This document shows, piece by piece, positions 1 through 64,000 of a stretch of DNA of 64,000 nucleotides (the stretch's first letter is position 1; the number at the start of each line of letters is the position of its first letter). The notes below the pieces were generated by a model, which saw only the letters and a list, made by a program, of their open reading frames with translations, made no database searches and was not told the DNA's origin. Origin of the DNA: Anaerolineae bacterium (GTDB lineage Bacteria; Pseudomonadota; Alphaproteobacteria; DSM-16000; Inquilinaceae); contig JANQQD010000025.1 of the NCBI GenBank assembly GCA_028285185.1, positions 1 to 64,000 of the forward strand, written 5' to 3'. Both the position numbers and the translations under genes were made by a program.

Positions 1-153
1 CACGGTAAAGGGGTCGACCCGGATCAGCTCGCCGCCCTCATTGGCGTAGCGGTCGCAGGCGCCGCTCTTGCCCTCGGCGATGTAGCAGAGCACCGGGCAG
101 GCATCGCAGCGGATCTTGCCGCCGCGCGTATCGCCACTCGCTTGGCTGACCAT
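1..153 (-). CDS. 6-hydroxynicotinate reductase-like protein, N-terminal part (runs off the window)
   Basis: Only the first 51 residues are in the window; the gene continues past the left edge. The start is the ATG at 153, ten bases after the stop of the molybdenum hydroxylase gene, so it is probably the third gene of that operon. The visible part carries a cysteine motif CDACPVLC followed by a further Cys in GACDRYAN, which suggests an iron-sulfur site. I recognise this N-terminus from proteins annotated as 6-hydroxynicotinate reductase, which often sit beside two-subunit molybdenum hydroxylases. The family assignment is from memory and rests on a short stretch. The substrate is an inference: an N-heterocycle such as nicotinate. 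Confidence 0.6.
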   Translation of the reverse strand, partial: MVSQASGDTRGGKIRCDACPVLCYIAEGKSGACDRYANEGGELIRVDPFTV

Positions 154-163
154 GCCCCGACCC

Positions 164-2899
164 TCAGCGTTCAGCCGCGACGATTGCGGCGCGCACCCGG
201 TCCGGCGTCGCCGGCAGCCGGCGGATGCGCGCACCGGTAGCGTCGCGGATGGCGTTGACGATGGCCGGCGCCGTCGGGATCAGCACATGCTCGCCCAGCC
301 CCTTGGCGCCGTAGGGGCCGTGCGGGTCCGCCACCTCGACGATCAGGGTTTCGATCGGCGGGATGTCGCCGAAGGTCGGGATCAGATAGTCGTGCAGGTT
401 TTCCGTCCGTCCGGGAATGAACTCCTCCATCAGCGCCATACCCACACCCTGGGCGATGCCGCCGTGGACCTGGCCTTCGACGAGCACGGGGTTGATTGCC
501 TTGCCGACATCGTGCGCGGCGGTGATCTTCACCAAGCGGACCAGACCGAGCGCGCTATCGACCTCCAGCTCCACCAGATGCGCGGCATAGCCGAAGACGG
601 CGTAGGGGCTGCCCTGGCCGTTGGCGTCCAGCGGCTTGGTCGGCGGGTCGTAGGTTTCCTCCGCGCGAAGGACGTAACCTTCGTCATCCGCCTCCAGCGC
701 CGAGAGCGCGACGCGGCGCAGTTCGCCGCAGTCCAGCAACCGGATCGCGCCGTCCTCGAAGACGATCTCGGCCGCCTCAGAGACATTGCCAAGGCGCAGG
801 ATCTTCGCCCGCAGCGCCTCGCCCGCCAGCCGGGCGGCGTTGCCAGTGACGAAGGTCTGGCGCGAAGCCGAGGTCTTGCCGGCATCCGGCGTAATGTCCG
901 TGTCGGCGCCGACCAGCGAGAGCCGTTCGACCGCGATCCCCGTGGCCTCGGCGAAGATCTGGGCGATGACCGTATTCGCCCCCTGACCGATATCGACCGC
1001 TCCCTGGTGCAGCACCACGGCTCCGTCCGCCCGAACGCCGGCCTTGATGGTCGAAGGGTTGGGCAAGGAGGTGTTGCCGCAGCCATACCAGCCTGAGGCG
1101 ATGCCCACGCCTCGGCGCATGCCGTCGTGTTGCGCGTTCCAGACCTCAGCCTCCGCCCGCGCCCGTTGCCAGTGGGGTGCTAAGGCATCGAGGCAGGTGC
1201 CTATGCCGACGCCGCGATCGAACACCTGGCCCGTGACAGTCGGCAAGCCGTCGGCCAGCGCGTTCTTGCGGCGAAATGCCAGTCGGTCCATGCCGAGCGC
1301 GTCGGCCAGCTCATCGAACAGGGCCTCTTGCGCCACCGCCGATTGCGGCACGCCGAAGCCACGGAACGCGCCGGACGGGGCGCAATGGGTGTGCACGCCA
1401 CGGCTGCGGGCGCGATAGTCCGCCACGTGATAGGGCCCCGATGCGTGCACCGGCACGCGGTTGGCCACAGTTGGACCCCAGGACGCATAGGCGCCGGTGT
1501 TGAAGGCGCTGTCGAAGTCGAAGCCTGAAACCTGCCCGTCGCGCGTAGCGCCGATGCGGAGACGAATCTGTGCCGGGTGCCGCTTGGTCGTCGACTGGAT
1601 CGACTCCGTGCGCGTATAGGCCATGCGCACCGGCCGGTTCAGCCTCCATGCCGCAAGCGCCACATAGGGCTGCAGCGAGAGGTCGAGCTTGGAGCCGAAG
1701 CCGCCGCCCACCGCGGTCGGCACGATTCGTACCTGATCGGGATCGAGCCCCATGATCTCGGCCATGGTGTCCCGGTCCATCATCGGAGCCTGGGTGCAGG
1801 CGTGGATCTCGAGGCGGTCGCCGGCTCGCATGGCAAAGCCGGCCTCCGGCTCGATATAGGCATGCTCCACGAAGCCCGTGTCGAAGGCGCCTTCGACGAC
1901 GACATCGGCGCGAGCCAGCGCGGCTTCTGCATCGCCGCGCTGCACCAGGCCGCGGCACATCACATTGCCGGTGCGCGTCGGATGCAGGGCTGGCGCTGCG
2001 ACGCCTTCCGCCGTATCCACCGTCAGCACGCCCTGCAGCTCCGTCCATGTCACCGGGAAGTCGGTCAGGTCCAGAGCCGACACGATATCGGCGTCGCCGA
2101 CAACCGCGGCTACGGGTTCGCCGCGGAAGCGCGCCGTCTCTTCCGCAAAGACCGGCTGGTCGGCGAAATTGGGAATCACGCCGAAGCAGTTGCGGCCCGG
2201 CACATCCGCAGCCGACAGCACCGCGGCGACACCGGGATGGGCGGCAGCGAAGGCGCCCAAATCGCCCAAGACGAACCGCGCATGGTGGTGGGGCGACCGC
2301 ACGATGCGGACCACCAGGGCGTCCGCCGGCGCCACGTCGTCCCCGAACCGCTCGACACCGGAGATCTTGGCATCACCGTCAACCCGCGGAAGGGCGGCCC
2401 CGACCTGTCGACCGTTCGTACACTGCGGCGGGTCCGTGGCCGGAGATCTGGCGTCCAGCACCGCATCGATGATCTTGCGGTAGCCGGTGCAGCGGCACAG
2501 AACGCCGGCCATCGCGTCTTTCACGGCCGCCTCATCCGGTTCGGGGTCGCCGCGCAACAGCGCCACGGCCGACACCATTGCACCCGGCGTACAGATGCCG
2601 CATTGGGCCGCGCCGTGGCGTTCGAACGACGCCCTCAGACGGGCGGCCGCGCCATCCAGGCTCGTCAGGCTAGCGACAGTTTCCACCGCGGCCCCATTGA
2701 CGCGCGCTGCCGGGACCATGCAGGCGCACAGTGCCTCGCCGTCCAGCAGTATGGTGCAGGCGCCGCAATCTCCGGCATTGCAGCCGACCTTGACGTCTCG
2801 CGCACCCAGCCGCTCGCGCAGCACCTCCGAAAGCCGCGCCCCTGGCGGTGTCGTTGTCCGGACGTCGACGCCGTTGAGCGTGAACGCGACCGTAATCAT
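164..2899 (-). CDS. Xanthine dehydrogenase-family molybdenum hydroxylase, fused 2Fe-2S and molybdopterin subunits
   Basis: A 911-residue oxidoreductase of the xanthine dehydrogenase family, with the small iron-sulfur and large molybdopterin subunits in one chain, as in Mop-type aldehyde oxidoreductases. A plant-ferredoxin 2Fe-2S site is formed by C40, C45, C48 and C58 or C60. The second, helical 2Fe-2S site is C100, C103, C135 and C137 (CRCTGY). The molybdopterin part follows from about residue 175, with GGGFGSK, GAFRGFG and GQGAN motifs and the conserved GLGEH near the C-terminus carrying the expected catalytic Glu. The ATG at 2899 is preferred over one seven codons upstream because GGAGGGG precedes it and it makes an ATGA overlap with the FAD-subunit gene. 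With that subunit it would pass electrons from hydroxylation of an aromatic N-heterocycle or aldehyde to FAD. The substrate cannot be read from sequence; the neighbouring hydroxynicotinate-reductase-like gene suggests nicotinate or a relative. Confidence 0.9.
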   Translation of the reverse strand: MITVAFTLNGVDVRTTTPPGARLSEVLRERLGARDVKVGCNAGDCGACTILLDGEALCACMVPAARVNGAAVETVASLTSLDGAAARLRASFERHGAAQCGICTPGAMVSAVALLRGDPEPDEAAVKDAMAGVLCRCTGYRKIIDAVLDARSPATDPPQCTNGRQVGAALPRVDGDAKISGVERFGDDVAPADALVVRIVRSPHHHARFVLGDLGAFAAAHPGVAAVLSAADVPGRNCFGVIPNFADQPVFAEETARFRGEPVAAVVGDADIVSALDLTDFPVTWTELQGVLTVDTAEGVAAPALHPTRTGNVMCRGLVQRGDAEAALARADVVVEGAFDTGFVEHAYIEPEAGFAMRAGDRLEIHACTQAPMMDRDTMAEIMGLDPDQVRIVPTAVGGGFGSKLDLSLQPYVALAAWRLNRPVRMAYTRTESIQSTTKRHPAQIRLRIGATRDGQVSGFDFDSAFNTGAYASWGPTVANRVPVHASGPYHVADYRARSRGVHTHCAPSGAFRGFGVPQSAVAQEALFDELADALGMDRLAFRRKNALADGLPTVTGQVFDRGVGIGTCLDALAPHWQRARAEAEVWNAQHDGMRRGVGIASGWYGCGNTSLPNPSTIKAGVRADGAVVLHQGAVDIGQGANTVIAQIFAEATGIAVERLSLVGADTDITPDAGKTSASRQTFVTGNAARLAGEALRAKILRLGNVSEAAEIVFEDGAIRLLDCGELRRVALSALEADDEGYVLRAEETYDPPTKPLDANGQGSPYAVFGYAAHLVELEVDSALGLVRLVKITAAHDVGKAINPVLVEGQVHGGIAQGVGMALMEEFIPGRTENLHDYLIPTFGDIPPIETLIVEVADPHGPYGAKGLGEHVLIPTAPAIVNAIRDATGARIRRLPATPDRVRAAIVAAER

Positions 2900-3744
2900 G
2901 GCCCCTCCACTGCGCAGCAATCGGCAAGCGTTCGCGCGATCAGTTCTACCACGACCTCGGCGCGATAGCCCGCGGTGCCACGGACATCGTCGATCGGCGA
3001 GAGCGGCGCCAGATGCTCAGGCCGCACGCACGCGGCAAGCGCGTCGGCGGCAATGGGTGTGCCGATCAGGGCATCTTCCAACGCGGGCAGGCGCTGCGCC
3101 ACCGGCGAGCATGACCCCACGGCGACCCGCGCCTCCGCGACCGTGCCATCGGGCCCGGGCACGATGACGGCCGCGACCATCGCAATGGAGATGACGAGGT
3201 AGCGCCGTGCACCGAGCTTGCGAAAGCCGCTGGCGGCACCGGCCGGAAGATGCGGAACGAGCACTGCGGCGACCATTTCGCCCGGCTGCAGCGCCGTCTT
3301 GCGCACGTCGGTGATGAACGATGCCAACGGCAGAGTGCGCGTGCCCCGCGCCCCGATAATCTCGACCGACGCATCCAAGGTCAGCAGCGGCGGCACACCA
3401 TCCGCGGCCGGCGATGCGTTGCAGAGATTGCCGGCCACGGTACCCGCGTTCTGGATCTGGATTGAACCGACCTCCCGCGCCGACGCTTTCAGCCCGTCGA
3501 AGCAGGGCGGCAGTGGCGCATGGACCACATCGGTCCAGGTCGTCGTGGCTCCGATGCGCCAGCCGTCGTCGGTCTCTGCGATGCCGCGCAGGCCCTCCAC
3601 CCGGCCGATATCCAAAGTATCGAACGTCACCGGGGCGTCGCTCAGCGCCGGGTAAAAATCGGTGCCGCCGGCGAGGATCCTGGCCTCGCCCGATGCCAGG
3701 AAATCGATCGCCTCTCGCAAGGTCGTGGGAACCGCGTATCGCAC
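2896..3744 (-). CDS. FAD-binding subunit of a molybdenum hydroxylase (CoxM-like)
   Basis: A 282-residue protein of the CoxM/xanthine dehydrogenase FAD-subunit family. The FAD-binding loop ILAGGTDF is at about residues 23-30 and the second loop TVAGNLCNASPAAD at about 102-115. A C-terminal CO-dehydrogenase-flavoprotein domain follows. The start is placed at the GTG at 3744, with an AGAGG upstream, because the family begins at the sequence RYAVPTTL and because an ATG further up at 3780 would place the likely operator inside the coding region. It overlaps the fused 2Fe-2S/molybdopterin gene by four bases and is the promoter-proximal gene of the operon. It should accept electrons from the iron-sulfur clusters of its partner in the cytoplasm. 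Confidence 0.88.
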   Translation of the reverse strand: MRYAVPTTLREAIDFLASGEARILAGGTDFYPALSDAPVTFDTLDIGRVEGLRGIAETDDGWRIGATTTWTDVVHAPLPPCFDGLKASAREVGSIQIQNAGTVAGNLCNASPAADGVPPLLTLDASVEIIGARGTRTLPLASFITDVRKTALQPGEMVAAVLVPHLPAGAASGFRKLGARRYLVISIAMVAAVIVPGPDGTVAEARVAVGSCSPVAQRLPALEDALIGTPIAADALAACVRPEHLAPLSPIDDVRGTAGYRAEVVVELIARTLADCCAVEGP

Positions 3745-3764
3745 CGTCGGCCGACCTCTTATTC

Positions 3765-3778
3765 GTTTGTATACTAAC
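3765..3778. promoter_or_regulatory. GntR-type operator-like palindrome upstream of the molybdenum hydroxylase operon
   Basis: The 14-mer GTTTGTATACTAAC is palindromic except for one base pair (positions 4 and 11), centred on GTATAC. It lies 20 bases upstream of the proposed GTG start. TTGTATACAA-like sites are typical operators of FadR/VanR-branch GntR regulators of catabolic operons. The regulator gene is not in the window. Function is inferred from pattern and position only. Confidence 0.45.
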
Positions 3779-3925
3779 AAGAGTTCGCCGTCTCGCCACC
3801 TCTGTCAAGCCCAATTGCCGGCCGGCGCCGCCGCCCGCATTCTGGCCAGTCCCACGTCGGACGCCATGTACTGTCCGATTGCGTACCGGTAGTGTTTGAC
3901 CCATCGTCTCCCGGCAGGAAAAACC

Positions 3926-4525
3926 ATGAGCCTTGTCGTCAGGGGCCTGTCTTCGCCGCTGCTGCATGACTGCCATCTGACGGTGTCGGACGGCGAGGTG
4001 GTCGCCCTTCGCGGTGCATCCGGGTCCGGCAAATCCGCCTTCCTTCGCGCTGTTACCGATCTCGACCCCAATGAGGGCGATGTCTGGCTGGACGATGTTT
4101 CGCGGTCGGCGATGACGGGTCCTGAATGGCGCCAACGCGTTCGCTATGTGGCTGCCGAAACGGCGTGGTGGGCCGACAGGGTTGGTGAGCATTTCAGGGC
4201 GCCCAACCAAACGGTCGGGATGGCCGTCGAGATCGGACTGTCCGAGGACTGCATGACTTGGGAGGTGGCACGCCTGTCGACCGGCGAGAAGCAGCGGCTG
4301 GGCTTCCTTCGCGCGGTTGAGGACAGTCCGCGCGCTCTCTTGCTGGACGAACCGACAGCCGCGCTCGACGCGGACACGGAAGCAGCGGTGGAACGCCTGA
4401 TCCAGCGCCACCGTTCGGACGGCACCGCCATAATCCTGGTCACCCACAGCGACGGCCAGGCTAGCCGCTTGGCGGACCGCCGGATGCGCATCGACAACGG
4501 GCGGCTGTCGGACGCCGCCCCATGA
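3926..4525 (+). CDS. fetA: FetA-like ABC transporter ATP-binding protein
   Basis: A 199-residue ABC ATPase. The Walker A motif GASGSGKS lies at about residues 31-38, the signature is LSTGEKQR and the Walker B is ALLLDEPTAALD. The start is the ATG at 3926, with AGGA upstream; the reading frame is open ten codons further up but without a better start. It overlaps the following UPF0014-family permease by the four bases ATGA, the arrangement of fetA-fetB (ybbL-ybbM), an exporter linked in E. coli to iron efflux and oxidative stress. The protein is cytoplasmic and would energise FetB. The identity of the exported ion is taken from the family, not from this sequence. Confidence 0.85.
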   Translation: MSLVVRGLSSPLLHDCHLTVSDGEVVALRGASGSGKSAFLRAVTDLDPNEGDVWLDDVSRSAMTGPEWRQRVRYVAAETAWWADRVGEHFRAPNQTVGMAVEIGLSEDCMTWEVARLSTGEKQRLGFLRAVEDSPRALLLDEPTAALDADTEAAVERLIQRHRSDGTAIILVTHSDGQASRLADRRMRIDNGRLSDAAP

Positions 4526-5322
4526 ACTTCGTCGATCTCTCGGTCTGGGATGTTGCGGCCGTCTCGGGCTTCGTGCTGGTGAACGGTCTCCTTTCCGTCT
4601 GGCTTTCGCTGGGGATTGCTCGTCAGCTTCTGGTCGCAGCCGTGCGCATGGTCGTCCAGCTTGCCGCGGTCGGGGCCCTGCTGACGCTGTTGTTCGACGT
4701 CGCCTCACTGCCCTGGACGCTGGCCATGGGATTGGTGATGGTGCTGTTCGCCGGGCGTGAAATCATGGCGCGGCAGACCCGGCGCATCACAGGCTGGTGG
4801 GGCTACGGGCTCGGCACCGCCACAATGTCCGTCGGCGCGACGATGGTGACCCTGGTGGCGCTGCTCGGCAGCCTGCAGCCGGAGCCGTGGTACGACCCTC
4901 GCTATGCCATCCCACTGTTCGGCATGATGCTGGGCAACGCCATGACCGGCATCAGCCTGGGCCTGGATACGCTCACCACAGCGGTGGTGCGGGACCGTGC
5001 AGCCATCGAAACACGCATCGCGCTGGGCGCGACGCGGTTCGAGGCCTTGCGGCCAACCATGCGCGAAGCGATGCGGCGCGGGCTCATGCCCATGATCAAT
5101 TCCATGGCCGCGACCGGTGTCGTCTTTCTGCCCGGCATGATGACCGGACAGATCCTGGCCGGCATCGACCCGGCCCAGGCCGTGAAGTACCAGCTCTTGA
5201 TCATGTTCCTGATCTCAGGCGCCACCGGGCTGGGCCTGCTGACGGCAGTGGTCGGCGGCGCATGGCGGCTCACGGATCATCGCCACCGTCTGAGGCCGGA
5301 TCGGCTGGCCGGCGCGCGATAG
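4522..5322 (+). CDS. fetB: FetB-like iron export permease (UPF0014)
   Basis: A 266-residue integral membrane protein, close to the 259 residues of E. coli FetB. Hydrophobic segments are spread along the chain, and the UPF0014 core is recognisable in FGMMLGNAMTGISLGLD, the ALGATRFEALRPTMREA loop and MINSMAATGVVFLPGMMTGQ. It is translationally coupled to fetA through an ATGA overlap and ends the two-gene unit. It forms the membrane channel of the exporter. No metal-binding residues can be assigned by eye. Confidence 0.88.
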   Translation: MNFVDLSVWDVAAVSGFVLVNGLLSVWLSLGIARQLLVAAVRMVVQLAAVGALLTLLFDVASLPWTLAMGLVMVLFAGREIMARQTRRITGWWGYGLGTATMSVGATMVTLVALLGSLQPEPWYDPRYAIPLFGMMLGNAMTGISLGLDTLTTAVVRDRAAIETRIALGATRFEALRPTMREAMRRGLMPMINSMAATGVVFLPGMMTGQILAGIDPAQAVKYQLLIMFLISGATGLGLLTAVVGGAWRLTDHRHRLRPDRLAGAR

Positions 5323-5415
5323 CGCCACGGTCCGCAATCTGCCCCGGCAACCTTGGCCGCAGGCGGCCCGCGAGCGTTAACCAATTGGTCACGCCTTGCG
5401 GCTTAACAAGAGCAC

Positions 5416-6534
5416 ATGATCATCAGCCGCACACCCTTTCGCGTGTCCTTCTTCGGCGGTGGTTCCGACTATCCGGGCTGGTATCGGGAGCATGGCGGCG
5501 CCGTTCTCGCCGGTTCGATCGACCGGTTCTGCTACCTGTCGTGCCGCTGGTTTCCGAACTACTTCGACGCGCTCTATCGGGTCGTCTACAGCCGCATCGA
5601 GCTGTGCCAGGCGGTCGATGAGATCGACCATCCTTCGGTTCGGGCCTGCCTGAAGCACATGGGCATCGACCAGGGTGTGGAGATCGTGCACAACGCCGAT
5701 CTGCCGGCACGGTCCGGCCTCGGCTCCAGCTCCGCCTTCACGGTCGGGCTCTTGAACTGCCTCCATGCCCTGCAAGGGCTGAGCCCCGATCATCAGAGCC
5801 TGGCGGAACTCGCCATCCATCTGGAACAGGATGTGATGCGCGAGAATGTCGGCTCGCAGGACCAGATGATGGTGGCCCATGGCGGCCTCAACCATGTTAC
5901 GTTCACGGTGGACGGGTGCACGTCCAGCCCGGTCGACGTCAGTCCGCAGCGGATGGCCGATCTGGAATCCCATTTCATGCTGGTCTGGACCGGACTGTCC
6001 CGCAACTCGTCCGACGTTGCCGTCCACCAGATCCAGAACATTCCGCGCAAGCACGCCGAACTGAAGACGATGCAGTCCTTCGTGGATGTCGCCATCGGCA
6101 TCCTGACCGAAGGCAGCGACGTGAGGGATTTCGGGCATCTGTTGCACGAGACCTGGACGCTGAAACGCACCCTGTCGTCGCACATCACGACACCGCTGGT
6201 GGACGACATCTATGCCGCAGCGCGGTCCGCCGGCGCCCTGGGCGGCAAGCTTCTGGGTGCGGGCGGCGGTGGGTTCATGCTGCTCATGGCCGATCCGGAA
6301 GACCATCCGCGCGTCCGGGAGGCCTTGTCGAGCTTCCGCACGACGACGCTGAAGTTTGAGGGCGACGGCACCCAGATCATCTTCAATAGTGCTCGCCTGC
6401 CCGACAGCGACGCGATTACCCTGCCCGCCAGTTCCCCCGACGCATGGGCCAACGCAGCATGTCTGGAAGCCATTCCATCCTTGTCACAGGCGGCGCCGGA
6501 TACCTCGGCTCAATCATGGTCCCGTGCCTCCTGA
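5416..6534 (+). CDS. hddA: D-glycero-alpha-D-manno-heptose 7-phosphate kinase (HddA-like GHMP kinase)
   Basis: A 372-residue GHMP kinase. The N-terminus (RTPFRVSFFGGGSDYP), the GHMP ATP loop PARSGLGSSSAF at residues 97-108 and the C-terminal KLLGAGGGGFMLL match the HddA group, which phosphorylates heptose 7-phosphate at C1 on the way to GDP-D-glycero-alpha-D-manno-heptose. A fucokinase-like substrate is the alternative. The HddC-like guanylyltransferase at 15.6 kb and the heptose 4-dehydrogenase immediately downstream favour heptose. The family usually ends near the FEGDGTQIIF motif; here about 45 further residues, rich in Ala, Ser and Pro, run into the next gene. The TTAACCAATTGGT motif lies 27-40 bases upstream of the ATG. 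Confidence 0.82.
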   Translation: MIISRTPFRVSFFGGGSDYPGWYREHGGAVLAGSIDRFCYLSCRWFPNYFDALYRVVYSRIELCQAVDEIDHPSVRACLKHMGIDQGVEIVHNADLPARSGLGSSSAFTVGLLNCLHALQGLSPDHQSLAELAIHLEQDVMRENVGSQDQMMVAHGGLNHVTFTVDGCTSSPVDVSPQRMADLESHFMLVWTGLSRNSSDVAVHQIQNIPRKHAELKTMQSFVDVAIGILTEGSDVRDFGHLLHETWTLKRTLSSHITTPLVDDIYAAARSAGALGGKLLGAGGGGFMLLMADPEDHPRVREALSSFRTTTLKFEGDGTQIIFNSARLPDSDAITLPASSPDAWANAACLEAIPSLSQAAPDTSAQSWSRAS

Positions 6535-7403
6535 ATGCAGGGCACAGGGTTACCGTTCTCGACACCTTCATGTACCGCCAGGCCGCTCTGCTGGACGTGT
6601 GCAGCCATCCGCGGTTTTCCGTCGTGCGCGGCGACGCGCGTGACGAGCGGGTGATCGAACCGCTGGCCCGCGAGGCGGACATCGTCATTCCCCTGGCCGC
6701 CCTGGTCGGCGCGCCCCTATGCGATCGCGACGCCATCGGGACCGCCAGCACCAACCGCGACGCCGTCGTGATGCTGACCCGGATCCTGTCGCCGGCGCAG
6801 CGCATCGTCATCCCCAACACCAACAGCGGCTACGGCATCGGCAAGCCCGGCGTGCCCTGCACGGAAGATTCGCCGCTGAACCCCATCTCGCTCTACGGAC
6901 GCACGAAGGTGGAAGCGGAAAAGGCAGTGCTGGAGCGCGGCAATTCCATAAGCCTGCGGCTGGCCACCGTGTTCGGCATGGCGCCGCGCATGCGCATCGA
7001 CCTGCTGGTCAACGAATTCGTCTATCGCGCGGTGAAAGACCGCGTCGTCGTGCTGTTCGAAGCCGACTTCACGCGCAACTACATCCACATCCGCGACGTG
7101 GCACGCGCATTCATGCATGCCATCGACAGTTTCGAGGCCATGAAAGACCAGTGCTACAATGTCGGCCTGTCGGACGCCAATCTGACCAAGCGCCAGCTCT
7201 GCGCCGTGATCCAGAAATACGTGCCCAACTTCCTGACCCTGGAGGCACCGTTGGGCGAAGACCCGGACAAGCGCGACTACATCGTGTCCAACGAGAAGAT
7301 CGAACGCACTGGCTTCAAGCCGGCCCACTCGCTGGACGACGGCATCCAAGAGCTGATCAAGGGCTACACGATGCTGACCAACACCTGCTACGGCAACGTG
7401 TGA
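6459..7403 (+). CDS. GDP-heptose 4-dehydrogenase-like SDR (C. jejuni Cj1427 type)
   Basis: A 314-residue extended short-chain dehydrogenase. The NAD loop TGGAGYLG is at residues 10-17, and the catalytic Tyr146 and Lys150 lie in LYGRTK. Several stretches, IIPLAALVGAPLC-like, IPNTNSGYGIG, NYIHIRDVAR, SDANLTKRQL and GEDPDKRDYIVSN, match from memory the Campylobacter jejuni capsule enzyme Cj1427, which oxidises C4 of GDP-D-glycero-alpha-D-manno-heptose. The match is better than to generic sugar epimerases. The ATG at 6459 is used; one at 6444 is also in frame. Either way the gene overlaps the 3' end of the GHMP kinase in another frame by 76-91 bases. The product would feed the RmlC-like epimerase and a C4 reductase. 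Confidence 0.82.
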   Translation: MSGSHSILVTGGAGYLGSIMVPCLLNAGHRVTVLDTFMYRQAALLDVCSHPRFSVVRGDARDERVIEPLAREADIVIPLAALVGAPLCDRDAIGTASTNRDAVVMLTRILSPAQRIVIPNTNSGYGIGKPGVPCTEDSPLNPISLYGRTKVEAEKAVLERGNSISLRLATVFGMAPRMRIDLLVNEFVYRAVKDRVVVLFEADFTRNYIHIRDVARAFMHAIDSFEAMKDQCYNVGLSDANLTKRQLCAVIQKYVPNFLTLEAPLGEDPDKRDYIVSNEKIERTGFKPAHSLDDGIQELIKGYTMLTNTCYGNV

Positions 7404-7411
7404 GGCCAGGA

Positions 7412-7921
7412 CTACGCACCTGCACCGCGGTCCCGGTTGGAGAGCATAGGCGTTTCGACCGGCCACCAGATGCCGTGTGACGGGTCGTTCCAGCGAACCG
7501 TGAACTGGCTGCCGGGGTCATAGTATTCTGACTGTTTGTAGTGGAACATCGCGCGGTCGGACAGCACCAGGTGCCCGTTTGCGACCCCGGGCGGCACCAG
7601 CACCTGCAAGCGGTTGCGGTCCGTGATGGTGAAGGCCTGCCAGGCTCCCTTCGTCGCCGATCCATTACGACAGTCCAGCACCGCCAGATAGATCTCCCCC
7701 ATCAGGCACGACACCAGCTTCCAGGTCTTCTGGTCGCCATGCAGGCCGCGCAGCACGCCCTTGCGCGAGACGGAGATGTCGTCCTGCACGAACGCCGCCG
7801 TCACGCCCGCCGCCTCGTAGTCGCGCTGGTTGAAGGTCTCGACATAGTAGCCGCGGTGGTCTTCGAAGATGCCCGGCGTAAACGTGATCACACCTTCGAT
7901 GGTCGTCGCTTCGACGTTCAT
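7412..7921 (-). CDS. RmlC-like GDP-sugar 3,5-epimerase (Cj1430-like cupin)
   Basis: A 169-residue cupin of the dTDP-4-dehydrorhamnose 3,5-epimerase family. The conserved RGLHG contains His61 at the position of the RmlC catalytic base. The following pattern, HGDQKTWKLVSCLMGE and later WNDPSHGIWWP, resembles the C. jejuni heptose epimerase Cj1430 more than classical RmlC, which has RGLHYQ. The start ATG at 7921 overlaps the stop of the upstream glycosyltransferase by four bases (ATGA), so the two are co-translated. It probably epimerises C3 and/or C5 of a 4-keto GDP-heptose. It converges on the heptose dehydrogenase gene, leaving eight bases between stops. Confidence 0.8.
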   Translation of the reverse strand: MNVEATTIEGVITFTPGIFEDHRGYYVETFNQRDYEAAGVTAAFVQDDISVSRKGVLRGLHGDQKTWKLVSCLMGEIYLAVLDCRNGSATKGAWQAFTITDRNRLQVLVPPGVANGHLVLSDRAMFHYKQSEYYDPGSQFTVRWNDPSHGIWWPVETPMLSNRDRGAGA

Positions 7922-8796
7922 TCTTCCCCTCGCTCCGGCTCCGGTGCTCCCGTCATACCCCGCAGCACCCGCCACATCGCCTGATGCTGGCGGCCCAGAG
8001 AGACCAGCCAGCCGAGCCCGACGCGACCGGCCTTCAGATCCTCGCGCAGCAAGCGGTTGCGGATGATCGGATCGTATTGTTGGAACAGCGGCATGCGGGC
8101 GGTGACGAAGTTTCCCAGCGGGTCGGCATCGTCGGAGATCTGCTCGCGGATATGATAGTTGGCCAGCGGCTCGGGAAGGAAGCCGATGTCGCCGTGCATC
8201 AGCACCCTCAGATTGAATTCCCAGTCGCCGAGCACGGGCAGGTCGGCGTCGAACCGGCCGACCGCGCCCCAGACCGAGCGGCCGAACAGAAAGGCGATCG
8301 GCGGGAACAGGTTCGCCTGCGCCATGTCCACCAGATGGATGTTGCGCACCCAGTCATTGTAGCGCTCGCGGGCGAGCTCCCGGACGCCGTCCTCGTCCAC
8401 CTGCTCGACGATGCGTATCGAGGCGGTAGCCACGCCGGCATAGTGGGGATGGGCGTCCAGGAAGTACGTGGCCGCCTCCAGATAACGCGGCTGCCAGCTG
8501 TCATCGTCGTCATGGATGACGATATGGTCGGAGGCGACGGCCTCGATCCCTGCGTTGGAGGCCGCCTCGATCCCCAAAGGTTCCGCCAGATGCAGGACGT
8601 GAACCTGCCTCCCGTACCCCCGCGCCCTCGCGGCGGCCGCCTCGACGGGCGCACTGCTGCCGCCATTGTTCACCAGCACCCAGACGAAATCGCGCGCCGT
8701 CTGGTTGACGATGCTGTCGCAGGCGCGGTCCAGCAGCCGCGGCCGATTGAATGTCCGCGTGATCACCGCGACCTTGGCCGAGCGGGCGTCGGTCAT
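7918..8796 (-). CDS. Glycosyltransferase family 2
   Basis: A 292-residue GT-A-fold glycosyltransferase. The N-terminus KVAVITRTFNRPRLLDRACDS is the usual nucleotide-binding strand of GT2 enzymes, and HDDDDSW at about residues 95-101 is the acidic metal-binding motif. LGDWEFNLRV matches the ED-containing acceptor region in position. There is no signal or membrane segment, so it would act at the inner face of the membrane. It is the first gene of a two-gene unit with the RmlC-like epimerase. Donor and acceptor are unknown. The polysaccharide context suggests transfer of one of the locus sugars. Confidence 0.85.
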   Translation of the reverse strand: MTDARSAKVAVITRTFNRPRLLDRACDSIVNQTARDFVWVLVNNGGSSAPVEAAAARARGYGRQVHVLHLAEPLGIEAASNAGIEAVASDHIVIHDDDDSWQPRYLEAATYFLDAHPHYAGVATASIRIVEQVDEDGVRELARERYNDWVRNIHLVDMAQANLFPPIAFLFGRSVWGAVGRFDADLPVLGDWEFNLRVLMHGDIGFLPEPLANYHIREQISDDADPLGNFVTARMPLFQQYDPIIRNRLLREDLKAGRVGLGWLVSLGRQHQAMWRVLRGMTGAPEPERGEE

Positions 8797-9002
8797 CGGA
8801 CGGGCCTTGCGCGGTGCATCGGTGTCATCGTTGTACGCTTCCTGGGTTGCGGCGCGCAGCGTACCGCCTTTCCTGGGAGCGAAACGTTAACAATTCCGCG
8901 CCACATTGGGGAGGGCCGCTCAACCATCGCGGCCACGCCTTGCCGGGCGCAGTCCATTGGTGACACAAGCTGGCTCATGGAATTCGACAGGCGGCGTTCC
9001 CG

Positions 9003-10115
9003 ATGATCGAATGCGGTCCGCCATACGCGCTAGCCGACGCCGGCCCCGACCATGACCGGGTGCTGGCGGGTTTCGTCGACCGCACACTGGGGCCCGTGCT
9101 GACCGCCTTCGGCCGCTGGTGTGCCGAGGAAGCCACGATTCTGGCAGGAGAGCCCGAAGTCTTCGGCGTCGAGCGTGAGGGGCGGCTGCTGGCGCGGATG
9201 GCCGAGCCGTTCGGCGTGACGTCGACGCCACTGCACCTGAGCAGACGGGTCGGGCTGCTGGCCGCGCTCGGATCGGTCGACGAGGACGGACTGGCGAACC
9301 TCCTGGTCCGCGCACGGGCACGCCCGGCGACCAACATCGAAGCCTGCGCCCTGCTGAACATCGACCAGCAGGCGTCGGAAAGCCCGACCGAGCCGGTTGC
9401 CGTCGACGAACTGTTCCGCCGCCTGCAGAGCACCGGTGAGATTGGCGCCGTGCGCGAGACATCACAACGGGCCCGCACCGGGCTCTTGACCTATCTCCAG
9501 TCCATGGGCGTCGCCTGGGACGACCGCCCGCTGGTCCTGGTGGATCTGGGCTATGCCGGCAACATCCAGCGGACCCTGCTGGAGTGCCTGCGGCTGGAGG
9601 GTATCGCCAAGCCCGTCATGGGCCTCTATCTGGTGACGTCGCCGGGCATCGCCTGGGTCCGGCGGAGCGGTGGATGGGCGTCCGGCTTCCTCGCCGATAC
9701 CGGACAGCCTGAAGACTTCATGCGGCGCTTTCTGACCTGCCGAGAAGTGTGGGAGCTGGCGACGGGCACCCCGTGCGGGACGACGCTGGGTTACGAGAGC
9801 GGACGACCGCTCTTGGCACACTCCCCCTACCGCTCCAGCCAGGTCACGGAAATGCTTCGGACGCAGGCACTCTGCCAGAGTTTCGCTGAGCTTGCGGCGG
9901 CCGAGAACGAAACGTTGCCGAGCGCCGAAGCGTGCCGCCGCATTGCGTTGAAGTTCCTGGAAGCGCCGAGCCCGGCAGAAGCCGCAGTCATTGGCGGCTG
10001 GCTCTACGACGGAGACGCAGGCTTCCCGTCCCGCGGCTTGGCCGAAGCCGGTCCGGTGCTCGCCGATGGCCGGGCATTCTACTGGCACGCGGCCGCGGCG
10101 GCGCTCCACGCATAG
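9003..10115 (+). CDS. COG5610-like C-terminal-type protein of a polysaccharide locus
   Basis: A 370-residue protein with no catalytic motif that I can name. The stretches EVFGVEREGRLLARM, LHLSRR and LVLVDLGYAGNIQRTL resemble the region that follows the HAD domain in COG5610 proteins (predicted HAD-superfamily proteins of capsule loci), where variants of REG..L, SRR and DxGxxGxxQ occur. The HAD part itself is missing and a HAD protein is encoded separately 0.8 kb downstream. There is no signal peptide or membrane segment. It heads a three-gene plus-strand unit with a methyltransferase and that HAD gene. The assignment is by pattern memory; the function is unknown. Confidence 0.6.
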   Translation: MIECGPPYALADAGPDHDRVLAGFVDRTLGPVLTAFGRWCAEEATILAGEPEVFGVEREGRLLARMAEPFGVTSTPLHLSRRVGLLAALGSVDEDGLANLLVRARARPATNIEACALLNIDQQASESPTEPVAVDELFRRLQSTGEIGAVRETSQRARTGLLTYLQSMGVAWDDRPLVLVDLGYAGNIQRTLLECLRLEGIAKPVMGLYLVTSPGIAWVRRSGGWASGFLADTGQPEDFMRRFLTCREVWELATGTPCGTTLGYESGRPLLAHSPYRSSQVTEMLRTQALCQSFAELAAAENETLPSAEACRRIALKFLEAPSPAEAAVIGGWLYDGDAGFPSRGLAEAGPVLADGRAFYWHAAAAALHA

Positions 10116-10127
10116 GATCGCAGCAGC

Positions 10128-10913
10128 ATGGCCTATTCCCACGACTTCTATCTCGACCAGATGACGGAGAGCGAGGCGTCGGCATGCGTTATCGCGCCGA
10201 TCGTGCTGTCCTATGTCGCCGCACAGTCGGTGATCGATGTCGGGTGCGGTGTCGGCACCTGGCTGCGGGTGTTCCGCAAGGCGGGAGTCTCCGAGATCGA
10301 GGGCCTGGATGGCGACCATGTGCCGGCGGAACTGCTGCGCATCCCCGTGTCGGCCTTCACTGCAGCGGATCTGATGCAGCCGCTCGCGCTGACCCGCAGA
10401 TACGATCTGGCACTGTGCCTGGAAGTGGCGGAACATCTGCCGCCGCAGCGGGCCGAAGGCCTGGTCGCCGATCTCGGGCGATGCGCCGACGCGGTGCTGT
10501 TCTCCGCCGCGCTGCCGTTCCAGGGCGGGGAGGCGCATGCCAATGAGAACTGGCTCGAATACTGGGCGATCCTGTTCCGCCGGATCGGCTACTCCGTGGT
10601 CGATCTCGTGCGGCCGCGCATCTGGAACGACCTGCATGTGTGCTGGTGGTATCGCCAGAATACCGTTCTGTTCGTGCGGGACGAGGCATTCGGACAGCCG
10701 CCTTTGACGACTCGGATGCCGGAAATGCCCGATCCTCTCCGGCCGTTGTCGCAGATCCATCCTGCGCAAGTCCTGACACGGCTTGCAAAAGCCGGCAAAC
10801 CGCTTGCAGACCACGCGCGCAGAGCGGGATTGCGATACTACACAGCCGTTCTCGATGCCTATCTGGCCGGCGGTACCATTCTGCCCGAGCCCACTCTGCA
10901 TTACGCGACCTGA
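10128..10913 (+). CDS. Class I SAM-dependent methyltransferase
   Basis: A 261-residue methyltransferase. Motif I is VIDVGCGVGTWL at about residues 35-46, followed by an acidic residue in EGLDGDH and a post-motif ALCLEVAEHLPP. This is the Methyltransf_23/11 pattern. It starts 12 bases after the upstream COG5610-like gene, whose stop overlaps an AGGA, and lies between the two halves of what looks like a split COG5610 system. It may methylate a sugar or a glycan terminus; the acceptor cannot be inferred from sequence. Confidence 0.8.
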   Translation: MAYSHDFYLDQMTESEASACVIAPIVLSYVAAQSVIDVGCGVGTWLRVFRKAGVSEIEGLDGDHVPAELLRIPVSAFTAADLMQPLALTRRYDLALCLEVAEHLPPQRAEGLVADLGRCADAVLFSAALPFQGGEAHANENWLEYWAILFRRIGYSVVDLVRPRIWNDLHVCWWYRQNTVLFVRDEAFGQPPLTTRMPEMPDPLRPLSQIHPAQVLTRLAKAGKPLADHARRAGLRYYTAVLDAYLAGGTILPEPTLHYAT

Positions 10914-10934
10914 CGCGTTGGCGGGAGCTGCCCT

Positions 10935-11726
10935 TTGAGCGAGCACACCTCTGTCGAGGAGACCATCACAAGCCATCTGTCTGCCGGGCCCGACCGCATC
11001 GTGTCCTTCGACATCTTCGATACGCTGCTGCTGCGGCGCTGCGAACCTGAGCTGGCGCGGCTGTTCTCGGTTAGCCGCTGGCAGGCGCGGGCGCTGCGCA
11101 AGGCCGGCATGGACGCCAGCGCGCAGACCGTCTACCGCGCGCGCGCCGTCTATCAGAAGCGGGCCTATGACGATGTCCGCGACGGGACGGGGCCCGAACC
11201 CTGCTACGCCGATATCGCCGACCCGATGATCAGGGATCTGGGCCTGCCGCACGGGTCCCGCCGGCATCTGCTGGAGGCCGAGACGGACTGGGACTTGGCC
11301 CATGTACGCGCCAACGCCGGACTGCTCAGTGCCTTGGCCGCAGCACTCAAGATGGCGCCACCGCCGGCAGCCGTCATCGGTGTGAGCGACATGTATTTCC
11401 CCAAGGCGAGCATCCGCCGCCTCATTCAGACCCATGTCCCCGAACTTGGCGACATACGACTGTTCGTCAGCAGCGACGAACGGGCCAGCAAGCGGCGCGG
11501 CGACCTGTTCCCGCGGGTCGCCCAGGCGCTGGGCGTGGCGGCGAGCACGATCCTGCATATCGGCGACTGTCCCCATGCTGACGGCCGTCAGGCCGAGGCC
11601 GCCGGTTGTCGGAGCTTCCTGCTGCGCCGAAACCGCGTCTGCCGCACGGTTTCGGCCATGCAGGACCACGCGATCCGCTGGGGGCTCCGGCGCTGGCCTG
11701 CAAGGGAGGTTGCGCCGGCAACGTGA
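10935..11726 (+). CDS. HAD-superfamily hydrolase (COG5610 N-terminal type)
   Basis: A 263-residue HAD protein. Motif I is FDIFDTLL at about residues 24-31, giving the nucleophile and acid/base Asp pair (D25, D28). Motif II is VSDMYF, Lys lies in ERASKRRGDLF, and motif III is LHIGDCPHAD. The DIFDTLL plus SDMYF combination is typical of COG5610 proteins rather than of GmhB. It starts with TTG at 10935 behind GGGAG. The all-alpha cap and an intact motif set suggest an active phosphatase. Conceivably it supplies the heptose bisphosphate phosphatase step missing from the locus, but this is speculative. It is the last gene of its unit. Confidence 0.72.
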   Translation: MSEHTSVEETITSHLSAGPDRIVSFDIFDTLLLRRCEPELARLFSVSRWQARALRKAGMDASAQTVYRARAVYQKRAYDDVRDGTGPEPCYADIADPMIRDLGLPHGSRRHLLEAETDWDLAHVRANAGLLSALAAALKMAPPPAAVIGVSDMYFPKASIRRLIQTHVPELGDIRLFVSSDERASKRRGDLFPRVAQALGVAASTILHIGDCPHADGRQAEAAGCRSFLLRRNRVCRTVSAMQDHAIRWGLRRWPAREVAPAT

Positions 11727-11906
11727 AGGTCACGCATGCTTTGCCGTGCCGCAGACACGCCGCTCACGACGATCAGGTAAGCGCGCATTAACCAATTTTG
11801 GCGATGATGGCGGGGCTCATGTGAGCCGACAGTTCACCAGCCATCTTTTGCACTTCCGCCCTAGGGTCCGGCCAGGGGGGCGGCACAACTGCGGAAGGGT
11901 TCGCTC

Positions 11907-12872
11907 ATTTTCACGCGCATTCTCGTCACGGGCAGTTCTGCGGTTACGGGAACCGCCGTGCGTGCCGTTGCCGGCGACTATCCACAGTCGCAGTTCGTAT
12001 TCGCCACCTCCAGGGATTGCGACCTGAGGGACATGGGCGGAACCGAAGCCTATGTCCGAGAGACCGGCGTCGACGGCATCGTCCACCTGGCCGCGGTGAG
12101 CGGCGGCATCGGCCTGAGCGCACATCACCAGGCGAGCATGCTGCGCGACAACACGCTGATGACCTTCGCCGTACTGGAGGCCGCCCGCAAGGCCGGCGTG
12201 AAGAAGGTCGTGATGGCGATGACGGCCGGCGGCTACCCGCCCGATGCGCCGCTGCCCTTCAACGAGGCATCGCTGCAGACCGGCTGGCCGCACAAGTCGA
12301 ACTACGGCTCATCCTTCGCCAAGCGGCTGATCGAACCGGCCATCCATGCCTATCGCGACGAGTACGGCCTGAGCGTCGTCGGCCTGATCCCCAACGGCAT
12401 CTTCGGCCCCAACGACAACTTCAACTACGACGATGCGCCGATGCTGCCGGCGCTGATCCGCCGCTTCTACGAGGCGCGCGACGGCAGCGAGCCGGTGGAG
12501 ATCTGGGGCGACGGCAGCCCGGTGCGCGAATACACCTACTCTGAAGACGTGGCCCGGTCCTTCCTGTGGGCGCTGCACGACTACGACGATGCCCAGGTGC
12601 TGAATTCCGGCACGACCGAAGCCAACAGCATCCGCGACATCGCTTTCATGATCGCCGAGATCGTCGGCGTCGACCGCTCGCGCATCGTCTTCAACACCGA
12701 GAAGCCCAACAGCGTGGCTCGGCGCGACACGGACAACAGCCGCTTCGTGGCCGCCTCCGGCTTCCGCTATACCCCGTTCCGCGAAGGGCTGGAGCGGACC
12801 ATAGCCTGGTTCGCCGACACCTACGAAAACCGGCGCGACCAGCTGCGCCTCTACAGCAAGAGCAAGGGCTGA
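11907..12872 (+). CDS. GDP-L-fucose synthase-like SDR with substituted catalytic residues; probable ATT start
   Basis: An extended SDR of the GDP-fucose synthase (GMER, Fcl/GFUS) family, about 321 residues. The first ATG/GTG/TTG in frame is GTG 11958, but that would delete the NADP loop TGSSAVTG, which is encoded just upstream. The frame is open back to TAG 11862, and a GGAAGGG at 11893-11899 sits seven bases before ATT 11907, the most likely start. Compared by eye with E. coli GMER, Ser107 becomes Thr106, Cys109 Gly108, Tyr136 Ser135, Asn165 Gly164 and His179 Pro178; only Lys140 (Lys139) is kept. Binding-site segments such as LAAVSGGIG and FGPNDNF are preserved. The protein should bind a GDP-sugar, but normal epimerase/reductase chemistry is doubtful. 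It begins a tightly packed operon. Confidence 0.78.
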   Translation: MFTRILVTGSSAVTGTAVRAVAGDYPQSQFVFATSRDCDLRDMGGTEAYVRETGVDGIVHLAAVSGGIGLSAHHQASMLRDNTLMTFAVLEAARKAGVKKVVMAMTAGGYPPDAPLPFNEASLQTGWPHKSNYGSSFAKRLIEPAIHAYRDEYGLSVVGLIPNGIFGPNDNFNYDDAPMLPALIRRFYEARDGSEPVEIWGDGSPVREYTYSEDVARSFLWALHDYDDAQVLNSGTTEANSIRDIAFMIAEIVGVDRSRIVFNTEKPNSVARRDTDNSRFVAASGFRYTPFREGLERTIAWFADTYENRRDQLRLYSKSKG

Positions 12873-13888
12873 TGACGATCGCGGATCTCGTGCCGGCCAC
12901 GGCCGCCCTCCGCGCCCGTCCGCTGGGGGCCACGGGTTTGAGGGTCTCCGAAATCGGGTTCGGCACCTGGGGCCTCGGCGGCGACAGCTACGGACAGGTC
13001 GACGACGCGCAGTCCCGGCGCGTCCTTGAGGCCGCATTCGAGCGTGGCGTGACGTTCTACGATACCTCGGATCTCTACGGCGCCGGCCATGCCGAGAGCG
13101 TTCTGGGCGAAGCCTTGCGGCCGGTGCGCGACCACATCGTGATCGCCACCAAGGGCGGGCTGCTGCCGCATACCGGGTTCGCGATGCCCCAGGATTTCTC
13201 CCCCCGGCATCTGCGGGCGGCCCTGATGCGCAGCCTGGACCGGCTGCGGACCGAACATGTCGACCTCTACCAGCTTCACAGCCCCGAGCTGCACCTGCTG
13301 CGCCAGGATCCGGAGATCCTGGGAACGTTGCGGGCATTCCGCGAGGAGGGGCTGATCCGCCATTGGGGTTTGTCGGCGCGCTCTCCGGCCGATGCAGCGG
13401 CGGCGATTGCGGCGTTCGATTTCTCCGTCATCCAAGTCAACTTCAACCTGATCGACCACCGCGCCATCGAGAGCGGCCTGTTGGCCGCCGCCGCGGACAA
13501 GGGCATCGGCGTGATCGCGCGCACGCCGCTGTGCTTCGGTTATCTGAGCGGCAAGCTGACCGGCGAGGAGCGTTTCGAAAACGGCCCCGACCACCGTGCG
13601 AATTGGCCGCAAGACCAGCTTCGCCGCTGGGCGGAAGCGCCGGGCCTGTTCGACGGCATGATCCGCAGGCGCGGATGCACGCCCGCCCAGTTCGCGCTTC
13701 TGTTCTGCCTCGCCCAGCCGGCGGTCTCCACGGTGATCCCCGGCCTGATGACGACCGCGGAGGTGGAGGAGGATGCCGCGGCATCGGCGCTCCCACCCTT
13801 GAGCGACGAGGAACTGGCCGAGATCTCGGCCATCTATGACAGCCGCCAATTCTACGACCCTGTCGCCAAATCACGCGGGAAAGCATGA
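12872..13888 (+). CDS. Aldo/keto reductase
   Basis: A 338-residue NADPH-dependent aldo/keto reductase. The catalytic tetrad is Asp64 and Tyr69 (DTSDLYG), Lys94 (ATKGG) and His136 (YQLHSP). A TIM-barrel C-terminus with TVIPGLMTTAEVEED binds the cofactor. The ATG at 12872 overlaps the stop of the preceding gene as TGATG; the reading frame is open upstream, but that part belongs to the fucose-synthase-like gene. In this operon it could reduce a keto sugar, perhaps replacing the reductase activity that the upstream protein seems to have lost (inference). A general aldehyde reductase is the alternative. Confidence 0.85.
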   Translation: MTIADLVPATAALRARPLGATGLRVSEIGFGTWGLGGDSYGQVDDAQSRRVLEAAFERGVTFYDTSDLYGAGHAESVLGEALRPVRDHIVIATKGGLLPHTGFAMPQDFSPRHLRAALMRSLDRLRTEHVDLYQLHSPELHLLRQDPEILGTLRAFREEGLIRHWGLSARSPADAAAAIAAFDFSVIQVNFNLIDHRAIESGLLAAAADKGIGVIARTPLCFGYLSGKLTGEERFENGPDHRANWPQDQLRRWAEAPGLFDGMIRRRGCTPAQFALLFCLAQPAVSTVIPGLMTTAEVEEDAAASALPPLSDEELAEISAIYDSRQFYDPVAKSRGKA

Positions 13889-14664
13889 GCCAGTCGAACG
13901 ACCGCAGAGACCCCAACCGCTTTCACGAGCCGGCCCGCACCACGACGGCGGAGGTGGATTTCCGCGTTGGGCTGGAGCGCTATTTCGACGAGAGCGTGGG
14001 CTCGAATGTCGAAAAGCTGCAGAACTTCCCGAAATACGTGCCCACCCAGGATCTGCGCCGGTTCGCCGGGCGGTACGAGCTGTTCAAGCAGGTGCTTGAG
14101 GTCCACGGCTCCATCGTCGAATGCGGCGTGCTGTTCGGCGGCGGGCTCATCGGCTGGGCACAGCTCTCCGAGATCTTCGAGCCGTTCAACCACCTGCGGA
14201 CGGTGATCGGCTTCGACACGTTCGAAGGGTTCGTCGAGCTGACGGATCAGGACCGGACGGGCACGGCCGCCCAGTTGAAGCAGGGCGGGCTTGCCATCGA
14301 CGTCTACGAAGACCTGCGCCGCGCGATCGGGCTGTTGGACCAGAACCGCGTGCTGAAGCACATCCCCAAGGTCGAGCTGGTGCGCGGCGACGCCAACGAG
14401 ACGATCCCGGCCTATCTGGAGAAGAACCCGCATCTGGTCGTGAGCCTGCTGTGGCTCGATTTCGACATCTATGCGCCGACGGTGACGGCGCTGCGCCATT
14501 TCGTGCCCCGCATGCCCAAGGGCGCGATCCTGGCCTTCGACGAACTGAACCACTCCGTCTGGCCCGGTGAAACCGTGGCGGTGCTGGAGGAGGTTGGCAT
14601 CCGCAACCTGGAAATCCGGCGGTTCGCCTTCGGGTCCACGGTCTCTTACGCGCGCCTGCAATGA
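13885..14664 (+). CDS. TylF/MycF-type sugar O-methyltransferase
   Basis: A 259-residue protein of the TylF (macrocin O-methyltransferase) family. The SAM loop is VECGVLFGGG at about residues 78-87, followed by GFDTFEGF; the metal-binding acidic cluster is LWLDFDIYAPT at about 191-201, with FDELNH further on. These enzymes need Mg2+ and methylate sugar hydroxyls. The gene overlaps both neighbours by four bases and is thus embedded in the plus-strand glycan operon. A second TylF-type gene lies at 25.5 kb on the other strand. The acceptor position is unknown. Confidence 0.82.
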   Translation: MSQSNDRRDPNRFHEPARTTTAEVDFRVGLERYFDESVGSNVEKLQNFPKYVPTQDLRRFAGRYELFKQVLEVHGSIVECGVLFGGGLIGWAQLSEIFEPFNHLRTVIGFDTFEGFVELTDQDRTGTAAQLKQGGLAIDVYEDLRRAIGLLDQNRVLKHIPKVELVRGDANETIPAYLEKNPHLVVSLLWLDFDIYAPTVTALRHFVPRMPKGAILAFDELNHSVWPGETVAVLEEVGIRNLEIRRFAFGSTVSYARLQ

Positions 14665-15635
14665 TTGCGGCAACCGAGATGCGGCCAAGCCACCACAGCG
14701 GGCAGGACCCGCCGAGCCTCCAGGCCAGCGACTTCGCGCGCCTGTTCGGTGGCACGGAGCGGCAGGTTGTCGAGTGGTGCGCCCCCTATCTCACCGCGCA
14801 CGACTGGCGTTATCGCGTGCTTACCGGGGAAGACCGCGACGCCTGCCTGCTGCAGGCCGTCCACCGGCTGGACCGCAAGGCCGCGCCCGCGGCGGGCACC
14901 GACCGTCAGCCGGACTGGGAAGCCGGATGGCGCCAGAACCTGAACGACTTCCTGGCATCGGGCGGCGACCTCGATGCGCTGGTGCCGAAATACATCCGGC
15001 CGGGGGAGTACATCCGGCTGTTCGGCCAGTATGTCCAGCCGGCGAACCGGGACTTCGTGAAGTTCTATACGCAGATCTTCCGGGCCTGGCTGACGCAACG
15101 GTTCTTCGAGGATGCCGCCGCGGTCTACGAATTCGGCTGCGGGCCATGCTCCCACGTTGCCTATCTGGCCCAGACGCTGGCGGGTGTCCCGGTCTATGGG
15201 TTCGACTGGGCGGAAGCCTCCGGCGACATCCTTCGCGCGATCGCCGATCGGTATGGCTGGCCGGTGGCGGGCGGCCGGTTCGATTTCTTCGCGCCCGATC
15301 CCGGCGTGGTTCTGGACGATGGCGCGGTGGTGCTGACCTTCGGTGCGCTGGAGCAGGTGGGCGGCGACCATGGGGCTTTCCTGGACTTCCTGCTGGCCAA
15401 CCGGCCCCGCCGCTGCGTCCATGTGGAGGGGCTGGAAGAGCTGTACGACGATCGCGACCTGCTGGACGCGCTGGCGCGCCGGTATCACCGGGGCCGCAAC
15501 TACCTCTCAGGCTTCCTGACTCGGCTGCGGGCGCTGGAGGGCGAGGGTCGGATCGTCATCGAGAGCGTCCACCGGCACCATTTCGGCACCCGCTTCGACG
15601 ACACATTCTCTTACGTGGTCTGGCGCCCGGCATGA
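14661..15635 (+). CDS. SAM-dependent methyltransferase-like protein, divergent
   Basis: A 324-residue protein. A Rossmann methyltransferase core begins at about residue 154 with VYEFGCGPCSHVAYLA, followed by VYGFDWAEAS and VLTFGALEQVGGDH. The 150 residues before it are helical in character, with many acidic and aromatic residues, and show no known motif. The core recalls methyltransferases of polysaccharide loci that act on sugars, but the Cys-Pro-Cys in the glycine-rich loop is unusual. It overlaps both neighbours by four bases. Function beyond probable methyl transfer cannot be stated. Confidence 0.68.
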   Translation: MIAATEMRPSHHSGQDPPSLQASDFARLFGGTERQVVEWCAPYLTAHDWRYRVLTGEDRDACLLQAVHRLDRKAAPAAGTDRQPDWEAGWRQNLNDFLASGGDLDALVPKYIRPGEYIRLFGQYVQPANRDFVKFYTQIFRAWLTQRFFEDAAAVYEFGCGPCSHVAYLAQTLAGVPVYGFDWAEASGDILRAIADRYGWPVAGGRFDFFAPDPGVVLDDGAVVLTFGALEQVGGDHGAFLDFLLANRPRRCVHVEGLEELYDDRDLLDALARRYHRGRNYLSGFLTRLRALEGEGRIVIESVHRHHFGTRFDDTFSYVVWRPA

Positions 15636-16351
15636 GTATCCCGGCTCTCTCCGGCATCGATGTCGCCATCCTGGCCGGCGGCTTGGGAACACGGCTGCGC
15701 CCGGTGTTGCCGGACACGCCGAAGATCCTGGCCCCGGTTGATGGGCGACCGTTCCTGGAGATCCTGCTGGACCACCTCCAGCGGTGCGGCGCAGGGCGCG
15801 TGGTACTGTGTCTCGGCCATCTCGCCAGCCAGGTCGAGGCCTGGCTGGCAGCAGCGCCGATGAGACAGCAAGAGATCGTGCTCAGCGTCGAGACCCAGCA
15901 ACTGGGCACGGCCGGGGCGCTGCGTCTCGCTCGCACTCTGCTGACGTCCGATCCGGTGCTGGTGATGAACGGCGACACGTTCTGCGATGCGGACTATGCC
16001 GCCATGGTAGCGGGGCACCGCGCGGAGGGTGCCACGCTGCTCTGTGCGCACCAGCCGGACGCGAGCCGGTACGGCGCCATCACCGTCGGCGACGACGGCA
16101 CGGTGCTGACGTTCAGTGAGAAGGAACCGGGGCCGGGCCGCCCCGGCCTGATCAACGCCGGCGTCTATCTGTTCAGCGGCAAGGTTCTGGACACGATCGC
16201 AGGCGGACATGCCAGGTCGCTCGAACGCGATATCCTGCCCCGCATCATCGGCATGCGCGCAGTCCGCCACGACGGAGCGTTCATCGATATCGGCTTGCCG
16301 GAGACGCTGAGGCTGGCCGCATCAGTGGTTGGCGGAGCCCATGCCGCCTGA
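15632..16351 (+). CDS. hddC: Nucleotidyltransferase, HddC-like heptose 1-phosphate guanylyltransferase
   Basis: A 239-residue sugar nucleotidyltransferase. The signature LAGGLGTRLRPVLPDTPK lies at about residues 13-30, VMNGDTF is the metal-binding Asp site at about 110-116, and INAGVYLF and FIDIGLPETL complete the pattern. Length and sequence fit HddC (D-glycero-alpha-D-manno-heptose 1-phosphate guanylyltransferase) and related mannose-1-phosphate guanylyltransferases. HddA in the same locus favours heptose. The start ATG at 15632 gives a four-base overlap with the upstream methyltransferase gene. Confidence 0.78.
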   Translation: MSIPALSGIDVAILAGGLGTRLRPVLPDTPKILAPVDGRPFLEILLDHLQRCGAGRVVLCLGHLASQVEAWLAAAPMRQQEIVLSVETQQLGTAGALRLARTLLTSDPVLVMNGDTFCDADYAAMVAGHRAEGATLLCAHQPDASRYGAITVGDDGTVLTFSEKEPGPGRPGLINAGVYLFSGKVLDTIAGGHARSLERDILPRIIGMRAVRHDGAFIDIGLPETLRLAASVVGGAHAA

Positions 16352-17228
16352 CGCAGCGTTGCTGTCGGTCCTGTCGACCAACAAGAACTCCGGCCGCTAT
16401 CTGCGCGAGAGCATCGACAGCGTGCTGTGGCAGTCGTTCACCGACTACGAGCACATCCTGTTCGACGGCGCTTCGACCGACGGCTCGCAGGAGATCCTGG
16501 CGTCCTACTCCCATCTCGACTGGGTCTCGGAACCTGACCGGGACATCAACGACGCCTTCGACAAGGCGATCGCCAAGGCGCGGGGCACGTATCTGACGTT
16601 CAATCCAATCTCCGACGGATACCTGTCCCGCACCTGGTTCGCCCGGGCCGTCGCTATCCTAGAGGATGATCCGACAGTCTCCCTGGTGTGGGGCGCCGAT
16701 GCACTCTACACCGACGATGGCGACATGCTGGGCCTGGTGTTCCCGCAGTTTCACCGCACGCTGGCACCCGACGGCCGCGAATTCCTGCCCTATTGGCTGG
16801 CAACCCGTCTCTGGTTTCCCGAACAGAACTATGTCGTCCGCGCCGACGTGTTCCGGTCACTCTGGCCACCACGAAAAAACGTCGACTATTTCGACCACTG
16901 GAACCCGTTCCTCAGGGTGATACTGGACTTCAACAAGCGCGGCTATCTCTCGAAATACGTCAAGATCATCCCCAGCTACCGCCGCCTGCATTACGACTCC
17001 CTGACCCATGAGATCCTCGATCAGGGACAAAAGACGCTGGCGATGTATGTGGACGAGATCGAAGGCTATGCGGCATCAGTGCTGTCCGGGCGAACCCGCC
17101 ATGTGTTCCGCGACGGCGCGGGCGAGCCCGTCGGCGAAATCACCCCGGCAGAGCTGCCCGCGCTTGCGGAGACGATCGATCACTGGCGCACCAGCCACCC
17201 CATCCATGGCCCCGCCAATCTCGACTGA
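16341..17228 (+). CDS. Glycosyltransferase family 2 with SDG in place of the usual SDD
   Basis: A 295-residue GT-A-type glycosyltransferase. The N-terminus SVLSTNKNSGRYLRESIDS and FDGASTDGSQEI are typical of GT2 enzymes of the WcaE/WcaA kind. Where these usually have NSDD the sequence is FNPISDGYL, so one acidic residue of the metal-binding motif is missing. WGADALYTDD follows and might supply a carboxylate. The start at ATG 16341, with GGCGGAG upstream, overlaps the preceding gene by 11 bases; an in-frame GTG lies at 16329. It probably adds one of the locus sugars. Donor unknown. Confidence 0.8.
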   Translation: MPPDAALLSVLSTNKNSGRYLRESIDSVLWQSFTDYEHILFDGASTDGSQEILASYSHLDWVSEPDRDINDAFDKAIAKARGTYLTFNPISDGYLSRTWFARAVAILEDDPTVSLVWGADALYTDDGDMLGLVFPQFHRTLAPDGREFLPYWLATRLWFPEQNYVVRADVFRSLWPPRKNVDYFDHWNPFLRVILDFNKRGYLSKYVKIIPSYRRLHYDSLTHEILDQGQKTLAMYVDEIEGYAASVLSGRTRHVFRDGAGEPVGEITPAELPALAETIDHWRTSHPIHGPANLD

Positions 17229-17273
17229 GGCCGGTGGCCGCCATCGTGTCGCCGTGCCGATACGGGAGTAGAC

Positions 17274-18497
17274 ATGACGCAACCCGGAACACCATCCGAC
17301 AGCCGGCCGATGGTCTTCGGCTTCGTCGGGCAAGACCGCAATGCCGTCAATACAGGCGTATCCCACGGCATTGGCCTGCAACTCCAGTCTTTCGGGTTCG
17401 AGGTCGCGACCATCAACCTGTCCCAGGCAGGGGCCTCGGATACCTTCGCCGCATTAGCGAAGGATCGCACGATCGCCTTTGCCTTCGGCTTCCAGGGTGT
17501 GGGGGCACGCCTCACGCATCCCTCCGGCCAGAACCTATGGCAGATGCTGAAGGTGCCCTTCGTCTCTCTGTTGTTCGATCATCCCTGCTACATGCCGGAC
17601 AACCACAAGGTCGACAGCGACTGGGTGATCAACCTCTACCACTGCCAGGATTTCCTGGACATCCAGAAGACGTATGTGCGCAGCCGCCAGATGAGCCGGC
17701 TGATGCCGTTCTTCGTGGTGCCGCACAACGACTACTGGCTCAAGCCCTGGAAAGAGCGTGAAATCCCCTGTCTCTTCCTGAAGACCGGCAACGACCCGGG
17801 TGAGCTGCTGTCGGTGTGGAAGAGGTTTCCGGTGACGGCCCAGGCGGTGCTGCACGATGTCGTTGCCCAACATCACAGCAGCGGCGATACGGATGTCTGC
17901 GGCATGCTGGTCAAGCGGCTGGAGTCGGAAGGAATTCACCTGCCGCCCGAGAATGACCTGTTCTGGACGCTGGTACGCAATCTGGACGACTACCTGCGGC
18001 GCGAGCACAGTACGCGGCTGGCCAGGATTCTGAGCGACCTCGACGCCGTGATCATCGGCGACAACTGGGACCACATCGACAAGACCGGCTGCCGGGCACG
18101 CTTTCTGCCGGCGATCAATGCAGACCTTGCCATCCAGTACTTCGGAAACGCGCGCTTCCTCTGCAACACGAACCCGATCGGACGGTTCGGCACGCATGAG
18201 CGGGTTCCCCACGGCCTGATGTCGCAATGCGTGGTGATCACCGACGACAACGACTATGGCCGACAGCACTTTGGCCATCTGCCCAACTACCTCGGCTTCG
18301 ACTGGCGGGATCCCGACTTGGCGGAGCGGATCCGGCAGTGGCTCGAGACCCGCGACTTCGCCGAAGAGGACCTGGCCCGGTCGCAGGCCGAGGTCCGTCA
18401 GGCGGTCGATTCCGAGCAGTATTTCGGCAGGATGCTCGACATCCTGCGGTTCCGCAGCAGCGTCGTCTATGCCACCCGGATCACGGCCGAGGGGTAG
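17274..18497 (+). CDS. Putative GT-B-type glycosyltransferase (CgeB-like)
   Basis: A 407-residue protein. The N-terminal half has VSLLFDHPCYM and a series of Rossmann-like strands; the C-terminal half has NTNPIGRFGTHERVPHGLMSQCVVITDDN. That resembles the CgeB/family-1-like pattern in which an N..p...h.Rv.e.m..G segment binds the nucleotide, followed by LRQ-type helices. There is no membrane segment. Start ATG 17274 with GGGAG five bases upstream. It ends the plus-strand operon, nine bases from the convergent transketolase gene. The GT assignment is by pattern and is not strong. Confidence 0.6.
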   Translation: MTQPGTPSDSRPMVFGFVGQDRNAVNTGVSHGIGLQLQSFGFEVATINLSQAGASDTFAALAKDRTIAFAFGFQGVGARLTHPSGQNLWQMLKVPFVSLLFDHPCYMPDNHKVDSDWVINLYHCQDFLDIQKTYVRSRQMSRLMPFFVVPHNDYWLKPWKEREIPCLFLKTGNDPGELLSVWKRFPVTAQAVLHDVVAQHHSSGDTDVCGMLVKRLESEGIHLPPENDLFWTLVRNLDDYLRREHSTRLARILSDLDAVIIGDNWDHIDKTGCRARFLPAINADLAIQYFGNARFLCNTNPIGRFGTHERVPHGLMSQCVVITDDNDYGRQHFGHLPNYLGFDWRDPDLAERIRQWLETRDFAEEDLARSQAEVRQAVDSEQYFGRMLDILRFRSSVVYATRITAEG

Positions 18498-18498
18498 G

Positions 18499-18518
18499 GC
18501 AGCCGGTCAACCGGCTGC
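18499..18518. terminator. Perfect inverted repeat between convergent genes
   Basis: GCAGCCGGTCAACCGGCTGC is a perfect inverted repeat: arms 18499-18507 and 18510-18518. It lies across the convergent 3' ends of the CgeB-like gene and the transketolase gene, covering the stop codon of the latter. It has no clear U-tract on either side, so it may stop transcription weakly, or only protect 3' ends. This is inference from structure and position. Confidence 0.4.
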
Positions 18519-19484
18519 GCGCAGATAGGCCGGGCGATCCATCAGCCAGGACTGCACCGTCTCGGCGATGCCATCTGCATCCAGGCCGCGCTGGCCATGC
18601 AGTGGGCCCCGTTCCCCGTAGGCGTAGACATGGTGGTCTTCGATTGCGAGGCGCTTGAGCGGCCGCAGCAACCCTTCGTCTGCCATGTACTCGGCGATCA
18701 TCCCGCCAAGGCCCCCATGGGCGCCCTGTTCCTCCAGCGTCACCAGCCGTGTGGCCGACCCGATCGCCTCTCTGAGCGCGGCTCCATCGAGAGGCTTCAG
18801 ACGCGTCAGATCGATAACGCGGGCGGCCACACCCTTGTCCGCCAGCAGCGCGGCGGCCTCCAGTGCCCGATGGACCATCACGCCGGTGGAAATCAAGGCA
18901 ACGTCGGAGCCCTGCCCGAAAACGCGCAGTCCCTTAGTCGTATCCAGATCGCCCAACAGCGGCCACTTGCCACGGTCGAAGCGCAGATAGCTCGGCCCCG
19001 GCAGATCGCGGATCATCGGCGCCAGCGCCCCGGCGACCCCCGGCTCAGAAGGCGACCAGATCGCCAGCCCGGTCAGCGCCCGCATGATGGCGATATCTTC
19101 CGTGGCATGATGGGTCGGCCCGTCGGCCGGATAGGCGTACCCGCTGCCGACGCCCAACAGCATCACCTTCGCCCCCATGACGCAGATATCGACCTTGATC
19201 TGCTCCAACGCCCTGAGCGTGAGGAAGCTGGCGATGGAATAGACGATGGGCTTGCGGCCGGCGAGCGCCATACCCGCCGCCATGGAGATCATGTTCTGCT
19301 CTGAAATGGCGGCGTTGATGAACTGTCGCGGCCGGTCGGCACGGAAGCGGTCGAGGCTGGGGGCGCCGAAATCGTTCGACAGCACCACGACCGCCGGATC
19401 TTCTGCAGCGATGTCGTAGAGCGCGCCGAAGAAGGCGTCGCGCATGTCCGTCTTGGACATCGGGTGAGACGCGGTTGCGGTCAT
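18507..19484 (-). CDS. Transketolase, C-terminal (pyrimidine/transketolase_C) subunit
   Basis: A 325-residue protein corresponding to the second half of a transketolase. The pyrimidine-binding domain has INAAISEQNMISMAAGMALAGR with the TPP-activating Glu, then SGYAYPADGPTHHATEDIAIMR. A transketolase C domain follows from about residue 195 (VALISTGVMVHRALEAA). It overlaps its N-terminal partner by four bases. Together they would be a heterotetrameric transketolase as found in polysaccharide and secondary-metabolite clusters. It acts in the cytoplasm, transferring ketol units. A locus-specific role, such as supplying sedoheptulose 7-phosphate or making a branched sugar, is inference. Confidence 0.85.
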   Translation of the reverse strand: MTATASHPMSKTDMRDAFFGALYDIAAEDPAVVVLSNDFGAPSLDRFRADRPRQFINAAISEQNMISMAAGMALAGRKPIVYSIASFLTLRALEQIKVDICVMGAKVMLLGVGSGYAYPADGPTHHATEDIAIMRALTGLAIWSPSEPGVAGALAPMIRDLPGPSYLRFDRGKWPLLGDLDTTKGLRVFGQGSDVALISTGVMVHRALEAAALLADKGVAARVIDLTRLKPLDGAALREAIGSATRLVTLEEQGAHGGLGGMIAEYMADEGLLRPLKRLAIEDHHVYAYGERGPLHGQRGLDADGIAETVQSWLMDRPAYLRAAG

Positions 19485-20335
19485 GGCTCTGCCCTGTTCA
19501 GTTGCGCGCGGGCTTCATCGATCAGGTCGTCGGTCACGCCCCGCACGTGCCAGATGGGATCGTTCTCGAACAGCGTGACGCCCTTGCCTTTGGTGGTATG
19601 GGCGATCACCAACAGTGGACGGTCGGCCCGCCGCGGGCGCTCACGCGGCAGCGCTTCGAGCAACTGACCGAAATCGTGGCCATCGGCGACCTCCACCACA
19701 TCCCACCCGAAGGCCTTCCATTTGTCAGCAAATGGCTCCAGCGCGATGTAGTTCTCAGTGAAGTCCAGCGAACCGATATAGTTGCGGTCGACGATGGCGA
19801 TCAGGTTGTCGAGGCCGTGCCGTGCGGCGAACAGCGCCGCCTCCCACACCGATCCTTCGGAGCATTCGGCGTCACCCATGATGACGAAGTGGTTGTGGTC
19901 GGCGCCGGCCTCTTTCGCCGCCCAGGCCATACCGCAGGCGATTCCGAGGCCGTGACCCAGCGCGCCTGCGGTCGTCTCAACCCCCGGCACCTTGTGGTCG
20001 ACATGCCCACCTAACCGGCACAGCCCCTTGCGGTACGAGGTTTCCGTCCACTCCTTCGGGAAGTAGCCGAGATCCGCCAGGGCAGCGAACAGCAGGGTCT
20101 CGCCGTGTCCCTTGCTGAGCAGCAGACGGTCGCGGCGCTCCCATTGCGGGTTCGTCGGATCGTGCCGCAGCACACCGCCCCAATAGAGGGCGACCAGGAT
20201 CTCGACATAGGAATAGCAGGTGGAGATGTGGCCCCCGGCCGCATAGCACATCTCCAGCACGGCCTTGCGCAACTCATTGGCCTTTCGGGCCAGCGAACCA
20301 TGGTCGGAACCAGTCTGGGCGTCTCGTAGGGTCAT
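19481..20335 (-). CDS. Transketolase, N-terminal (TPP-binding) subunit
   Basis: A 284-residue protein equal to the TPP-binding half of transketolase. It shows LLSKGHGETLLFAAL, GHVDHKVPGVETTAGALGHGL and the TPP motif that begins GDAECSEG and ends at DRN about 30 residues later. The GDG of the classical motif is GDA, which is common in split transketolases. It overlaps the C-terminal subunit gene by four bases and starts six bases after the end of the large TPR glycosyltransferase gene, so the three are probably one transcript. Reaction as for the partner subunit. Confidence 0.85.
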   Translation of the reverse strand: MTLRDAQTGSDHGSLARKANELRKAVLEMCYAAGGHISTCYSYVEILVALYWGGVLRHDPTNPQWERRDRLLLSKGHGETLLFAALADLGYFPKEWTETSYRKGLCRLGGHVDHKVPGVETTAGALGHGLGIACGMAWAAKEAGADHNHFVIMGDAECSEGSVWEAALFAARHGLDNLIAIVDRNYIGSLDFTENYIALEPFADKWKAFGWDVVEVADGHDFGQLLEALPRERPRRADRPLLVIAHTTKGKGVTLFENDPIWHVRGVTDDLIDEARAQLNRAEP

Positions 20336-20340
20336 CTGCG

Positions 20341-23064
20341 TCAGAGCTCCCGTGCTTCGACGTCGAAGCTGGTCGGTGGCTGGCCAGCCCGATAAAGGCT
20401 GACGATCTGATCCCAGGCGGCTTCGAGGCCCTTCATCACCGGGGCCGGAGCGGTTGCCGGAGATGATCGCCGCGCCTGTTCCATGCGGCGGCGAACGTCC
20501 TGCAGACGTCTGGGATCGTCGTGAAGATCCACCGCCAGGTCGATGTATTCAGCTTCGCTGCTGCACACCAAATCGTCCAAGCCCAAGGAATGCAGCAGCA
20601 CGTTCCCGAAACGGGAGTAGATGTTTGGCCCAGACAGCGTGATCCGGGGGACATTCACTGCCAGCGCATCATACCCGGTCAGCGCAGCGGCATTGAACGG
20701 ATAGGTATCCAGGTAGAGATCCGCGGCACCGATCCGCGATATGTGCTCAAGCTCCGAGCCCACCCAACGAAACGATCGGATACGATCGGGGGAGACGCCG
20801 GCGGCTTCCGCGAACGGCTCGACGGCTCCCATGGCGACCTGTGGCAGGATGAGATAGCTTCCGGGCGTGCGGCGCAGAATCTCAAACCACATGCTGAGCG
20901 TCCGCTCGGTAACCTTCATGACCTGATGATAGCCAAGATAGACGAAGGCATCCTCCGGCAGCCCGAGCAGTGCGCGCGGCGTCGGCGGGATACCTTCGGG
21001 CACGGGCTTCGGAGGGATGTATGTCGGCGATAGCCTCACGAAGGCCTCGGGATAGCGACCGTCCATATCCCGTGGCAGCAGCTGTTCGCTACCGACCAGG
21101 TAGTCCATGACCCCCGTCTTGCCCGGATGGCCGAGCCCCAACCAGGTCACCTGAACAGGGGCCGGTCGACGCATGAACAACTCCGGGATCTCCCAAGCCC
21201 ACCAGCCGACAACGTCGACCAGAAGGTCGAGGCCGTCTTGGCGAATGAGGTCCGCCGCCTCCTGGCTTGGCATACGGTCGATCGAGCGCAGCCGGCCTCC
21301 CCAGTCCGCCAGTGTGGGGGGGCAGGGTCGATCTGGCCGCACATGGCATGTGGCCTCAGGTGTGAGGTAATAGACGATCGGATCGAACCGGCTCAGATCA
21401 TGGGATTTCAGCGCATACTGCTCCGGCGGGAGGTCCTGATGCTGAAAATCGGTCATGACATAGCCGACGCGGATCCGGTCGCTTCGCGGGCTGGCCGGCA
21501 CGTGCGGCACCGGTGATGGCGCGCGGCCGCGGAAGTATTCCACTGCCAGATTGCAGAGACGATCGTAGTGGCGGTCGTCAGCGGCAAGGAATGCGGCGGC
21601 CATGAGAGCGTCCGACCAGATCGCCGGGCCATCTACCCGGCCCTCCGTCAGGCTCGGCAGGCGATGGGCTTGTCGCACAAGAGCCGCAGCGGCAGCCTCA
21701 CCCTTTGTCGGGTAGAGCCCGACGAATGGGTAGGCATTGCGGATTATCGCCAGGAGGGTTTCATCTCGCTCCAGGAACATGTCCCAGAGCAGGTCCAGCT
21801 CGCCGTCCGGGCCGAGATCGTCGACCAGCCGGCACATCGACACATGGGACGCCGTGAGACTTCCCGGCTTGGCCTCACTCACGGACAGAGCCCAAGTCCG
21901 ATAGTGTGCTCGTGCCCGATCATACTGGCCAGACCGATACGCCAAGTTGGCCAGGGCCCAGTTCTTGGGAGCACCGCCGTCTTCCACGCTGCCGATCCAG
22001 CGGGCCAGCGCCTCAAGACGGGAGCCGCCATCTATCAGGATCCGCCTCATCAAGGTCCTGCACGCCCTGAATCTGAGGTCGATGTCCAGAACCCTCGTGT
22101 CCAATCCCTGGCTCAACAGGGGCCACAGGAACGATGCCATATCCTTCGCGGTCAGCGATGCTGACGGCTCATGTCCCTGGGCAATGGCGAAGAGCCCCAG
22201 CTCCAGACCGCCGTCCTCAAGCGTCAACGCGGACAACGCAGCCTCGATAGCCGCATCGTCACCGCTCAGGATGTCCAGACGCGCGGCCACCGCCGAGAGC
22301 CTCAATTGATCGGCAACATACGGTCGTGCCGCCTCCAGAGCGTGCCGCATTCTGGACACGCTATCGTCGGTCCACCGAGGGCGCGATGGGTCCTGATGCG
22401 GCGCGACGGAGATCGCACGCCGCGGGTCGAGTTCAACAGCACGTGTCTTGGCGTCCAACGCCCGCACTGCGTCGCTTTGCCTGAAGGCGAGGTCGGCCAA
22501 GGCGAGTTGGGTATCGGCCTCGTCAGGCGCCAGTCGCGCCGCGATCGCATGGTGTTCGCGTGCGCCCGAAAGATCGCCTAAACGCTCCAGACACTGCCCA
22601 AGGGCAATATGCAGTCGCCAATGATCGGGATGCCCGACGAGGTGGGCCGATAAGGCGTCGCGAAGAGCTGCGTCACCTTGCGTTTGACGCAGAGCCTTCG
22701 CCCAACAGTCTGCCCAGTCCTGCTGCGCCCCATCGCCCTGCAGCGCGCGACGCAACGCCACCTCCGCAAGCGCGTGCTTGGAAAGATGCAGCTGATACTG
22801 CCCCGAAAGCGCGAGAGCCGTCCAATTGTCGGGCTCCCTCTGGAGCATCGTCTGCACCTTCCTGAGGGCTGCATTGGGGAACCCCCCCTCAGCCATGCAC
22901 CGGGCATGCGCTATGATTGCCTGAGCGTTTTCGGGATCGATCAGCTCCGCCAGTTGCGCCAGGAATGCTGCAAGATGCAGTTGGGGTCTTTGTTTCGAAA
23001 GCGTCGCGGCCTCCGCCGAGAGGGCCAGGGAGTGGTCCCTAGAGCCGGATTGGCGGAGCAGCAT
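20341..23064 (-). CDS. TPR protein with O-GlcNAc-transferase (GT41/SPINDLY-like) catalytic region
   Basis: A protein of about 907 residues. Residues from about 30 to 330 form TPR-like helical repeats (for example PDHWRLHIALGQCLERLGDL). From about 555 the GT41 fold is recognisable: RIRVGYVMTDFQ, PAPVQVTWLGLGHPGKTG, YLGYHQVMKVTERTLSMW and DLYLDTYPFNAAALTGYDAL align with human OGT. The UDP-binding Lys (K842 in human OGT) is kept in VMKV, but the His498 and His920 equivalents are not obvious. The ATG at 23064 is chosen because AGGA lies nine bases before it; an ATG at 23151 in the same frame has no such site. In bacteria, such proteins glycosylate proteins or take part in surface glycan export. 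Target unknown. Confidence 0.8.
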   Translation of the reverse strand: MLLRQSGSRDHSLALSAEAATLSKQRPQLHLAAFLAQLAELIDPENAQAIIAHARCMAEGGFPNAALRKVQTMLQREPDNWTALALSGQYQLHLSKHALAEVALRRALQGDGAQQDWADCWAKALRQTQGDAALRDALSAHLVGHPDHWRLHIALGQCLERLGDLSGAREHHAIAARLAPDEADTQLALADLAFRQSDAVRALDAKTRAVELDPRRAISVAPHQDPSRPRWTDDSVSRMRHALEAARPYVADQLRLSAVAARLDILSGDDAAIEAALSALTLEDGGLELGLFAIAQGHEPSASLTAKDMASFLWPLLSQGLDTRVLDIDLRFRACRTLMRRILIDGGSRLEALARWIGSVEDGGAPKNWALANLAYRSGQYDRARAHYRTWALSVSEAKPGSLTASHVSMCRLVDDLGPDGELDLLWDMFLERDETLLAIIRNAYPFVGLYPTKGEAAAAALVRQAHRLPSLTEGRVDGPAIWSDALMAAAFLAADDRHYDRLCNLAVEYFRGRAPSPVPHVPASPRSDRIRVGYVMTDFQHQDLPPEQYALKSHDLSRFDPIVYYLTPEATCHVRPDRPCPPTLADWGGRLRSIDRMPSQEAADLIRQDGLDLLVDVVGWWAWEIPELFMRRPAPVQVTWLGLGHPGKTGVMDYLVGSEQLLPRDMDGRYPEAFVRLSPTYIPPKPVPEGIPPTPRALLGLPEDAFVYLGYHQVMKVTERTLSMWFEILRRTPGSYLILPQVAMGAVEPFAEAAGVSPDRIRSFRWVGSELEHISRIGAADLYLDTYPFNAAALTGYDALAVNVPRITLSGPNIYSRFGNVLLHSLGLDDLVCSSEAEYIDLAVDLHDDPRRLQDVRRRMEQARRSSPATAPAPVMKGLEAAWDQIVSLYRAGQPPTSFDVEAREL

Positions 23065-23417
23065 CGTACGGAATCCTGATGAGCCTTCTGGCCAACGAGA
23101 GCCGGTTCCCCATTCTTCTTTCAGCGTGCCGGCGCCGGGGCTGAGCGGCATGACTGTAGAGTGGTATACTTAACAGTCCATTAAGAGGCATGATCGAGCA
23201 CGCAATAGCCGCGACGCGATCGGCGAGGGGCTGCGGACATTCAGGTGACTGGGAAGGAATGCCCCGGTGCCGTGGAATCTGGCTTCAAGGCGGGCGAAGC
23301 ACGGCCAAACTTGGACCTAAGCACCGAACCAGGCCGCATGGTTGTGTCCAATGCTTCTCGCCGATCGGAACTGCTGATGCACAGCGTCCGGCGAGGCTTG
23401 GCCGATCGCGGTCTTGA
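23065..23417. other. Intergenic, between two minus-strand glycosyltransferase genes
   Basis: No reading frame here has coding character. The minus-strand sequence upstream of the TPR gene includes TTAAGTATACC near 23165-23175, which could be a promoter -10 region. Overlapping open frames on both strands look like chance in GC-rich DNA. Confidence 0.4.
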
Positions 23418-25178
23418 CTACGGGCCGGCCAATCTCCGGCATGCTTCGGCCACCCGCTCTTCAATAGTCCCGCCGCCATTCAACGATGACTTCGCGGTTA
23501 CGTCGAGAAGCAGCGAGTCGGGCATTCGGGCCGGGTAGTAGGCGAATTCCAGCAGCTCGAAGCCGAGGCGCGTCGGCTCGCTAGCATGGCGGCCAATGTC
23601 CATCATACGGATGCCCTCGGGCAATGCGGAAAGGACGCAGGTTGCAAGGGACAGTCCCCCTACGGCAAGTGCGCAGGATTCGTTGTCGTAGCTGACGGCG
23701 ATTGCCGCCGTTGTGTGGCGCCGCAGGCTGAAGTGATGCGCCGTCAGAAAGGGCTGCCCCTCTCCGTCTGCGTTTATATGCACGGCCGGAGTCTTGTGTG
23801 ATGTACTGAATAAGACACAGATATAGTTGTCATAAGAACCGTCACTGAAAGCAATCAAACGCCAAGAGGCATCTGGGATTTCGTCGTTATTATTCCGAAT
23901 GGTCAGAATTATGGTTCCGGCCTCTCGGTTGAACCAGCCCTTACAGGGTATTGTCGGCGGGGCAGGCAACCGACTGCCGACCAAGACAGGTTCACGGATT
24001 GAGAATGTAGGGACGGCGGTCAATAGGTCTCGCCACCGTCCATCTTGCGACAGCGCCTCGACGCGTTGGCGCAAATCCGACGTTCCATCAGGCGGTTCTT
24101 CAAGATCGTCGAGTTCACGCATATACTCCCTGGCAACGCAAGGATCGCTGCGAACTATTGCGGCATTGACCAACTTCTGCTGCGCTGCCCCCCTAGCTGG
24201 AGGGGGAAACTGCCCAGCCTGCCGAACCAGCGTACTGAAAAAGTTGTCTTCGCCACGGGCCAGTTCGAGGACTGCTGTCTTGCCGCTTTCTGCAATGCGA
24301 CGGCGTTCATCTTCGTGGTCGAGATAATAGCGGACCTTGTCGACAAGATCAGCGTAATCGTCGAAAGGGACAAAATCAATGTAAGGTCTCAGCCTGCGAG
24401 ACGTATACGGATTACTGGTCTCAATAAGCATGGATCCGCATAGCGTTGCCTCCCAGGTTCTTCCTTTGCTCGTAAGCTTGCCGCCTGAATATGAGAAGCT
24501 GAGGGAGATTTTAGATCGCATGAAAATGCCGGCATACTGGTCAAGAGGCAATGGACTCTCCAACTGCCCTCCGAATTTGACGACATCTATGCCTGCTGCA
24601 CGCAATTGGGATAAGGCTTCAATTCTGTCGGGATAGTTATTCACACCACCGTTAAACGACACATCGATATCTCGTTCCAAGCCCGGGTCGTAAAAATGTA
24701 ATGTATCCATCGGCTCCACGGCGGCGACCAGTCGCTTCTCATGCGGCTGACCTCGGAAGTGGTCGATGTTGTCCGTAACGACGCCGAAGTCGACAAAGTC
24801 TGCCAGTTTCCCAGCTTCATCCACCAGCCAATCTGCCCATGTATCGAACCAGAGAGCAACTATTCGACTATTGAGCTTGTGTCGAATCGTATAAAGAGCG
24901 TCAAGACTTGGGTTGAGCGGTTGGGGGCCACCCGGCCACCAGACCAACAAGACCACATCGGGCCGGTTCTGAGCACATGCGTTGATCAGACCATCATCGA
25001 TCGCCATACCAGTGTTGCTGAAATACTCATCGACAAAAAATACCTCATAAGTACCATTACCCCAAGCCTTGATTGGACTAAACAGTATTTGCTCCAATGA
25101 ACTTGGGCCCAGAGCGGGATCTGCTTGCATCCATTTGGTGCAAACAATAAGAAAATGCGGCCTCTCTGGCGAACTCAT
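23418..25178 (-). CDS. CgeB-like glycosyltransferase with C-terminal LamG/concanavalin-like domain
   Basis: A 586-residue protein. The first 340 residues are a GT-B-type glycosyltransferase of the CgeB kind: IVALWFDTWADWLV, DVSFNGGVNNYPDRIEAL, and the donor-binding KISLSFSYSGGKLTSKGR followed by WEATLCGSMLIETSNPYTSRR. After a linker, residues of about 430-575 form a beta-rich segment with GWFNREAGTIILTI, SWRLIAFSDGSYDNYI, SYDNESCALAVGG and FELLEFAYYPARMPD. This is the pattern of LamG-like domains at the ends of phage tail fibres. The ATG at 25178 has AAGGAG five bases upstream; another ATG is seven codons further up. Base composition is much AT-richer than the surroundings, which suggests transfer. 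It could glycosylate the surface and bind glycan through its tail (inference). Confidence 0.72.
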   Translation of the reverse strand: MSSPERPHFLIVCTKWMQADPALGPSSLEQILFSPIKAWGNGTYEVFFVDEYFSNTGMAIDDGLINACAQNRPDVVLLVWWPGGPQPLNPSLDALYTIRHKLNSRIVALWFDTWADWLVDEAGKLADFVDFGVVTDNIDHFRGQPHEKRLVAAVEPMDTLHFYDPGLERDIDVSFNGGVNNYPDRIEALSQLRAAGIDVVKFGGQLESPLPLDQYAGIFMRSKISLSFSYSGGKLTSKGRTWEATLCGSMLIETSNPYTSRRLRPYIDFVPFDDYADLVDKVRYYLDHEDERRRIAESGKTAVLELARGEDNFFSTLVRQAGQFPPPARGAAQQKLVNAAIVRSDPCVAREYMRELDDLEEPPDGTSDLRQRVEALSQDGRWRDLLTAVPTFSIREPVLVGSRLPAPPTIPCKGWFNREAGTIILTIRNNNDEIPDASWRLIAFSDGSYDNYICVLFSTSHKTPAVHINADGEGQPFLTAHHFSLRRHTTAAIAVSYDNESCALAVGGLSLATCVLSALPEGIRMMDIGRHASEPTRLGFELLEFAYYPARMPDSLLLDVTAKSSLNGGGTIEERVAEACRRLAGP

Positions 25179-25498
25179 ATTTTCTCCTTGCGTAGCCATC
25201 TCTTAACATCATTAAGTTCTGTGGCCGAACTTGCTTGTCATCGACCGCTTTCTCCGTCGTCCGCCACGGTAGGTTGACGCCGAAGCCCCGACAATGCTCG
25301 GGTACGTTTAAAAACCCGTTTAAGAAATTGTGCAGGACGTCGCACCGTCGGCAGCCGGGGGAAACGACCGGCAAGTCGTCGACGGCCTGCCCCATAAGTG
25401 CGAAATAGGCCGCCTGTGACGGTCCGATTTGACGCATCTCGGCCGAAATGCGAGGAGCACGGCAATCCTGGCCTTCGGACACAGGACGATGCGCCGGC
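25179..25498. other. Intergenic, no gene seen
   Basis: About 320 bases without a convincing gene. It contains a short inverted repeat CGGGT/ACCCG (25299-25303 and 25314-25318) around an A/T-rich loop, which might end the minus-strand methyltransferase transcript. The promoter of the CgeB-like gene must lie near 25180-25260. G+C falls here towards the glycosyltransferase gene. Confidence 0.35.
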
Positions 25499-26224
25499 TC
25501 AACCGAGCGGCTTCAAGCCGGTCCGCGAGTTGTTGGTCGTCCTGTGAAAGAGCGGGCGGTCGCCGACCGCATCGAAATACTCATCGGTCGCTCTGCGGCA
25601 GCCCTCGTTGTAGCCGTAGTCGTCGACGATGATGACGCCGCCCGGCACCAGGTACGGGTACAGGTTCTCCAGTTCCACCTTCGTGCTGTAGTACGTATCC
25701 GTATCAAGCCGCAGAAGGGCGATGCGGTCGTGGCGGGCCACTGTCGTGGTGTCTTCGACATTGCCGGGAATGAAGACCACCCGGTCTTGCGGATACCCGG
25801 TCTCGCCGATGTTCTTGCGCGTCACCTCCATGAAGTTCGCCGTCAACCCGGTGACCGGCCGGCCTCTATAGTTGACGTCGTGCTCGGTGATCACGCCGGT
25901 AAACATCTCAAAACTGTCGTAAAGAACGACGCGGCGGTCCTGAACATCCATATCCTGCAGGGTGCGCAGGATCATCATCACGGAGCCGCCGAGAAAGACG
26001 CCGCATTCCACGATATCGCCCTCGATTTTCTGATCCACGACGTAGCGTGTGCTCGAGTACAGCGCCCAAAGGGCGGCGCAATTCAATTGCGTCGCGTCAT
26101 AGACTTCAGCCGCGATGCGCCAGAAGGTTTCATCTTGAATGTCATAGAAGGTCTGCCGCAACTCGACTTCATCATAAGGCGGCTGGACAGTTTCGTGGCC
26201 GAGCTCAGCCAGTGTTGTGGGCAT
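25499..26224 (-). CDS. TylF-type sugar O-methyltransferase
   Basis: A 241-residue TylF/macrocin O-methyltransferase family protein. It has VECGVFLGGSV at about residues 72-82, VLYDSFEMFTG for the SAM ribose site, and the metal-binding acidic pair in RLDTDTYYST at about 172-181, then VIIVDDYG. The ATG at 26224 (PTTLAELG follows) is chosen; the frame is open to 26332 but that part has no homology-like character. It is the second TylF-type enzyme of the locus, though clearly different in sequence from the one at 13.9 kb. It probably methylates a hydroxyl of a surface sugar. Confidence 0.82.
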   Translation of the reverse strand: MPTTLAELGHETVQPPYDEVELRQTFYDIQDETFWRIAAEVYDATQLNCAALWALYSSTRYVVDQKIEGDIVECGVFLGGSVMMILRTLQDMDVQDRRVVLYDSFEMFTGVITEHDVNYRGRPVTGLTANFMEVTRKNIGETGYPQDRVVFIPGNVEDTTTVARHDRIALLRLDTDTYYSTKVELENLYPYLVPGGVIIVDDYGYNEGCRRATDEYFDAVGDRPLFHRTTNNSRTGLKPLG

Positions 26225-26347
26225 CTGCGATCGCCTGCCTGTGTGCTGTGCCGTGAGAAGCGGTTGAATACTGCCGGAAGACCGACGGCGCCTGCAATCG
26301 GCCAGCGACCAGATCATGTTGGCCGGGGGCACCGCATCGCGGCGCGC

Positions 26348-27151
26348 TCAATCGGCCTCTGGCGTCGCTGCAGACCCGGCCAACAGACCACCGTCGATCG
26401 TCAGTTCCGCGCCGGTCATATACGCAGCCTCGTCGGACGCCAGCATGACGCACAGCGCGGCCACCTCTTGCGGCATGCCGAACCGGCCGAGCGGCGTGTC
26501 GGCCACCAGTGCGGCCATGCGTGCCTTGCGTTCCGGGCCGGATCCAAGCATGGGTTCCCACATCGGCGTCAGCACCGCGCCGGGATGGATGGAATTGCTG
26601 CGGATCTTCAGCCCCTGCTCCGCGCAGTAGAGCGCGACCGTCTTCGTGTGGTTGCGAACGGCGGCCTTGGACGATGCGTACGCCGCAGCGGCCGGAATGC
26701 CGACCAGCCCCGACCGCGATGAGATGTTGATGATGGAGCCTTCGCCGGTTTGGCGCATGGCCCGGATGGCGTGCTTGCAGCCGAGGAAAACCCCGTCGAG
26801 ATTGGTGGCGTGAACGGCGCGCCAGTCCTCAAGCGATGCATGCTCCGGGTCGTGCGGCACCGGCTCGGCCTCGAACCCCGTGATGCCCGCGTTATTGACG
26901 ACGACATCCAGGCGGTGCTCGCGCGCCAGCACGTCGTCGACGACCCGCTGCCAGTCCTCTTCGTCGCGGACGTCGAGGCGGTCAAACCGACCGTGCTGCG
27001 GGCCGATATCGGCGACCAGCCCTGCGGCGTCGACGATGTCAGTCATGATCACGAACGCGCCCTCATCGGCAAAGGCGCGGGCGATCGCCTCCCCGATCCC
27101 CCGGGCGGCACCGGTTACCAGTGCGATCTTGCCGTCGAGCCGACCTGTCAT
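26348..27151 (-). CDS. Classical SDR family oxidoreductase
   Basis: A 267-residue short-chain dehydrogenase. The cofactor loop is [10 protein letters not shown] at about residues 14-23, Asp in MTDIVD suggests NAD rather than NADP, NNAG is at about 87-90, and the catalytic Ser, Tyr and Lys lie in ISSRSGLVG and YASSK. The C-terminal [13 protein letters not shown] is typical of the FabG/glucose dehydrogenase branch. The gene stands between the TylF-like gene and an exported-protein gene, all on the minus strand, with gaps too large to prove an operon. The substrate is not predictable. Confidence 0.85.
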
Positions 27152-27170
27152 GGCGTCGCCGCAGCCCGCA

Positions 27171-27572
27171 TCATTCGGGCAGGGTCACGCTGCCGTCACC
27201 CAGGGCGTCTGCGCAGAATTCAGCCAATGCGTGCATGACCGCGGTGGTTGCATAACCCACAACCCCCGAGACATCGGGTTGTGCCTCGATCTGCGCCCTT
27301 ATGGCGGGCACGAGATCCTCCGCGCCGGCAAAGGTGACGGTGAGGCATTGCGGCACCCACCACAGCATGGGATCCCCCTGGCCACCGCGCAGGTGAAGCG
27401 CCCCGATCGCGCCGGAAATGAACGCCAGCCCCGCCGGTTCGTTGGCGTCGAGCGCCGCCACGAGTTCTTCGCCCGATGCCACGTGGCCGAAGCGGGACAG
27501 GTGCTCCTGTGCGCCCGCCGGCGCCGCCATGGCACCGACGCCCGCCAAGACCAGCCCGCACAGCCGTTTCAT
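27171..27572 (-). CDS. Small exported protein of unknown function (possibly Rap1a-like)
   Basis: A 133-residue protein with a signal peptide: MKR, a hydrophobic stretch [15 protein letters not shown], and a likely cleavage after AGA. GGAGGT lies six bases before the ATG at 27572, which settles the start against the longer frame. The mature part has [12 protein letters not shown], two Cys and a helical C-terminus [10 protein letters not shown]. The spacing faintly recalls Rap1a/Tai-type periplasmic proteins, in which an AF..G...G segment and C-terminal Cys occur, but I would not assign it. It is periplasmic by prediction. Confidence 0.6.
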
Positions 27573-27628
27573 CGTTCGACCTCCCGAGTCATGCGGGTTT
27601 CCGTCCGGTCCGGACCTTCGTTCACGTC

Positions 27629-28240
27629 TCACCACAGCGACTGCCTGGCGCGTTCCGGCCAGGCACGGTCATAGGTGTCGCCGCCGATACGGTCCTCGCT
27701 CAGCGCGGCCAGGATCCGGCCGGGCGTGGGCAGATCACCTGCGCGCACATGCCTATCCGGATTCCACAGTTCGGACCGGACGATGGCGCGGGCGCACTGG
27801 AAGTAGACCGTTTCTACGGTCATCACGACCACCGACCGCGGCGGCTTGCCGTCGACCGCAAACGAGGCCAGCAGGTCAGCATCGGTCACCACGCGGGCCT
27901 GGCCGTTGACCCTGAGGGTGGTTCCCGAACCGGGGATCAGGAACAGGAGCGCCGTGCGCGGGTCCCGCACGATGTTGCGAAGGGAATCGATGCGGTTGTT
28001 GCCGCGCCGGTCGGGCAGCATCAGTGTGCGTTCGTCCACGACGCGAACGACATGCCCGGTATCACCGCGCGGGGAGCAGTCCAGCCCCTCGGGGCCTGCG
28101 GTCGCCAGAATGACGAATGGCGAAGCCTCGATCAGCGTGCGGTATTCCGGCGTGATTCGATCGACTTCTTTGACGGTTGATGTCTCTTGAGGCAGGCCAT
28201 AGATCGCCTCAAGCTCTGCGACAGTCGTGACGACGGACAT
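27629..28240 (-). CDS. PPOX-class FMN-binding flavoprotein (MSMEG_1061 type)
   Basis: A 203-residue split-barrel flavoprotein of the pyridoxamine-phosphate-oxidase superfamily. The SPFVILATAGPEGLDCSPRGD, DERTLMLPDRRGNNRIDSL and FLIPGSGTTLRVNG regions match the MSMEG_1061-type family, and RSELWNPDRH near the C-terminus is also characteristic. The start ATG at 28240 is the first in frame with a family-like N-terminus (VAELEAIYG); the open frame upstream to 28570 is not coding in character. These proteins bind FMN or F420 and reduce small molecules. No specific reaction can be assigned. Confidence 0.82.
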   Translation of the reverse strand: MSVVTTVAELEAIYGLPQETSTVKEVDRITPEYRTLIEASPFVILATAGPEGLDCSPRGDTGHVVRVVDERTLMLPDRRGNNRIDSLRNIVRDPRTALLFLIPGSGTTLRVNGQARVVTDADLLASFAVDGKPPRSVVVMTVETVYFQCARAIVRSELWNPDRHVRAGDLPTPGRILAALSEDRIGGDTYDRAWPERARQSLW

Positions 28241-28596
28241 GATCTGATCCCAGCGACAAGGAGCGTGAACGGGCATGCGGCAGGTCGATGCCCTTGGCCA
28301 TTGCGAACGGACGGTATCATGAATGCATGCTGGCCGTCGCCGCCAAGGCGCGGTTGATTGCCGGCAGTGAACGGCAGACTGGCGGCGCAGGCCCGCAGCC
28401 TGGACAGAACGTCTGAGCCCTGACCATCCTGCCTTGCCCGGGCGGCATACCGGCGAGCACAATCGCCGCGCCATGGCATTGACCGCGTCCATAACCTGCC
28501 CCGACCCGCCTGCCAAGGAACCCAGGTCGGTCGGGACAGCCTGCGCCGCACCCCGACCCAGGGTCGTCACCCTCCGTCGCGCCTGAGGGCTTGGCG
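28241..28596. other. Divergent intergenic region
   Basis: About 355 bases between the divergently read PPOX flavoprotein and methyltransferase genes. It must hold both promoters. Open frames across it (mainly minus strand) have no recognisable motifs and look like GC-rich chance frames. I see no clear repeat or RNA element. Confidence 0.4.
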
Positions 28597-29523
28597 ATGT
28601 TCGACCGCCTGTTCAGGCGCAAACCCCAGCACACCCCGCCCGCGGCCCGGCCGATCCGGCTGCGGATGAAGCGCCTTGGCCGGCGCCTCGGCCTCTTTCG
28701 CAAACCGGTCATGGGGGCACGGATCCCGCCGACGCCGGAGAACATCCAGAGCGGCTATTGGGGCACTTGCGTCACGACGCGCCGCCACCGAGAGCTGGTC
28801 GAGCTTTTCGAACAGTACGAAGTGCCGAAGGATGCTCGGATCCTCGATGTCGGCTGCTCAAAGGGCTTTCTTGCGGCCGCCCTGGCCCATCACGGCTGGA
28901 CCGGGCTGACCGGCTGTGATCGCCTGGTTCCGGACGACCGGCCGCCGGACCAGAAAGACTATGTGGACTTCCGCCACCTGCTGGACTACCGGCAGATCGA
29001 TCTCGACATCGATGGCTTGGCCCCCTTGCCGCCGGACGCGTTCGACGTGGTCGTCTGCTCTGAGGTGCTTGAGCATCTCGAAGCGCCGTCTTTCCTGTTC
29101 AAGGAATTCCAGCGCGTTCTGCGCCCCGGCGGCCGTGTGTTCATGGAAGTCCCGAACACCGGCAACGTCTTCGAGAAGCTCCGGTTTCTCCGAACATCGA
29201 ACTTCTCCCGCTATGCCTATCGCGACGACCGCAGCCACCGAACGCATATCTCGATCTTCACGCCGGACGTGATCCGACTGCTGGCCGTGCGCAGCGATTT
29301 TGAGATTGTCGCCTTCGTCGGCGGCTATGCAATGTTCTGGAATGAGTTTCTGTTCCCCGGGCGCAAGGTATCGACGCGCTGGAGCTACGGCCTGAACGTC
29401 ATTCTGCAGAGTCTGCGCACGGCGCCGTGGACGGATGATGAGAGGAAGGACGTCGGCCGCACCTGGCAGTCTGCTGCCGCCTTGCCGGCGGACCACGGTC
29501 GCGGGCACAATCCCGGCCCATGA
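28597..29523 (+). CDS. Class I SAM-dependent methyltransferase
   Basis: A 308-residue methyltransferase. After an Arg/Lys-rich N-terminus of about 45 residues comes ILDVGCSKGFLAAAL (motif I, about residues 80-94), then DVVVCSEVLEHLEAP and VLRPGGRVFMEVPNTGN, the Methyltransf_11/UbiG-like pattern. The ATG at 28597 with GAGGG upstream is preferred over TTG 28591. It lies alone on the plus strand at the right edge of the polysaccharide locus, so a glycan or lipid acceptor is possible. The positively charged N-terminus could favour membrane contact. Confidence 0.8.
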   Translation: MFDRLFRRKPQHTPPAARPIRLRMKRLGRRLGLFRKPVMGARIPPTPENIQSGYWGTCVTTRRHRELVELFEQYEVPKDARILDVGCSKGFLAAALAHHGWTGLTGCDRLVPDDRPPDQKDYVDFRHLLDYRQIDLDIDGLAPLPPDAFDVVVCSEVLEHLEAPSFLFKEFQRVLRPGGRVFMEVPNTGNVFEKLRFLRTSNFSRYAYRDDRSHRTHISIFTPDVIRLLAVRSDFEIVAFVGGYAMFWNEFLFPGRKVSTRWSYGLNVILQSLRTAPWTDDERKDVGRTWQSAAALPADHGRGHNPGP

Positions 29524-29667
29524 TCATCGTGCTTCACCGTCTGCTGACACGCCGAGCGCTGCAGGCGGTCGTCGCTCTGGGCCGCGGAGAAGGCGTCGAT
29601 GGCCGGCGATCGGTCGCATCTGTTGGCGGAAGCATGACCGCGTCCGCAACCGGGCGGAGGCAAGCCC

Positions 29668-30411
29668 ATGACGTCTGAGATCACCGACCCCGCAAGCGTA
29701 CCGGACCGGCAGACGCTGTCGCCCGAGGGACAGCCCATCGGGTTGCCGCTGACGGACTGGGAGGGGGCGCCGATCCCGAAGCGCGTGACGCTGGTGGGCA
29801 AGCAAACGGTGGCCAGCCCCCTGATGCCCCATCAAGCCCGCACCCTCTTTCCGGCCTATGTTGCGGATGAGACCGGACAGGTCTGGACCTACATGACGAA
29901 GGGGCCCTTCGTCCACGAGCTGGAGCTGGCGGTCTGGATTGCGCAGCTGGCTGACAAGCGCGACCCCCTGTTCTTCCATCTCGCGTACGCCGACGGTGCC
30001 CCGATCGGCATCGCCTCGCTGATGCGCATCGACCCGGCGGCCGGGTCCATAGAGATCGGCAACATCGCCATCGTGCCGGCGGCGCAGAGGACACGCGGCG
30101 CAACGGAGGCCCTGTTCCTGTTGATGCACTATGCCATGGACCACCTGGGCTATCGGCGCCTGGAATGGAAGTGCGACGCGCTGAATGCCCCCTCACGCCG
30201 CGCCGCCACGCGCTTCGGCTTTCGGTTCGAGGGCATCTTCCTGAACGCCACCATCTACAAGGGCCGCAACCGTGACACGGCCTGGTACGCCATCACAGAT
30301 GCCGAATGGCCGTCGCGGCAGGCTGCGTTCTTCGCCTGGCTGCAGGACGACAATTTCGACGCCGAAGGGCAGCAGCGGCAGCCACTCGCCGCTTTCAGGA
30401 CCGGCGACTGA
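29668..30411 (+). CDS. GNAT family N-acetyltransferase (RimJ/RimL-like)
   Basis: A 247-residue GNAT enzyme. The central fold shows PIGIASLMRIDPAAGSIEIGNI, the acetyl-CoA loop PAAQRTRGATEALFLLM, and RRLEWKCDALNAPSRRAATRFGFRFEG. The last is the segment typical of the RimJ/RimL/YjcK group, which acetylates proteins or small amines. The ATG at 29668 has GGCGGAGG upstream. It converges on the YbaK-like gene. The substrate is unknown. Confidence 0.85.
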   Translation: MTSEITDPASVPDRQTLSPEGQPIGLPLTDWEGAPIPKRVTLVGKQTVASPLMPHQARTLFPAYVADETGQVWTYMTKGPFVHELELAVWIAQLADKRDPLFFHLAYADGAPIGIASLMRIDPAAGSIEIGNIAIVPAAQRTRGATEALFLLMHYAMDHLGYRRLEWKCDALNAPSRRAATRFGFRFEGIFLNATIYKGRNRDTAWYAITDAEWPSRQAAFFAWLQDDNFDAEGQQRQPLAAFRTGD

Positions 30412-30420
30412 TCGGCCGCC

Positions 30421-30440
30421 CGGCGCTCTCGCAGACGCCG
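30421..30440. terminator. Inverted repeat between convergent GNAT and YbaK genes
   Basis: CGGCG (30421-30425) and CGCCG (30436-30440) form a short stem with a ten-base loop in the gap between the convergent genes. There is no U-tract. It may be a weak terminator; chance occurrence in GC-rich DNA is possible. Confidence 0.25.
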
Positions 30441-30914
30441 TTAGGCCGGTTCGGCAAGCACCGCGGTCGGCGCAGAGCCCATGAGCCTGCGGAAATCCTC
30501 AGCCCCGACCTGCACTAGGGATTCGTGATCGCCGCCCTCGAAGAACACGGTTTGTGCATATCTCAGGCTCTGGTCCCACATGGCGTTCAAGCCGTAGGCG
30601 CCGGCGACCGCCGGCACCGCGCCCAAATCGCAATCGTCGAACAGCCCCTCCAACTCGTCCTCCACCGCCATTTCCAGGCGATGTCGGCCGGTCGCTTCAT
30701 GGATATGGGGCAGTTTGAGCTTGTATGTCGCCGGCAGCACGGCGACCAGATAACCCTTCTCATCCTTCAGCACGACCGCCTTGGCCACACAGTTACCAGG
30801 CACATGGGCAGCCGCCGCGGTGTGAAGACTGTCTTCGGTGCGACCGTGCCTGACCACCTGATAGCTGACATGGCGGTCGTCCAGATACGTCCGTAGCGTG
30901 GGTGAAAGCGACAT
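30441..30914 (-). CDS. YbaK/ProX-type aminoacyl-tRNA deacylase family protein
   Basis: A 157-residue protein of the YbaK/EbsC family. The pattern AKAVVLKDEKGYLVAVLPA is the core with the conserved Lys, and GAVPAVAGAYGLNAMWD is the substrate-site loop. These proteins hydrolyse mischarged tRNAs, usually Cys- or Ala-tRNA(Pro). The ATG at 30914 has GGAGGGG upstream and is preferred to longer starts at 30962 or 30929. It stands alone on the minus strand, divergent from the DksA-like gene. Confidence 0.82.
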   Translation of the reverse strand: MSLSPTLRTYLDDRHVSYQVVRHGRTEDSLHTAAAAHVPGNCVAKAVVLKDEKGYLVAVLPATYKLKLPHIHEATGRHRLEMAVEDELEGLFDDCDLGAVPAVAGAYGLNAMWDQSLRYAQTVFFEGGDHESLVQVGAEDFRRLMGSAPTAVLAEPA

Positions 30915-31029
30915 GGTCGGCCCCTCCATCATTGCTGGAAGCCTGACGGAGAATTGTAGCACACTTGTCCATCACCGGTGTGGGCGGCGGCTGCATGGCC
31001 CTGCCCGGAACACGGGAGGGACCGCAGCC

Positions 31030-31371
31030 ATGACCGATCGGCCTAACCTGGATGCCACCGTCATTCGTCATGCCCTGGAGCAGGAGCGCGACGAGCTGCT
31101 GCAGCTCAGTACATCGGCGAAGGAGGTGCGGCGGCCGGTGGAGCTCGACCAGCAGAGCGTCGGGCGTTTGTCCCGCATGGATGCGATGCAGGTGCAGGCC
31201 ATGGCCCAGGCCGTCGAGACGCGGCGCAAGGCCAGGCTGCAGCGGATCGATGCATCGCTGCGGCGGCTCGATAGCGGAGACTACGGCTACTGCGTGGAAT
31301 GCGGCGAAGAGATCTCGCTGAAACGGCTCGACATCGATCCGACGACGACACGGTGCATCAGCTGCGGATGA
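31030..31371 (+). CDS. DksA/TraR-type zinc finger protein
   Basis: A 113-residue protein. A charged coiled-coil-like N-terminal region of about 75 residues is followed by the C4 zinc finger CVECG...CISCG at about residues 92-113, with YGYC preceding it. Size and layout match TraR/YbiI-like DksA paralogues, which bind the secondary channel of RNA polymerase. It lacks the DxxDxA tip of true DksA; LSRMDAMQVQA is the nearest equivalent. The stop overlaps the ATG of the following MFS fragment by four bases. Confidence 0.85.
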   Translation: MTDRPNLDATVIRHALEQERDELLQLSTSAKEVRRPVELDQQSVGRLSRMDAMQVQAMAQAVETRRKARLQRIDASLRRLDSGDYGYCVECGEEISLKRLDIDPTTTRCISCG

Positions 31372-31700
31372 CAAACGGACAGGCTGCGCCCAGCGGGACC
31401 TCCCTGGCCCAATTGTGGGCATCGCTAATGTTTCTCGGGGTCGGCTGGAACCTCATGTTCGTCACGTCCACCTCGCTGCTCGCAACGATTGCAAACCCGG
31501 CCAAACGCGCGAGGGCTCAGGCGATCCGCGAGACATCCATCTGGGTCGTCGTCACCTTCAGCGCGCTGTCGGCCGGCGGTGTGCTCGCCAAGGCTGGCTG
31601 GTCGACCGTAGACCTGATCGTGCTTCCACTGCTTCTGATCCCGATGGTCACGACCCTGGAGTACGCCCTGTCCAAGCGAACGTGCCCGGCTGCTGCGTAA
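31368..31700 (+). pseudogene. C-terminal remnant of an MFS transporter
   Basis: A 110-residue open frame. LMFLGVGWNLMFVTSTSLLATI, RAQAIRETSIWVVVTFSALSAG and a final hydrophobic LIVLPLLLIPMVT correspond to the last three or four helices of an MFS permease (compare the LGxGWNFLFVGGTTLL pattern). The N-terminal two thirds of a transporter are absent; the sequence upstream is the DksA-like gene. So it is most likely a gene remnant. Its ATG forms an ATGA overlap with the DksA-like stop, so it may still be translated as a small membrane protein. Confidence 0.65.
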
Positions 31701-31739
31701 CCCGTCACCTCTCTTCGCGGCAGGCCGCCCCCGCGCGGC

Positions 31740-32525
31740 TCAACCCGCAGGGGCGGACTGGCCCTCGTCCTGAGCCAGCCGGGCGGCGAAGCGAAGGCGC
31801 ACATAGTCGGCCGTCCATCGGCCGCGATCATCACAGAGTGCCGGCGCCAGCAGCGCCACCGCCTCATCCCGCGCCGCGGTGCGCTCGCTCTCCGGAAGGG
31901 CCGACAGCATCGGTCCGGCGAAGGTGTCAAGCCAGCCGGCCATGTCGGTCGGCAGAGGCGTCGGCCGCGGGATCAGCTCCGTCGTCGATACTGCGAAGCC
32001 GTGCGCCTCCAGTCGTTCGCGGTATGCCTCCGCGGTTGGAAAGTACCAGACCAGGTGGGCGCGCGGGTCGGTGCCGCGGCGCTCAAGCACGGCGCTCAGC
32101 GCCACCTTCACGGCAGCGACGTTGCCGTGCCCGCCGAACTCACCGACAAACCGTCCATCGGGCTTGAGCGCCCGCACCACGCCGGCCAGAACGGCGTCGG
32201 CGTCGCGCATCCAATGCAGGGCCGCATTTGAAAAGACGGCATCGAACTCATGCTCGAAGCCGAGCGCCTGACCGTCCGCCACATGCGCATCGATCCCGCG
32301 GCTCTGTGCGCGTGCCACCATTGAGTGCGAGTTGTCGATCCCCACCACTGCGGCCCCCGCCGCCGCGATCTCAACACTCAACGTGCCGTCGCCGCAGCCC
32401 AGATCCAGGATCCGTTCGCCCGTTTTGGGGGCCAGCAGGTCGAGCACCGGACGGCCCAGCGCCGGCACGAAGTCCGCGTGCCGACGGTAGACGTCGGCAT
32501 CCCAATGCTGCTTGGCCTCGTTCAT
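31740..32525 (-). CDS. Tam-like class I SAM methyltransferase
   Basis: A 261-residue methyltransferase. Motif I is ILDLGCGDGTLSVEIA at about residues 38-53, with VVGIDNSHSMV, FDAVFSNAALHWMRD and LKPDGRFVGEFGG. This is the pattern of trans-aconitate 2-methyltransferase and relatives. The N-terminal W-x-x-x-Y (WDADVYRRHADFV) also fits that group. GTG 32528 and ATG 32525 are both possible starts. It is divergent from the exported protease gene. The substrate is not certain. Confidence 0.82.
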   Translation of the reverse strand: MNEAKQHWDADVYRRHADFVPALGRPVLDLLAPKTGERILDLGCGDGTLSVEIAAAGAAVVGIDNSHSMVARAQSRGIDAHVADGQALGFEHEFDAVFSNAALHWMRDADAVLAGVVRALKPDGRFVGEFGGHGNVAAVKVALSAVLERRGTDPRAHLVWYFPTAEAYRERLEAHGFAVSTTELIPRPTPLPTDMAGWLDTFAGPMLSALPESERTAARDEAVALLAPALCDDRGRWTADYVRLRFAARLAQDEGQSAPAG

Positions 32526-32632
32526 CACTCTTTCAATTGTGTTGCATCTACTGCTTGCCTAGCGTGCCATAAAGCCAATGTCTAACGTATCACCGGCTCT
32601 CGGGCCATTGGGATGGGGACCATCGGACGACG

Positions 32633-33427
32633 ATGATACGAACGGCCTTCATGCTGCTGGGCGCTCTGGCGCTGGCCGCCACCGGAGGCATCCCGGCACC
32701 GGCGATGGCGCAGATCCAGTCGTTCTTCGGCAACGACGATCGGGAGTTCGTGACGCCGGACAGGATGCCCTGGCGCGCCATCGGCAAGCTGACCTTTCCG
32801 GATGGCGGGCACTGCTCCGGCGCCCTGGTCAGCGACCGGGTCGTTCTGACATCCGCCCATTGCATGTTCGCTGACGGCACCCAGTCCTATCTGATGCCGC
32901 CGGTTGACTTCCGGCTCGGCTTCCACAAGGGCGAAGCGGTTGGCATCTCGCGTGTGCGCAGCTTCTGGTACCCCAGAGACTACGCGAACGCCGAGACCGC
33001 GCCGCTGGGGTCGGACGAGGACGGGCTGGACTATGCCTTCGTCCTGTTGGAGGAGCCGCTGGGGGCCGATGTCGGCCATTTCGCCGTGCATGAGCTGACC
33101 AGCAGCGACCTTCACCGGGCCGGTCAGCGGGCCTGGCAGCGTCTCACGCAGGCCGGCTACAGCGGCGATACGGCAGACCAACTGACCATTCACCGCACCT
33201 GCAACGCCATCAGCTTCCTGCCCAACAACACCATGTCGCACGAATGCGATATCATGTCAGGCGATAGCGGCTCGCCGATCTTCTATGAGGACGAGCGTGG
33301 CTTCAGTATCGTCGCCGTGACCTCGTCCATCTATCAGGGGCGGCAGTCGGTCAACATCGCCGTCGACAGCCGGGCCTTCCTGCGCGACCTGCGCCGGTTC
33401 CTCGATCACTACGACCCGCCCCGGTAA
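32633..33427 (+). CDS. Exported trypsin-like serine protease (V8/S1 type)
   Basis: A 264-residue secreted protease. The signal peptide is residues 1-26, with cleavage after AMA. The catalytic triad is His76 (TSAHC), Asp133 (GLDYAF) and Ser212 (GDSGSP). The Cys residues near His76 and in the DIMSGDSG and RTCNA stretches could form the usual disulfides. The sequence is of the glutamyl-endopeptidase/V8-like S1 group of Gram-negative bacteria. It acts in the periplasm or outside. Nothing nearby indicates a target. Confidence 0.85.
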   Translation: MIRTAFMLLGALALAATGGIPAPAMAQIQSFFGNDDREFVTPDRMPWRAIGKLTFPDGGHCSGALVSDRVVLTSAHCMFADGTQSYLMPPVDFRLGFHKGEAVGISRVRSFWYPRDYANAETAPLGSDEDGLDYAFVLLEEPLGADVGHFAVHELTSSDLHRAGQRAWQRLTQAGYSGDTADQLTIHRTCNAISFLPNNTMSHECDIMSGDSGSPIFYEDERGFSIVAVTSSIYQGRQSVNIAVDSRAFLRDLRRFLDHYDPPR

Positions 33428-33494
33428 GGTTCACGTTCGGCCAGCGAAACCTATGTTCTTGATTTGTTCGTTCATCTGAGCCTAATCTGCGGGC

Positions 33495-34577
33495 ATGGTC
33501 GATGCCATGCCCGATCGCCCGCGCAAGGGCCGGGGAGCCGTCAGTAACCCCACCGGCCGGTTTGAACCGCACCAGCGTGCCGCGGTCGATGATGGCTGGA
33601 CGCGGGACAACACCGATGATCCGCCACCGCTGCAGACGGTTCTGTCGGTCGATACGTCCCGGAAGATCATCGCCCGCAACGACTCGCCCGACGTGCCGTT
33701 CGACCGGTCGATCAACCCCTATCGGGGGTGTGAGCATGGCTGCGTCTATTGCTTTGCCCGGCCCAGCCACGCCTATCTGGGACTCTCGCCGGGTCTCGAT
33801 TTCGAAACACGGCTGTTCTACAAGCCCGACACAGCCAAGCTGCTGGCGGCGGAGCTGCGCCGCCCCGGCTACAAGCCCGCGACGATCGCCATCGGCGCCA
33901 ACACCGACCCCTATCAGCCAATAGAGCGCAAGCTGGGGCTGACACGTGCCGTCCTGCAGGTGCTGTCGGATTTCAACCATCCGGCGGGGCTGATCACCAA
34001 ATCGTCCCTGGTCGTTCGCGATCTCGACATCCTGGCGGACATGGCGCACCGCCGGCTTGCCCATCTCTGCGTCTCGGTGACCACGCTGGATGAGAGTCTC
34101 GCCCGCACGCTCGAGCCGCGCGCCGCGACGCCGAAACGCCGGCTGGAGGCGATCCGACAGGCCGCGGCAGCAGGGGTGCCTGTGGCGGTGCTTACTTCGC
34201 CCATGATCCCTGGCCTGAACGATACGGAGATGGAACGAATCCTCGAGGCGGCGGCGGAGGCCGGTGCCACCAGCGCCAACTATACCCTGGTCCGTCTGCC
34301 GCTGGAGATCGCCGGCCTGTTCGAGGAATGGCTGCGCAGCCACACACCCGACCGCGCCGACAAGGTGCTGAACCGCATCCGGCAGATGCGCGGCGGCAAC
34401 CTCTATGAGGCCAGCTTCGGCCGGCGCATGCGCGGCTCGGGCACCGAAGCGGACCTGTTGTCCGACCGCTTCGCTGCCGCATGCCGGCGCTTGGGGCTCG
34501 GCCCGCGCGGCTTCGTATTGGACAATAGCCGGTTCGCCCCGCCGCCCGCCCGCGGCGATCAGCTCTCGCTGCTGTAA
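33495..34577 (+). CDS. PA0069-family radical SAM protein
   Basis: A 360-residue radical SAM protein. The iron-sulfur cysteines are C79, C83 and C86 (CEHGCVYC), preceded by NPYRG. Characteristic stretches are ATIAIGANTDPYQPIER, LITKSSLVVRDLDIL and VAVLTSPMIPGLND. This is the PA0069-like group related to spore photoproduct lyase-like proteins. The reaction is not known for the family. ATG 33495 and 33507 are both possible starts. The gene is followed by rnhB on the same strand. Confidence 0.85.
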   Translation: MVDAMPDRPRKGRGAVSNPTGRFEPHQRAAVDDGWTRDNTDDPPPLQTVLSVDTSRKIIARNDSPDVPFDRSINPYRGCEHGCVYCFARPSHAYLGLSPGLDFETRLFYKPDTAKLLAAELRRPGYKPATIAIGANTDPYQPIERKLGLTRAVLQVLSDFNHPAGLITKSSLVVRDLDILADMAHRRLAHLCVSVTTLDESLARTLEPRAATPKRRLEAIRQAAAAGVPVAVLTSPMIPGLNDTEMERILEAAAEAGATSANYTLVRLPLEIAGLFEEWLRSHTPDRADKVLNRIRQMRGGNLYEASFGRRMRGSGTEADLLSDRFAAACRRLGLGPRGFVLDNSRFAPPPARGDQLSLL

Positions 34578-34666
34578 GGTAACGGACAGGGCTTCAAGAT
34601 CTGGACCGCTGCGGTTAAGTCGGCTACAAAATAGGCGATCTTTCGCCTTGGAAAGTCCCCCTTCCC

Positions 34667-35284
34667 TTGCCAGACCTGTCGCTTGAGCGAGCACATGGCG
34701 CCCCCGCGAGAGCCATCGCCGGCGTCGACGAAGTGGGCCGCGGCCCGCTGGCCGGACCGGTGATTGCCGCGGCCGTGGTCCTGCCCGCCGCGGGCCTGCC
34801 GGAGCATCTCGCCACGGTCATCGATGACAGCAAGTCAGTGCCCGCACGGGTGCGTGCGGCCGTCGCTCCGCAGCTTGCGGACCTTGCGGCCGTGGGCATT
34901 GGCCGGGCGGAGCCGGCGGAGATCGACGACCTGAACATCCTGCAGGCCTCTCTGTTGGCCATGGCACGGGCCGTTTCGGCCCTGGGCGTGCGGCCGGACC
35001 TGGCCCTGATCGACGGCACCTGGGTCCCCAGCCACCTGCCCTGTGCCGCCCTGCCGGTGGTGCGCGGCGACGCCATCAGCCTGTCCATCGCCGCGGCGTC
35101 GATCATCGCGAAAGAGGCACGAGACGCCGAGATGCGGGCGCTGGCCACAAGCCATCCGGGCTATGGCTGGGAACGCAATGCCGGCTACCCGACGGTGGAG
35201 CATCGCGCCGCGATCGCGCGGCTGGGCCTGACGCCGCATCACCGCCGCAGCTTCGGCCCCTGCGCCCGTCACGCCGCGGCATAG
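34667..35284 (+). CDS. rnhB: Ribonuclease HII
   Basis: A 205-residue RNase HII, normal length. The active site is Asp21-Glu22 ([13 protein letters not shown]), Asp116 (LIDG) and Asp153 in [12 protein letters not shown]. The C-terminal [25 protein letters not shown] is typical. It cleaves the RNA strand in RNA/DNA hybrids and removes single ribonucleotides. The start is TTG 34667. It is followed by ccrM, the rnhB-ccrM order also seen in other alphaproteobacteria. Confidence 0.93.
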
Positions 35285-35326
35285 CCACAGCCGCCGGCGC
35301 AGCGGAATCGCGGGCTGATGCCGGTT

Positions 35327-36500
<1,174 letters not shown>

Positions 36501-36624
36501 GCCTCGATCGTCCGCGGATGGCGCGGTGCGCCCATGGCAGCATAGGCTAACGTTGCGCCGCCATCAGGCGGACACGATCTGTTGGCTTCTGCCAGTCAGA
36601 CATCCTGCGCCGTGAGGCTGCCCC

Positions 36625-37635
36625 ATGATCACGCTCGATGGCTTGACACTGGTCGTACGGTTTGCCGACTTGCACGAAGACGCGATTGCGGAGATCGGTT
36701 TCCAGCGCACGCTGCGCATCCCGGATGACGGCCGCACCTATCCGCTGCCGCCGGGTCTGGGGCCTTTCCCTTTGCGGCTGATCGACAGCCTGACCGGCCG
36801 CCTGCCCGAGGCTTGGGCGGCGCGCGGCGGCGTGGTGATGCCCATGCACCAGGCCGAGGCCATGTGGATCAGCTTCCCCGGCACCCGGGGATATGGCTAT
36901 CCCTTCGCCGTGAAGGTGGCCACGGGCGGCATCAACGCCATCACCGGAGAGACCTGGACCGACGGCCTGCAAGACGATCCGCAGGACTATCTGGTGCTGC
37001 CCGACCAGCCCTGGCTGGACGGCTATTGCGTGGAAAAGGGCAGCATCCGCCAGTTCGTCGCCATGCCGCTGGGAGACGGCTATTCGGCGGAGGAACAGCT
37101 GACCGGCACCGCCGATATCGGCGGCCTGCAGCTTCAGGCCTATCCCATGAAGCCAGAGCGGTACGAGCAGCTGAAGCGGGAGGGCAGAACGCGGGGCACG
37201 ATGGACTTCATGATGCCCGAGGCCGCTTTGGGGGCCGCCGCGGAGCCTATGGGCCTCGCCCCCGGCGGCCGCATGAAGCAGGACATCTATGACGACACCT
37301 ACGGCCTGGAGGCATGGGACCAGTCGCGCTCAGCCCGATGCTTCGTCGCCATCGTCAACTCCCTGGGCTGGCTGGACCTCACGGGCACAGCCCCGCCCTG
37401 GCGTCCGCCCTCGGCCAGGGAATACGACGCCCACGGCCTGCCCTGGTTCGACTATTACGCCGGCGATGCCAAGGCGCTGGAGGGCGCGGCCAAGCTGGCG
37501 GGCTTGAAGAGCGTGGCTGAACTGGGCCAGCAGAAGCGCGTGGCCCCGCTGCCGGAAAACCAGTCGACGGAGGCAGGGAGGGTCATTCCGCTCGGCCCCG
37601 GCGGCCATCCGGTGGTGCGGGAGGGCACGTGGTAG
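36625..37635 (+). CDS. Conserved protein of unknown function
   Basis: A 336-residue soluble protein. I recognise a conserved family of unknown role with LRIPDDGRTYPLPPGLGPFP at the front, PMHQAEAMWISF, PFAVKVATGGINAITGE, PQDYLVLPDQPWLDGYCV and IRQFVAMPLGDGY. There is no signal peptide, membrane helix or catalytic motif that I can name. The start ATG 36625 has GAGG upstream. The cobD gene begins inside its last codons (GTG 37629), so they are co-transcribed. A link to cobalamin is possible from this overlap only. Confidence 0.78.
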   Translation: MITLDGLTLVVRFADLHEDAIAEIGFQRTLRIPDDGRTYPLPPGLGPFPLRLIDSLTGRLPEAWAARGGVVMPMHQAEAMWISFPGTRGYGYPFAVKVATGGINAITGETWTDGLQDDPQDYLVLPDQPWLDGYCVEKGSIRQFVAMPLGDGYSAEEQLTGTADIGGLQLQAYPMKPERYEQLKREGRTRGTMDFMMPEAALGAAAEPMGLAPGGRMKQDIYDDTYGLEAWDQSRSARCFVAIVNSLGWLDLTGTAPPWRPPSAREYDAHGLPWFDYYAGDAKALEGAAKLAGLKSVAELGQQKRVAPLPENQSTEAGRVIPLGPGGHPVVREGTW

Positions 37636-38630
37636 ACCACGATCCGGCAGTCCGCCACGGCGGCGACCTGGCTGCCGCCATCGCCAGATACGGCACAGGG
37701 CCGGAGGGGTGGTTGGACCTTTCCACGGGCATCAACCCGCATCCCTACCCCATGCCGGAGCTTCCGCCGGAGGTGTGGACGCGCCTGCCCCAGGCCGATG
37801 CCGAAGCAGCCCTCTTGGACGCTGCCGCCGGGTACTATGGCGTGGACGGCGCGGCCCACATCGTGGCCGCGCCGGGCACCCAGGCGCTGATCCAGTGGCT
37901 TGCCCGCCTGCAGCACCCGGCCGACGTGGCCGTCGTCGGCCCGACCTATGGCGAGCACGCGGCCCAATGGCGCCTGGCCGGCCACCGCGTGCGCGAGGTC
38001 ACCGACCCTGAGGAAGGTGCCGACGCCAGCGTCCTGATCCTCGTCAACCCCAACAACCCAGACGGCCGCATCATCCCCCGCGACGCCATGCTGGACCTTG
38101 CCGACCGACGCGCCGCACGCGGCGGCCTGCTCATCGTCGACGAGGCCTTCGCCGACGTAATGCCCGAAGCCAGCATCTCCGACGCCGCCGGCCGCCCCGG
38201 CCTGATCATCCTTCGCTCCTTCGGCAAGTTCTTCGGTCTGCCGGGTCTGCGTCTGGGCTTTGCCCTCGCCCCGCTTCCCTTCGCCCGCCGGATACGCGCA
38301 GCTCTGGGAACGTGGGCGGTAAGCGGGCCAGCGCTCGCGGTAGGGACACGGGCACTGGCGGACACAGGATGGATTCAGGGGATGCGCGCGAGGTTGGCAG
38401 AAGAAGCGGCGCAGCTCGACGAGATGCTTAAGGCCGCCAACCTTAGCATAGCCGGTGGCACCAACTTGTTCCGCTTGGTTGCAACAGAAGATGCGAGTGG
38501 ATTGTTCGTGCACCTCGCTAGACGGCATGTGCTCACCCGTCCCTTCGACTACCGCTCAAACTGGCTCCGCATTGGCATACCGACTGGTGGCCGACACCGC
38601 AGGCGGCTCGCGGACGCACTGTCAGGCTGA
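37629..38630 (+). CDS. cobD: L-threonine-O-3-phosphate decarboxylase
   Basis: A 333-residue PLP-dependent class I/II aminotransferase-fold enzyme. The N-terminal HGGD and WLDLSTGINPHPYP are characteristic of CobD/CobC. VNPNNPDG, VDEAF and the PLP Lys in SFGKFFGLPGLRLGF complete the signature. It makes (R)-1-amino-2-propanol phosphate for attachment to cobyric acid by CbiB, encoded 15 kb away. The start is GTG 37629, with GGAGGG upstream, overlapping the preceding gene by seven bases. It is outside the riboswitch-headed cluster and no cobalamin riboswitch is visible upstream. Confidence 0.9.
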   Translation: MVDHDPAVRHGGDLAAAIARYGTGPEGWLDLSTGINPHPYPMPELPPEVWTRLPQADAEAALLDAAAGYYGVDGAAHIVAAPGTQALIQWLARLQHPADVAVVGPTYGEHAAQWRLAGHRVREVTDPEEGADASVLILVNPNNPDGRIIPRDAMLDLADRRAARGGLLIVDEAFADVMPEASISDAAGRPGLIILRSFGKFFGLPGLRLGFALAPLPFARRIRAALGTWAVSGPALAVGTRALADTGWIQGMRARLAEEAAQLDEMLKAANLSIAGGTNLFRLVATEDASGLFVHLARRHVLTRPFDYRSNWLRIGIPTGGRHRRRLADALSG

Positions 38631-38832
38631 GGGCAGCGTCCCTCTCGCCAAGCGAAGATGACACTGACGGGGAGACCGCTGGGGCCGTAGCCCATGTCAA
38701 TGGTTGAGCCGCCCAACACGTCGGTCACCGCCTCACCCGCCGAATTAGTGTAGTCTGTTGACGTCATCCCGGTTATCCCTTCAGTCTCCGGGCATCCAAT
38801 CGATCGCGGATGGGGGCGCGAGGCGGGAGCGA

Positions 38833-41800
38833 ATGTCCAAACCTGTTGGCCTGTTGACGGACGACCCTGCCGGGCTGGACCTTTGGCGCCGGCTCTATGA
38901 GCGGTCGGGGATCGCCATCTTCCAGTCATCGCCAGAGGGGCATTACATCCGGGCCAATCCGGCCGGGGCGCGCATGCACGGCTATGACAGCGAGGCCGCA
39001 CTGCTGCAGGCCGTTAGGGACATCGGCCGCGAGGTCTACTGCAACCCCAAAGACCGCGAAACCATGCGCGCCCTGATCGAGGAGCACGGCGCGGTCGAAG
39101 GGTTCGAATGCCAGATCTACCGGCACCGGACCGGAGAACGCTTCTGGGTGCGGCAGAATATCTATCCTGTCACGGACGACGACGGCCGGCTCTTGCACTG
39201 GGAAGGCTATGTAGAAGACGTCACCGACCGCAAGCGCGCCGAGGAGGCGTTGCAACGCTACCGCGACGACCTGGAGCGGCGGGTGGAGGAGCGCACGGCC
39301 CAGCTGCGCGAACGCGAGGAGCGCTACCGTACCATCTTCGATGGGGCGTCGGTTGGCATCGGGCGTATCTGGCTGGGCACCGGACGGCTGATCGTCTCCA
39401 ACGAGACGCTGGCCCGGATCTTCGGCTTCGATACGGTCAAGGACTTCGTCGCCGAGTTCGTGTTCACAGAGCACTATGTCGATCCCGCCGACCATGCGCG
39501 CCTGATGGAAAGCTATGAGACGGCGCCCGGCACGCCGATCGAATGCGCCTTCGTCAAGCGCGACGGCTCGCCCGTCATCGTCCAGGCCCACGCCATGGTC
39601 AACGATGCGGAGGGCTATCTCGACGTCGTCGCCATCGACATCACCAGCCAGAAGCGGGCGGAACGGGCGCTGGTGGAAAGCGAAAAGCGGCTGAGCAGCC
39701 TGCTGGAGAATTCGCCTTCCGCCATCTGCATGCATGACGTCAGCGGACGGTTCCGCATGGTCAACACGCGGTTCTGCGAGTGGTTCGGCATGACCGCGGA
39801 AGACGTCATCGGCAAGACCACGCATGAGGCCGCCTCACTGGAATTCGGCGAACGCTGCCTTCGCATGCACAACGAGGTTCTGACAACCGGCGAGACGCGG
39901 GAGGAGGAGTTCGAGCTTCCCTTCGCCGACGGTACGCTGCATTCGGTCATCGTCACCAAGTTTCCCGTTTCCGGCCCGGACGGCATGACCGTCGGCGTCG
40001 GCGCCATCAAGACCGATAACACCGAGCGCAAGCGGGCCGAAGAGGCCATCCGCATCAGCCAGCAACGCCTGCAGCGCACCGTGACGCTGGCATCGGTCGG
40101 CTACTTCGTCTGGGATATCGTCGAGGACAAATGCATCGACTGCTCAGAGGAATACGCGCGACTGCATGGCATGACGGTCGCCGAATACATGGAACAGAGC
40201 GCAACGTTGGAACGCGATATCCTGCATGTTCATCCCGATGATCGGGAGAGCTACCAGGCGCTCTATGAGGCGAGCCGGGACGGTCGGATTCCGTTCAATA
40301 TGGAATACAGGATGCTGAGCTCGAGCGGCGAGACCCGGTACATCCGCGAAGTCGAAGAACATGTGGAGTTCGTGGATGGGCGGGCCGCCCGCGCGGAAGG
40401 CATGATCCAGGACATCACCGATCTGAAACGGGCTGAGGAGGACCTGCGCCGCTCGGAGGAGAACCTGCGCAATGTCGTGGACCAAGCCGGCGACGCCCTG
40501 TTCATCATCGAACCCACGAACGGCCGGTTTCTCGACGTCAACACCCAGGCCTGCACGTCATTGGGGTACAGCCGCGATGAGTTGCTGACCCTGTCGGTTG
40601 CTGAAATCGATATCGACTACATAGCCAAGAACCTGAGGGCCCCGACCGCCCGGCTGGTTCCGGGGGAAGTGGTGGCGATCGAGGGCACGCATCAGCGCAA
40701 GGACGGATCGGTCTTTCCGGTCGAGATCCGGGTGAGCGCGATGCACATGCAGGGCCAGCGCCGCACTCTGGCGCTGGCCCGCGACATCACCGAGCGGCGG
40801 CGCGCGGAAGAACGGTTGCGTCAGGCCCAGAAGATGGAGGCAGTGGGCCAGCTCACCGGCGGCGTGGCCCATGACTTCAACAACATCCTTGCCGTGATCC
40901 GCGGCAATGGCCAGCTGCTGGCCGATATCGACGGGCTGGACAGCCCGTTCCTGAAAGCCATCCTGAGCGCAACGGATCGCGGCGCCGACCTGACGCACCG
41001 GCTGCTCGCGTTCTCGCGCCGGCAGGCGCTGCAGCCGCGGGCCACGGATATCGCCAGGCTGACGGAGGGCATGCGCGAGCTGCTGTGCCGCACCCTGGGC
41101 GCGATGATCGAGATCGAGATCCGCGCAGATGACGCCCTGTGGCCGGCGATGGCCGACCCGGGGCAGGTGGAAAGCGCGGTGCTGAACCTTGCGCTCAATG
41201 CGCGGGATGCCATGCCGCGCGGCGGCAGGCTGACGATCGAATGCGCCAACGCGCGCCTCGACGAGGCGTCTGCGGCCGAAGCGCCGGATGCACCGGCTGG
41301 CGACTATGTGATGCTCGCCGTCAGCGACGAGGGCGATGGCATGTCGGCCGAGGTGCAGGCCCATGCCTTCGAACCGTTCTTCACCACCAAGGGTGTCGGC
41401 AAGGGCACCGGCTTGGGCCTCTCCATGGTCTATGGCTTTGCCCGCCAATCAGGGGGCCATGTCACCATCCGCAGCGCCGAAGGCCAGGGCACGACTGTCA
41501 CGCTCTATCTGCCGTGCGCGGCCGAAGCGGCGTCACAGGAAGAGGCCGGCCCCGACCAGCCGGCCCCGCAGGGCAACGGCGAGGCCATCCTGGTGATCGA
41601 AGACGATCCGGATGTGCGCGTGCTGACGGTCCGCCTGCTACGGTCCCTGAACTATCGGGTGATCGATGTCGGCACGGCCGCGGCAGCCGGTGACGCCCTG
41701 GCGGAAGGCTCTGCCGTCGACCTTGTGCTGTCGGACGTCGTGCTGCCCGACGGCGTCAGCGGCCCGGAATTCGCCCAGCGGGCCCGCGAGGCCTATCCGG

Positions 41801-41982
41801 ATCTGAGGGTGATCTTCATGTCCGGCTATGCGCCCGACGGGGCGATGGCCAACGGTCCGCTCGGCGCGGGAAGCGTGCTGTTGAACAAGCCCTTCCAGAA
41901 GGGCCAGCTCGCCAGGGCCTTGCGCGAGGCGCTCGACGGAGGTACCGCACATGGCGAGGTGCCGCCTCCACGCTCCGGATGA
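38833..41982 (+). CDS. Soluble hybrid histidine kinase with five PAS domains and a receiver
   Basis: A 1049-residue sensor kinase without membrane segments. Five PAS/PAC units occupy about residues 15-135, 160-275, 285-395, 410-525 and 535-650, joined by RKRAEEAL-type linkers and one coiled coil (RYRDDLERRVEERTAQLRERE). The phosphoacceptor is His680 in GGVAHDFNNIL. The ATPase has NLALNARDAMPRGG, DEGDGMS and GTGLGLSMVYG. The receiver at the C-terminus has Asp968 in LSDVVLPDG and Lys in NKPF. The start ATG 38833 has GGGAG near. It may sense internal redox or small ligands. No cognate response regulator is next to it; the AraC-type gene downstream is a possible output only by position. Confidence 0.9.
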   Translation: MSKPVGLLTDDPAGLDLWRRLYERSGIAIFQSSPEGHYIRANPAGARMHGYDSEAALLQAVRDIGREVYCNPKDRETMRALIEEHGAVEGFECQIYRHRTGERFWVRQNIYPVTDDDGRLLHWEGYVEDVTDRKRAEEALQRYRDDLERRVEERTAQLREREERYRTIFDGASVGIGRIWLGTGRLIVSNETLARIFGFDTVKDFVAEFVFTEHYVDPADHARLMESYETAPGTPIECAFVKRDGSPVIVQAHAMVNDAEGYLDVVAIDITSQKRAERALVESEKRLSSLLENSPSAICMHDVSGRFRMVNTRFCEWFGMTAEDVIGKTTHEAASLEFGERCLRMHNEVLTTGETREEEFELPFADGTLHSVIVTKFPVSGPDGMTVGVGAIKTDNTERKRAEEAIRISQQRLQRTVTLASVGYFVWDIVEDKCIDCSEEYARLHGMTVAEYMEQSATLERDILHVHPDDRESYQALYEASRDGRIPFNMEYRMLSSSGETRYIREVEEHVEFVDGRAARAEGMIQDITDLKRAEEDLRRSEENLRNVVDQAGDALFIIEPTNGRFLDVNTQACTSLGYSRDELLTLSVAEIDIDYIAKNLRAPTARLVPGEVVAIEGTHQRKDGSVFPVEIRVSAMHMQGQRRTLALARDITERRRAEERLRQAQKMEAVGQLTGGVAHDFNNILAVIRGNGQLLADIDGLDSPFLKAILSATDRGADLTHRLLAFSRRQALQPRATDIARLTEGMRELLCRTLGAMIEIEIRADDALWPAMADPGQVESAVLNLALNARDAMPRGGRLTIECANARLDEASAAEAPDAPAGDYVMLAVSDEGDGMSAEVQAHAFEPFFTTKGVGKGTGLGLSMVYGFARQSGGHVTIRSAEGQGTTVTLYLPCAAEAASQEEAGPDQPAPQGNGEAILVIEDDPDVRVLTVRLLRSLNYRVIDVGTAAAAGDALAEGSAVDLVLSDVVLPDGVSGPEFAQRAREAYPDLRVIFMSGYAPDGAMANGPLGAGSVLLNKPFQKGQLARALREALDGGTAHGEVPPPRSG

Positions 41983-42143
41983 GCCGAGCCTTCCACAGCA
42001 GTCGCGCTCAGCCCAATGGATCGCTGGCGTATGCGCTCTGTCAGCGCGCAGCGACCGTATTTTAAGAATAGATTGAGCAATTCGTCGTCACACTTCAGTG
42101 TCTGCATGTCGGCGGTGTGCCCTCGTGGGAGAGACAGGACCCC

Positions 42144-43229
42144 ATGACCACTGAGACTGGATCGGGTGGCGGTTCCGCGCCGAACGGCACCGCAGCCGAT
42201 CCGAAGCTGGCCTCATGGCACATGAAGACCGGAGGCATGCCGCAGTCTCAGCGGTTCGAGGCCTGGCGTGCCTGGAATGCCCGGGCGTGCGACATGCTGC
42301 CGCTTCAGGATCAGCCGGGGGAATACCGCTCTTACCTGTCCGTGTGGCCGCTGGCCGATCTAATCGTCTGCCGCTCCGGCTCCACGGGGTATCGTGCGGC
42401 CCGCCGCAGCGGTCACATCCGCGATTACAGGCAGCGCTGGCTGCGCTTGCGCGTGATGGAACGGGGGCACGCGAAGGGGGTTTACGGCAACCACCCCGGC
42501 CACCTGGACCCCGGCGACGTCCAGATCATCGATCTGGCGGACGAGTATCGATCGATATACGGCGAGACGGACTATGTGACTGTGTTCGTGCCTCAGGAGC
42601 TTGTCGGTCTCTCCCCAAGGGACATGAAACTGCCGAAGACGCTGCGGTCACAGTCACCGATCTGTCGCGTGCTCGCAGACGCCACGCGATCGCTGGTGTC
42701 GCATATGTCGACGGCCCGCGCAGCAGACGCAGCACCGCTGGCGGCGGGCTTCACAGGCCTGCTGTCGGGCCTCGTCTTCGGCGGAGAGATTGACGAGCCG
42801 GCCAACACCGCCCTTCGCCAATCCCGACGTCACGCCATCGAGGCCCATATCGAACGGCATCTGAACGAGCCCGAGGTCGACGTGGCCGAACTGTCGCTCC
42901 GGTTCGGCGCGTCCCGGGCGACCATTTACCGCCTGTTCGCCGATGAAGGCGGCGTTCAGGCTTATGCGATGCGGCGGCGACTGGAACAGGCGTACCGTGA
43001 CCTCACCGCCCATCCGCCGACCCGCGGTATCGTCCGCACCGTCCGCGAGAAATGGGGCTTCCAAGACCACAGCCACTTCACCCGGGCGTTCCGCGAGCGG
43101 TTCGGCCTGTCGCCCAGCGATGCCGCGCAGATGGGCACAGCCTCAGCAGATCGCGACGGCCCGCCGGCCATTGCGCGCGAGGCGCTGGAGCGCTCGCTCT
43201 TGACGCCCGATCTCTTTCTTCAGATGTAG
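42144..43229 (+). CDS. AraC-family transcriptional regulator
   Basis: A 361-residue regulator. The N-terminal 230 residues resemble the AraC_binding_2-type domain (ligand or protein sensing). The C-terminal double helix-turn-helix spans about residues 240-335, with VAELSLRFGASRATIYRLFADEGG as the first and IVRTVREKWGFQDHSHFTRAFRERFGLSPSD as the second, the standard AraC pattern. It starts at ATG 42144 rather than 42117. It follows the hybrid kinase by 160 bases. Targets and inducer unknown. Confidence 0.87.
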   Translation: MTTETGSGGGSAPNGTAADPKLASWHMKTGGMPQSQRFEAWRAWNARACDMLPLQDQPGEYRSYLSVWPLADLIVCRSGSTGYRAARRSGHIRDYRQRWLRLRVMERGHAKGVYGNHPGHLDPGDVQIIDLADEYRSIYGETDYVTVFVPQELVGLSPRDMKLPKTLRSQSPICRVLADATRSLVSHMSTARAADAAPLAAGFTGLLSGLVFGGEIDEPANTALRQSRRHAIEAHIERHLNEPEVDVAELSLRFGASRATIYRLFADEGGVQAYAMRRRLEQAYRDLTAHPPTRGIVRTVREKWGFQDHSHFTRAFRERFGLSPSDAAQMGTASADRDGPPAIAREALERSLLTPDLFLQM

Positions 43230-43529
43230 GCGCAAAGGCGCCGATCGATGTTGGCGACGCGGGCATCGATGGCCGATGCTCGCAGCTCCGGTGAACACCG
43301 GCGCACGTCTGCGGCGAACCGTTAATCCCTCCCCGTCCCCAATCCATTGTCTTGCCTGGCGCGACACGGCATGCCGTTAACGCCTGAGACGCGCGGACAC
43401 GGAAGTTGAGATCCGTGGATACAGACAGACCGCCCCCCACACCCTTACGGTGGGATCAATCCTCATGTCGTCCAGGCACCGGTCGACCTGGCGACCGTCG
43501 ACAGGGACGGAAGCGGTTTGGAGTGCGCA
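43230..43529. other. Intergenic with two GTTAA-containing AT-rich spots
   Basis: About 300 bases with no convincing gene. GTTAA occurs at 43320-43324 and 43377-43381, in an otherwise GC-rich stretch, which may mark promoter elements of the following small gene. Nothing else stands out. Confidence 0.35.
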
Positions 43530-43823
43530 GTGAACGAGAAGCCTCGGCTTCGCTATGGATCTGGAAACGGCCAGGGCCCACCGACCGCGGCGGCGGAACC
43601 GCCCGTTGGCGCTACGTCCCGCGGAAACCTGTTCGTCAGCCCGTACCTGCTGCGCCATCGCAGGACCTACGAAGAAGCGCTACACGACTGCGATTCATCT
43701 GATCATCACCGGCAATCGCCGCTCAAGGAGGCTGGCGGTTCGCAGGTGCTGGAATCGGATCCAAATGATCCCTCTCCCGCTAGGCGCGACGGCGGTCAGA
43801 ATCAGGATTTCTGCGAGCTCTGA
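43530..43823 (+). CDS. Small hypothetical protein
   Basis: A 97-residue frame starting at GTG 43530, with GGAG six bases upstream. The product is hydrophilic, rich in Gly, Pro, Ser and Asp, with RRTYEEALHDCDSSDHH in the middle and no hydrophobic segment. I recognise no family. The last 22 bases overlap the end of the convergent small gene. A chance frame cannot be excluded. Confidence 0.35.
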   Translation: MNEKPRLRYGSGNGQGPPTAAAEPPVGATSRGNLFVSPYLLRHRRTYEEALHDCDSSDHHRQSPLKEAGGSQVLESDPNDPSPARRDGGQNQDFCEL

Positions 43824-44017
43824 GGGCCTGGACGACGAAAGAGGCGCGCGAGCCAGCCCTTCCTGACGACATCGGGGTTGCCCGGGAGACGACGCGACGC
43901 CGTGTTGCGCGAATGCGCCTCTATGTCGTAGGTGCGAATGGCGTGCTCCGCACAGCCGCAACCCTCGTTCAGCGCGACCTTCTCGTAATAGAACCGTTCG
44001 AAGCTTTTGTCTGGCAT
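43802..44017 (-). CDS. Small hypothetical protein with a Cys-Gly-Cys motif
   Basis: A 71-residue frame. The ATG at 44017 has GAGG upstream. The protein starts with MPDKSFERFYYEKVALNEGC, then GCAEHAIRTYDIEAHSRN, and ends with a basic KGWLARLFRRPGPQ. The GCGC motif and basic tail are noticeable. I know no family; it could be a small regulatory or metal-binding protein. Convergent with the other small gene. Confidence 0.4.
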   Translation of the reverse strand: MPDKSFERFYYEKVALNEGCGCAEHAIRTYDIEAHSRNTASRRLPGNPDVVRKGWLARLFRRPGPQSSQKS

Positions 44018-44087
44018 GGCGCTGCCTCGCAGTTCATCGAAAATCGGATGACATTCTGCTGTCAAATGCACCACATGTCCCGCCGAT

Positions 44088-45068
44088 CTACCGACCGGCA
44101 CTGAGGCCGCCGATCAGCCGGTGCGGGACGACGAGCTCCGTCACTAGCTGACGTCTTCTTGCATCGGCCGCTTGCGGGTTCAAGTGAAGGCCTGCCGGCT
44201 CAAAGATGGAACCGGCGTGATCGAGGGCAAACAGCAATCGACCATCGGTGAAGGTGGCACGCAGATGTCGCCCCTTGGGGCGATGGTCGGCCTGCAGCGC
44301 GACGAATTCATCAAGGAAGCCTGGGTTCAGGAACTGCCCCACCTCGTCCGGCCGATCGGTGAAGATGTCAAACCCCTCGTCGAAGATGGCATGGCCCGTC
44401 TCGATCGCCTCCATCCCCTCCGCGCCTCCCTCGATCGGCGCGATCTTCGTCACGCCATCGAACCTGAACGGGACGACAATGGTGCCGAGCAGGCCGTGAA
44501 AATCCGTACGGCCACCCTTCCCTGCGATCCCGATCCACACCCGTCTAACTTCGAATGATGCGCCGAGATGGTTTCCGGCAATCAGGTCGTCGACCCGGTG
44601 GGAGAACTTGTCCAACCGGCGGCTGAAGCCGTGCGTTCGGATCAAGCCGGCCGCAGCATATCCCTCGATCTCTGGAAACGTGTTGAGCGGCGGGTTGTGG
44701 TACGGCTCAAACGTCAGCTCGCCGAGGCTGTCGCAGATGGCGCCGATCACCTCTGCACGGGCTCGCTTGCGATAGCGATGCATCGGCGTGTGGATCCACA
44801 GGATCGCCACGACGATCGCCACCATGCAGCCAAAGATGACTCCGCGATGCCCATCGGTCGCCCAGAGTGCCAGGCCCATCGCCGGGACGGCCGCGCCGAA
44901 GAACAGCGCCAGCCGGCGTACCAGGACTGACCGCTGACGCAACCGTTCCGCCTCGACCGCTTGCAGCCCAGGCGCGACCGTGCGCTGAAAGATGGCGATC
45001 GCATCAGCGTCCAGTGCCCGGCCGCCGTCGGCAGGCGTCTCAGGGAGTGTCTGGCCTAGTTCACTCAC
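44088..45068 (-). CDS. DUF3137 family membrane protein
   Basis: A 326-residue protein with two adjacent hydrophobic segments at about residues 50-90 (LALFFGAAVPAMGLALW and VIFGCMVAIVVAILWIH). A soluble domain follows with the DUF3137 pattern: ASFEVRRVWIGIAGKGGRTDFHGLLGTIVVPFRF and later DEFVALQADH. The start GTG 45068 has GAGGAT upstream; the longer frame reaching 45131 lacks this. The function of the family is unknown. It is divergent from the cobalamin operon. Confidence 0.8.
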   Translation of the reverse strand: MSELGQTLPETPADGGRALDADAIAIFQRTVAPGLQAVEAERLRQRSVLVRRLALFFGAAVPAMGLALWATDGHRGVIFGCMVAIVVAILWIHTPMHRYRKRARAEVIGAICDSLGELTFEPYHNPPLNTFPEIEGYAAAGLIRTHGFSRRLDKFSHRVDDLIAGNHLGASFEVRRVWIGIAGKGGRTDFHGLLGTIVVPFRFDGVTKIAPIEGGAEGMEAIETGHAIFDEGFDIFTDRPDEVGQFLNPGFLDEFVALQADHRPKGRHLRATFTDGRLLFALDHAGSIFEPAGLHLNPQAADARRRQLVTELVVPHRLIGGLSAGR

Positions 45069-45200
45069 ACCGTGATCCTCTAAGCAGGCGAGGAGCGCGC
45101 GCCAACAACACCCGCAGCATGGCAAAAGCACGGCGGACTAGGGTAGGGCGCGCGATTGACGTCTCGGCTATCGCCCTTCTATGGTGCGTGGATGACCCAT

Positions 45201-45397
45201 GCGCCGGTTTCGCGGAGCCCTTCGGTTCCGTGAAGCCAACAGGGAACGCGGTGACGCCGGCAGACCTTCGGCGGAATCCGCGGCTGCCCCCGCAACTGTG
45301 AGCGGTGAGGCCCGTTCCGATCCCTTGCCACTGGCCCTTCGGGCTGGGAAGGCGGGAACAGGGCCTATGATCCGCGAGCCAGGAGACCTGCCGGCGC
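45201..45397 (+). ncRNA. Cobalamin riboswitch
   Basis: The order of conserved elements is intact. Stem P1 is GCGCCGG (45201-45207) with CCGGCGC (45391-45397). Then come GAAGCCAACAGGGAA near 45232-45246, GCGGCTGCCCCCGCAACTGT at 45280-45299, TTGCCACTG at 45325-45333, GGGAAGGCGGG at about 45346-45356, and the B12 box AGCCAGGAGACCTGCC at 45378-45393. It precedes cobU by 130 bases. Adenosylcobalamin binding should repress the downstream cobalamin genes. Confidence 0.95.
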
Positions 45398-45499
45398 TTG
45401 GGGCAGAACAGGACAGGCCGCCGGGCGGGGTGTACCGGAGGCGGGTCGTCGATGGCCGCGCTCCGGCCTTTCGCAGATCCGCATTCCTCCACGTCGCAA

Positions 45500-45524
45500 C
45501 CGATGGCCTTAGGGCGGAGGTCGG
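45500..45524 (+). promoter_or_regulatory. Hairpin hiding the cobU ribosome-binding site
   Basis: CCGA (45500-45503) can pair with TCGG (45521-45524) and CCT (45507-45509) with AGG (45518-45520), which would cover the GGAGGT at 45516-45521. This is a plausible translational expression platform for the riboswitch. The stem is short, so this remains an inference. Confidence 0.35.
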
Positions 45525-45527
45525 TTG

Positions 45528-46073
45528 TTGGGCGCAGGCGGCACGGCAGGCAGTTTGCCACGCGTAACGCTGGTGCTGGGCGGTGCGCGCTCCGGCAAGA
45601 GTGCCCATGCGGAGGGCCTTGTGGAAGGCAATGGTGGCCGACCTGTCTATCTGGCGACGGCTGCGGCCGGCGACGCGGAGATGGCAGAGCGCATTGCCCA
45701 CCATCGCGCCCGGCGCGGACCCCGCTGGCAGACCGTTGAGGAGCCGCTGGAGCTGGCGGAGACGCTCAGCCGTGTGACCGCACCCGATGCAGCCGTGCTG
45801 GTTGACTGCCTCACGCTCTGGCTCAGCAACCTCTACGGCGCAGACCGCGGTGTGGTGGACGAGACCAACCGGCTGACTCATGCCCTAGAACAGGTCACCG
45901 GCCCGGTCGTGCTGGTCAGTAATGAGGTCGGGCTGGGCATCGTGCCCGACAACGCGCTGGCGCGGCGCTTCCGCGATGATGCCGGGCGGCTGCACCAGGC
46001 CGTCGCCGAAATCGCCGACCGCGTCGTCTTCGTCGCCGCCGGCCTGCCGCTGACACTCAAATCCGTTTCGTAA
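45528..46073 (+). CDS. cobU: Bifunctional adenosylcobinamide kinase / adenosylcobinamide-phosphate guanylyltransferase
   Basis: A protein of about 181 residues, the normal CobU/CobP size. The P-loop is GGARSGKS at about residues 18-25; LATAAAGDAEMAERIAHHRARRGPRW and DCLTLWLSNL, then VSNEVGLGIVP and RRFRDDAGRLHQAVAEIADRV complete the signature, including the His that becomes guanylylated. It phosphorylates adenosylcobinamide and makes AdoCbi-GDP. TTG 45528 is taken as start, with GGAGGT six bases before; TTG 45525 and 45558 are alternatives. First gene behind the riboswitch. Confidence 0.92.
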   Translation: MGAGGTAGSLPRVTLVLGGARSGKSAHAEGLVEGNGGRPVYLATAAAGDAEMAERIAHHRARRGPRWQTVEEPLELAETLSRVTAPDAAVLVDCLTLWLSNLYGADRGVVDETNRLTHALEQVTGPVVLVSNEVGLGIVPDNALARRFRDDAGRLHQAVAEIADRVVFVAAGLPLTLKSVS

Positions 46074-46087
46074 CCGGAAAAATCCTG

Positions 46088-47125
46088 ATGCGCACCCTTC
46101 AGAAGATCCCCGCCACCGTGATCACCGGGTTCCTCGGCGCCGGCAAGACCACGCTGATCCGCCACCTGCTGCAGACGGCTGGTGGCCGGCGGCTGGCGCT
46201 GGTGATCAATGAATTCGGCGATATCGGTGTCGACGGGGAGATCTTGCGCGGCTGCGGCGAAGAGGCGTGCGCCCCTGGCAACATCGTGGAGCTGGCAAAC
46301 GGCTGCCTCTGCTGCACCGTGGCCGACGATTTTCTGCCGACGATCGAGACGCTTCTGGGCCGCGACGAGCCGCCGGAGCATATCGTGATCGAGACCAGCG
46401 GCTTGGCCCTGCCCAAGCCGCTGGTCAAGGCCTTCAACTGGCCCGAGGTGCGCACCCGCGTGACCGTGGACGGCGTGATCACCGTGATCGACGGCGCGGC
46501 CACGGCGGCCGGCCTGTTCGCCGCCGACCCGGAAGCCGTAGCCGCAGAACGCGCCGCCGATGCTGCGATCGACCACGACGATCCGCTGGAGGAGCTGTTC
46601 GTCGACCAGCTGCAATGCGCCGACCTGGTGATCCTGAACAAGACCGATCTGCTCGACGGCGCGGGCCTGGACCGCGCCATGGCGGAGGTCGCTGACCATC
46701 TGCGCCCGGGCGTGAAGGTGGTGCGGGCATCCCATGGCGGCATAGACGCCGGCGTGCTGCTGGGCCTGGCGGCCGCGGCCGAAGACGATCTGGACACGAG
46801 GCCATCCGTGCATGACGCGGAGGACGAGCATGATCATGACGACTTCACCAGCTTCCACGTGGATCTCGGCCACTTCCCCAGCTCCGGCGACCTGACGCGA
46901 CTGCTGACGCCCGTGCTGGCCGCACCGGAGGTGCTGCGCCTGAAGGGCTTCGCGGCGATCGCCGGCAAGCCCATGCGCCTTGCCGTCCAGGCCGTGGGCC
47001 AGCGGCTGGAGACCTATTTCGATCGGCCATGGAGCGCGGATGAGCAGCCGGTGACGCGACTGGTCGTGATTGGCGGGCGCGACATGGACCAGCCGGCCAT
47101 CCGCGCCGCACTCGCCGCCGCTTAG
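46088..47125 (+). CDS. cobW: CobW GTPase, cobalt chaperone for CobN
   Basis: A 345-residue COG0523 GTPase. The P-loop is GFLGAGKTT at residues 14-22, the metal-binding CLCC motif is NGCLCC at residues 71-76, and the guanine site is NKTD. A CobW_C domain follows an acidic/His-rich stretch (EDEHDHDDF). In the aerobic pathway CobW delivers Co(II) to the cobaltochelatase. The position between cobU and cobN agrees with that and excludes the zinc or nitrile-hydratase relatives. Confidence 0.93.
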   Translation: MRTLQKIPATVITGFLGAGKTTLIRHLLQTAGGRRLALVINEFGDIGVDGEILRGCGEEACAPGNIVELANGCLCCTVADDFLPTIETLLGRDEPPEHIVIETSGLALPKPLVKAFNWPEVRTRVTVDGVITVIDGAATAAGLFAADPEAVAAERAADAAIDHDDPLEELFVDQLQCADLVILNKTDLLDGAGLDRAMAEVADHLRPGVKVVRASHGGIDAGVLLGLAAAAEDDLDTRPSVHDAEDEHDHDDFTSFHVDLGHFPSSGDLTRLLTPVLAAPEVLRLKGFAAIAGKPMRLAVQAVGQRLETYFDRPWSADEQPVTRLVVIGGRDMDQPAIRAALAAA

Positions 47126-47139
47126 AGGGCCGCGGGTCC

Positions 47140-50100
47140 GTGCATCTGCTGGCGGCACAGCCAGGGGCGATCCTTGATGGATCGGAAGCTGTCGACCTGC
47201 AGCAGAACCCTGCGGACATCGTCATCCTGTCCGCGGCCGATACGGAGCTGGCGGCGCTGAGCGCGGCCCAGGCGCATCGCGGGGCCGACGCACCCAGCCT
47301 GCGCCTGGCCAACCTGATGCAGCTGGGCCACAACCTGTCGGTCGACGCCTATGTGGATGCCGTGATCGGCCATGCGCGGCTGGTGCTGGTGCGCCTTCTG
47401 GGCGGTGCGGGCTATTGGCCCTATGGCGTGGAGCAGGCGGCGGCCGTCTGCCGCGACCGCGGCATCGCGCTGGCCTTCGTGCCGGGCGACGACCGGCCGG
47501 ACCCGGAACTGGCCGAGCAATCCACCCTGCCCTTCGATGCCTGCCATCGCCTCTGGCAGTACTGCGTGCATGGCGGGCCGGACAACTTTGGCGGCCTCCT
47601 GGCCTATGCCGCCCATCTGATCGGGCGGGACGCCGAATGGGCGGAGCCCGTGCCGCTGCCGCGTGCGGGGCTCTACTGGCCTGGGCGTGAGCGCCCGGAT
47701 GTCGGGACGATCGCCGCCGAGTGGGCGGAAGGCGCTCCGGCCGCCGTTATCGTCTTCTACCGCGCCCTGATGCAGGGCGGCGCCCTGGCACCGGTCGATG
47801 CGCTGATCGACGGGTTGCGCGAGGCCGGCTTGAACCCGCTGCCCATCTACGTCGCCAGTCTGAAAGACCCGGCCGCCTCTGCCCTGGTGGACGAGCTCTG
47901 TCGCAGCCAGTCGCCGGCGGTGGTGCTGAATGCCACTGGCTTTGCGCTTGCGACGCCGGGGGCGAAGGGCGTCTTCGATCCCTTTGCCGCCGCCGACTGC
48001 CCGGTGCTGCAAGTGGTGTTCTCCGGCGGTGACGAAGCCACATGGATCGCCGGCACCCGTGGCCTCGCGCCGCGCGACCTGGCGATGAACATCGCCCTGC
48101 CCGAGGTGGACGGCCGGGTGATCACCCGCGCCGTCTCCTTCAAGGCCGAAGCGCGGTTCGATCCGGCGACACAGGCGCGCATCGCAACCTACCGCCCCGT
48201 CCCCGACCGCATCGGCTTCGTCGCCGAGCTGGCGGCGGCTTGGGCGCGGCTGCGACGCTGCCCGGTGGCCGAGCGCCGCATTGCCATCGTGCTGGCTAAC
48301 TATCCCAACCGAGACGGCCGCCTGGGTAATGGCGTCGGGCTCGATACGCCGGCGAGCGTCGTGACCGTGCTGCGGGCCATGGCCGACGCCGGCTATGCGG
48401 TCGATGGCATCCCCGAAGACGGCAACTCGCTGATGCGCCGGCTTGCGTCGGGGCCGACCAACGCGCTGCCGGATCGTGCGGCGCGGACGGGTGGCGCCAT
48501 ACTTTCGCTGGCGGACTATCGTGCGGTCTTCGAGACGCTTCCGGCAGCGGTTCGCGACGCAGTCGGCGAGCGCTGGGGGGCGCCCGAGGCCGATCCCTTC
48601 TTCGCAGACGGCGCCTTCCGGCTGAGCACGCTTCGGCTCGGCAACGTAACGATCGTGGTGCAGCCGGCGCGCGGCTACAACATCGACCCAAAGGCCAGCT
48701 ATCACGACCCGGACCTGCCACCGCCGCACGGCTATCTCGCCGTCTATGCCTGGCTCCGGCTCCAGTTCGGTGCCCATGCCGTCGTCCATATGGGCAAGCA
48801 CGGCAATCTGGAATGGCTGCCGGGCAAGGCCGTGGCGCTGTCGGGTGACTGCTTCCCGGAAGCGGCGCTGGGGCCACTGCCCAACCTCTACCCGTTCATC
48901 GTCAACGACCCCGGCGAGGGCACGCAGGCGAAGCGGCGTACTGCGGCGGTGATCGTCGACCACCTGACGCCGCCGCTGACGCGGGCGGAAAGCTATGGCC
49001 CGCTGAAGGATCTGGAGCTGCTGGTCGACGAGTATTACGAGGCTGCCGGCGTCGACCCGCGGCGACTTAAGGTGCTGGGCGAGCAGATCCTGGAGCTTGC
49101 GCGATCGATCGGCCTGGCGGCCGATTGCGGCATGGCAGACGACGACACGGCCGATGAGTCCCTGTCGAAGCTCGACAACTACCTGTGCGAACTGAAGGAG
49201 CTGCAGATCCGCGACGGCCTGCACGTGTTCGGGCAGGCGCCCGTCGACGGCCAGCGCACGGACCTGCTAGTGGCCCTCACCCGCGTACCGAGGGGAACGG
49301 GCAAGGACGCCGACGCCTCCCTGATCCGCGCGCTGGCCGCCGACCTGGGGCTGAGCGACTTCGACCCTCTCGATTGCCGCCTTGGCGACCCGTGGACGGG
49401 CCAGACGCTGCCGGCACTGGCCAATGGCGCGGCCTGGCGCACCAACGGCGATACGGTAGAGCGGCTGGAACGCTTGGCACAGGCGCTGGTCGCCGGCGAC
49501 CGCGACGCGGAGCCAGCCTGGTCGGGCACCCGCTCTGTGCTTGATGCCATCGATACGGACATCGCGCCCTCGCTGGACGGCAGCGGAGCGCAGGAGATCG
49601 ACGGCCTGCTGAAAGGGCTCGACGGCCGGTTCGTGCCGCCGGGCGCATCGGGTGCGCCGACGCGCGGGCGGCTGGACGTACTGCCCACGGGCCGCAATTT
49701 CTACTCGGTCGACAACCGCACGGTGCCGACACCGGCGGCCTGGCAGCTCGGCTGGCGGTCGGCCGCCCTGCTGCTGGACCGGCACCGACAGGAGGAAGGC
49801 GACTGGCCGCGCCGCCTGGCACTCAGCGCCTGGGGCACGGCCAATATGCGCACCGGCGGCGACGACATCGCCCAGGCTTTGGCGCTGTTGGGTGTGCGGC
49901 CGGTCTGGGACAGCGCCTCCCGGCGTGTCACCGGCTTTGAGGTGATGCCGCTGTCGGTGCTCGACCGGCCGCGCGTCGACGTGACCTTGCGCGTCTCCGG
50001 CTTTTTCCGCGACGCCTTCCCGGCCCAGATCGACCTGGTGGACAGCGCGGTACGCGCCGTCGCCGCGCTGGACGAGCCGGCCGACATGAACCCGCTGGCT

Positions 50101-50883
50101 GACCAGGTGCGCACGGATGCCGATGCGCTGGTCGCGGACGGTATCGACCCGGCGGCGGCGGAACGCCGGGCGGGCCACCGTGTGTTCGGCTCCAAGCCCG
50201 GTGCATATGGTGCTGGCCTGCAGGCGCTGATCGACGAACGGGGGTGGGAGACCGCGGACGACCTGGCGCGCGCCTATCTCGCTTGGGGCGGCTATGCCTA
50301 TGGCGACGGCGCCGACGGGGCGGCGGAGCATGCCCTGTTCACCCGGCGGCTGGGCCAGGTGGAACTGGTGGTCCACAACCAGGACAACCGCGAGCACGAT
50401 CTGTTGGACAGCGACGACTATTACCAGTTCGAAGGCGGGCTGGCCGCGAGCGTCCACCACCTGTCCGGCCGCCGCCCGGTGGTCTACCACAACGATCACA
50501 GCCGCCCCGAACGCCCCGTGATCCGCAGCCTGCAGGAGGAGATCGCGCGCACCGTGCGCGGCCGCGTGGTCAACCCGAAATGGATCCGCGGCGTCATGCG
50601 CCACGGATACAAGGGCGCATTCGAGATGGCGGCGACCGTCGACTATCTGTTCGCCTTTGCCGCCACCACGCGCGCCGTAGCCGACCACCATTTCGACGCG
50701 GTCTACGACGCGTATATCGGCGACGACGCCGTGCGGCAGTTCCTGCTGGACAACAACCCGGCGGCAGCGGCGGAGATCGCGGACCGCCTGATCGAGGCAC
50801 AGGACCGTGGCCTGTGGCAGCCGCGCGCCAACATCGCCTACCATGACCTGGCAAATCTCAAGGAAGAAGGACGGGGGAGATGA
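47140..50883 (+). CDS. cobN: Cobaltochelatase large subunit CobN
   Basis: A 1247-residue CobN, close to the 1275 residues of the Pseudomonas denitrificans enzyme. Typical stretches are VHMGKHGNLEWLPGKAVALS, IVNDPGEGTQAKRR, DHLTPPLTRAESYGPLKDLE, LPTGRNFYSVDNRTVPT and VHNQDNREHDLLDSDDYYQFEGG. It inserts Co(II) into hydrogenobyrinic acid a,c-diamide with CobS and CobT, which are not in the window. The start is GTG 47140 with GAGGG upstream. The gene overlaps cobO by four bases. Confidence 0.95.
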   Translation: MHLLAAQPGAILDGSEAVDLQQNPADIVILSAADTELAALSAAQAHRGADAPSLRLANLMQLGHNLSVDAYVDAVIGHARLVLVRLLGGAGYWPYGVEQAAAVCRDRGIALAFVPGDDRPDPELAEQSTLPFDACHRLWQYCVHGGPDNFGGLLAYAAHLIGRDAEWAEPVPLPRAGLYWPGRERPDVGTIAAEWAEGAPAAVIVFYRALMQGGALAPVDALIDGLREAGLNPLPIYVASLKDPAASALVDELCRSQSPAVVLNATGFALATPGAKGVFDPFAAADCPVLQVVFSGGDEATWIAGTRGLAPRDLAMNIALPEVDGRVITRAVSFKAEARFDPATQARIATYRPVPDRIGFVAELAAAWARLRRCPVAERRIAIVLANYPNRDGRLGNGVGLDTPASVVTVLRAMADAGYAVDGIPEDGNSLMRRLASGPTNALPDRAARTGGAILSLADYRAVFETLPAAVRDAVGERWGAPEADPFFADGAFRLSTLRLGNVTIVVQPARGYNIDPKASYHDPDLPPPHGYLAVYAWLRLQFGAHAVVHMGKHGNLEWLPGKAVALSGDCFPEAALGPLPNLYPFIVNDPGEGTQAKRRTAAVIVDHLTPPLTRAESYGPLKDLELLVDEYYEAAGVDPRRLKVLGEQILELARSIGLAADCGMADDDTADESLSKLDNYLCELKELQIRDGLHVFGQAPVDGQRTDLLVALTRVPRGTGKDADASLIRALAADLGLSDFDPLDCRLGDPWTGQTLPALANGAAWRTNGDTVERLERLAQALVAGDRDAEPAWSGTRSVLDAIDTDIAPSLDGSGAQEIDGLLKGLDGRFVPPGASGAPTRGRLDVLPTGRNFYSVDNRTVPTPAAWQLGWRSAALLLDRHRQEEGDWPRRLALSAWGTANMRTGGDDIAQALALLGVRPVWDSASRRVTGFEVMPLSVLDRPRVDVTLRVSGFFRDAFPAQIDLVDSAVRAVAALDEPADMNPLADQVRTDADALVADGIDPAAAERRAGHRVFGSKPGAYGAGLQALIDERGWETADDLARAYLAWGGYAYGDGADGAAEHALFTRRLGQVELVVHNQDNREHDLLDSDDYYQFEGGLAASVHHLSGRRPVVYHNDHSRPERPVIRSLQEEIARTVRGRVVNPKWIRGVMRHGYKGAFEMAATVDYLFAFAATTRAVADHHFDAVYDAYIGDDAVRQFLLDNNPAAAAEIADRLIEAQDRGLWQPRANIAYHDLANLKEEGRGR

Positions 50884-51503
50884 GCGAGCAGCCGATGGAC
50901 GATGCCGATCTCGACCGGCGCCATGCGGAGAAGATGGCCAAGAAGAAGGCCGCGCGCGACAAGATCATCGCCACCAAAACGATCGAAAAGGGCCTGCTGA
51001 TCGTCCATACCGGCAAGGGCAAGGGCAAGTCGACGGCCGCCTTCGGCATGGTCTGCCGCGCCATCGGCCATGGCATGCGCGTGGGCGTCGTGCAGTTCGT
51101 GAAGGGCAAATGGGAAACGGGCGAGCGCGTGGTGCTGGACCGCTTCCCGGATCAGGTCAGCCTGCACACCATGGGCGAGGGCTTCACCTGGGAGACGCAG
51201 GACCGCCAGCGCGACATCGCCGCCGCCGCCGCGGCGTGGGAGCGCGCGAAGGCGCTGATCGCCGATCCGGCCTACGGCATGGTGCTGCTGGACGAGTTGA
51301 ACATCGTGCTGCGCTACAGCTATCTGCCGATCGAGGACGTTCTGGCGACGCTGGCGGCCCGACCGCCGATGACGCATGTCATCGTCACCGGCCGCAATGC
51401 CAACGAGTCGCTGGTTGAGCAGGCCGATCTGGTCACCGACATGACCATGGTCAAGCACCCATTCCGCAGCGGCGTGAAGGCGCAGGCCGGCATCGAATTC
51501 TAG
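50880..51503 (+). CDS. cobO: Cob(I)yrinic acid a,c-diamide adenosyltransferase
   Basis: A 207-residue CobO/BtuR enzyme of normal length. The modified P-loop GKGKGKSTAAFG lies at about residues 44-55, with LDELNIVLRYSYL as the Walker-B-like element and VIVTGRNANESLVEQADLVTDM near the end. It transfers the 5'-deoxyadenosyl group of ATP to cob(I)yrinate diamide. It is translationally coupled to cobN (ATGA). Confidence 0.95.
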   Translation: MSEQPMDDADLDRRHAEKMAKKKAARDKIIATKTIEKGLLIVHTGKGKGKSTAAFGMVCRAIGHGMRVGVVQFVKGKWETGERVVLDRFPDQVSLHTMGEGFTWETQDRQRDIAAAAAAWERAKALIADPAYGMVLLDELNIVLRYSYLPIEDVLATLAARPPMTHVIVTGRNANESLVEQADLVTDMTMVKHPFRSGVKAQAGIEF

Positions 51504-51518
51504 GGCCGGACAACGCCG

Positions 51519-52988
51519 ATGCCGCGCACACCGGCGGTGATGGTGCAGGGCACCGGCTCCGACGTCGGCAAGTCGCTGCTGGTCGCCGGGATGGCTAGGG
51601 CCTTTGCCCGGCGCGGGCTGGCGGTGCGGCCGTTCAAGCCGCAGAACATGTCCAACAACGCCGCCGTCACGGCCGACGGCGGTGAAATCGGCCGGGCCCA
51701 GGCGCTGCAGGCTCGCGCCGCCGGTGTTCCGCCGGTCATCGACATGAACCCGGTGCTGCTGAAGCCGGAGACGGAGGTCGGCGCGCAGGTGGTCGTCCAG
51801 GGTCGCCGTGTGGCGACGCTGCAGGCCCGCGACTATGGCGCCTTCAAGCCAAGCCTGATGCCCGCGGTGCTGGAAAGCTACGAACGTCTCTCGGCCCAGG
51901 CAGACCTGATGCTGATCGAAGGCGCGGGCAGCCCGGCGGAGGTCAACCTGCGCCGCGGCGACATCGCCAATATGGGCTTCGCCGAGGCCGCAGATGTGCC
52001 GGTGATCCTGGCCGCCGATATCGACCGCGGCGGCGTGATCGCCAGCCTGGTCGGGACCCACGCGGTAGTTACGGAGGCGGAACGAACCCGCATCCGCGGC
52101 TACATCGTCAACAAGTTCCGCGGCGATGTGCGCCTGTTCGACGGCGGCCTGACGGTGATCGACGAACATACCGGCTGGCACAGCCTCGGCGTGGTTCCGT
52201 ATTTCCCCGAGGCACGCAAACTTCCGGCAGAAGACGCCGTGGCATTGCAAAACCTGCAGGACGACGGCCCCCGGCCGATCCGCATTGCCGTCCCCGTTTT
52301 CTCCCGTATCGCCAATTTCGACGATCTGGACCCGCTTAGGGCAGAGGAAGACGTTGCCGTCACCATGGTGCCGGCCGGACGGCCGCTGCCGAGCGACGCC
52401 GACCTCGTGATCCTGCCAGGCTCTAAATCGACGATCGGCGATCTGCAGTACTTTCGTGCGCAAGGCTGGGATATCGATCTGGCCGCCCATGTGCGGCGCG
52501 GCGGCCATGTGCTGGGTCTGTGCGGCGGCTATCAGATGATGGGCCGCCGCCTGGATGACCCCGACGGCATCGAGGGCCCGCGGGGCGCCGTTGACGGCCT
52601 TGGCCTACTGGATCTCAAAACCATGCTGACGCCGGACAAGACGCTGGTGGAGGTCGCCGGCCGGCATTTGTCGACCGACACCCCCGTCCGCGGCTACGAA
52701 ATGCATATCGGCCGCACAACCGGACCGGCGCTGGAATGGCCGCTCTTGGACCTGAGCGGACGGGCGGAGGGGGCCCGGTCCGCCGACGGGCGCATTGCCG
52801 GCTGCTATGTGCACGGGCTGTTCGCATCGGACACGTTCCGCCACGCGTTTCTGTCGACACTGAAGCCACGCACCGATGGCGGTGTGTCCTTCGATGCCGG
52901 CGTCGACGCCGCCTTGGACGCCCTGGCCGACCACCTGCAGGCCCATATCGACCTGGACCGGATGCTGGCGATCGCCGGCTACAGATAG
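51519..52988 (+). CDS. cobQ: Cobyric acid synthase (glutamine-hydrolysing)
   Basis: A 489-residue amidotransferase. The DTBS-like N-terminal domain has [14 protein letters not shown] and [23 protein letters not shown]. The glutaminase domain contains the catalytic Cys in [11 protein letters not shown] and His in CYVHGLF. It amidates four side chains of adenosylcobyrinic acid a,c-diamide. The gene is 15 bases after cobO and its 3' end overlaps that of the convergent cbiB by ten bases. Confidence 0.95.
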
Positions 52989-53974
52989 ATGGCCGCTGCA
53001 CCGAGGCCGGCGATGAGGGCCATCAGCAGCGTCGCTATCGCCATCAGCCTGGCTGCGTCGCCTATGTCCTGCGCCGTCGCCTCAGACCGCCCGCCAGCAT
53101 TCATCCAGTGGTCGTCGACGACGTGCCCGCCATACCGGCGCGGACCGGCCAGGGCCAACCCAAGACCGCCGGCCATCGCCGCCTCAGGCCAGCCGGCATT
53201 GGGCGAGCGATGACGGCGGGCGTCGCGGGCCATGGCCCGCAGGGCATCGACCGCGGCCCCGCGCGCGTGCAGGGCCGCGGCAAGCGCGATCAACAGCCCG
53301 GCGAGACGCGCCGGGATCAAGTTCACCAGATCATCGAAGCGGGCGGCAGCCCATCCGAACTGCAGGTGCCGCGGTGTGCGATGCCCGATCATGCTGTCGG
53401 CCGTGTTGACGGCCTTATAGGCGATGATGCCAGGCAGGCCGGCGACCAGATACCAGAAGGCCGGCGCCACGACCCCGTCGGAGAAGTTCTCAGCACAGCT
53501 CTCGATCGCCGCACGCGCAACGGCCGGCTCGTCCAAACTCTGAGGGTCGCGGCCGACGATATGCGCCACCGCAGCACGACCACCCGCGAGCCCACCCGAT
53601 CGCAGCCCGTCGCCGACCGCCGAAACGTGGTCGTACAGGCTCCGCCCGGCGAGCAGAATGGCCACGATCATCGCCTCAGCGATCCCCCCCCAGGGATGCA
53701 AGCCGGTGACGACGGAGAGCAACCAGCCGAGAGCCCCGCTAACAACAAGAAGGCAGATCAGGCAGAGGACACCCGCCCAGCGGCGTTGCTTGTCGCTCCG
53801 CTCATCGCGGTTCAGTCGGCGATCGAGTGCGGAGACTAGCCGGCCGAACAGGACGATCGGGTGCGTCACGCGCGACCACAGCCATGCGGGTTCGCCGACA
53901 AGCGCATCCAGAAGAAGAGCGGCCGCAAGAATGCCGAACGAGCCCGGCCAGGGGAGATCGATCCAGGGATCCAT
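52979..53974 (-). CDS. cbiB: Adenosylcobinamide-phosphate synthase
   Basis: A 331-residue integral membrane protein of the CbiB/CobD family. It has [75 protein letters not shown] and [17 protein letters not shown]. It joins aminopropanol phosphate from CobD to cobyric acid. The ATG at 53974 gives the family start; the frame is open 21 codons further. It is the only cobalamin gene here on the minus strand and converges on cobQ with a ten-base overlap. Confidence 0.93.
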
Positions 53975-54244
53975 GTCGGGAACGTATGCCTGAGGGCGCG
54001 CGAGTGCACCATCCGTCCGAGCCAGTCGGGCCGGCAAACCTCAGACGTCAGGTCCCGGTGCGACGTCTTAAGGTCGCGCGCCGGATAGCGGGAAGTGGGT
54101 CGGCGGTGTCTAATGGCCTAAGAAACCGAAGCATTCCCATCAGCCTCGCCGTCCGGTCCAGGATGGCGCCCCGTGATGCGCAAAGAGAGCATCGGGAAGA
54201 GTGGGACCAACGCGATAACCTCGCGGCGGGAGGAGACCTCGACC

Positions 54245-55756
54245 ATGGCCAAGACGCGCCCCAACATCCTGCTGATCATGGCCGATCAGCTCGCCCCGCA
54301 GTTTCTGCCGGCCTACGGTCACCCGGTGGTGAAGACGCCGCATCTCGATCGCCTGTGTGAGGATGCGGTGATCTTCGACGCGGCCTATTGCAACGCGCCG
54401 CTCTGTGCCCCGGCCCGCTATACACTGATGAGCGGGCGGCAGCCGTCAAAGATCGGCGCGTGGGACAACGCGGCCGAGTTCGCCGCCGAGATACCGACCT
54501 TTGCCCACCATCTGGCGGCCGCGGGCTACCGCACCTGCCTCAGCGGCAAGATGCATTTCTGCGGCCCCGACCAGCTTCACGGTTTCGAAGACCGCCTGAC
54601 GACGGACGTCTATCCCGCCGATTTCTCCTGGACGCCGGACTGGGACGATCCTCAACGGCGGCTCGACTATTTCCACACCATGGATGTCGTTCGCGAGGCG
54701 GGTCCGTGCTTGCGCTCGGCCTATCTGGATTTCGACGACGAGGTGACCTTCGCCGCGACGCGCTACCTGTTTGATCTTGCTCGCGGCGGTGATGAAAGGC
54801 CGTTCTGCCTGGTTGCCGCCTACATCCATCCCCACGATCCCTATATCAACCGGCCGGAATACTGGGACCTTTACGACGACGACGCGATCGACCCGCCGGC
54901 AATCCCGGCGGGTGCGGCGCCGCGCGATGTGCATTCGGAGCGGCTGATCCACGCGATGCGCATGGACGACCCGTGGCCGAGCGAGGCGACCGTGCGCCGA
55001 GCCCGCCGCGCCTACTATGCCTCGACCAGCTACATCGACGCCCAGGTCGGGGCCTTGATGCAGGCTTTGGACGAGGCGGGCTTTGCCGAGGACACCGTGG
55101 TGCTGTTCACCTCAGACCACGGCGACATGCTGGGCGAGCGCGGACTCTGGTTCAAGATGAGCTGGTTCGAGCACAGTGCCCGGGTGCCCCTGATCGTCCG
55201 CGCCCCTGGGGCCTTCGTCCCGCGCCGCGTCGCGGCTGCCGTATCCCACGTCGATCTAATGGCCACGCTGGCCGAGATCGCGAACGACGGCGCGCCGTTC
55301 GGAGGAACCCCAACCGAGGGGCGGTCTCTCCTGCCGCACCTCTCGGGGCGCGATGGGCACGACGAGGTGATCGGCGAGTATTTCGGCGAAGGCACGGTAG
55401 AGCCACTGTTCATGATCCGGCGCGGCACCCGGAAATTCGTCACGGCGGCGGGCGACCCGCCGCAGCTCTACGATCTCGCCGCCGATCCGCACGAGACGGT
55501 CAACCTCGCGGAGAGCCCGAACCATGCGGCCGAAGTTGAGGCATTCCGAACGGAGGCTGCGGCCAGATGGGATGCCAGCGCTTTGAAAGAGCGCGTACTG
55601 GAGAGCCAGCGCCGCCGCCACTTCATCGCCCCGATCCAGCGCGCCCAGGGCCGGTCATGGGACTATACGCCCCCGGCCGACGGCACGCGGACCTACATCC
55701 GCAACCACCTCAGCATCGCGGAAATTGAACGCCGTTCGCGATTTCCGACAGTGTGA
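54245..55756 (+). CDS. betC: Choline-sulfatase
   Basis: A 503-residue sulfatase, the usual BetC length. Cys54 in LCAPAR (C-x-P-x-R) is the residue converted to formylglycine. Metal-binding ADQ is near the N-terminus and TSDHGDMLGERGLWFKMSWFEH is the second acidic site. YNAPLC-like CNAPLCAPAR, LSGKMHFCGPDQLHGFEDR and the C-terminal domain match choline-sulfatases rather than arylsulfatases. No signal peptide, so cytoplasmic. It releases choline from choline-O-sulfate. The start ATG 54245 has GGAGGAG upstream. No bet genes adjoin it; it sits inside the cobalamin region. Confidence 0.87.
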   Translation: MAKTRPNILLIMADQLAPQFLPAYGHPVVKTPHLDRLCEDAVIFDAAYCNAPLCAPARYTLMSGRQPSKIGAWDNAAEFAAEIPTFAHHLAAAGYRTCLSGKMHFCGPDQLHGFEDRLTTDVYPADFSWTPDWDDPQRRLDYFHTMDVVREAGPCLRSAYLDFDDEVTFAATRYLFDLARGGDERPFCLVAAYIHPHDPYINRPEYWDLYDDDAIDPPAIPAGAAPRDVHSERLIHAMRMDDPWPSEATVRRARRAYYASTSYIDAQVGALMQALDEAGFAEDTVVLFTSDHGDMLGERGLWFKMSWFEHSARVPLIVRAPGAFVPRRVAAAVSHVDLMATLAEIANDGAPFGGTPTEGRSLLPHLSGRDGHDEVIGEYFGEGTVEPLFMIRRGTRKFVTAAGDPPQLYDLAADPHETVNLAESPNHAAEVEAFRTEAAARWDASALKERVLESQRRRHFIAPIQRAQGRSWDYTPPADGTRTYIRNHLSIAEIERRSRFPTV

Positions 55757-55810
55757 CGATTGTTTCGGGGTTAGCTGCCTCACCGGCGAATCCGCGCATG
55801 GAATGCGCCT

Positions 55811-57280
55811 TCACTCATTCCCTTGCGAGAGCGAAAGTACCCAGGCCTCGAGTGCCGCGGTGTCCGCAATCTCTCCGTCCCAAGCCAGATCCGGCTCAAT
55901 CGCGCCCTGCCTGCCAGGGGTGGCGCTTAGGAACGCCTTCGTCGACAAAGACATCCACGCCCAGCCGCTGGGCAATGCCACCTGTCGTATCTCGCCATAG
56001 AGGCCGTGGGCGCGGGTGGGCCAGCCGACCAGCGTGACGTCGTCGATGGCGCGTAAAAGGTCGACGAACAGGAGGGCGGAGCTGAAGACGCGGCCGTCGA
56101 TCACGACGAAGACCTGGCCCGCGTGCTCGGACGGCGGCGGGTCGGTGCGCACGGGCTCCGACCGCTCTCCAAGACGGGCCAGCGGCTCGCCGGCGGCGAT
56201 TGCGGTGTCGAGGGCCGCCAGGATGGTGTCGAGGTATCGCGCGAGGCCGGGATCGTCCGGACGGCTCACGCCCAGCGCATCGCGAAAGCTCTGGAAGTGG
56301 TCGCGGTTCGCGGGCGACGCACGCATGGCGTCGGGGATGCCGGAATAGAGCTGCCCCTCGCCCCAGACCACCAGCGGCTCGCCATAAACGGCCACAGCGA
56401 AGCCGCGCGAGAGGAACGAGTTGCCACCGCCATTGCCCCGCAGGTCGAAGACGATGTTGGCGTCAGTCGGCGCGGCCTCAACCATCTGCCGCATCTCCTC
56501 AACCGCCTGCACGGCCGCGCCCCTGGGGGCCAAGGTGGGCAGCGAGATCCACAGCAAGTCGTCGGCGATCCAGCGGCCACCAATCTGCGGGGGGCTTCCG
56601 AATGCAGCTGCAGCAAGCAGTGGTTGCAGCCAGCTCATGCGGGCCGGCGTCCAAGCCAGGTCGAACGGCTGCTCCTCACCGTCGACCAGGAACCGACAGC
56701 GCTCCGGCCGTGCCATGTCGAGCTGGCCCTGATCGAGGAACATCAGCGGTGCGGCCGAGACACGATCCGCCGCCAAGGCTCCATCGCCCCGAAAGCGCAG
56801 GGCGTTGCGATGCAACAGCCAAGCCGCGTCGTGATCACCGCAGCCGACCAGTTCCGCGCCTAAGGGCGGGACGTCGACGCCGAGCATCGCCGACACGACA
56901 ATCGCATCGCGGCGATAGGATGCCACGAAACCGGGGCCGAGCGTGTCCGGTCGGCCCACGGTCGCCCATTGGGGATGCTGCTGGTTGCCCCAGACAGCGA
57001 GATGGTGGTCCGGCAAACCGTTGGCGTACTCGATCAGCAGATAGAGGTACTGCGTGAGATCGGCGACGCGATCGGCGCTGGCCATCGCGGCGTCCAACCC
57101 GTCTTCAAGCCTCGCGCGGAACTGCGGGTCGAGCTCTGGGCCAGGATGGTCGGCCTCCACCAAGTCATGGATCGCCTGCAGGTCCTGCCGGGCGAGCGCC
57201 GGCCAGTCCGGTTCCTGCGCCCAGGCCTCGACGGCGCCTAAGGCCAGCAGCAAGGCTGCGATGCCCCAAGCTCGTGTCAT
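55811..57280 (-). CDS. Exported S41-family peptidase-like protein
   Basis: A 489-residue protein with a signal peptide (TRAWGIAALLLALGAVEAWA, cleavage before QEPD). The S41 (tail-specific protease) core appears as NIVFDLRGNGGGNSFLS and VFVVIDGRVFSSALLFVDLL; one of the Ser in VFSSALL would be the nucleophile. No PDZ domain is obvious. The ATG 57280 has AAGGGA upstream; the longer frame to 57451 is not coding-like. It is periplasmic. Substrate unknown; activity is uncertain because the Lys of the S41 dyad cannot be placed by eye. Confidence 0.78.
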   Translation of the reverse strand: MTRAWGIAALLLALGAVEAWAQEPDWPALARQDLQAIHDLVEADHPGPELDPQFRARLEDGLDAAMASADRVADLTQYLYLLIEYANGLPDHHLAVWGNQQHPQWATVGRPDTLGPGFVASYRRDAIVVSAMLGVDVPPLGAELVGCGDHDAAWLLHRNALRFRGDGALAADRVSAAPLMFLDQGQLDMARPERCRFLVDGEEQPFDLAWTPARMSWLQPLLAAAAFGSPPQIGGRWIADDLLWISLPTLAPRGAAVQAVEEMRQMVEAAPTDANIVFDLRGNGGGNSFLSRGFAVAVYGEPLVVWGEGQLYSGIPDAMRASPANRDHFQSFRDALGVSRPDDPGLARYLDTILAALDTAIAAGEPLARLGERSEPVRTDPPPSEHAGQVFVVIDGRVFSSALLFVDLLRAIDDVTLVGWPTRAHGLYGEIRQVALPSGWAWMSLSTKAFLSATPGRQGAIEPDLAWDGEIADTAALEAWVLSLSQGNE

Positions 57281-57576
57281 CTCGCCATTCCCTTCGGACG
57301 CTCGCGGCGGACCTTGATGGCGAGGACCATACCCGCATCGGCGATCCCGAAACACCGGGCTTTCCAACACGCCGCTTCCTGGGCCAGACTGCGCCCCGCG
57401 CACACCCGGGACACGGACCTGGTCGGTGACGGGAATCCTCAACGGGCCCATTGCGGCACGGGGAGGAGCGGGCGGATCTTGACGAGGCCCGCGTTGCAGC
57501 CGATGACAGGCCCGCCGGTATTCCTGCCGGTGGGATCCCAGGCGTGCGCCGCAGGTGGATCAAGGGGAGGTCCCGC

Positions 57577-58626
57577 ATGGGCGACCGTTTTGGGGTGATG
57601 ATCTGCGGCCATGGCAGCCGCGACCCGATGGCCGTAAAGGAATTCGCCGTTCTGTCGGAGAAGCTGACCGGCCGCTTCGGCGACTGGCCGGTGGACTACG
57701 GCTATCTGGAGTTTGCGCGGCCCGTAATCCGCGACGGGCTGGACCGGCTGCGCGAGCGGCAGGTGAACCGCGTACTGGCCGTACCGGGCATGCTGTTCGC
57801 CGCCGGCCACGCCAAGAACGACATTCCGTCGGTGCTGAACACCTATCAGGCCGGCCATGATGGCCTGACCATCCAGTACGGGCGCGAGCTGGGCATCGAC
57901 ACCCGCATGGTGCGGGCGGCCGGTGAGCGCGTCGGCGAGGCGCTGGCGGCGGCCGGCGACCATGTGCCGCGGCATGACACGGTGCTGGTCGTGGTCGGCC
58001 GCGGCGCGTCGGACCCCGATGCCAATTCCAACGTCGCCAAGGTCATGCGCCTGCTGTGGGAAGGCATGGGCTTCGGCTGGGGCGAGACCGCCTATTCCGG
58101 TGTCACCTTCCCGCTGGTGGAGCCGGCGCTGGAGCACGTGGCGCGCCTGGGCTTCCGCCGCGTGGTCGTGTTCCCCTATTTCCTGTTCACCGGGATCCTG
58201 GTGCAGCGGATCTATGACCACACCGACCTGGTCGCCGCGCGGCATCCCGAAATCGAGTTCGTGAAGGCACCCTATCTGAACGACCACCCGCTGGTGCTGG
58301 AAACCTTCGTCAGCCGCGTGCATGAGATCCTGGAGGGCACCGGCAACATGAACTGCCAGATGTGCAAGTACCGGGAGCAGGTGCTGGGTTTCGAAGCCGA
58401 AATCGGGCTGGCGCAGGAAAGCCACCACCATCACGTGGAAGGCATCGGCACCGACGCCGACCACCATCACCACGATCACGGCGATCATCATCACCACGGC
58501 CATGATCATGGTCACGACCATCATCACCACGGCGACGGCCATGCGCACGGGCACCACCACCCCTACCCGCATGCCGACCATCCGTTGGGACCGAAGAGCT
58601 TGCGCCAGTCGGAGGCTGCCGATTGA
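57577..58626 (+). CDS. cbiX: CbiX-type sirohydrochlorin cobaltochelatase with His-rich tail and Cys motif
   Basis: A 349-residue, two-domain chelatase. The metal-binding His is in CGHGSRDP (residues 10-17). The first domain runs to about 125, the second from about 135 (VVVGRGASDPDAN) to 255. After it comes M258-x-C260-x-x-C263 (MNCQMC), similar in layout to the iron-sulfur motif of Bacillus CbiX-L, and then residues 283-335 with 27 His, probably for cobalt storage. The start ATG 57577 has GGGGAGG upstream. It overlaps cobH by four bases. Cobalt or iron insertion into sirohydrochlorin is the family reaction. Confidence 0.9.
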   Translation: MGDRFGVMICGHGSRDPMAVKEFAVLSEKLTGRFGDWPVDYGYLEFARPVIRDGLDRLRERQVNRVLAVPGMLFAAGHAKNDIPSVLNTYQAGHDGLTIQYGRELGIDTRMVRAAGERVGEALAAAGDHVPRHDTVLVVVGRGASDPDANSNVAKVMRLLWEGMGFGWGETAYSGVTFPLVEPALEHVARLGFRRVVVFPYFLFTGILVQRIYDHTDLVAARHPEIEFVKAPYLNDHPLVLETFVSRVHEILEGTGNMNCQMCKYREQVLGFEAEIGLAQESHHHHVEGIGTDADHHHHDHGDHHHHGHDHGHDHHHHGDGHAHGHHHPYPHADHPLGPKSLRQSEAAD

Positions 58627-59261
58627 ACGCGTTGCCGGCCTACCTGCGCGACCCCCATGCCATTTCGCGGAGCTCCACCGAGATCATCCGGCGGGAAACC
58701 GACCTGTCGGCACTGCCGCCGGGCCTGGCAGCAGTGGCGGTTCGTCTGATCCACACCTGCGGCATGACGGACATCGTCGGCGATCTCGCCTTTGGCCCGG
58801 ACCTGGCGGCAGCCGGGCATGGGGCGCTTGAGGCCGGCGCCCCCATTTTGGTCGACAGCCGGATGGTCGCCGCGGGCATCACGCGGTCGTTCCTTCCGGC
58901 CGGCAACGATGTCGTCTGCGGGCTGGACGATGCGCGGACGGCCGATAGCGCGGTGCGGGACGCCACCACGCGGTCCGCGGCAGCCCTGGCGCTGCTGCAG
59001 GACCGGTTTGCCGGCGCTGTGATCGCCATCGGCAATGCGCCGACAGCGCTGTTCCGGCTCTTGGAGATGCTGGATGCCGGAGCGCCCAAGCCGGCGGCGA
59101 TCCTGGCCTTCCCTGTCGGTTTCGTCGGCGCAGCGGAATCCAAGGCGGCACTGGCGGAGGATCCCCGCGGCGTGCCCTTCCTGACGCTCTTGGGCCGGCG
59201 CGGCGGCAGCGCCATGGCGGCCGCCGCCGTCAATGGGCTTGCCGCCGGAGAGCCGGCATGA
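58623..59261 (+). CDS. cobH: Precorrin-8X methylmutase
   Basis: A 212-residue CobH/CbiC, normal length. The catalytic His lies in RLIHTCGM at about residue 43; VDSRMVAAGITR, AIGNAPTALFRLLE and FPVGFVGAAESK are family signatures. It shifts a methyl from C11 to C12 to form hydrogenobyrinate. TTG 58623 starts inside the cbiX stop region (four-base overlap), and the end overlaps cobL by four bases. Confidence 0.94.
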   Translation: MNALPAYLRDPHAISRSSTEIIRRETDLSALPPGLAAVAVRLIHTCGMTDIVGDLAFGPDLAAAGHGALEAGAPILVDSRMVAAGITRSFLPAGNDVVCGLDDARTADSAVRDATTRSAAALALLQDRFAGAVIAIGNAPTALFRLLEMLDAGAPKPAAILAFPVGFVGAAESKAALAEDPRGVPFLTLLGRRGGSAMAAAAVNGLAAGEPA

Positions 59262-60463
59262 CCGCCTGGCTGTCTGTGATCGGCATCGGCGAAGACGGGC
59301 TTGAGGGCCTTTCGTCCGTCGCGCGCACGCTTCTCGCCGAGGCGGAACTGCTGATCGGCGGCGAACGGCACCTGGGTATGATCCCGGAGGATGGGCGGGA
59401 CCGGCTCTGCTGGCCGAAGCCGCTCAAGACCGCGATCCCGGAGATCCTGCAGCGCAGCGGAAGGCGGGTGGCGGTTCTCGCGACCGGTGACCCCATGTGC
59501 TATGGCGTCGGCGCCCGGCTGGCGCGCGTCATTCCGGCGGAGGAGATGACGATCGTTCCGGCGCTGTCGGCCTTCAACCTGGCTTGCGCGCGCATGGCAT
59601 GGTCGCTCCCGGACATCGAGACCGTCACCATCCATGGCCGACCGAGAGAGATGATCGTCGCCAGCTTCTATCCCGGCGCCCGCATCCTGGCCCTGACGAC
59701 CGGCGGCAGCACGCCGGCGGCCGTTGCGCGGATGCTGTGCGAGCACGGCTACGGGGACAGCCGCCTGACGGTGCTTGAGCGGATGGGCAGCCCCACAGAA
59801 CGCCGGCTGGACGGCGTCGCCCGAACCTGGCCGCACGAGCGCGCAGCCGATCTGAACACCCTTGCCGTCGAGTGCATCGCCGATCCCGGAACGGTTGCGC
59901 GTGCACGTTTGCCCGGATTGCCGGACGAGGTGTTCGCGCATGACGGGCAATTGACCAAGCGCGAAGTGCGGGCCGCCACCCTGGCCCTGCTGGCACCCCT
60001 GCCCGCCCAATGCCTCTGGGACGTGGGTGCCGGCTGCGGCTCCGTCGGCATTGAATGGCTGCGCAGCCATCCCAACAACCGTGCGGTGGCCATCGAGCGG
60101 TCGGCCGCGCGCTGTGGCCTGATTGCGCGCAATGCCGCAACCCTGGGCGCGCCGCTGCTGCAGGTGGTCGAGGGCCAGGCACCGGACGCGCTCGCCGGCC
60201 TCGCCCCGCCGGACGCCATCTTCATCGGCGGCGGCATCGCCAGCGAGGGCCTTGTGGAGGCCTGCTGGCAGGCCCTGCCGTCCGGAGGCCGGCTGGTGGC
60301 GAACGTCGTGACCGTGGAAGGGGAGAGCGCCGTGTTCCACTGGCACGCCCGCCTGGGCGGCCAACTTGGCCGGATTGCCGTCTCGCGCGGCGAAGCGGTC
60401 GGCCCATTCACCGGATGGCGACCGCTGATGCCGGTCACCCAGTGGTCGGTGGTCAAGCCATGA
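59258..60463 (+). CDS. cobL: Precorrin-6Y C5,15-methyltransferase (decarboxylating), CbiE-CbiT fusion
   Basis: A 401-residue CobL. The N-terminal 200 residues are a CbiE-type tetrapyrrole methyltransferase with VIGIGEDGLEGL, LATGDPMCYGVG and IVPALSAFNLACARM. The C-terminal CbiT-type Rossmann methyltransferase has LTKREVRAATLALLAP and LWDVGAGCGSVGIEWLR. It methylates C5 and C15 and decarboxylates the C12 acetate. Overlaps both neighbours by four bases. Confidence 0.94.
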   Translation: MTAWLSVIGIGEDGLEGLSSVARTLLAEAELLIGGERHLGMIPEDGRDRLCWPKPLKTAIPEILQRSGRRVAVLATGDPMCYGVGARLARVIPAEEMTIVPALSAFNLACARMAWSLPDIETVTIHGRPREMIVASFYPGARILALTTGGSTPAAVARMLCEHGYGDSRLTVLERMGSPTERRLDGVARTWPHERAADLNTLAVECIADPGTVARARLPGLPDEVFAHDGQLTKREVRAATLALLAPLPAQCLWDVGAGCGSVGIEWLRSHPNNRAVAIERSAARCGLIARNAATLGAPLLQVVEGQAPDALAGLAPPDAIFIGGGIASEGLVEACWQALPSGGRLVANVVTVEGESAVFHWHARLGGQLGRIAVSRGEAVGPFTGWRPLMPVTQWSVVKP

Positions 60464-61164
60464 CCGGCACGGCGTATGGTGTGGGTGTCGGCCCAGGGGA
60501 TCCCGAGCTGATCACGCTGAAGGGCCTCAGACTCGTCCAAAGCGCACCGGTGATCGCGTATCCCGCGCCGGAGACGGGAGACAGTCTGGCCCGTGCCATC
60601 GTCGCCCCCCACCTGCCGGGCGGCCAACGCGAAATCGCCATCCGCATGCCCATGGTCGCCGAGCGCTTCCCGGCGCAGGAGGTCTATGATCGGGCGGCCG
60701 GGGAGATCACGGCAGAGCTCGACGCCGGCCGAGACGTCGCCATTCTGTGCGAGGGCGATCCGTTCTTCTACGGATCGTTCATGTACCTTTTCGGCCGGCT
60801 GGCCGAAGGTCACCGTGTCGAGGTGGTGCCCGGCGTTTCGTCTCTGAACGCCTGTGCGGCCGCCCTGGGGGCGCCGCTGGTGGCCCGCAACGATGTGCTG
60901 ACCGTAATCCCGGCACCCCTTGCGGCCGATGAGCTGCGGCAGAGGTTGGGCGAGGCGGATGCCGTTGCCATCGTCAAGCCAGGAAGGCACTTCGCCAAGG
61001 TGCGCGACGTGCTGGAGACGGCGGGGCTGTCAGGCCACGCACGCTATATCGAGCGCGCCACCATGGATCATCAGCGCATTCTGCCGCTTGCAGAGGTGGA
61101 TCCGGCCGAAGTGCCCTATTTCTCCATGATCCTGGTGCACAAGCGCGGCGAGGCTTGGCGGTGA
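60460..61164 (+). CDS. cobI: Precorrin-2 C20-methyltransferase
   Basis: A 234-residue CobI/CbiL. GVGVGPGDPELITLKGLRL at the N-terminus, ILCEGDPFFYGSFMYLF and VEVVPGVSSLNACAAALGAPL are the signatures of the uroporphyrin-type methyltransferases, and YAAP-like IAYPAPETGDSLAR fits the precorrin-2 C20 group. It makes precorrin-3A. It starts with ATG 60460 in a four-base overlap with cobL and ends in a four-base overlap with the CbiG-CobJ-CobM gene. Confidence 0.94.
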   Translation: MTGTAYGVGVGPGDPELITLKGLRLVQSAPVIAYPAPETGDSLARAIVAPHLPGGQREIAIRMPMVAERFPAQEVYDRAAGEITAELDAGRDVAILCEGDPFFYGSFMYLFGRLAEGHRVEVVPGVSSLNACAAALGAPLVARNDVLTVIPAPLAADELRQRLGEADAVAIVKPGRHFAKVRDVLETAGLSGHARYIERATMDHQRILPLAEVDPAEVPYFSMILVHKRGEAWR

Positions 61165-63725
61165 CGGCAATCGTCGTATTGACCGAAAGCGGCCTGGCCA
61201 CAGCCCGCCGCATCGCCGCCGCCCTACCCGGTTCACAGGTCCATGGGCTGGCCGGCAAGGTCCCCGCGCCTGATATGGCGATGGACGATGTTGCGCCGAC
61301 GCTGCGCCGGCTGTTCGCTGACGGCACGCCGATCGTCGGCATCTGCGCGGCGGGCATCCTGATCCGCGCTTTGGCTCCGCTCTTGGAGGACAAGACCGCC
61401 GAGCCGCCGGTGCTGGCTGTCGCTGAAGACGGCAGCGCCGTCGTCCCGCTGCTGGGCGGCCATCGGGGCGCCAACGACCTTGCCGGCCACGTTTCTGAGG
61501 TTCTCGGCGGCACGGCGGCGATCACCACGGCCGGGGATCGCCGGTTCGGCGTGGCCCTCGACGCCCCTCCGGCTGGATGGCGCCTCGCCAATCCGAAGGA
61601 CTACAAGGGCTTCGCGGCCGCTCTCTTGGGCGGCGCCACCGTGCGGCTTAACGGCGCCGCCCCTTGGCTGGCCGAAGCGCGCCTGCCCTGGGCCGACGAT
61701 GCGCGGCTGACAGTACAGGTGACCGAGTCCGCAACATCCGGCGGACCGGATCGGTTGGTCTACCATCCCAGGACACTGGCGGTGGGCGTCGGCTGCGAGC
61801 GCAACGCTGCGCCTGAAGAGCTGATCGCGCTCGTTCGCTCCACACTGGTGGAGGCCGGCCTTGCGCCGGGCGCGGTCGCCGGCGTGTTTTCGCTGGACCT
61901 GAAGGCCGATGAAGCCGCTATGCATGCCGTGGCCGCCGCACTGGATGTACCTGCCCGCTTCTTTCCGGCGGACCGCCTGGAAGCCGAAACCCCGCGGCTC
62001 GCCAACCCGTCGGATATCGTGTTCCGCGAGGTCGGGTGTCATGGCGTCGCCGAAGGCGCAGCCCTGGCGGCAGCCGGCCCGGACGCCGACCTTGTCGTGC
62101 CAAAGCGTAAGGGCACCGGGGTGACCTGCGCCATCGCCCGCGCGCCCGAGCCGATCGATGCCGCCCAACTGGGTCGCCAACGGGGGCATCTCGCGATCGT
62201 CGGCACCGGGCCCGGTGGGGCGGCCTGGCGGACGCCCGAGACCGAGGCGTTGGTGGCCGCCGCCGACATCCTGGTCGGCTACGGCCCCTATCTCGACCTG
62301 CTGGGACCGCTGGCGCAGGGCAAGACCCGGCGGGCCTATGCCTTGGGCGAGGAGGAAGATCGCGTCCGCACAGCGCTCAACCTGGCGGCGGCAGGACAGC
62401 ACGTGGCGTTGGTGTCGTCCGGGGATCCGGGCATCTATGCCATGGCAAGCCTGGCCTTCGAGCTGATCGACCGGGAAGACCGGGCCGACTGGCGGCGTAT
62501 CGAGATCGCGGCGTCGCCCGGCGTTTCGGCCATGCAGCTGGCCGCGGCCCGCACTGGGGCACCACTGGGTCACGATTTCTGCGCCATCTCGCTGTCCGAC
62601 CTGCTGACCCCCTGGGACACGATCGATCGCCGGCTGCGCGCTGCGACGGAGGGAGATTTCGTCATCGCGCTCTATAACCCGGCGTCGCAACGCCGTCGGG
62701 AGCAGCTGCCGCGCGCGCGGGAGATCCTGCTGGCGCATCGGCCGGCGGATACGCCCGTGATCCTGGCGCGCGATCTCGGCCGCGAGGGGGAGACGGTGCA
62801 GGTCACCGACCTCAGGTCGCTGTCCGTCGATATGGTCGACATGCAGACCATCGTGATCGTCGGCGCACGGTCGACGCGCCGGTTCGACGATACCTCCGGT
62901 GCCACCCGCGTCTATACCCCGCGCGGTTACAGCCGCGAGACGGCTGCTGAACCGATGCCCGCCATGGTGCATTTCATCGGCGCCGGGCCGGGTGCACCGG
63001 ACCTGCTGACGATCCGGGGCCGCTCGCTGATCGCGGCCTCGCCCGTGTGCCTCTATGCCGGATCACTGGTGCCGCCGGAGGTCGTAGCCTACGCGCCGCC
63101 GGGGGCGCGCGTCATCGACACCGCGCCGCTGACGCTGGAAGAGATCCTGGAAGAGATCTCGCGCGCCCATGCCGACGGGCGCAGCGTGGCGCGCGTGCAC
63201 TCCGGCGACCCGTCACTCTACGGCGCGATCGCCGAACAGATGCGCCAGCTCGACCACCTGGGCATCCCCTATGACATCACGCCGGGCGTGCCGGCCTATA
63301 CCGCCGCCGCCGCAGCACTGAAGACGGAATTGACGCTGCCTGAGGTCAGCCAGACCATCATCCTGACGCGCACTGCGATGCAGACCTCGCCGATGCCCGA
63401 CGGCGAGGATCTCAGCACGCTCGCGGCGACCGGCGCGACGCTGGCGATCCATCTGTCGATCCGCAACCTCGCTGAAATTCGCCGGGCGCTGGAGCCCCAT
63501 TACGGACCCGACGGACCGGTGGCCGTGGTCTACCGGGCGAGCTGGCCGGACCAGCAGGTGATCCGCGGAACGCTTTCGGATATCGAGGCCAAGGTCCGCG
63601 CGGCGAAAATCACGCGGACGGCACTGATCCTGGTCGGCGGCGTGCTGGGCGCAGCAGATTTCCCGGACAGCGCACTCTATTCGCCGAAGCACGCCCATGT
63701 GCTGCGGCCCCAGCGCCGGGCGTGA
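61161..63725 (+). CDS. cobJ: Three-domain fusion CbiG/CobE - CobJ - CobM
   Basis: An 854-residue protein joining three cobalamin functions. Residues 1-330 are CbiG (cobalt-precorrin-5A hydrolase-like; VGICAAGILIRALAPLL, LLGGHRGAN, and the CobE-like VGVGCERNAAPEEL). Residues 342-590 are CobJ/CbiH, precorrin-3B C17-methyltransferase (IVGTGPG, VSSGDPGIYAMA, FVIALYNPAS). Residues 602-854 are CobM/CbiF, precorrin-4 C11-methyltransferase (VHFIGAGPGAPDLLTIRG, VHSGDPSLYGAI). All three keep their motifs and the frame is open throughout. The start GTG 61161 gives a four-base overlap with cobI; TTG 61155 is in frame. It acts in the middle of corrin ring synthesis. Confidence 0.92.
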   Translation: MTAIVVLTESGLATARRIAAALPGSQVHGLAGKVPAPDMAMDDVAPTLRRLFADGTPIVGICAAGILIRALAPLLEDKTAEPPVLAVAEDGSAVVPLLGGHRGANDLAGHVSEVLGGTAAITTAGDRRFGVALDAPPAGWRLANPKDYKGFAAALLGGATVRLNGAAPWLAEARLPWADDARLTVQVTESATSGGPDRLVYHPRTLAVGVGCERNAAPEELIALVRSTLVEAGLAPGAVAGVFSLDLKADEAAMHAVAAALDVPARFFPADRLEAETPRLANPSDIVFREVGCHGVAEGAALAAAGPDADLVVPKRKGTGVTCAIARAPEPIDAAQLGRQRGHLAIVGTGPGGAAWRTPETEALVAAADILVGYGPYLDLLGPLAQGKTRRAYALGEEEDRVRTALNLAAAGQHVALVSSGDPGIYAMASLAFELIDREDRADWRRIEIAASPGVSAMQLAAARTGAPLGHDFCAISLSDLLTPWDTIDRRLRAATEGDFVIALYNPASQRRREQLPRAREILLAHRPADTPVILARDLGREGETVQVTDLRSLSVDMVDMQTIVIVGARSTRRFDDTSGATRVYTPRGYSRETAAEPMPAMVHFIGAGPGAPDLLTIRGRSLIAASPVCLYAGSLVPPEVVAYAPPGARVIDTAPLTLEEILEEISRAHADGRSVARVHSGDPSLYGAIAEQMRQLDHLGIPYDITPGVPAYTAAAAALKTELTLPEVSQTIILTRTAMQTSPMPDGEDLSTLAATGATLAIHLSIRNLAEIRRALEPHYGPDGPVAVVYRASWPDQQVIRGTLSDIEAKVRAAKITRTALILVGGVLGAADFPDSALYSPKHAHVLRPQRRA

Positions 63726-63728
63726 TCC

Positions 63729-64000
63729 TCACTTCTCTTCCAGCTTGATGATGACGCCGCGCTCACCATTGGCGACGCGCCGGGCGTGAAGCGCGATCAG
63801 CGGGTCGTTCGGATACCGCTGCGCCAGATCCTCCGCCAAGGCGGACACGCCATCCGCACCGTTCGACAGTGTCTCGTAGAATTCCTGATAGTCGGCCAAC
63901 AACGTGGCATCGACCAGGTCCGGGTCGACCGGCTGGTAGGCCTCCACGGGCCTTTCCTTGCCCTTCAGGATCAACGCCCCCACTGGCCGCACGGTGCGCG
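63729..64000 (-). CDS. C-terminal part of a probable class III adenylate/guanylate cyclase (runs off the window)
   Basis: The minus-strand frame is open from the stop at 63729 to the right edge, about 90 codons. The end of the catalytic domain is recognisable by RTVRPVGALILKGKERPVEAYQPV, the typical LKG-based C-terminus of class III cyclase domains. About 60 residues follow with a helical, TPR-like look (LADYQEFYETLSNGADG). The start and N-terminal sensor lie outside. It converges on the cobJ fusion gene. Confidence 0.65.
   Translation of the reverse strand, partial: RTVRPVGALILKGKERPVEAYQPVDPDLVDATLLADYQEFYETLSNGADGVSALAEDLAQRYPNDPLIALHARRVANGERGVIIKLEEK

Follow-up and report, generated by a model that had tools for sequence, protein, structure and literature searches.

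We found that SDRx, a 321-residue protein encoded in the window (the whole 64,000-nucleotide stretch of DNA analysed here), is a relative of GDP-L-fucose synthase (GFS; Fcl/GMER in E. coli, GFUS in human) in which nearly all the known catalytic residues are replaced, and that orthologues in three phyla share these replacements. Rather than the product of a damaged gene, SDRx is probably either a conserved partner protein that binds sugar or an enzyme whose chemistry is new. The reading that we favour, at a little less than even confidence, is a pseudo-reductase: a protein that binds a GDP-4-keto-heptose without reducing it and acts as partner to the aldo/keto reductase (AKR) encoded next to it, perhaps for a C4-branched heptose.

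We aligned SDRx with Fcl (reference sequence from E. coli K-12) and human GFUS, to which it is 26% and 35% identical (phmmer ~1e-32 for E. coli GMER and 7e-61 for GFUS). Ser107, Cys109, Tyr136, Lys140, Asn165 and His179 of the E. coli enzyme correspond to Thr106, Gly108, Ser135, Lys139, Gly164 and Pro178 of SDRx. A preliminary description, aligned by eye to GMER and GFUS, had listed exactly these five changes (S107T, C109G, Y136S, N165G and H179P), with Lys140 as the only one of the named catalytic residues kept, and our alignments agree with it throughout. One further loss is that of Gly13, the second glycine of GxxGxxG, which is Ala12 in SDRx. The GDP-site residues Arg187, Trp202 and Arg209 are kept (Arg186, Trp200 and Arg207); Lys283 is Arg in SDRx and Lys in its orthologues. 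The side-chain volume removed by the five pocket substitutions is ~220 cubic angstrom, compared with 140 for the sister clade described below. Gly108 and Pro178 fall at positions 110 and 180 of Campylobacter jejuni DdahC, which set active-site volume and heptose use in that enzyme (PMC7949155). SDRx scored 171.9 bits against the NCBIfam equivalog for GDP-L-fucose synthase (NF047922), below its 500-bit cut-off; the two GFS genes of ordinary type that the genome carries on other contigs scored 522 and 499.5. As Tyr136 or Lys140 was missing from none of the canonical relatives scored, the losses in SDRx are not due to chance.

The AlphaFold2 model of SDRx (19 sequences, with plasmid-derived rows left out of the folding alignment) had a pLDDT of 93.6 and a pTM of 0.92, and shows the extended SDR fold of GFS. 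The PDB entries that matched it best were of human GFUS with NADP and GDP-fucose, at a TM of 0.91 and an rmsd <2 Å. A possible substitute for Tyr136 named in the preliminary description is Tyr133. Tyr133, Ser135 and Lys139 all lie on helix 130–140 of the model. Two positions along a helix turn a side chain to roughly the opposite face, so Tyr133 should point away from where the missing Tyr stood. Judged by helix phase in the model, Tyr133 is unlikely to replace Tyr136, and no other Tyr appears to do so.

Six orthologues with the same changes, 57–72% identical to SDRx, were found in three phyla: on plasmid pAB510f of Azospirillum sp. B510 (72%), in two Desulfobacteraceae MAGs (60–61%) and in three Planctomycetota genomes (57%). 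All seven clade members have lost the residues equivalent to S107, C109, Y136, N165, H179 and G13; the Ser–Tyr–Lys reduction triad (S107T, Y136S; K140 kept) and the Cys109/His179 epimerase dyad (C109G, H179P) are absent from every one. The loss of catalytic residues goes together with purifying selection: dN/dS was 0.08–0.14 among the three planctomycete copies of SDRx, as low as for the AKR and transketolase beside it. We found no SDRx relative in IMG/VR, and the phage search gave canonical-like hits only (30–33%) and no SDRx-type copy.

The SDRx frame is open and coding from 11865 to the TGA at 12870–12872, which bears out the earlier view of an intact gene. ATG, GTG or TTG was not found at the expected start, and the start codon is most likely ATT at 11907–11909; a good Shine–Dalgarno sequence (GGAAGGG) lies 7 bases 5′ of it, and the Azospirillum orthologue has ATG at the matching position. 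The first common in-frame start is GTG at 11958, use of which would remove the nucleotide-binding (Rossmann) motif; standard gene callers would place the start there and lose the motif. The assembly consists of 402 contigs with 8.5% contamination. The ATT start, and changes found only in this genome's copy, could speak for sequencing error or pseudogene decay as the source of the substitutions; however, the identical losses occur in six more proteins of three phyla with all frames open. With the same changes clade-wide and dN/dS at ~0.1, neither error nor local decay explains them: the explanation is refuted for the clade and highly improbable for this copy. Otherwise fixed sites were changed at 19 of 159 positions in SDRx of this genome, against 7 of 147 in the Azospirillum orthologue, and these extra changes, together with the ATT start, hint at looser constraint in this genome's lineage.

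A sister type, 46–50% identical to SDRx, is present in four genomes of SDRx's own class, taken to be Alphaproteobacteria on the strength of the match to Azospirillum. It keeps Ser107, Tyr136, Lys140 and GxxGxxG, and has C109G, N165G and H179T. Fuller class and phylum searches turned up only these four sister-type genomes (own class) and one further planctomycete orthologue. In the tree, the SDRx type forms one clade (support 99/89) and the sister type another (100/99); the two are joined at 100/98, nearest to human-type GFUS and apart from the E. coli-type enzymes. The existence of a clade that has Ser, Tyr and Lys and lacks Cys, Asn and His argues that the losses were stepwise; as read from these sequences, the epimerase residues would thus have gone first, and Tyr, Ser and the Rossmann glycine afterwards. 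The sister type also bears on the suggestion that SDRx is a C4-ketoreductase like DdahC/MlghC, working weakly without Tyr through Ser135 or Thr106. SDRx does fill the GFS-like slot of the Campylobacter heptose pathway, near a relative of the C4-dehydrogenase Cj1427. However, the sister-type and Campylobacter reductases keep Tyr, which in E. coli GMER is the general acid/base for reduction (Tyr136; PMC7949155), and AKR would be redundant, so that we consider this suggestion improbable.

SDRx belongs to a cassette of sugar-modifying genes (Table 1). The preliminary description had placed it in an operon next to an aldo/keto reductase; indeed, the SDRx–AKR–TylF–MT2–HddC junctions overlap as ATGA or TGATG. 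SDRx, AKR and the TylF-like gene are consecutive in all seven loci, followed by MT2, so that orthologues with the same substitutions do lie beside the same AKR; in the planctomycete loci a B12-type radical SAM gene stands between TylF and MT2. By its motifs, AKR has an intact Asp/Tyr/Lys/His catalytic tetrad. MT2 matched no Pfam family. AKR and TylF flank 7/7 SDRx-type and 0/46 canonical GFS loci (Fisher 6e-9, a value made optimistic by shared ancestry, as related loci are counted as independent), while Gmd flanks 31/46 canonical and 0/7 SDRx-type loci. Loci on long enough contigs also carry SDR1, a GHMP (heptose-type) kinase, a split transketolase and an RmlC-type epimerase; the HddC-like gene is present in SDRx's own locus and in those planctomycete loci that extend far enough to include it. 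SDR1 has an intact Tyr-x-x-x-Lys, is 58–72% identical between cassettes and matches PDB entry 6VO6, which we take to be Cj1427. The SDRx locus thus holds a Cj1427-type C4-dehydrogenase and GDP-heptose genes.

Table 1. Features of the SDRx cassette in the window
Feature	Position	Strand	Evidence or remarks
Cassette part	5416..6534	+	
SDR1, relative of Campylobacter GDP-heptose C4-dehydrogenase Cj1427	6444..7403	+	phmmer 3e-111 to PDB 6VO6
RmlC-type sugar 3,5-epimerase	7412..7975	-	NCBIfam TIGR01221 above cut-off; also in L035, L054, L092
SDRx, GDP-fucose-synthase-like protein without catalytic residues	11907..12872	+	T106, G108, S135, K139, G164, P178; A12 in GxxAxxG; ATT start likely
Aldo/keto reductase (AKR), 338 aa	12872..13888	+	Pfam PF00248 6e-61; tetrad motifs; start overlaps SDRx stop
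TylF-like O-methyltransferase	13885..14664	+	PF05711 1.7e-7; start overlaps AKR stop; 7/7 loci
MT2, methyltransferase-like by eye	14661..15635	+	in 7/7 loci
HddC-like sugar-1-phosphate nucleotidyltransferase	15632..16351	+	tblastn 42% to L035 copy; start overlaps MT2 stop
Split transketolase, C-terminal subunit	18507..19484	-	catalytic Glu kept; Ser385/His461 equivalents lost
Split transketolase, N-terminal (ThDP-binding) subunit	19481..20335	-	PF00456 2e-39

The two transketolase genes are found 6 kb downstream of SDRx, on the opposite strand. Every other locus with such a pair has it on the strand of SDRx and upstream of that gene, immediately upstream in Azospirillum and the planctomycetes. 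We compared the cassette subunits with E. coli TktA. His26, His66, His100, His261, Glu411 and His473 are kept; His461 is Gly in five of five cassette transketolases, and at Ser385 the cassette proteins have Ala, Val or no residue. Ser385 and His461 bind the phosphate of the normal substrates, and an ordinary split transketolase encoded in the same planctomycete genome as a cassette pair keeps both. By their sequences, the pairs are two-gene ThDP enzymes with catalytic residues and an altered acceptor-phosphate site. For miharamycin and amipurimycin, it has been proposed that split transketolases attach a hydroxyacetyl unit to keto sugars (PMC12247030), and the AKR Pau7 reduces such a branch ketone in paulomycin (PMC4753412). 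The same 2025 review lists 13 candidate ketone-accepting split transketolases, all from Streptomycetes, and describes their action on nucleotide-linked ketones as still pending (PMC12247030). Against a role in branching, the cassette enzyme could simply supply sedoheptulose 7-phosphate, and the pairs of different phyla are just 29–39% alike. The Campylobacter heptose pathways appear to need no such transketolase, and the word 'transketolase' is absent from a review of them.

In the pathway that we propose, the kinase and HddC would make GDP-heptose, SDR1 would oxidise its C4, and the split transketolase would put a two-carbon hydroxyacetyl unit on the resulting ketone. AKR would supply the NADPH chemistry, reducing the new branch ketone, and TylF/MT2 would methylate the product. 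SDRx, descended from a GDP-fucose synthase and retaining its fold and, presumably, the GDP-sugar side of its pocket, could neither epimerise nor reduce by known chemistry; it may keep hold of the keto- or branched sugar or present it, and guard C4 from reduction. A sugar-binding partner is the best explanation because the widened pocket has no acid/base and the cassette has an intact reductase of another family. The suggestion of the preliminary description that AKR replaces the reductase step, at C4, is no more than a possibility; the split transketolase would provide AKR with an alternative substrate. As for the pathway as a whole, it is possible, though doubtful, that split transketolase, pseudo-GFS and AKR make up a previously undescribed Gram-negative route to C4-branched, O-methylated GDP-heptoses, with the emptied GFS pocket presenting the keto- or branched sugar.

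The main rival is that SDRx is catalytically active but has a different chemistry, e.g. as a non-redox isomerase, dehydratase or epimerase that relies on residues specific to the family together with Lys139 and Thr106. Across phyla, the motifs of the emptied active site (TTGMYP, SNYGSSFAKRL and NYDDAPM) are strictly kept, with small departures only, and the low dN/dS points the same way. 4,6-Dehydratases, however, carry Asp/Glu in the Ser-x-Cys motif region; that of SDRx has neither, and we rejected this chemistry for it. There is a precedent in SDRs that depart from Ser–Tyr–Lys and are still C6-dehydratases (Creuzenet 2002, 'Variation from the SYK dogma', as cited in PMC7949155). In SDRx, however, no conserved acid/base besides Lys139 replaces Tyr, Cys or His, and the second Rossmann glycine is Ala in 7/7, which leaves different chemistry a serious possibility but a rather unlikely one. 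The intact fold, the lost catalytic residues and the tight gene overlap with AKR would also suit a regulatory subunit (MAT2B- or NmrA-like) that senses nucleotide sugar or NADP(H) and controls AKR or the transketolase; this is distinctly unlikely, given the altered GxxAxxG motif and a cassette in which no member resembles a regulated switch.

A sister locus bears on the age of the proposed partnership of SDRx with AKR. In L090:1566-3515, AKR and a sister-type GFS-like SDR are fused in a single, natural-looking frame of 650 residues on one contig. Both the fusion and the gene adjacency are suggestive of a partnership. Two observations count against our reading of it. The SDR part of the fusion still has Ser, Tyr and Lys, so the partnership may predate the loss of Tyr. 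In three of the four sister genomes AKR lies elsewhere, beside another SDR in two (G141 and G111) and with no SDR found beside it in the third (G291). In G141 and G111 the neighbours of a related AKR, next to flagellar genes, are a gene for a radical SAM protein and a different GFS-like SDR in which Tyr is displaced; such loci beside flagellar genes are L105:5751-10139 and L107:9483-13660, where the radical SAM protein is B12-binding and the Tyr is shifted by one place. Plasmid p2 of Azospirillum sp. TSA2s (L093:653-12969) carries a parallel cassette of a second type, with a Gmd-like dehydratase, a split transketolase, TylF-like and MT2-like proteins, a radical SAM protein, a 47% AKR, a GFS-like SDR with Tyr changed to Val and a second SDR with Lys changed to Arg. 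A 794-residue protein of this cassette is resembled, in its N-terminal part, by the HAD-like protein encoded immediately upstream of SDRx (10935–11726). The pairing of AKR with a non-standard GFS-like SDR thus recurs. So does that of GDP-heptose genes with a two-gene ThDP enzyme: in sister-type genomes the SDR1, HddC and kinase genes have as neighbours a DegT aminotransferase and a ThDP enzyme of E1 type encoded by two genes. Such clusters, with a heptose-type kinase and E1 alpha and E1 beta ThDP subunits, are L108:7828-13857, L109:5782-12996 and L110:6213-13334, the first near flagellin genes; they may encode a further route to a modified heptose by way of a two-gene ThDP enzyme.

If the sugar-binding reading is true, SDRx would exemplify a nucleotide-sugar SDR whose sugar site persisted as its chemistry was lost stepwise (from canonical, through loss of the dyad, to loss of Tyr), with the intermediate stage, dyad lost and Tyr kept, surviving in living genomes. 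The cassette would be a concrete test case for whether split transketolases accept nucleotide-linked ketones. Annotation by similarity is liable to name proteins of the SDRx clade GDP-fucose synthase, and glycan predictions built on that name would go astray. We found no paper in the literature that joins GDP-L-fucose synthase with 'pseudoenzyme'.

SDRx shares fold, length and GDP-site residues with GDP-L-fucose synthase (Fcl/GMER, GFUS), but differs from it in the replaced active-site Ser, Cys, Tyr, Asn and His and Rossmann Gly, and in having no adjoining Gmd. The SDR pseudoenzymes MAT2B and NmrA keep the Rossmann SDR fold, have lost catalysis and have a proposed binding role; SDRx resembles them in the kept fold and lost catalytic residues, although they belong to another SDR branch and binding by SDRx is putative. 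DdahC and MlghC/Cj1428 of C. jejuni are also GFS-like, with the Cys/His dyad lost or partly so, and work beside a Cj1427-type dehydrogenase and an RmlC-type epimerase, both types also present in the SDRx cassette; unlike SDRx, which has lost both Tyr and Ser, they keep Ser–Tyr–Lys and reduce. With the branched-sugar routes of miharamycin/amipurimycin (split transketolase, proposed) and paulomycin (Pau7) the cassette shares a keto-sugar-forming dehydrogenase, a two-gene ThDP enzyme and an AKR in one cluster; in contrast to them, the SDRx cassette stands in Gram-negative glycan-type loci and combines GDP-heptose genes with a pseudo-GFS.
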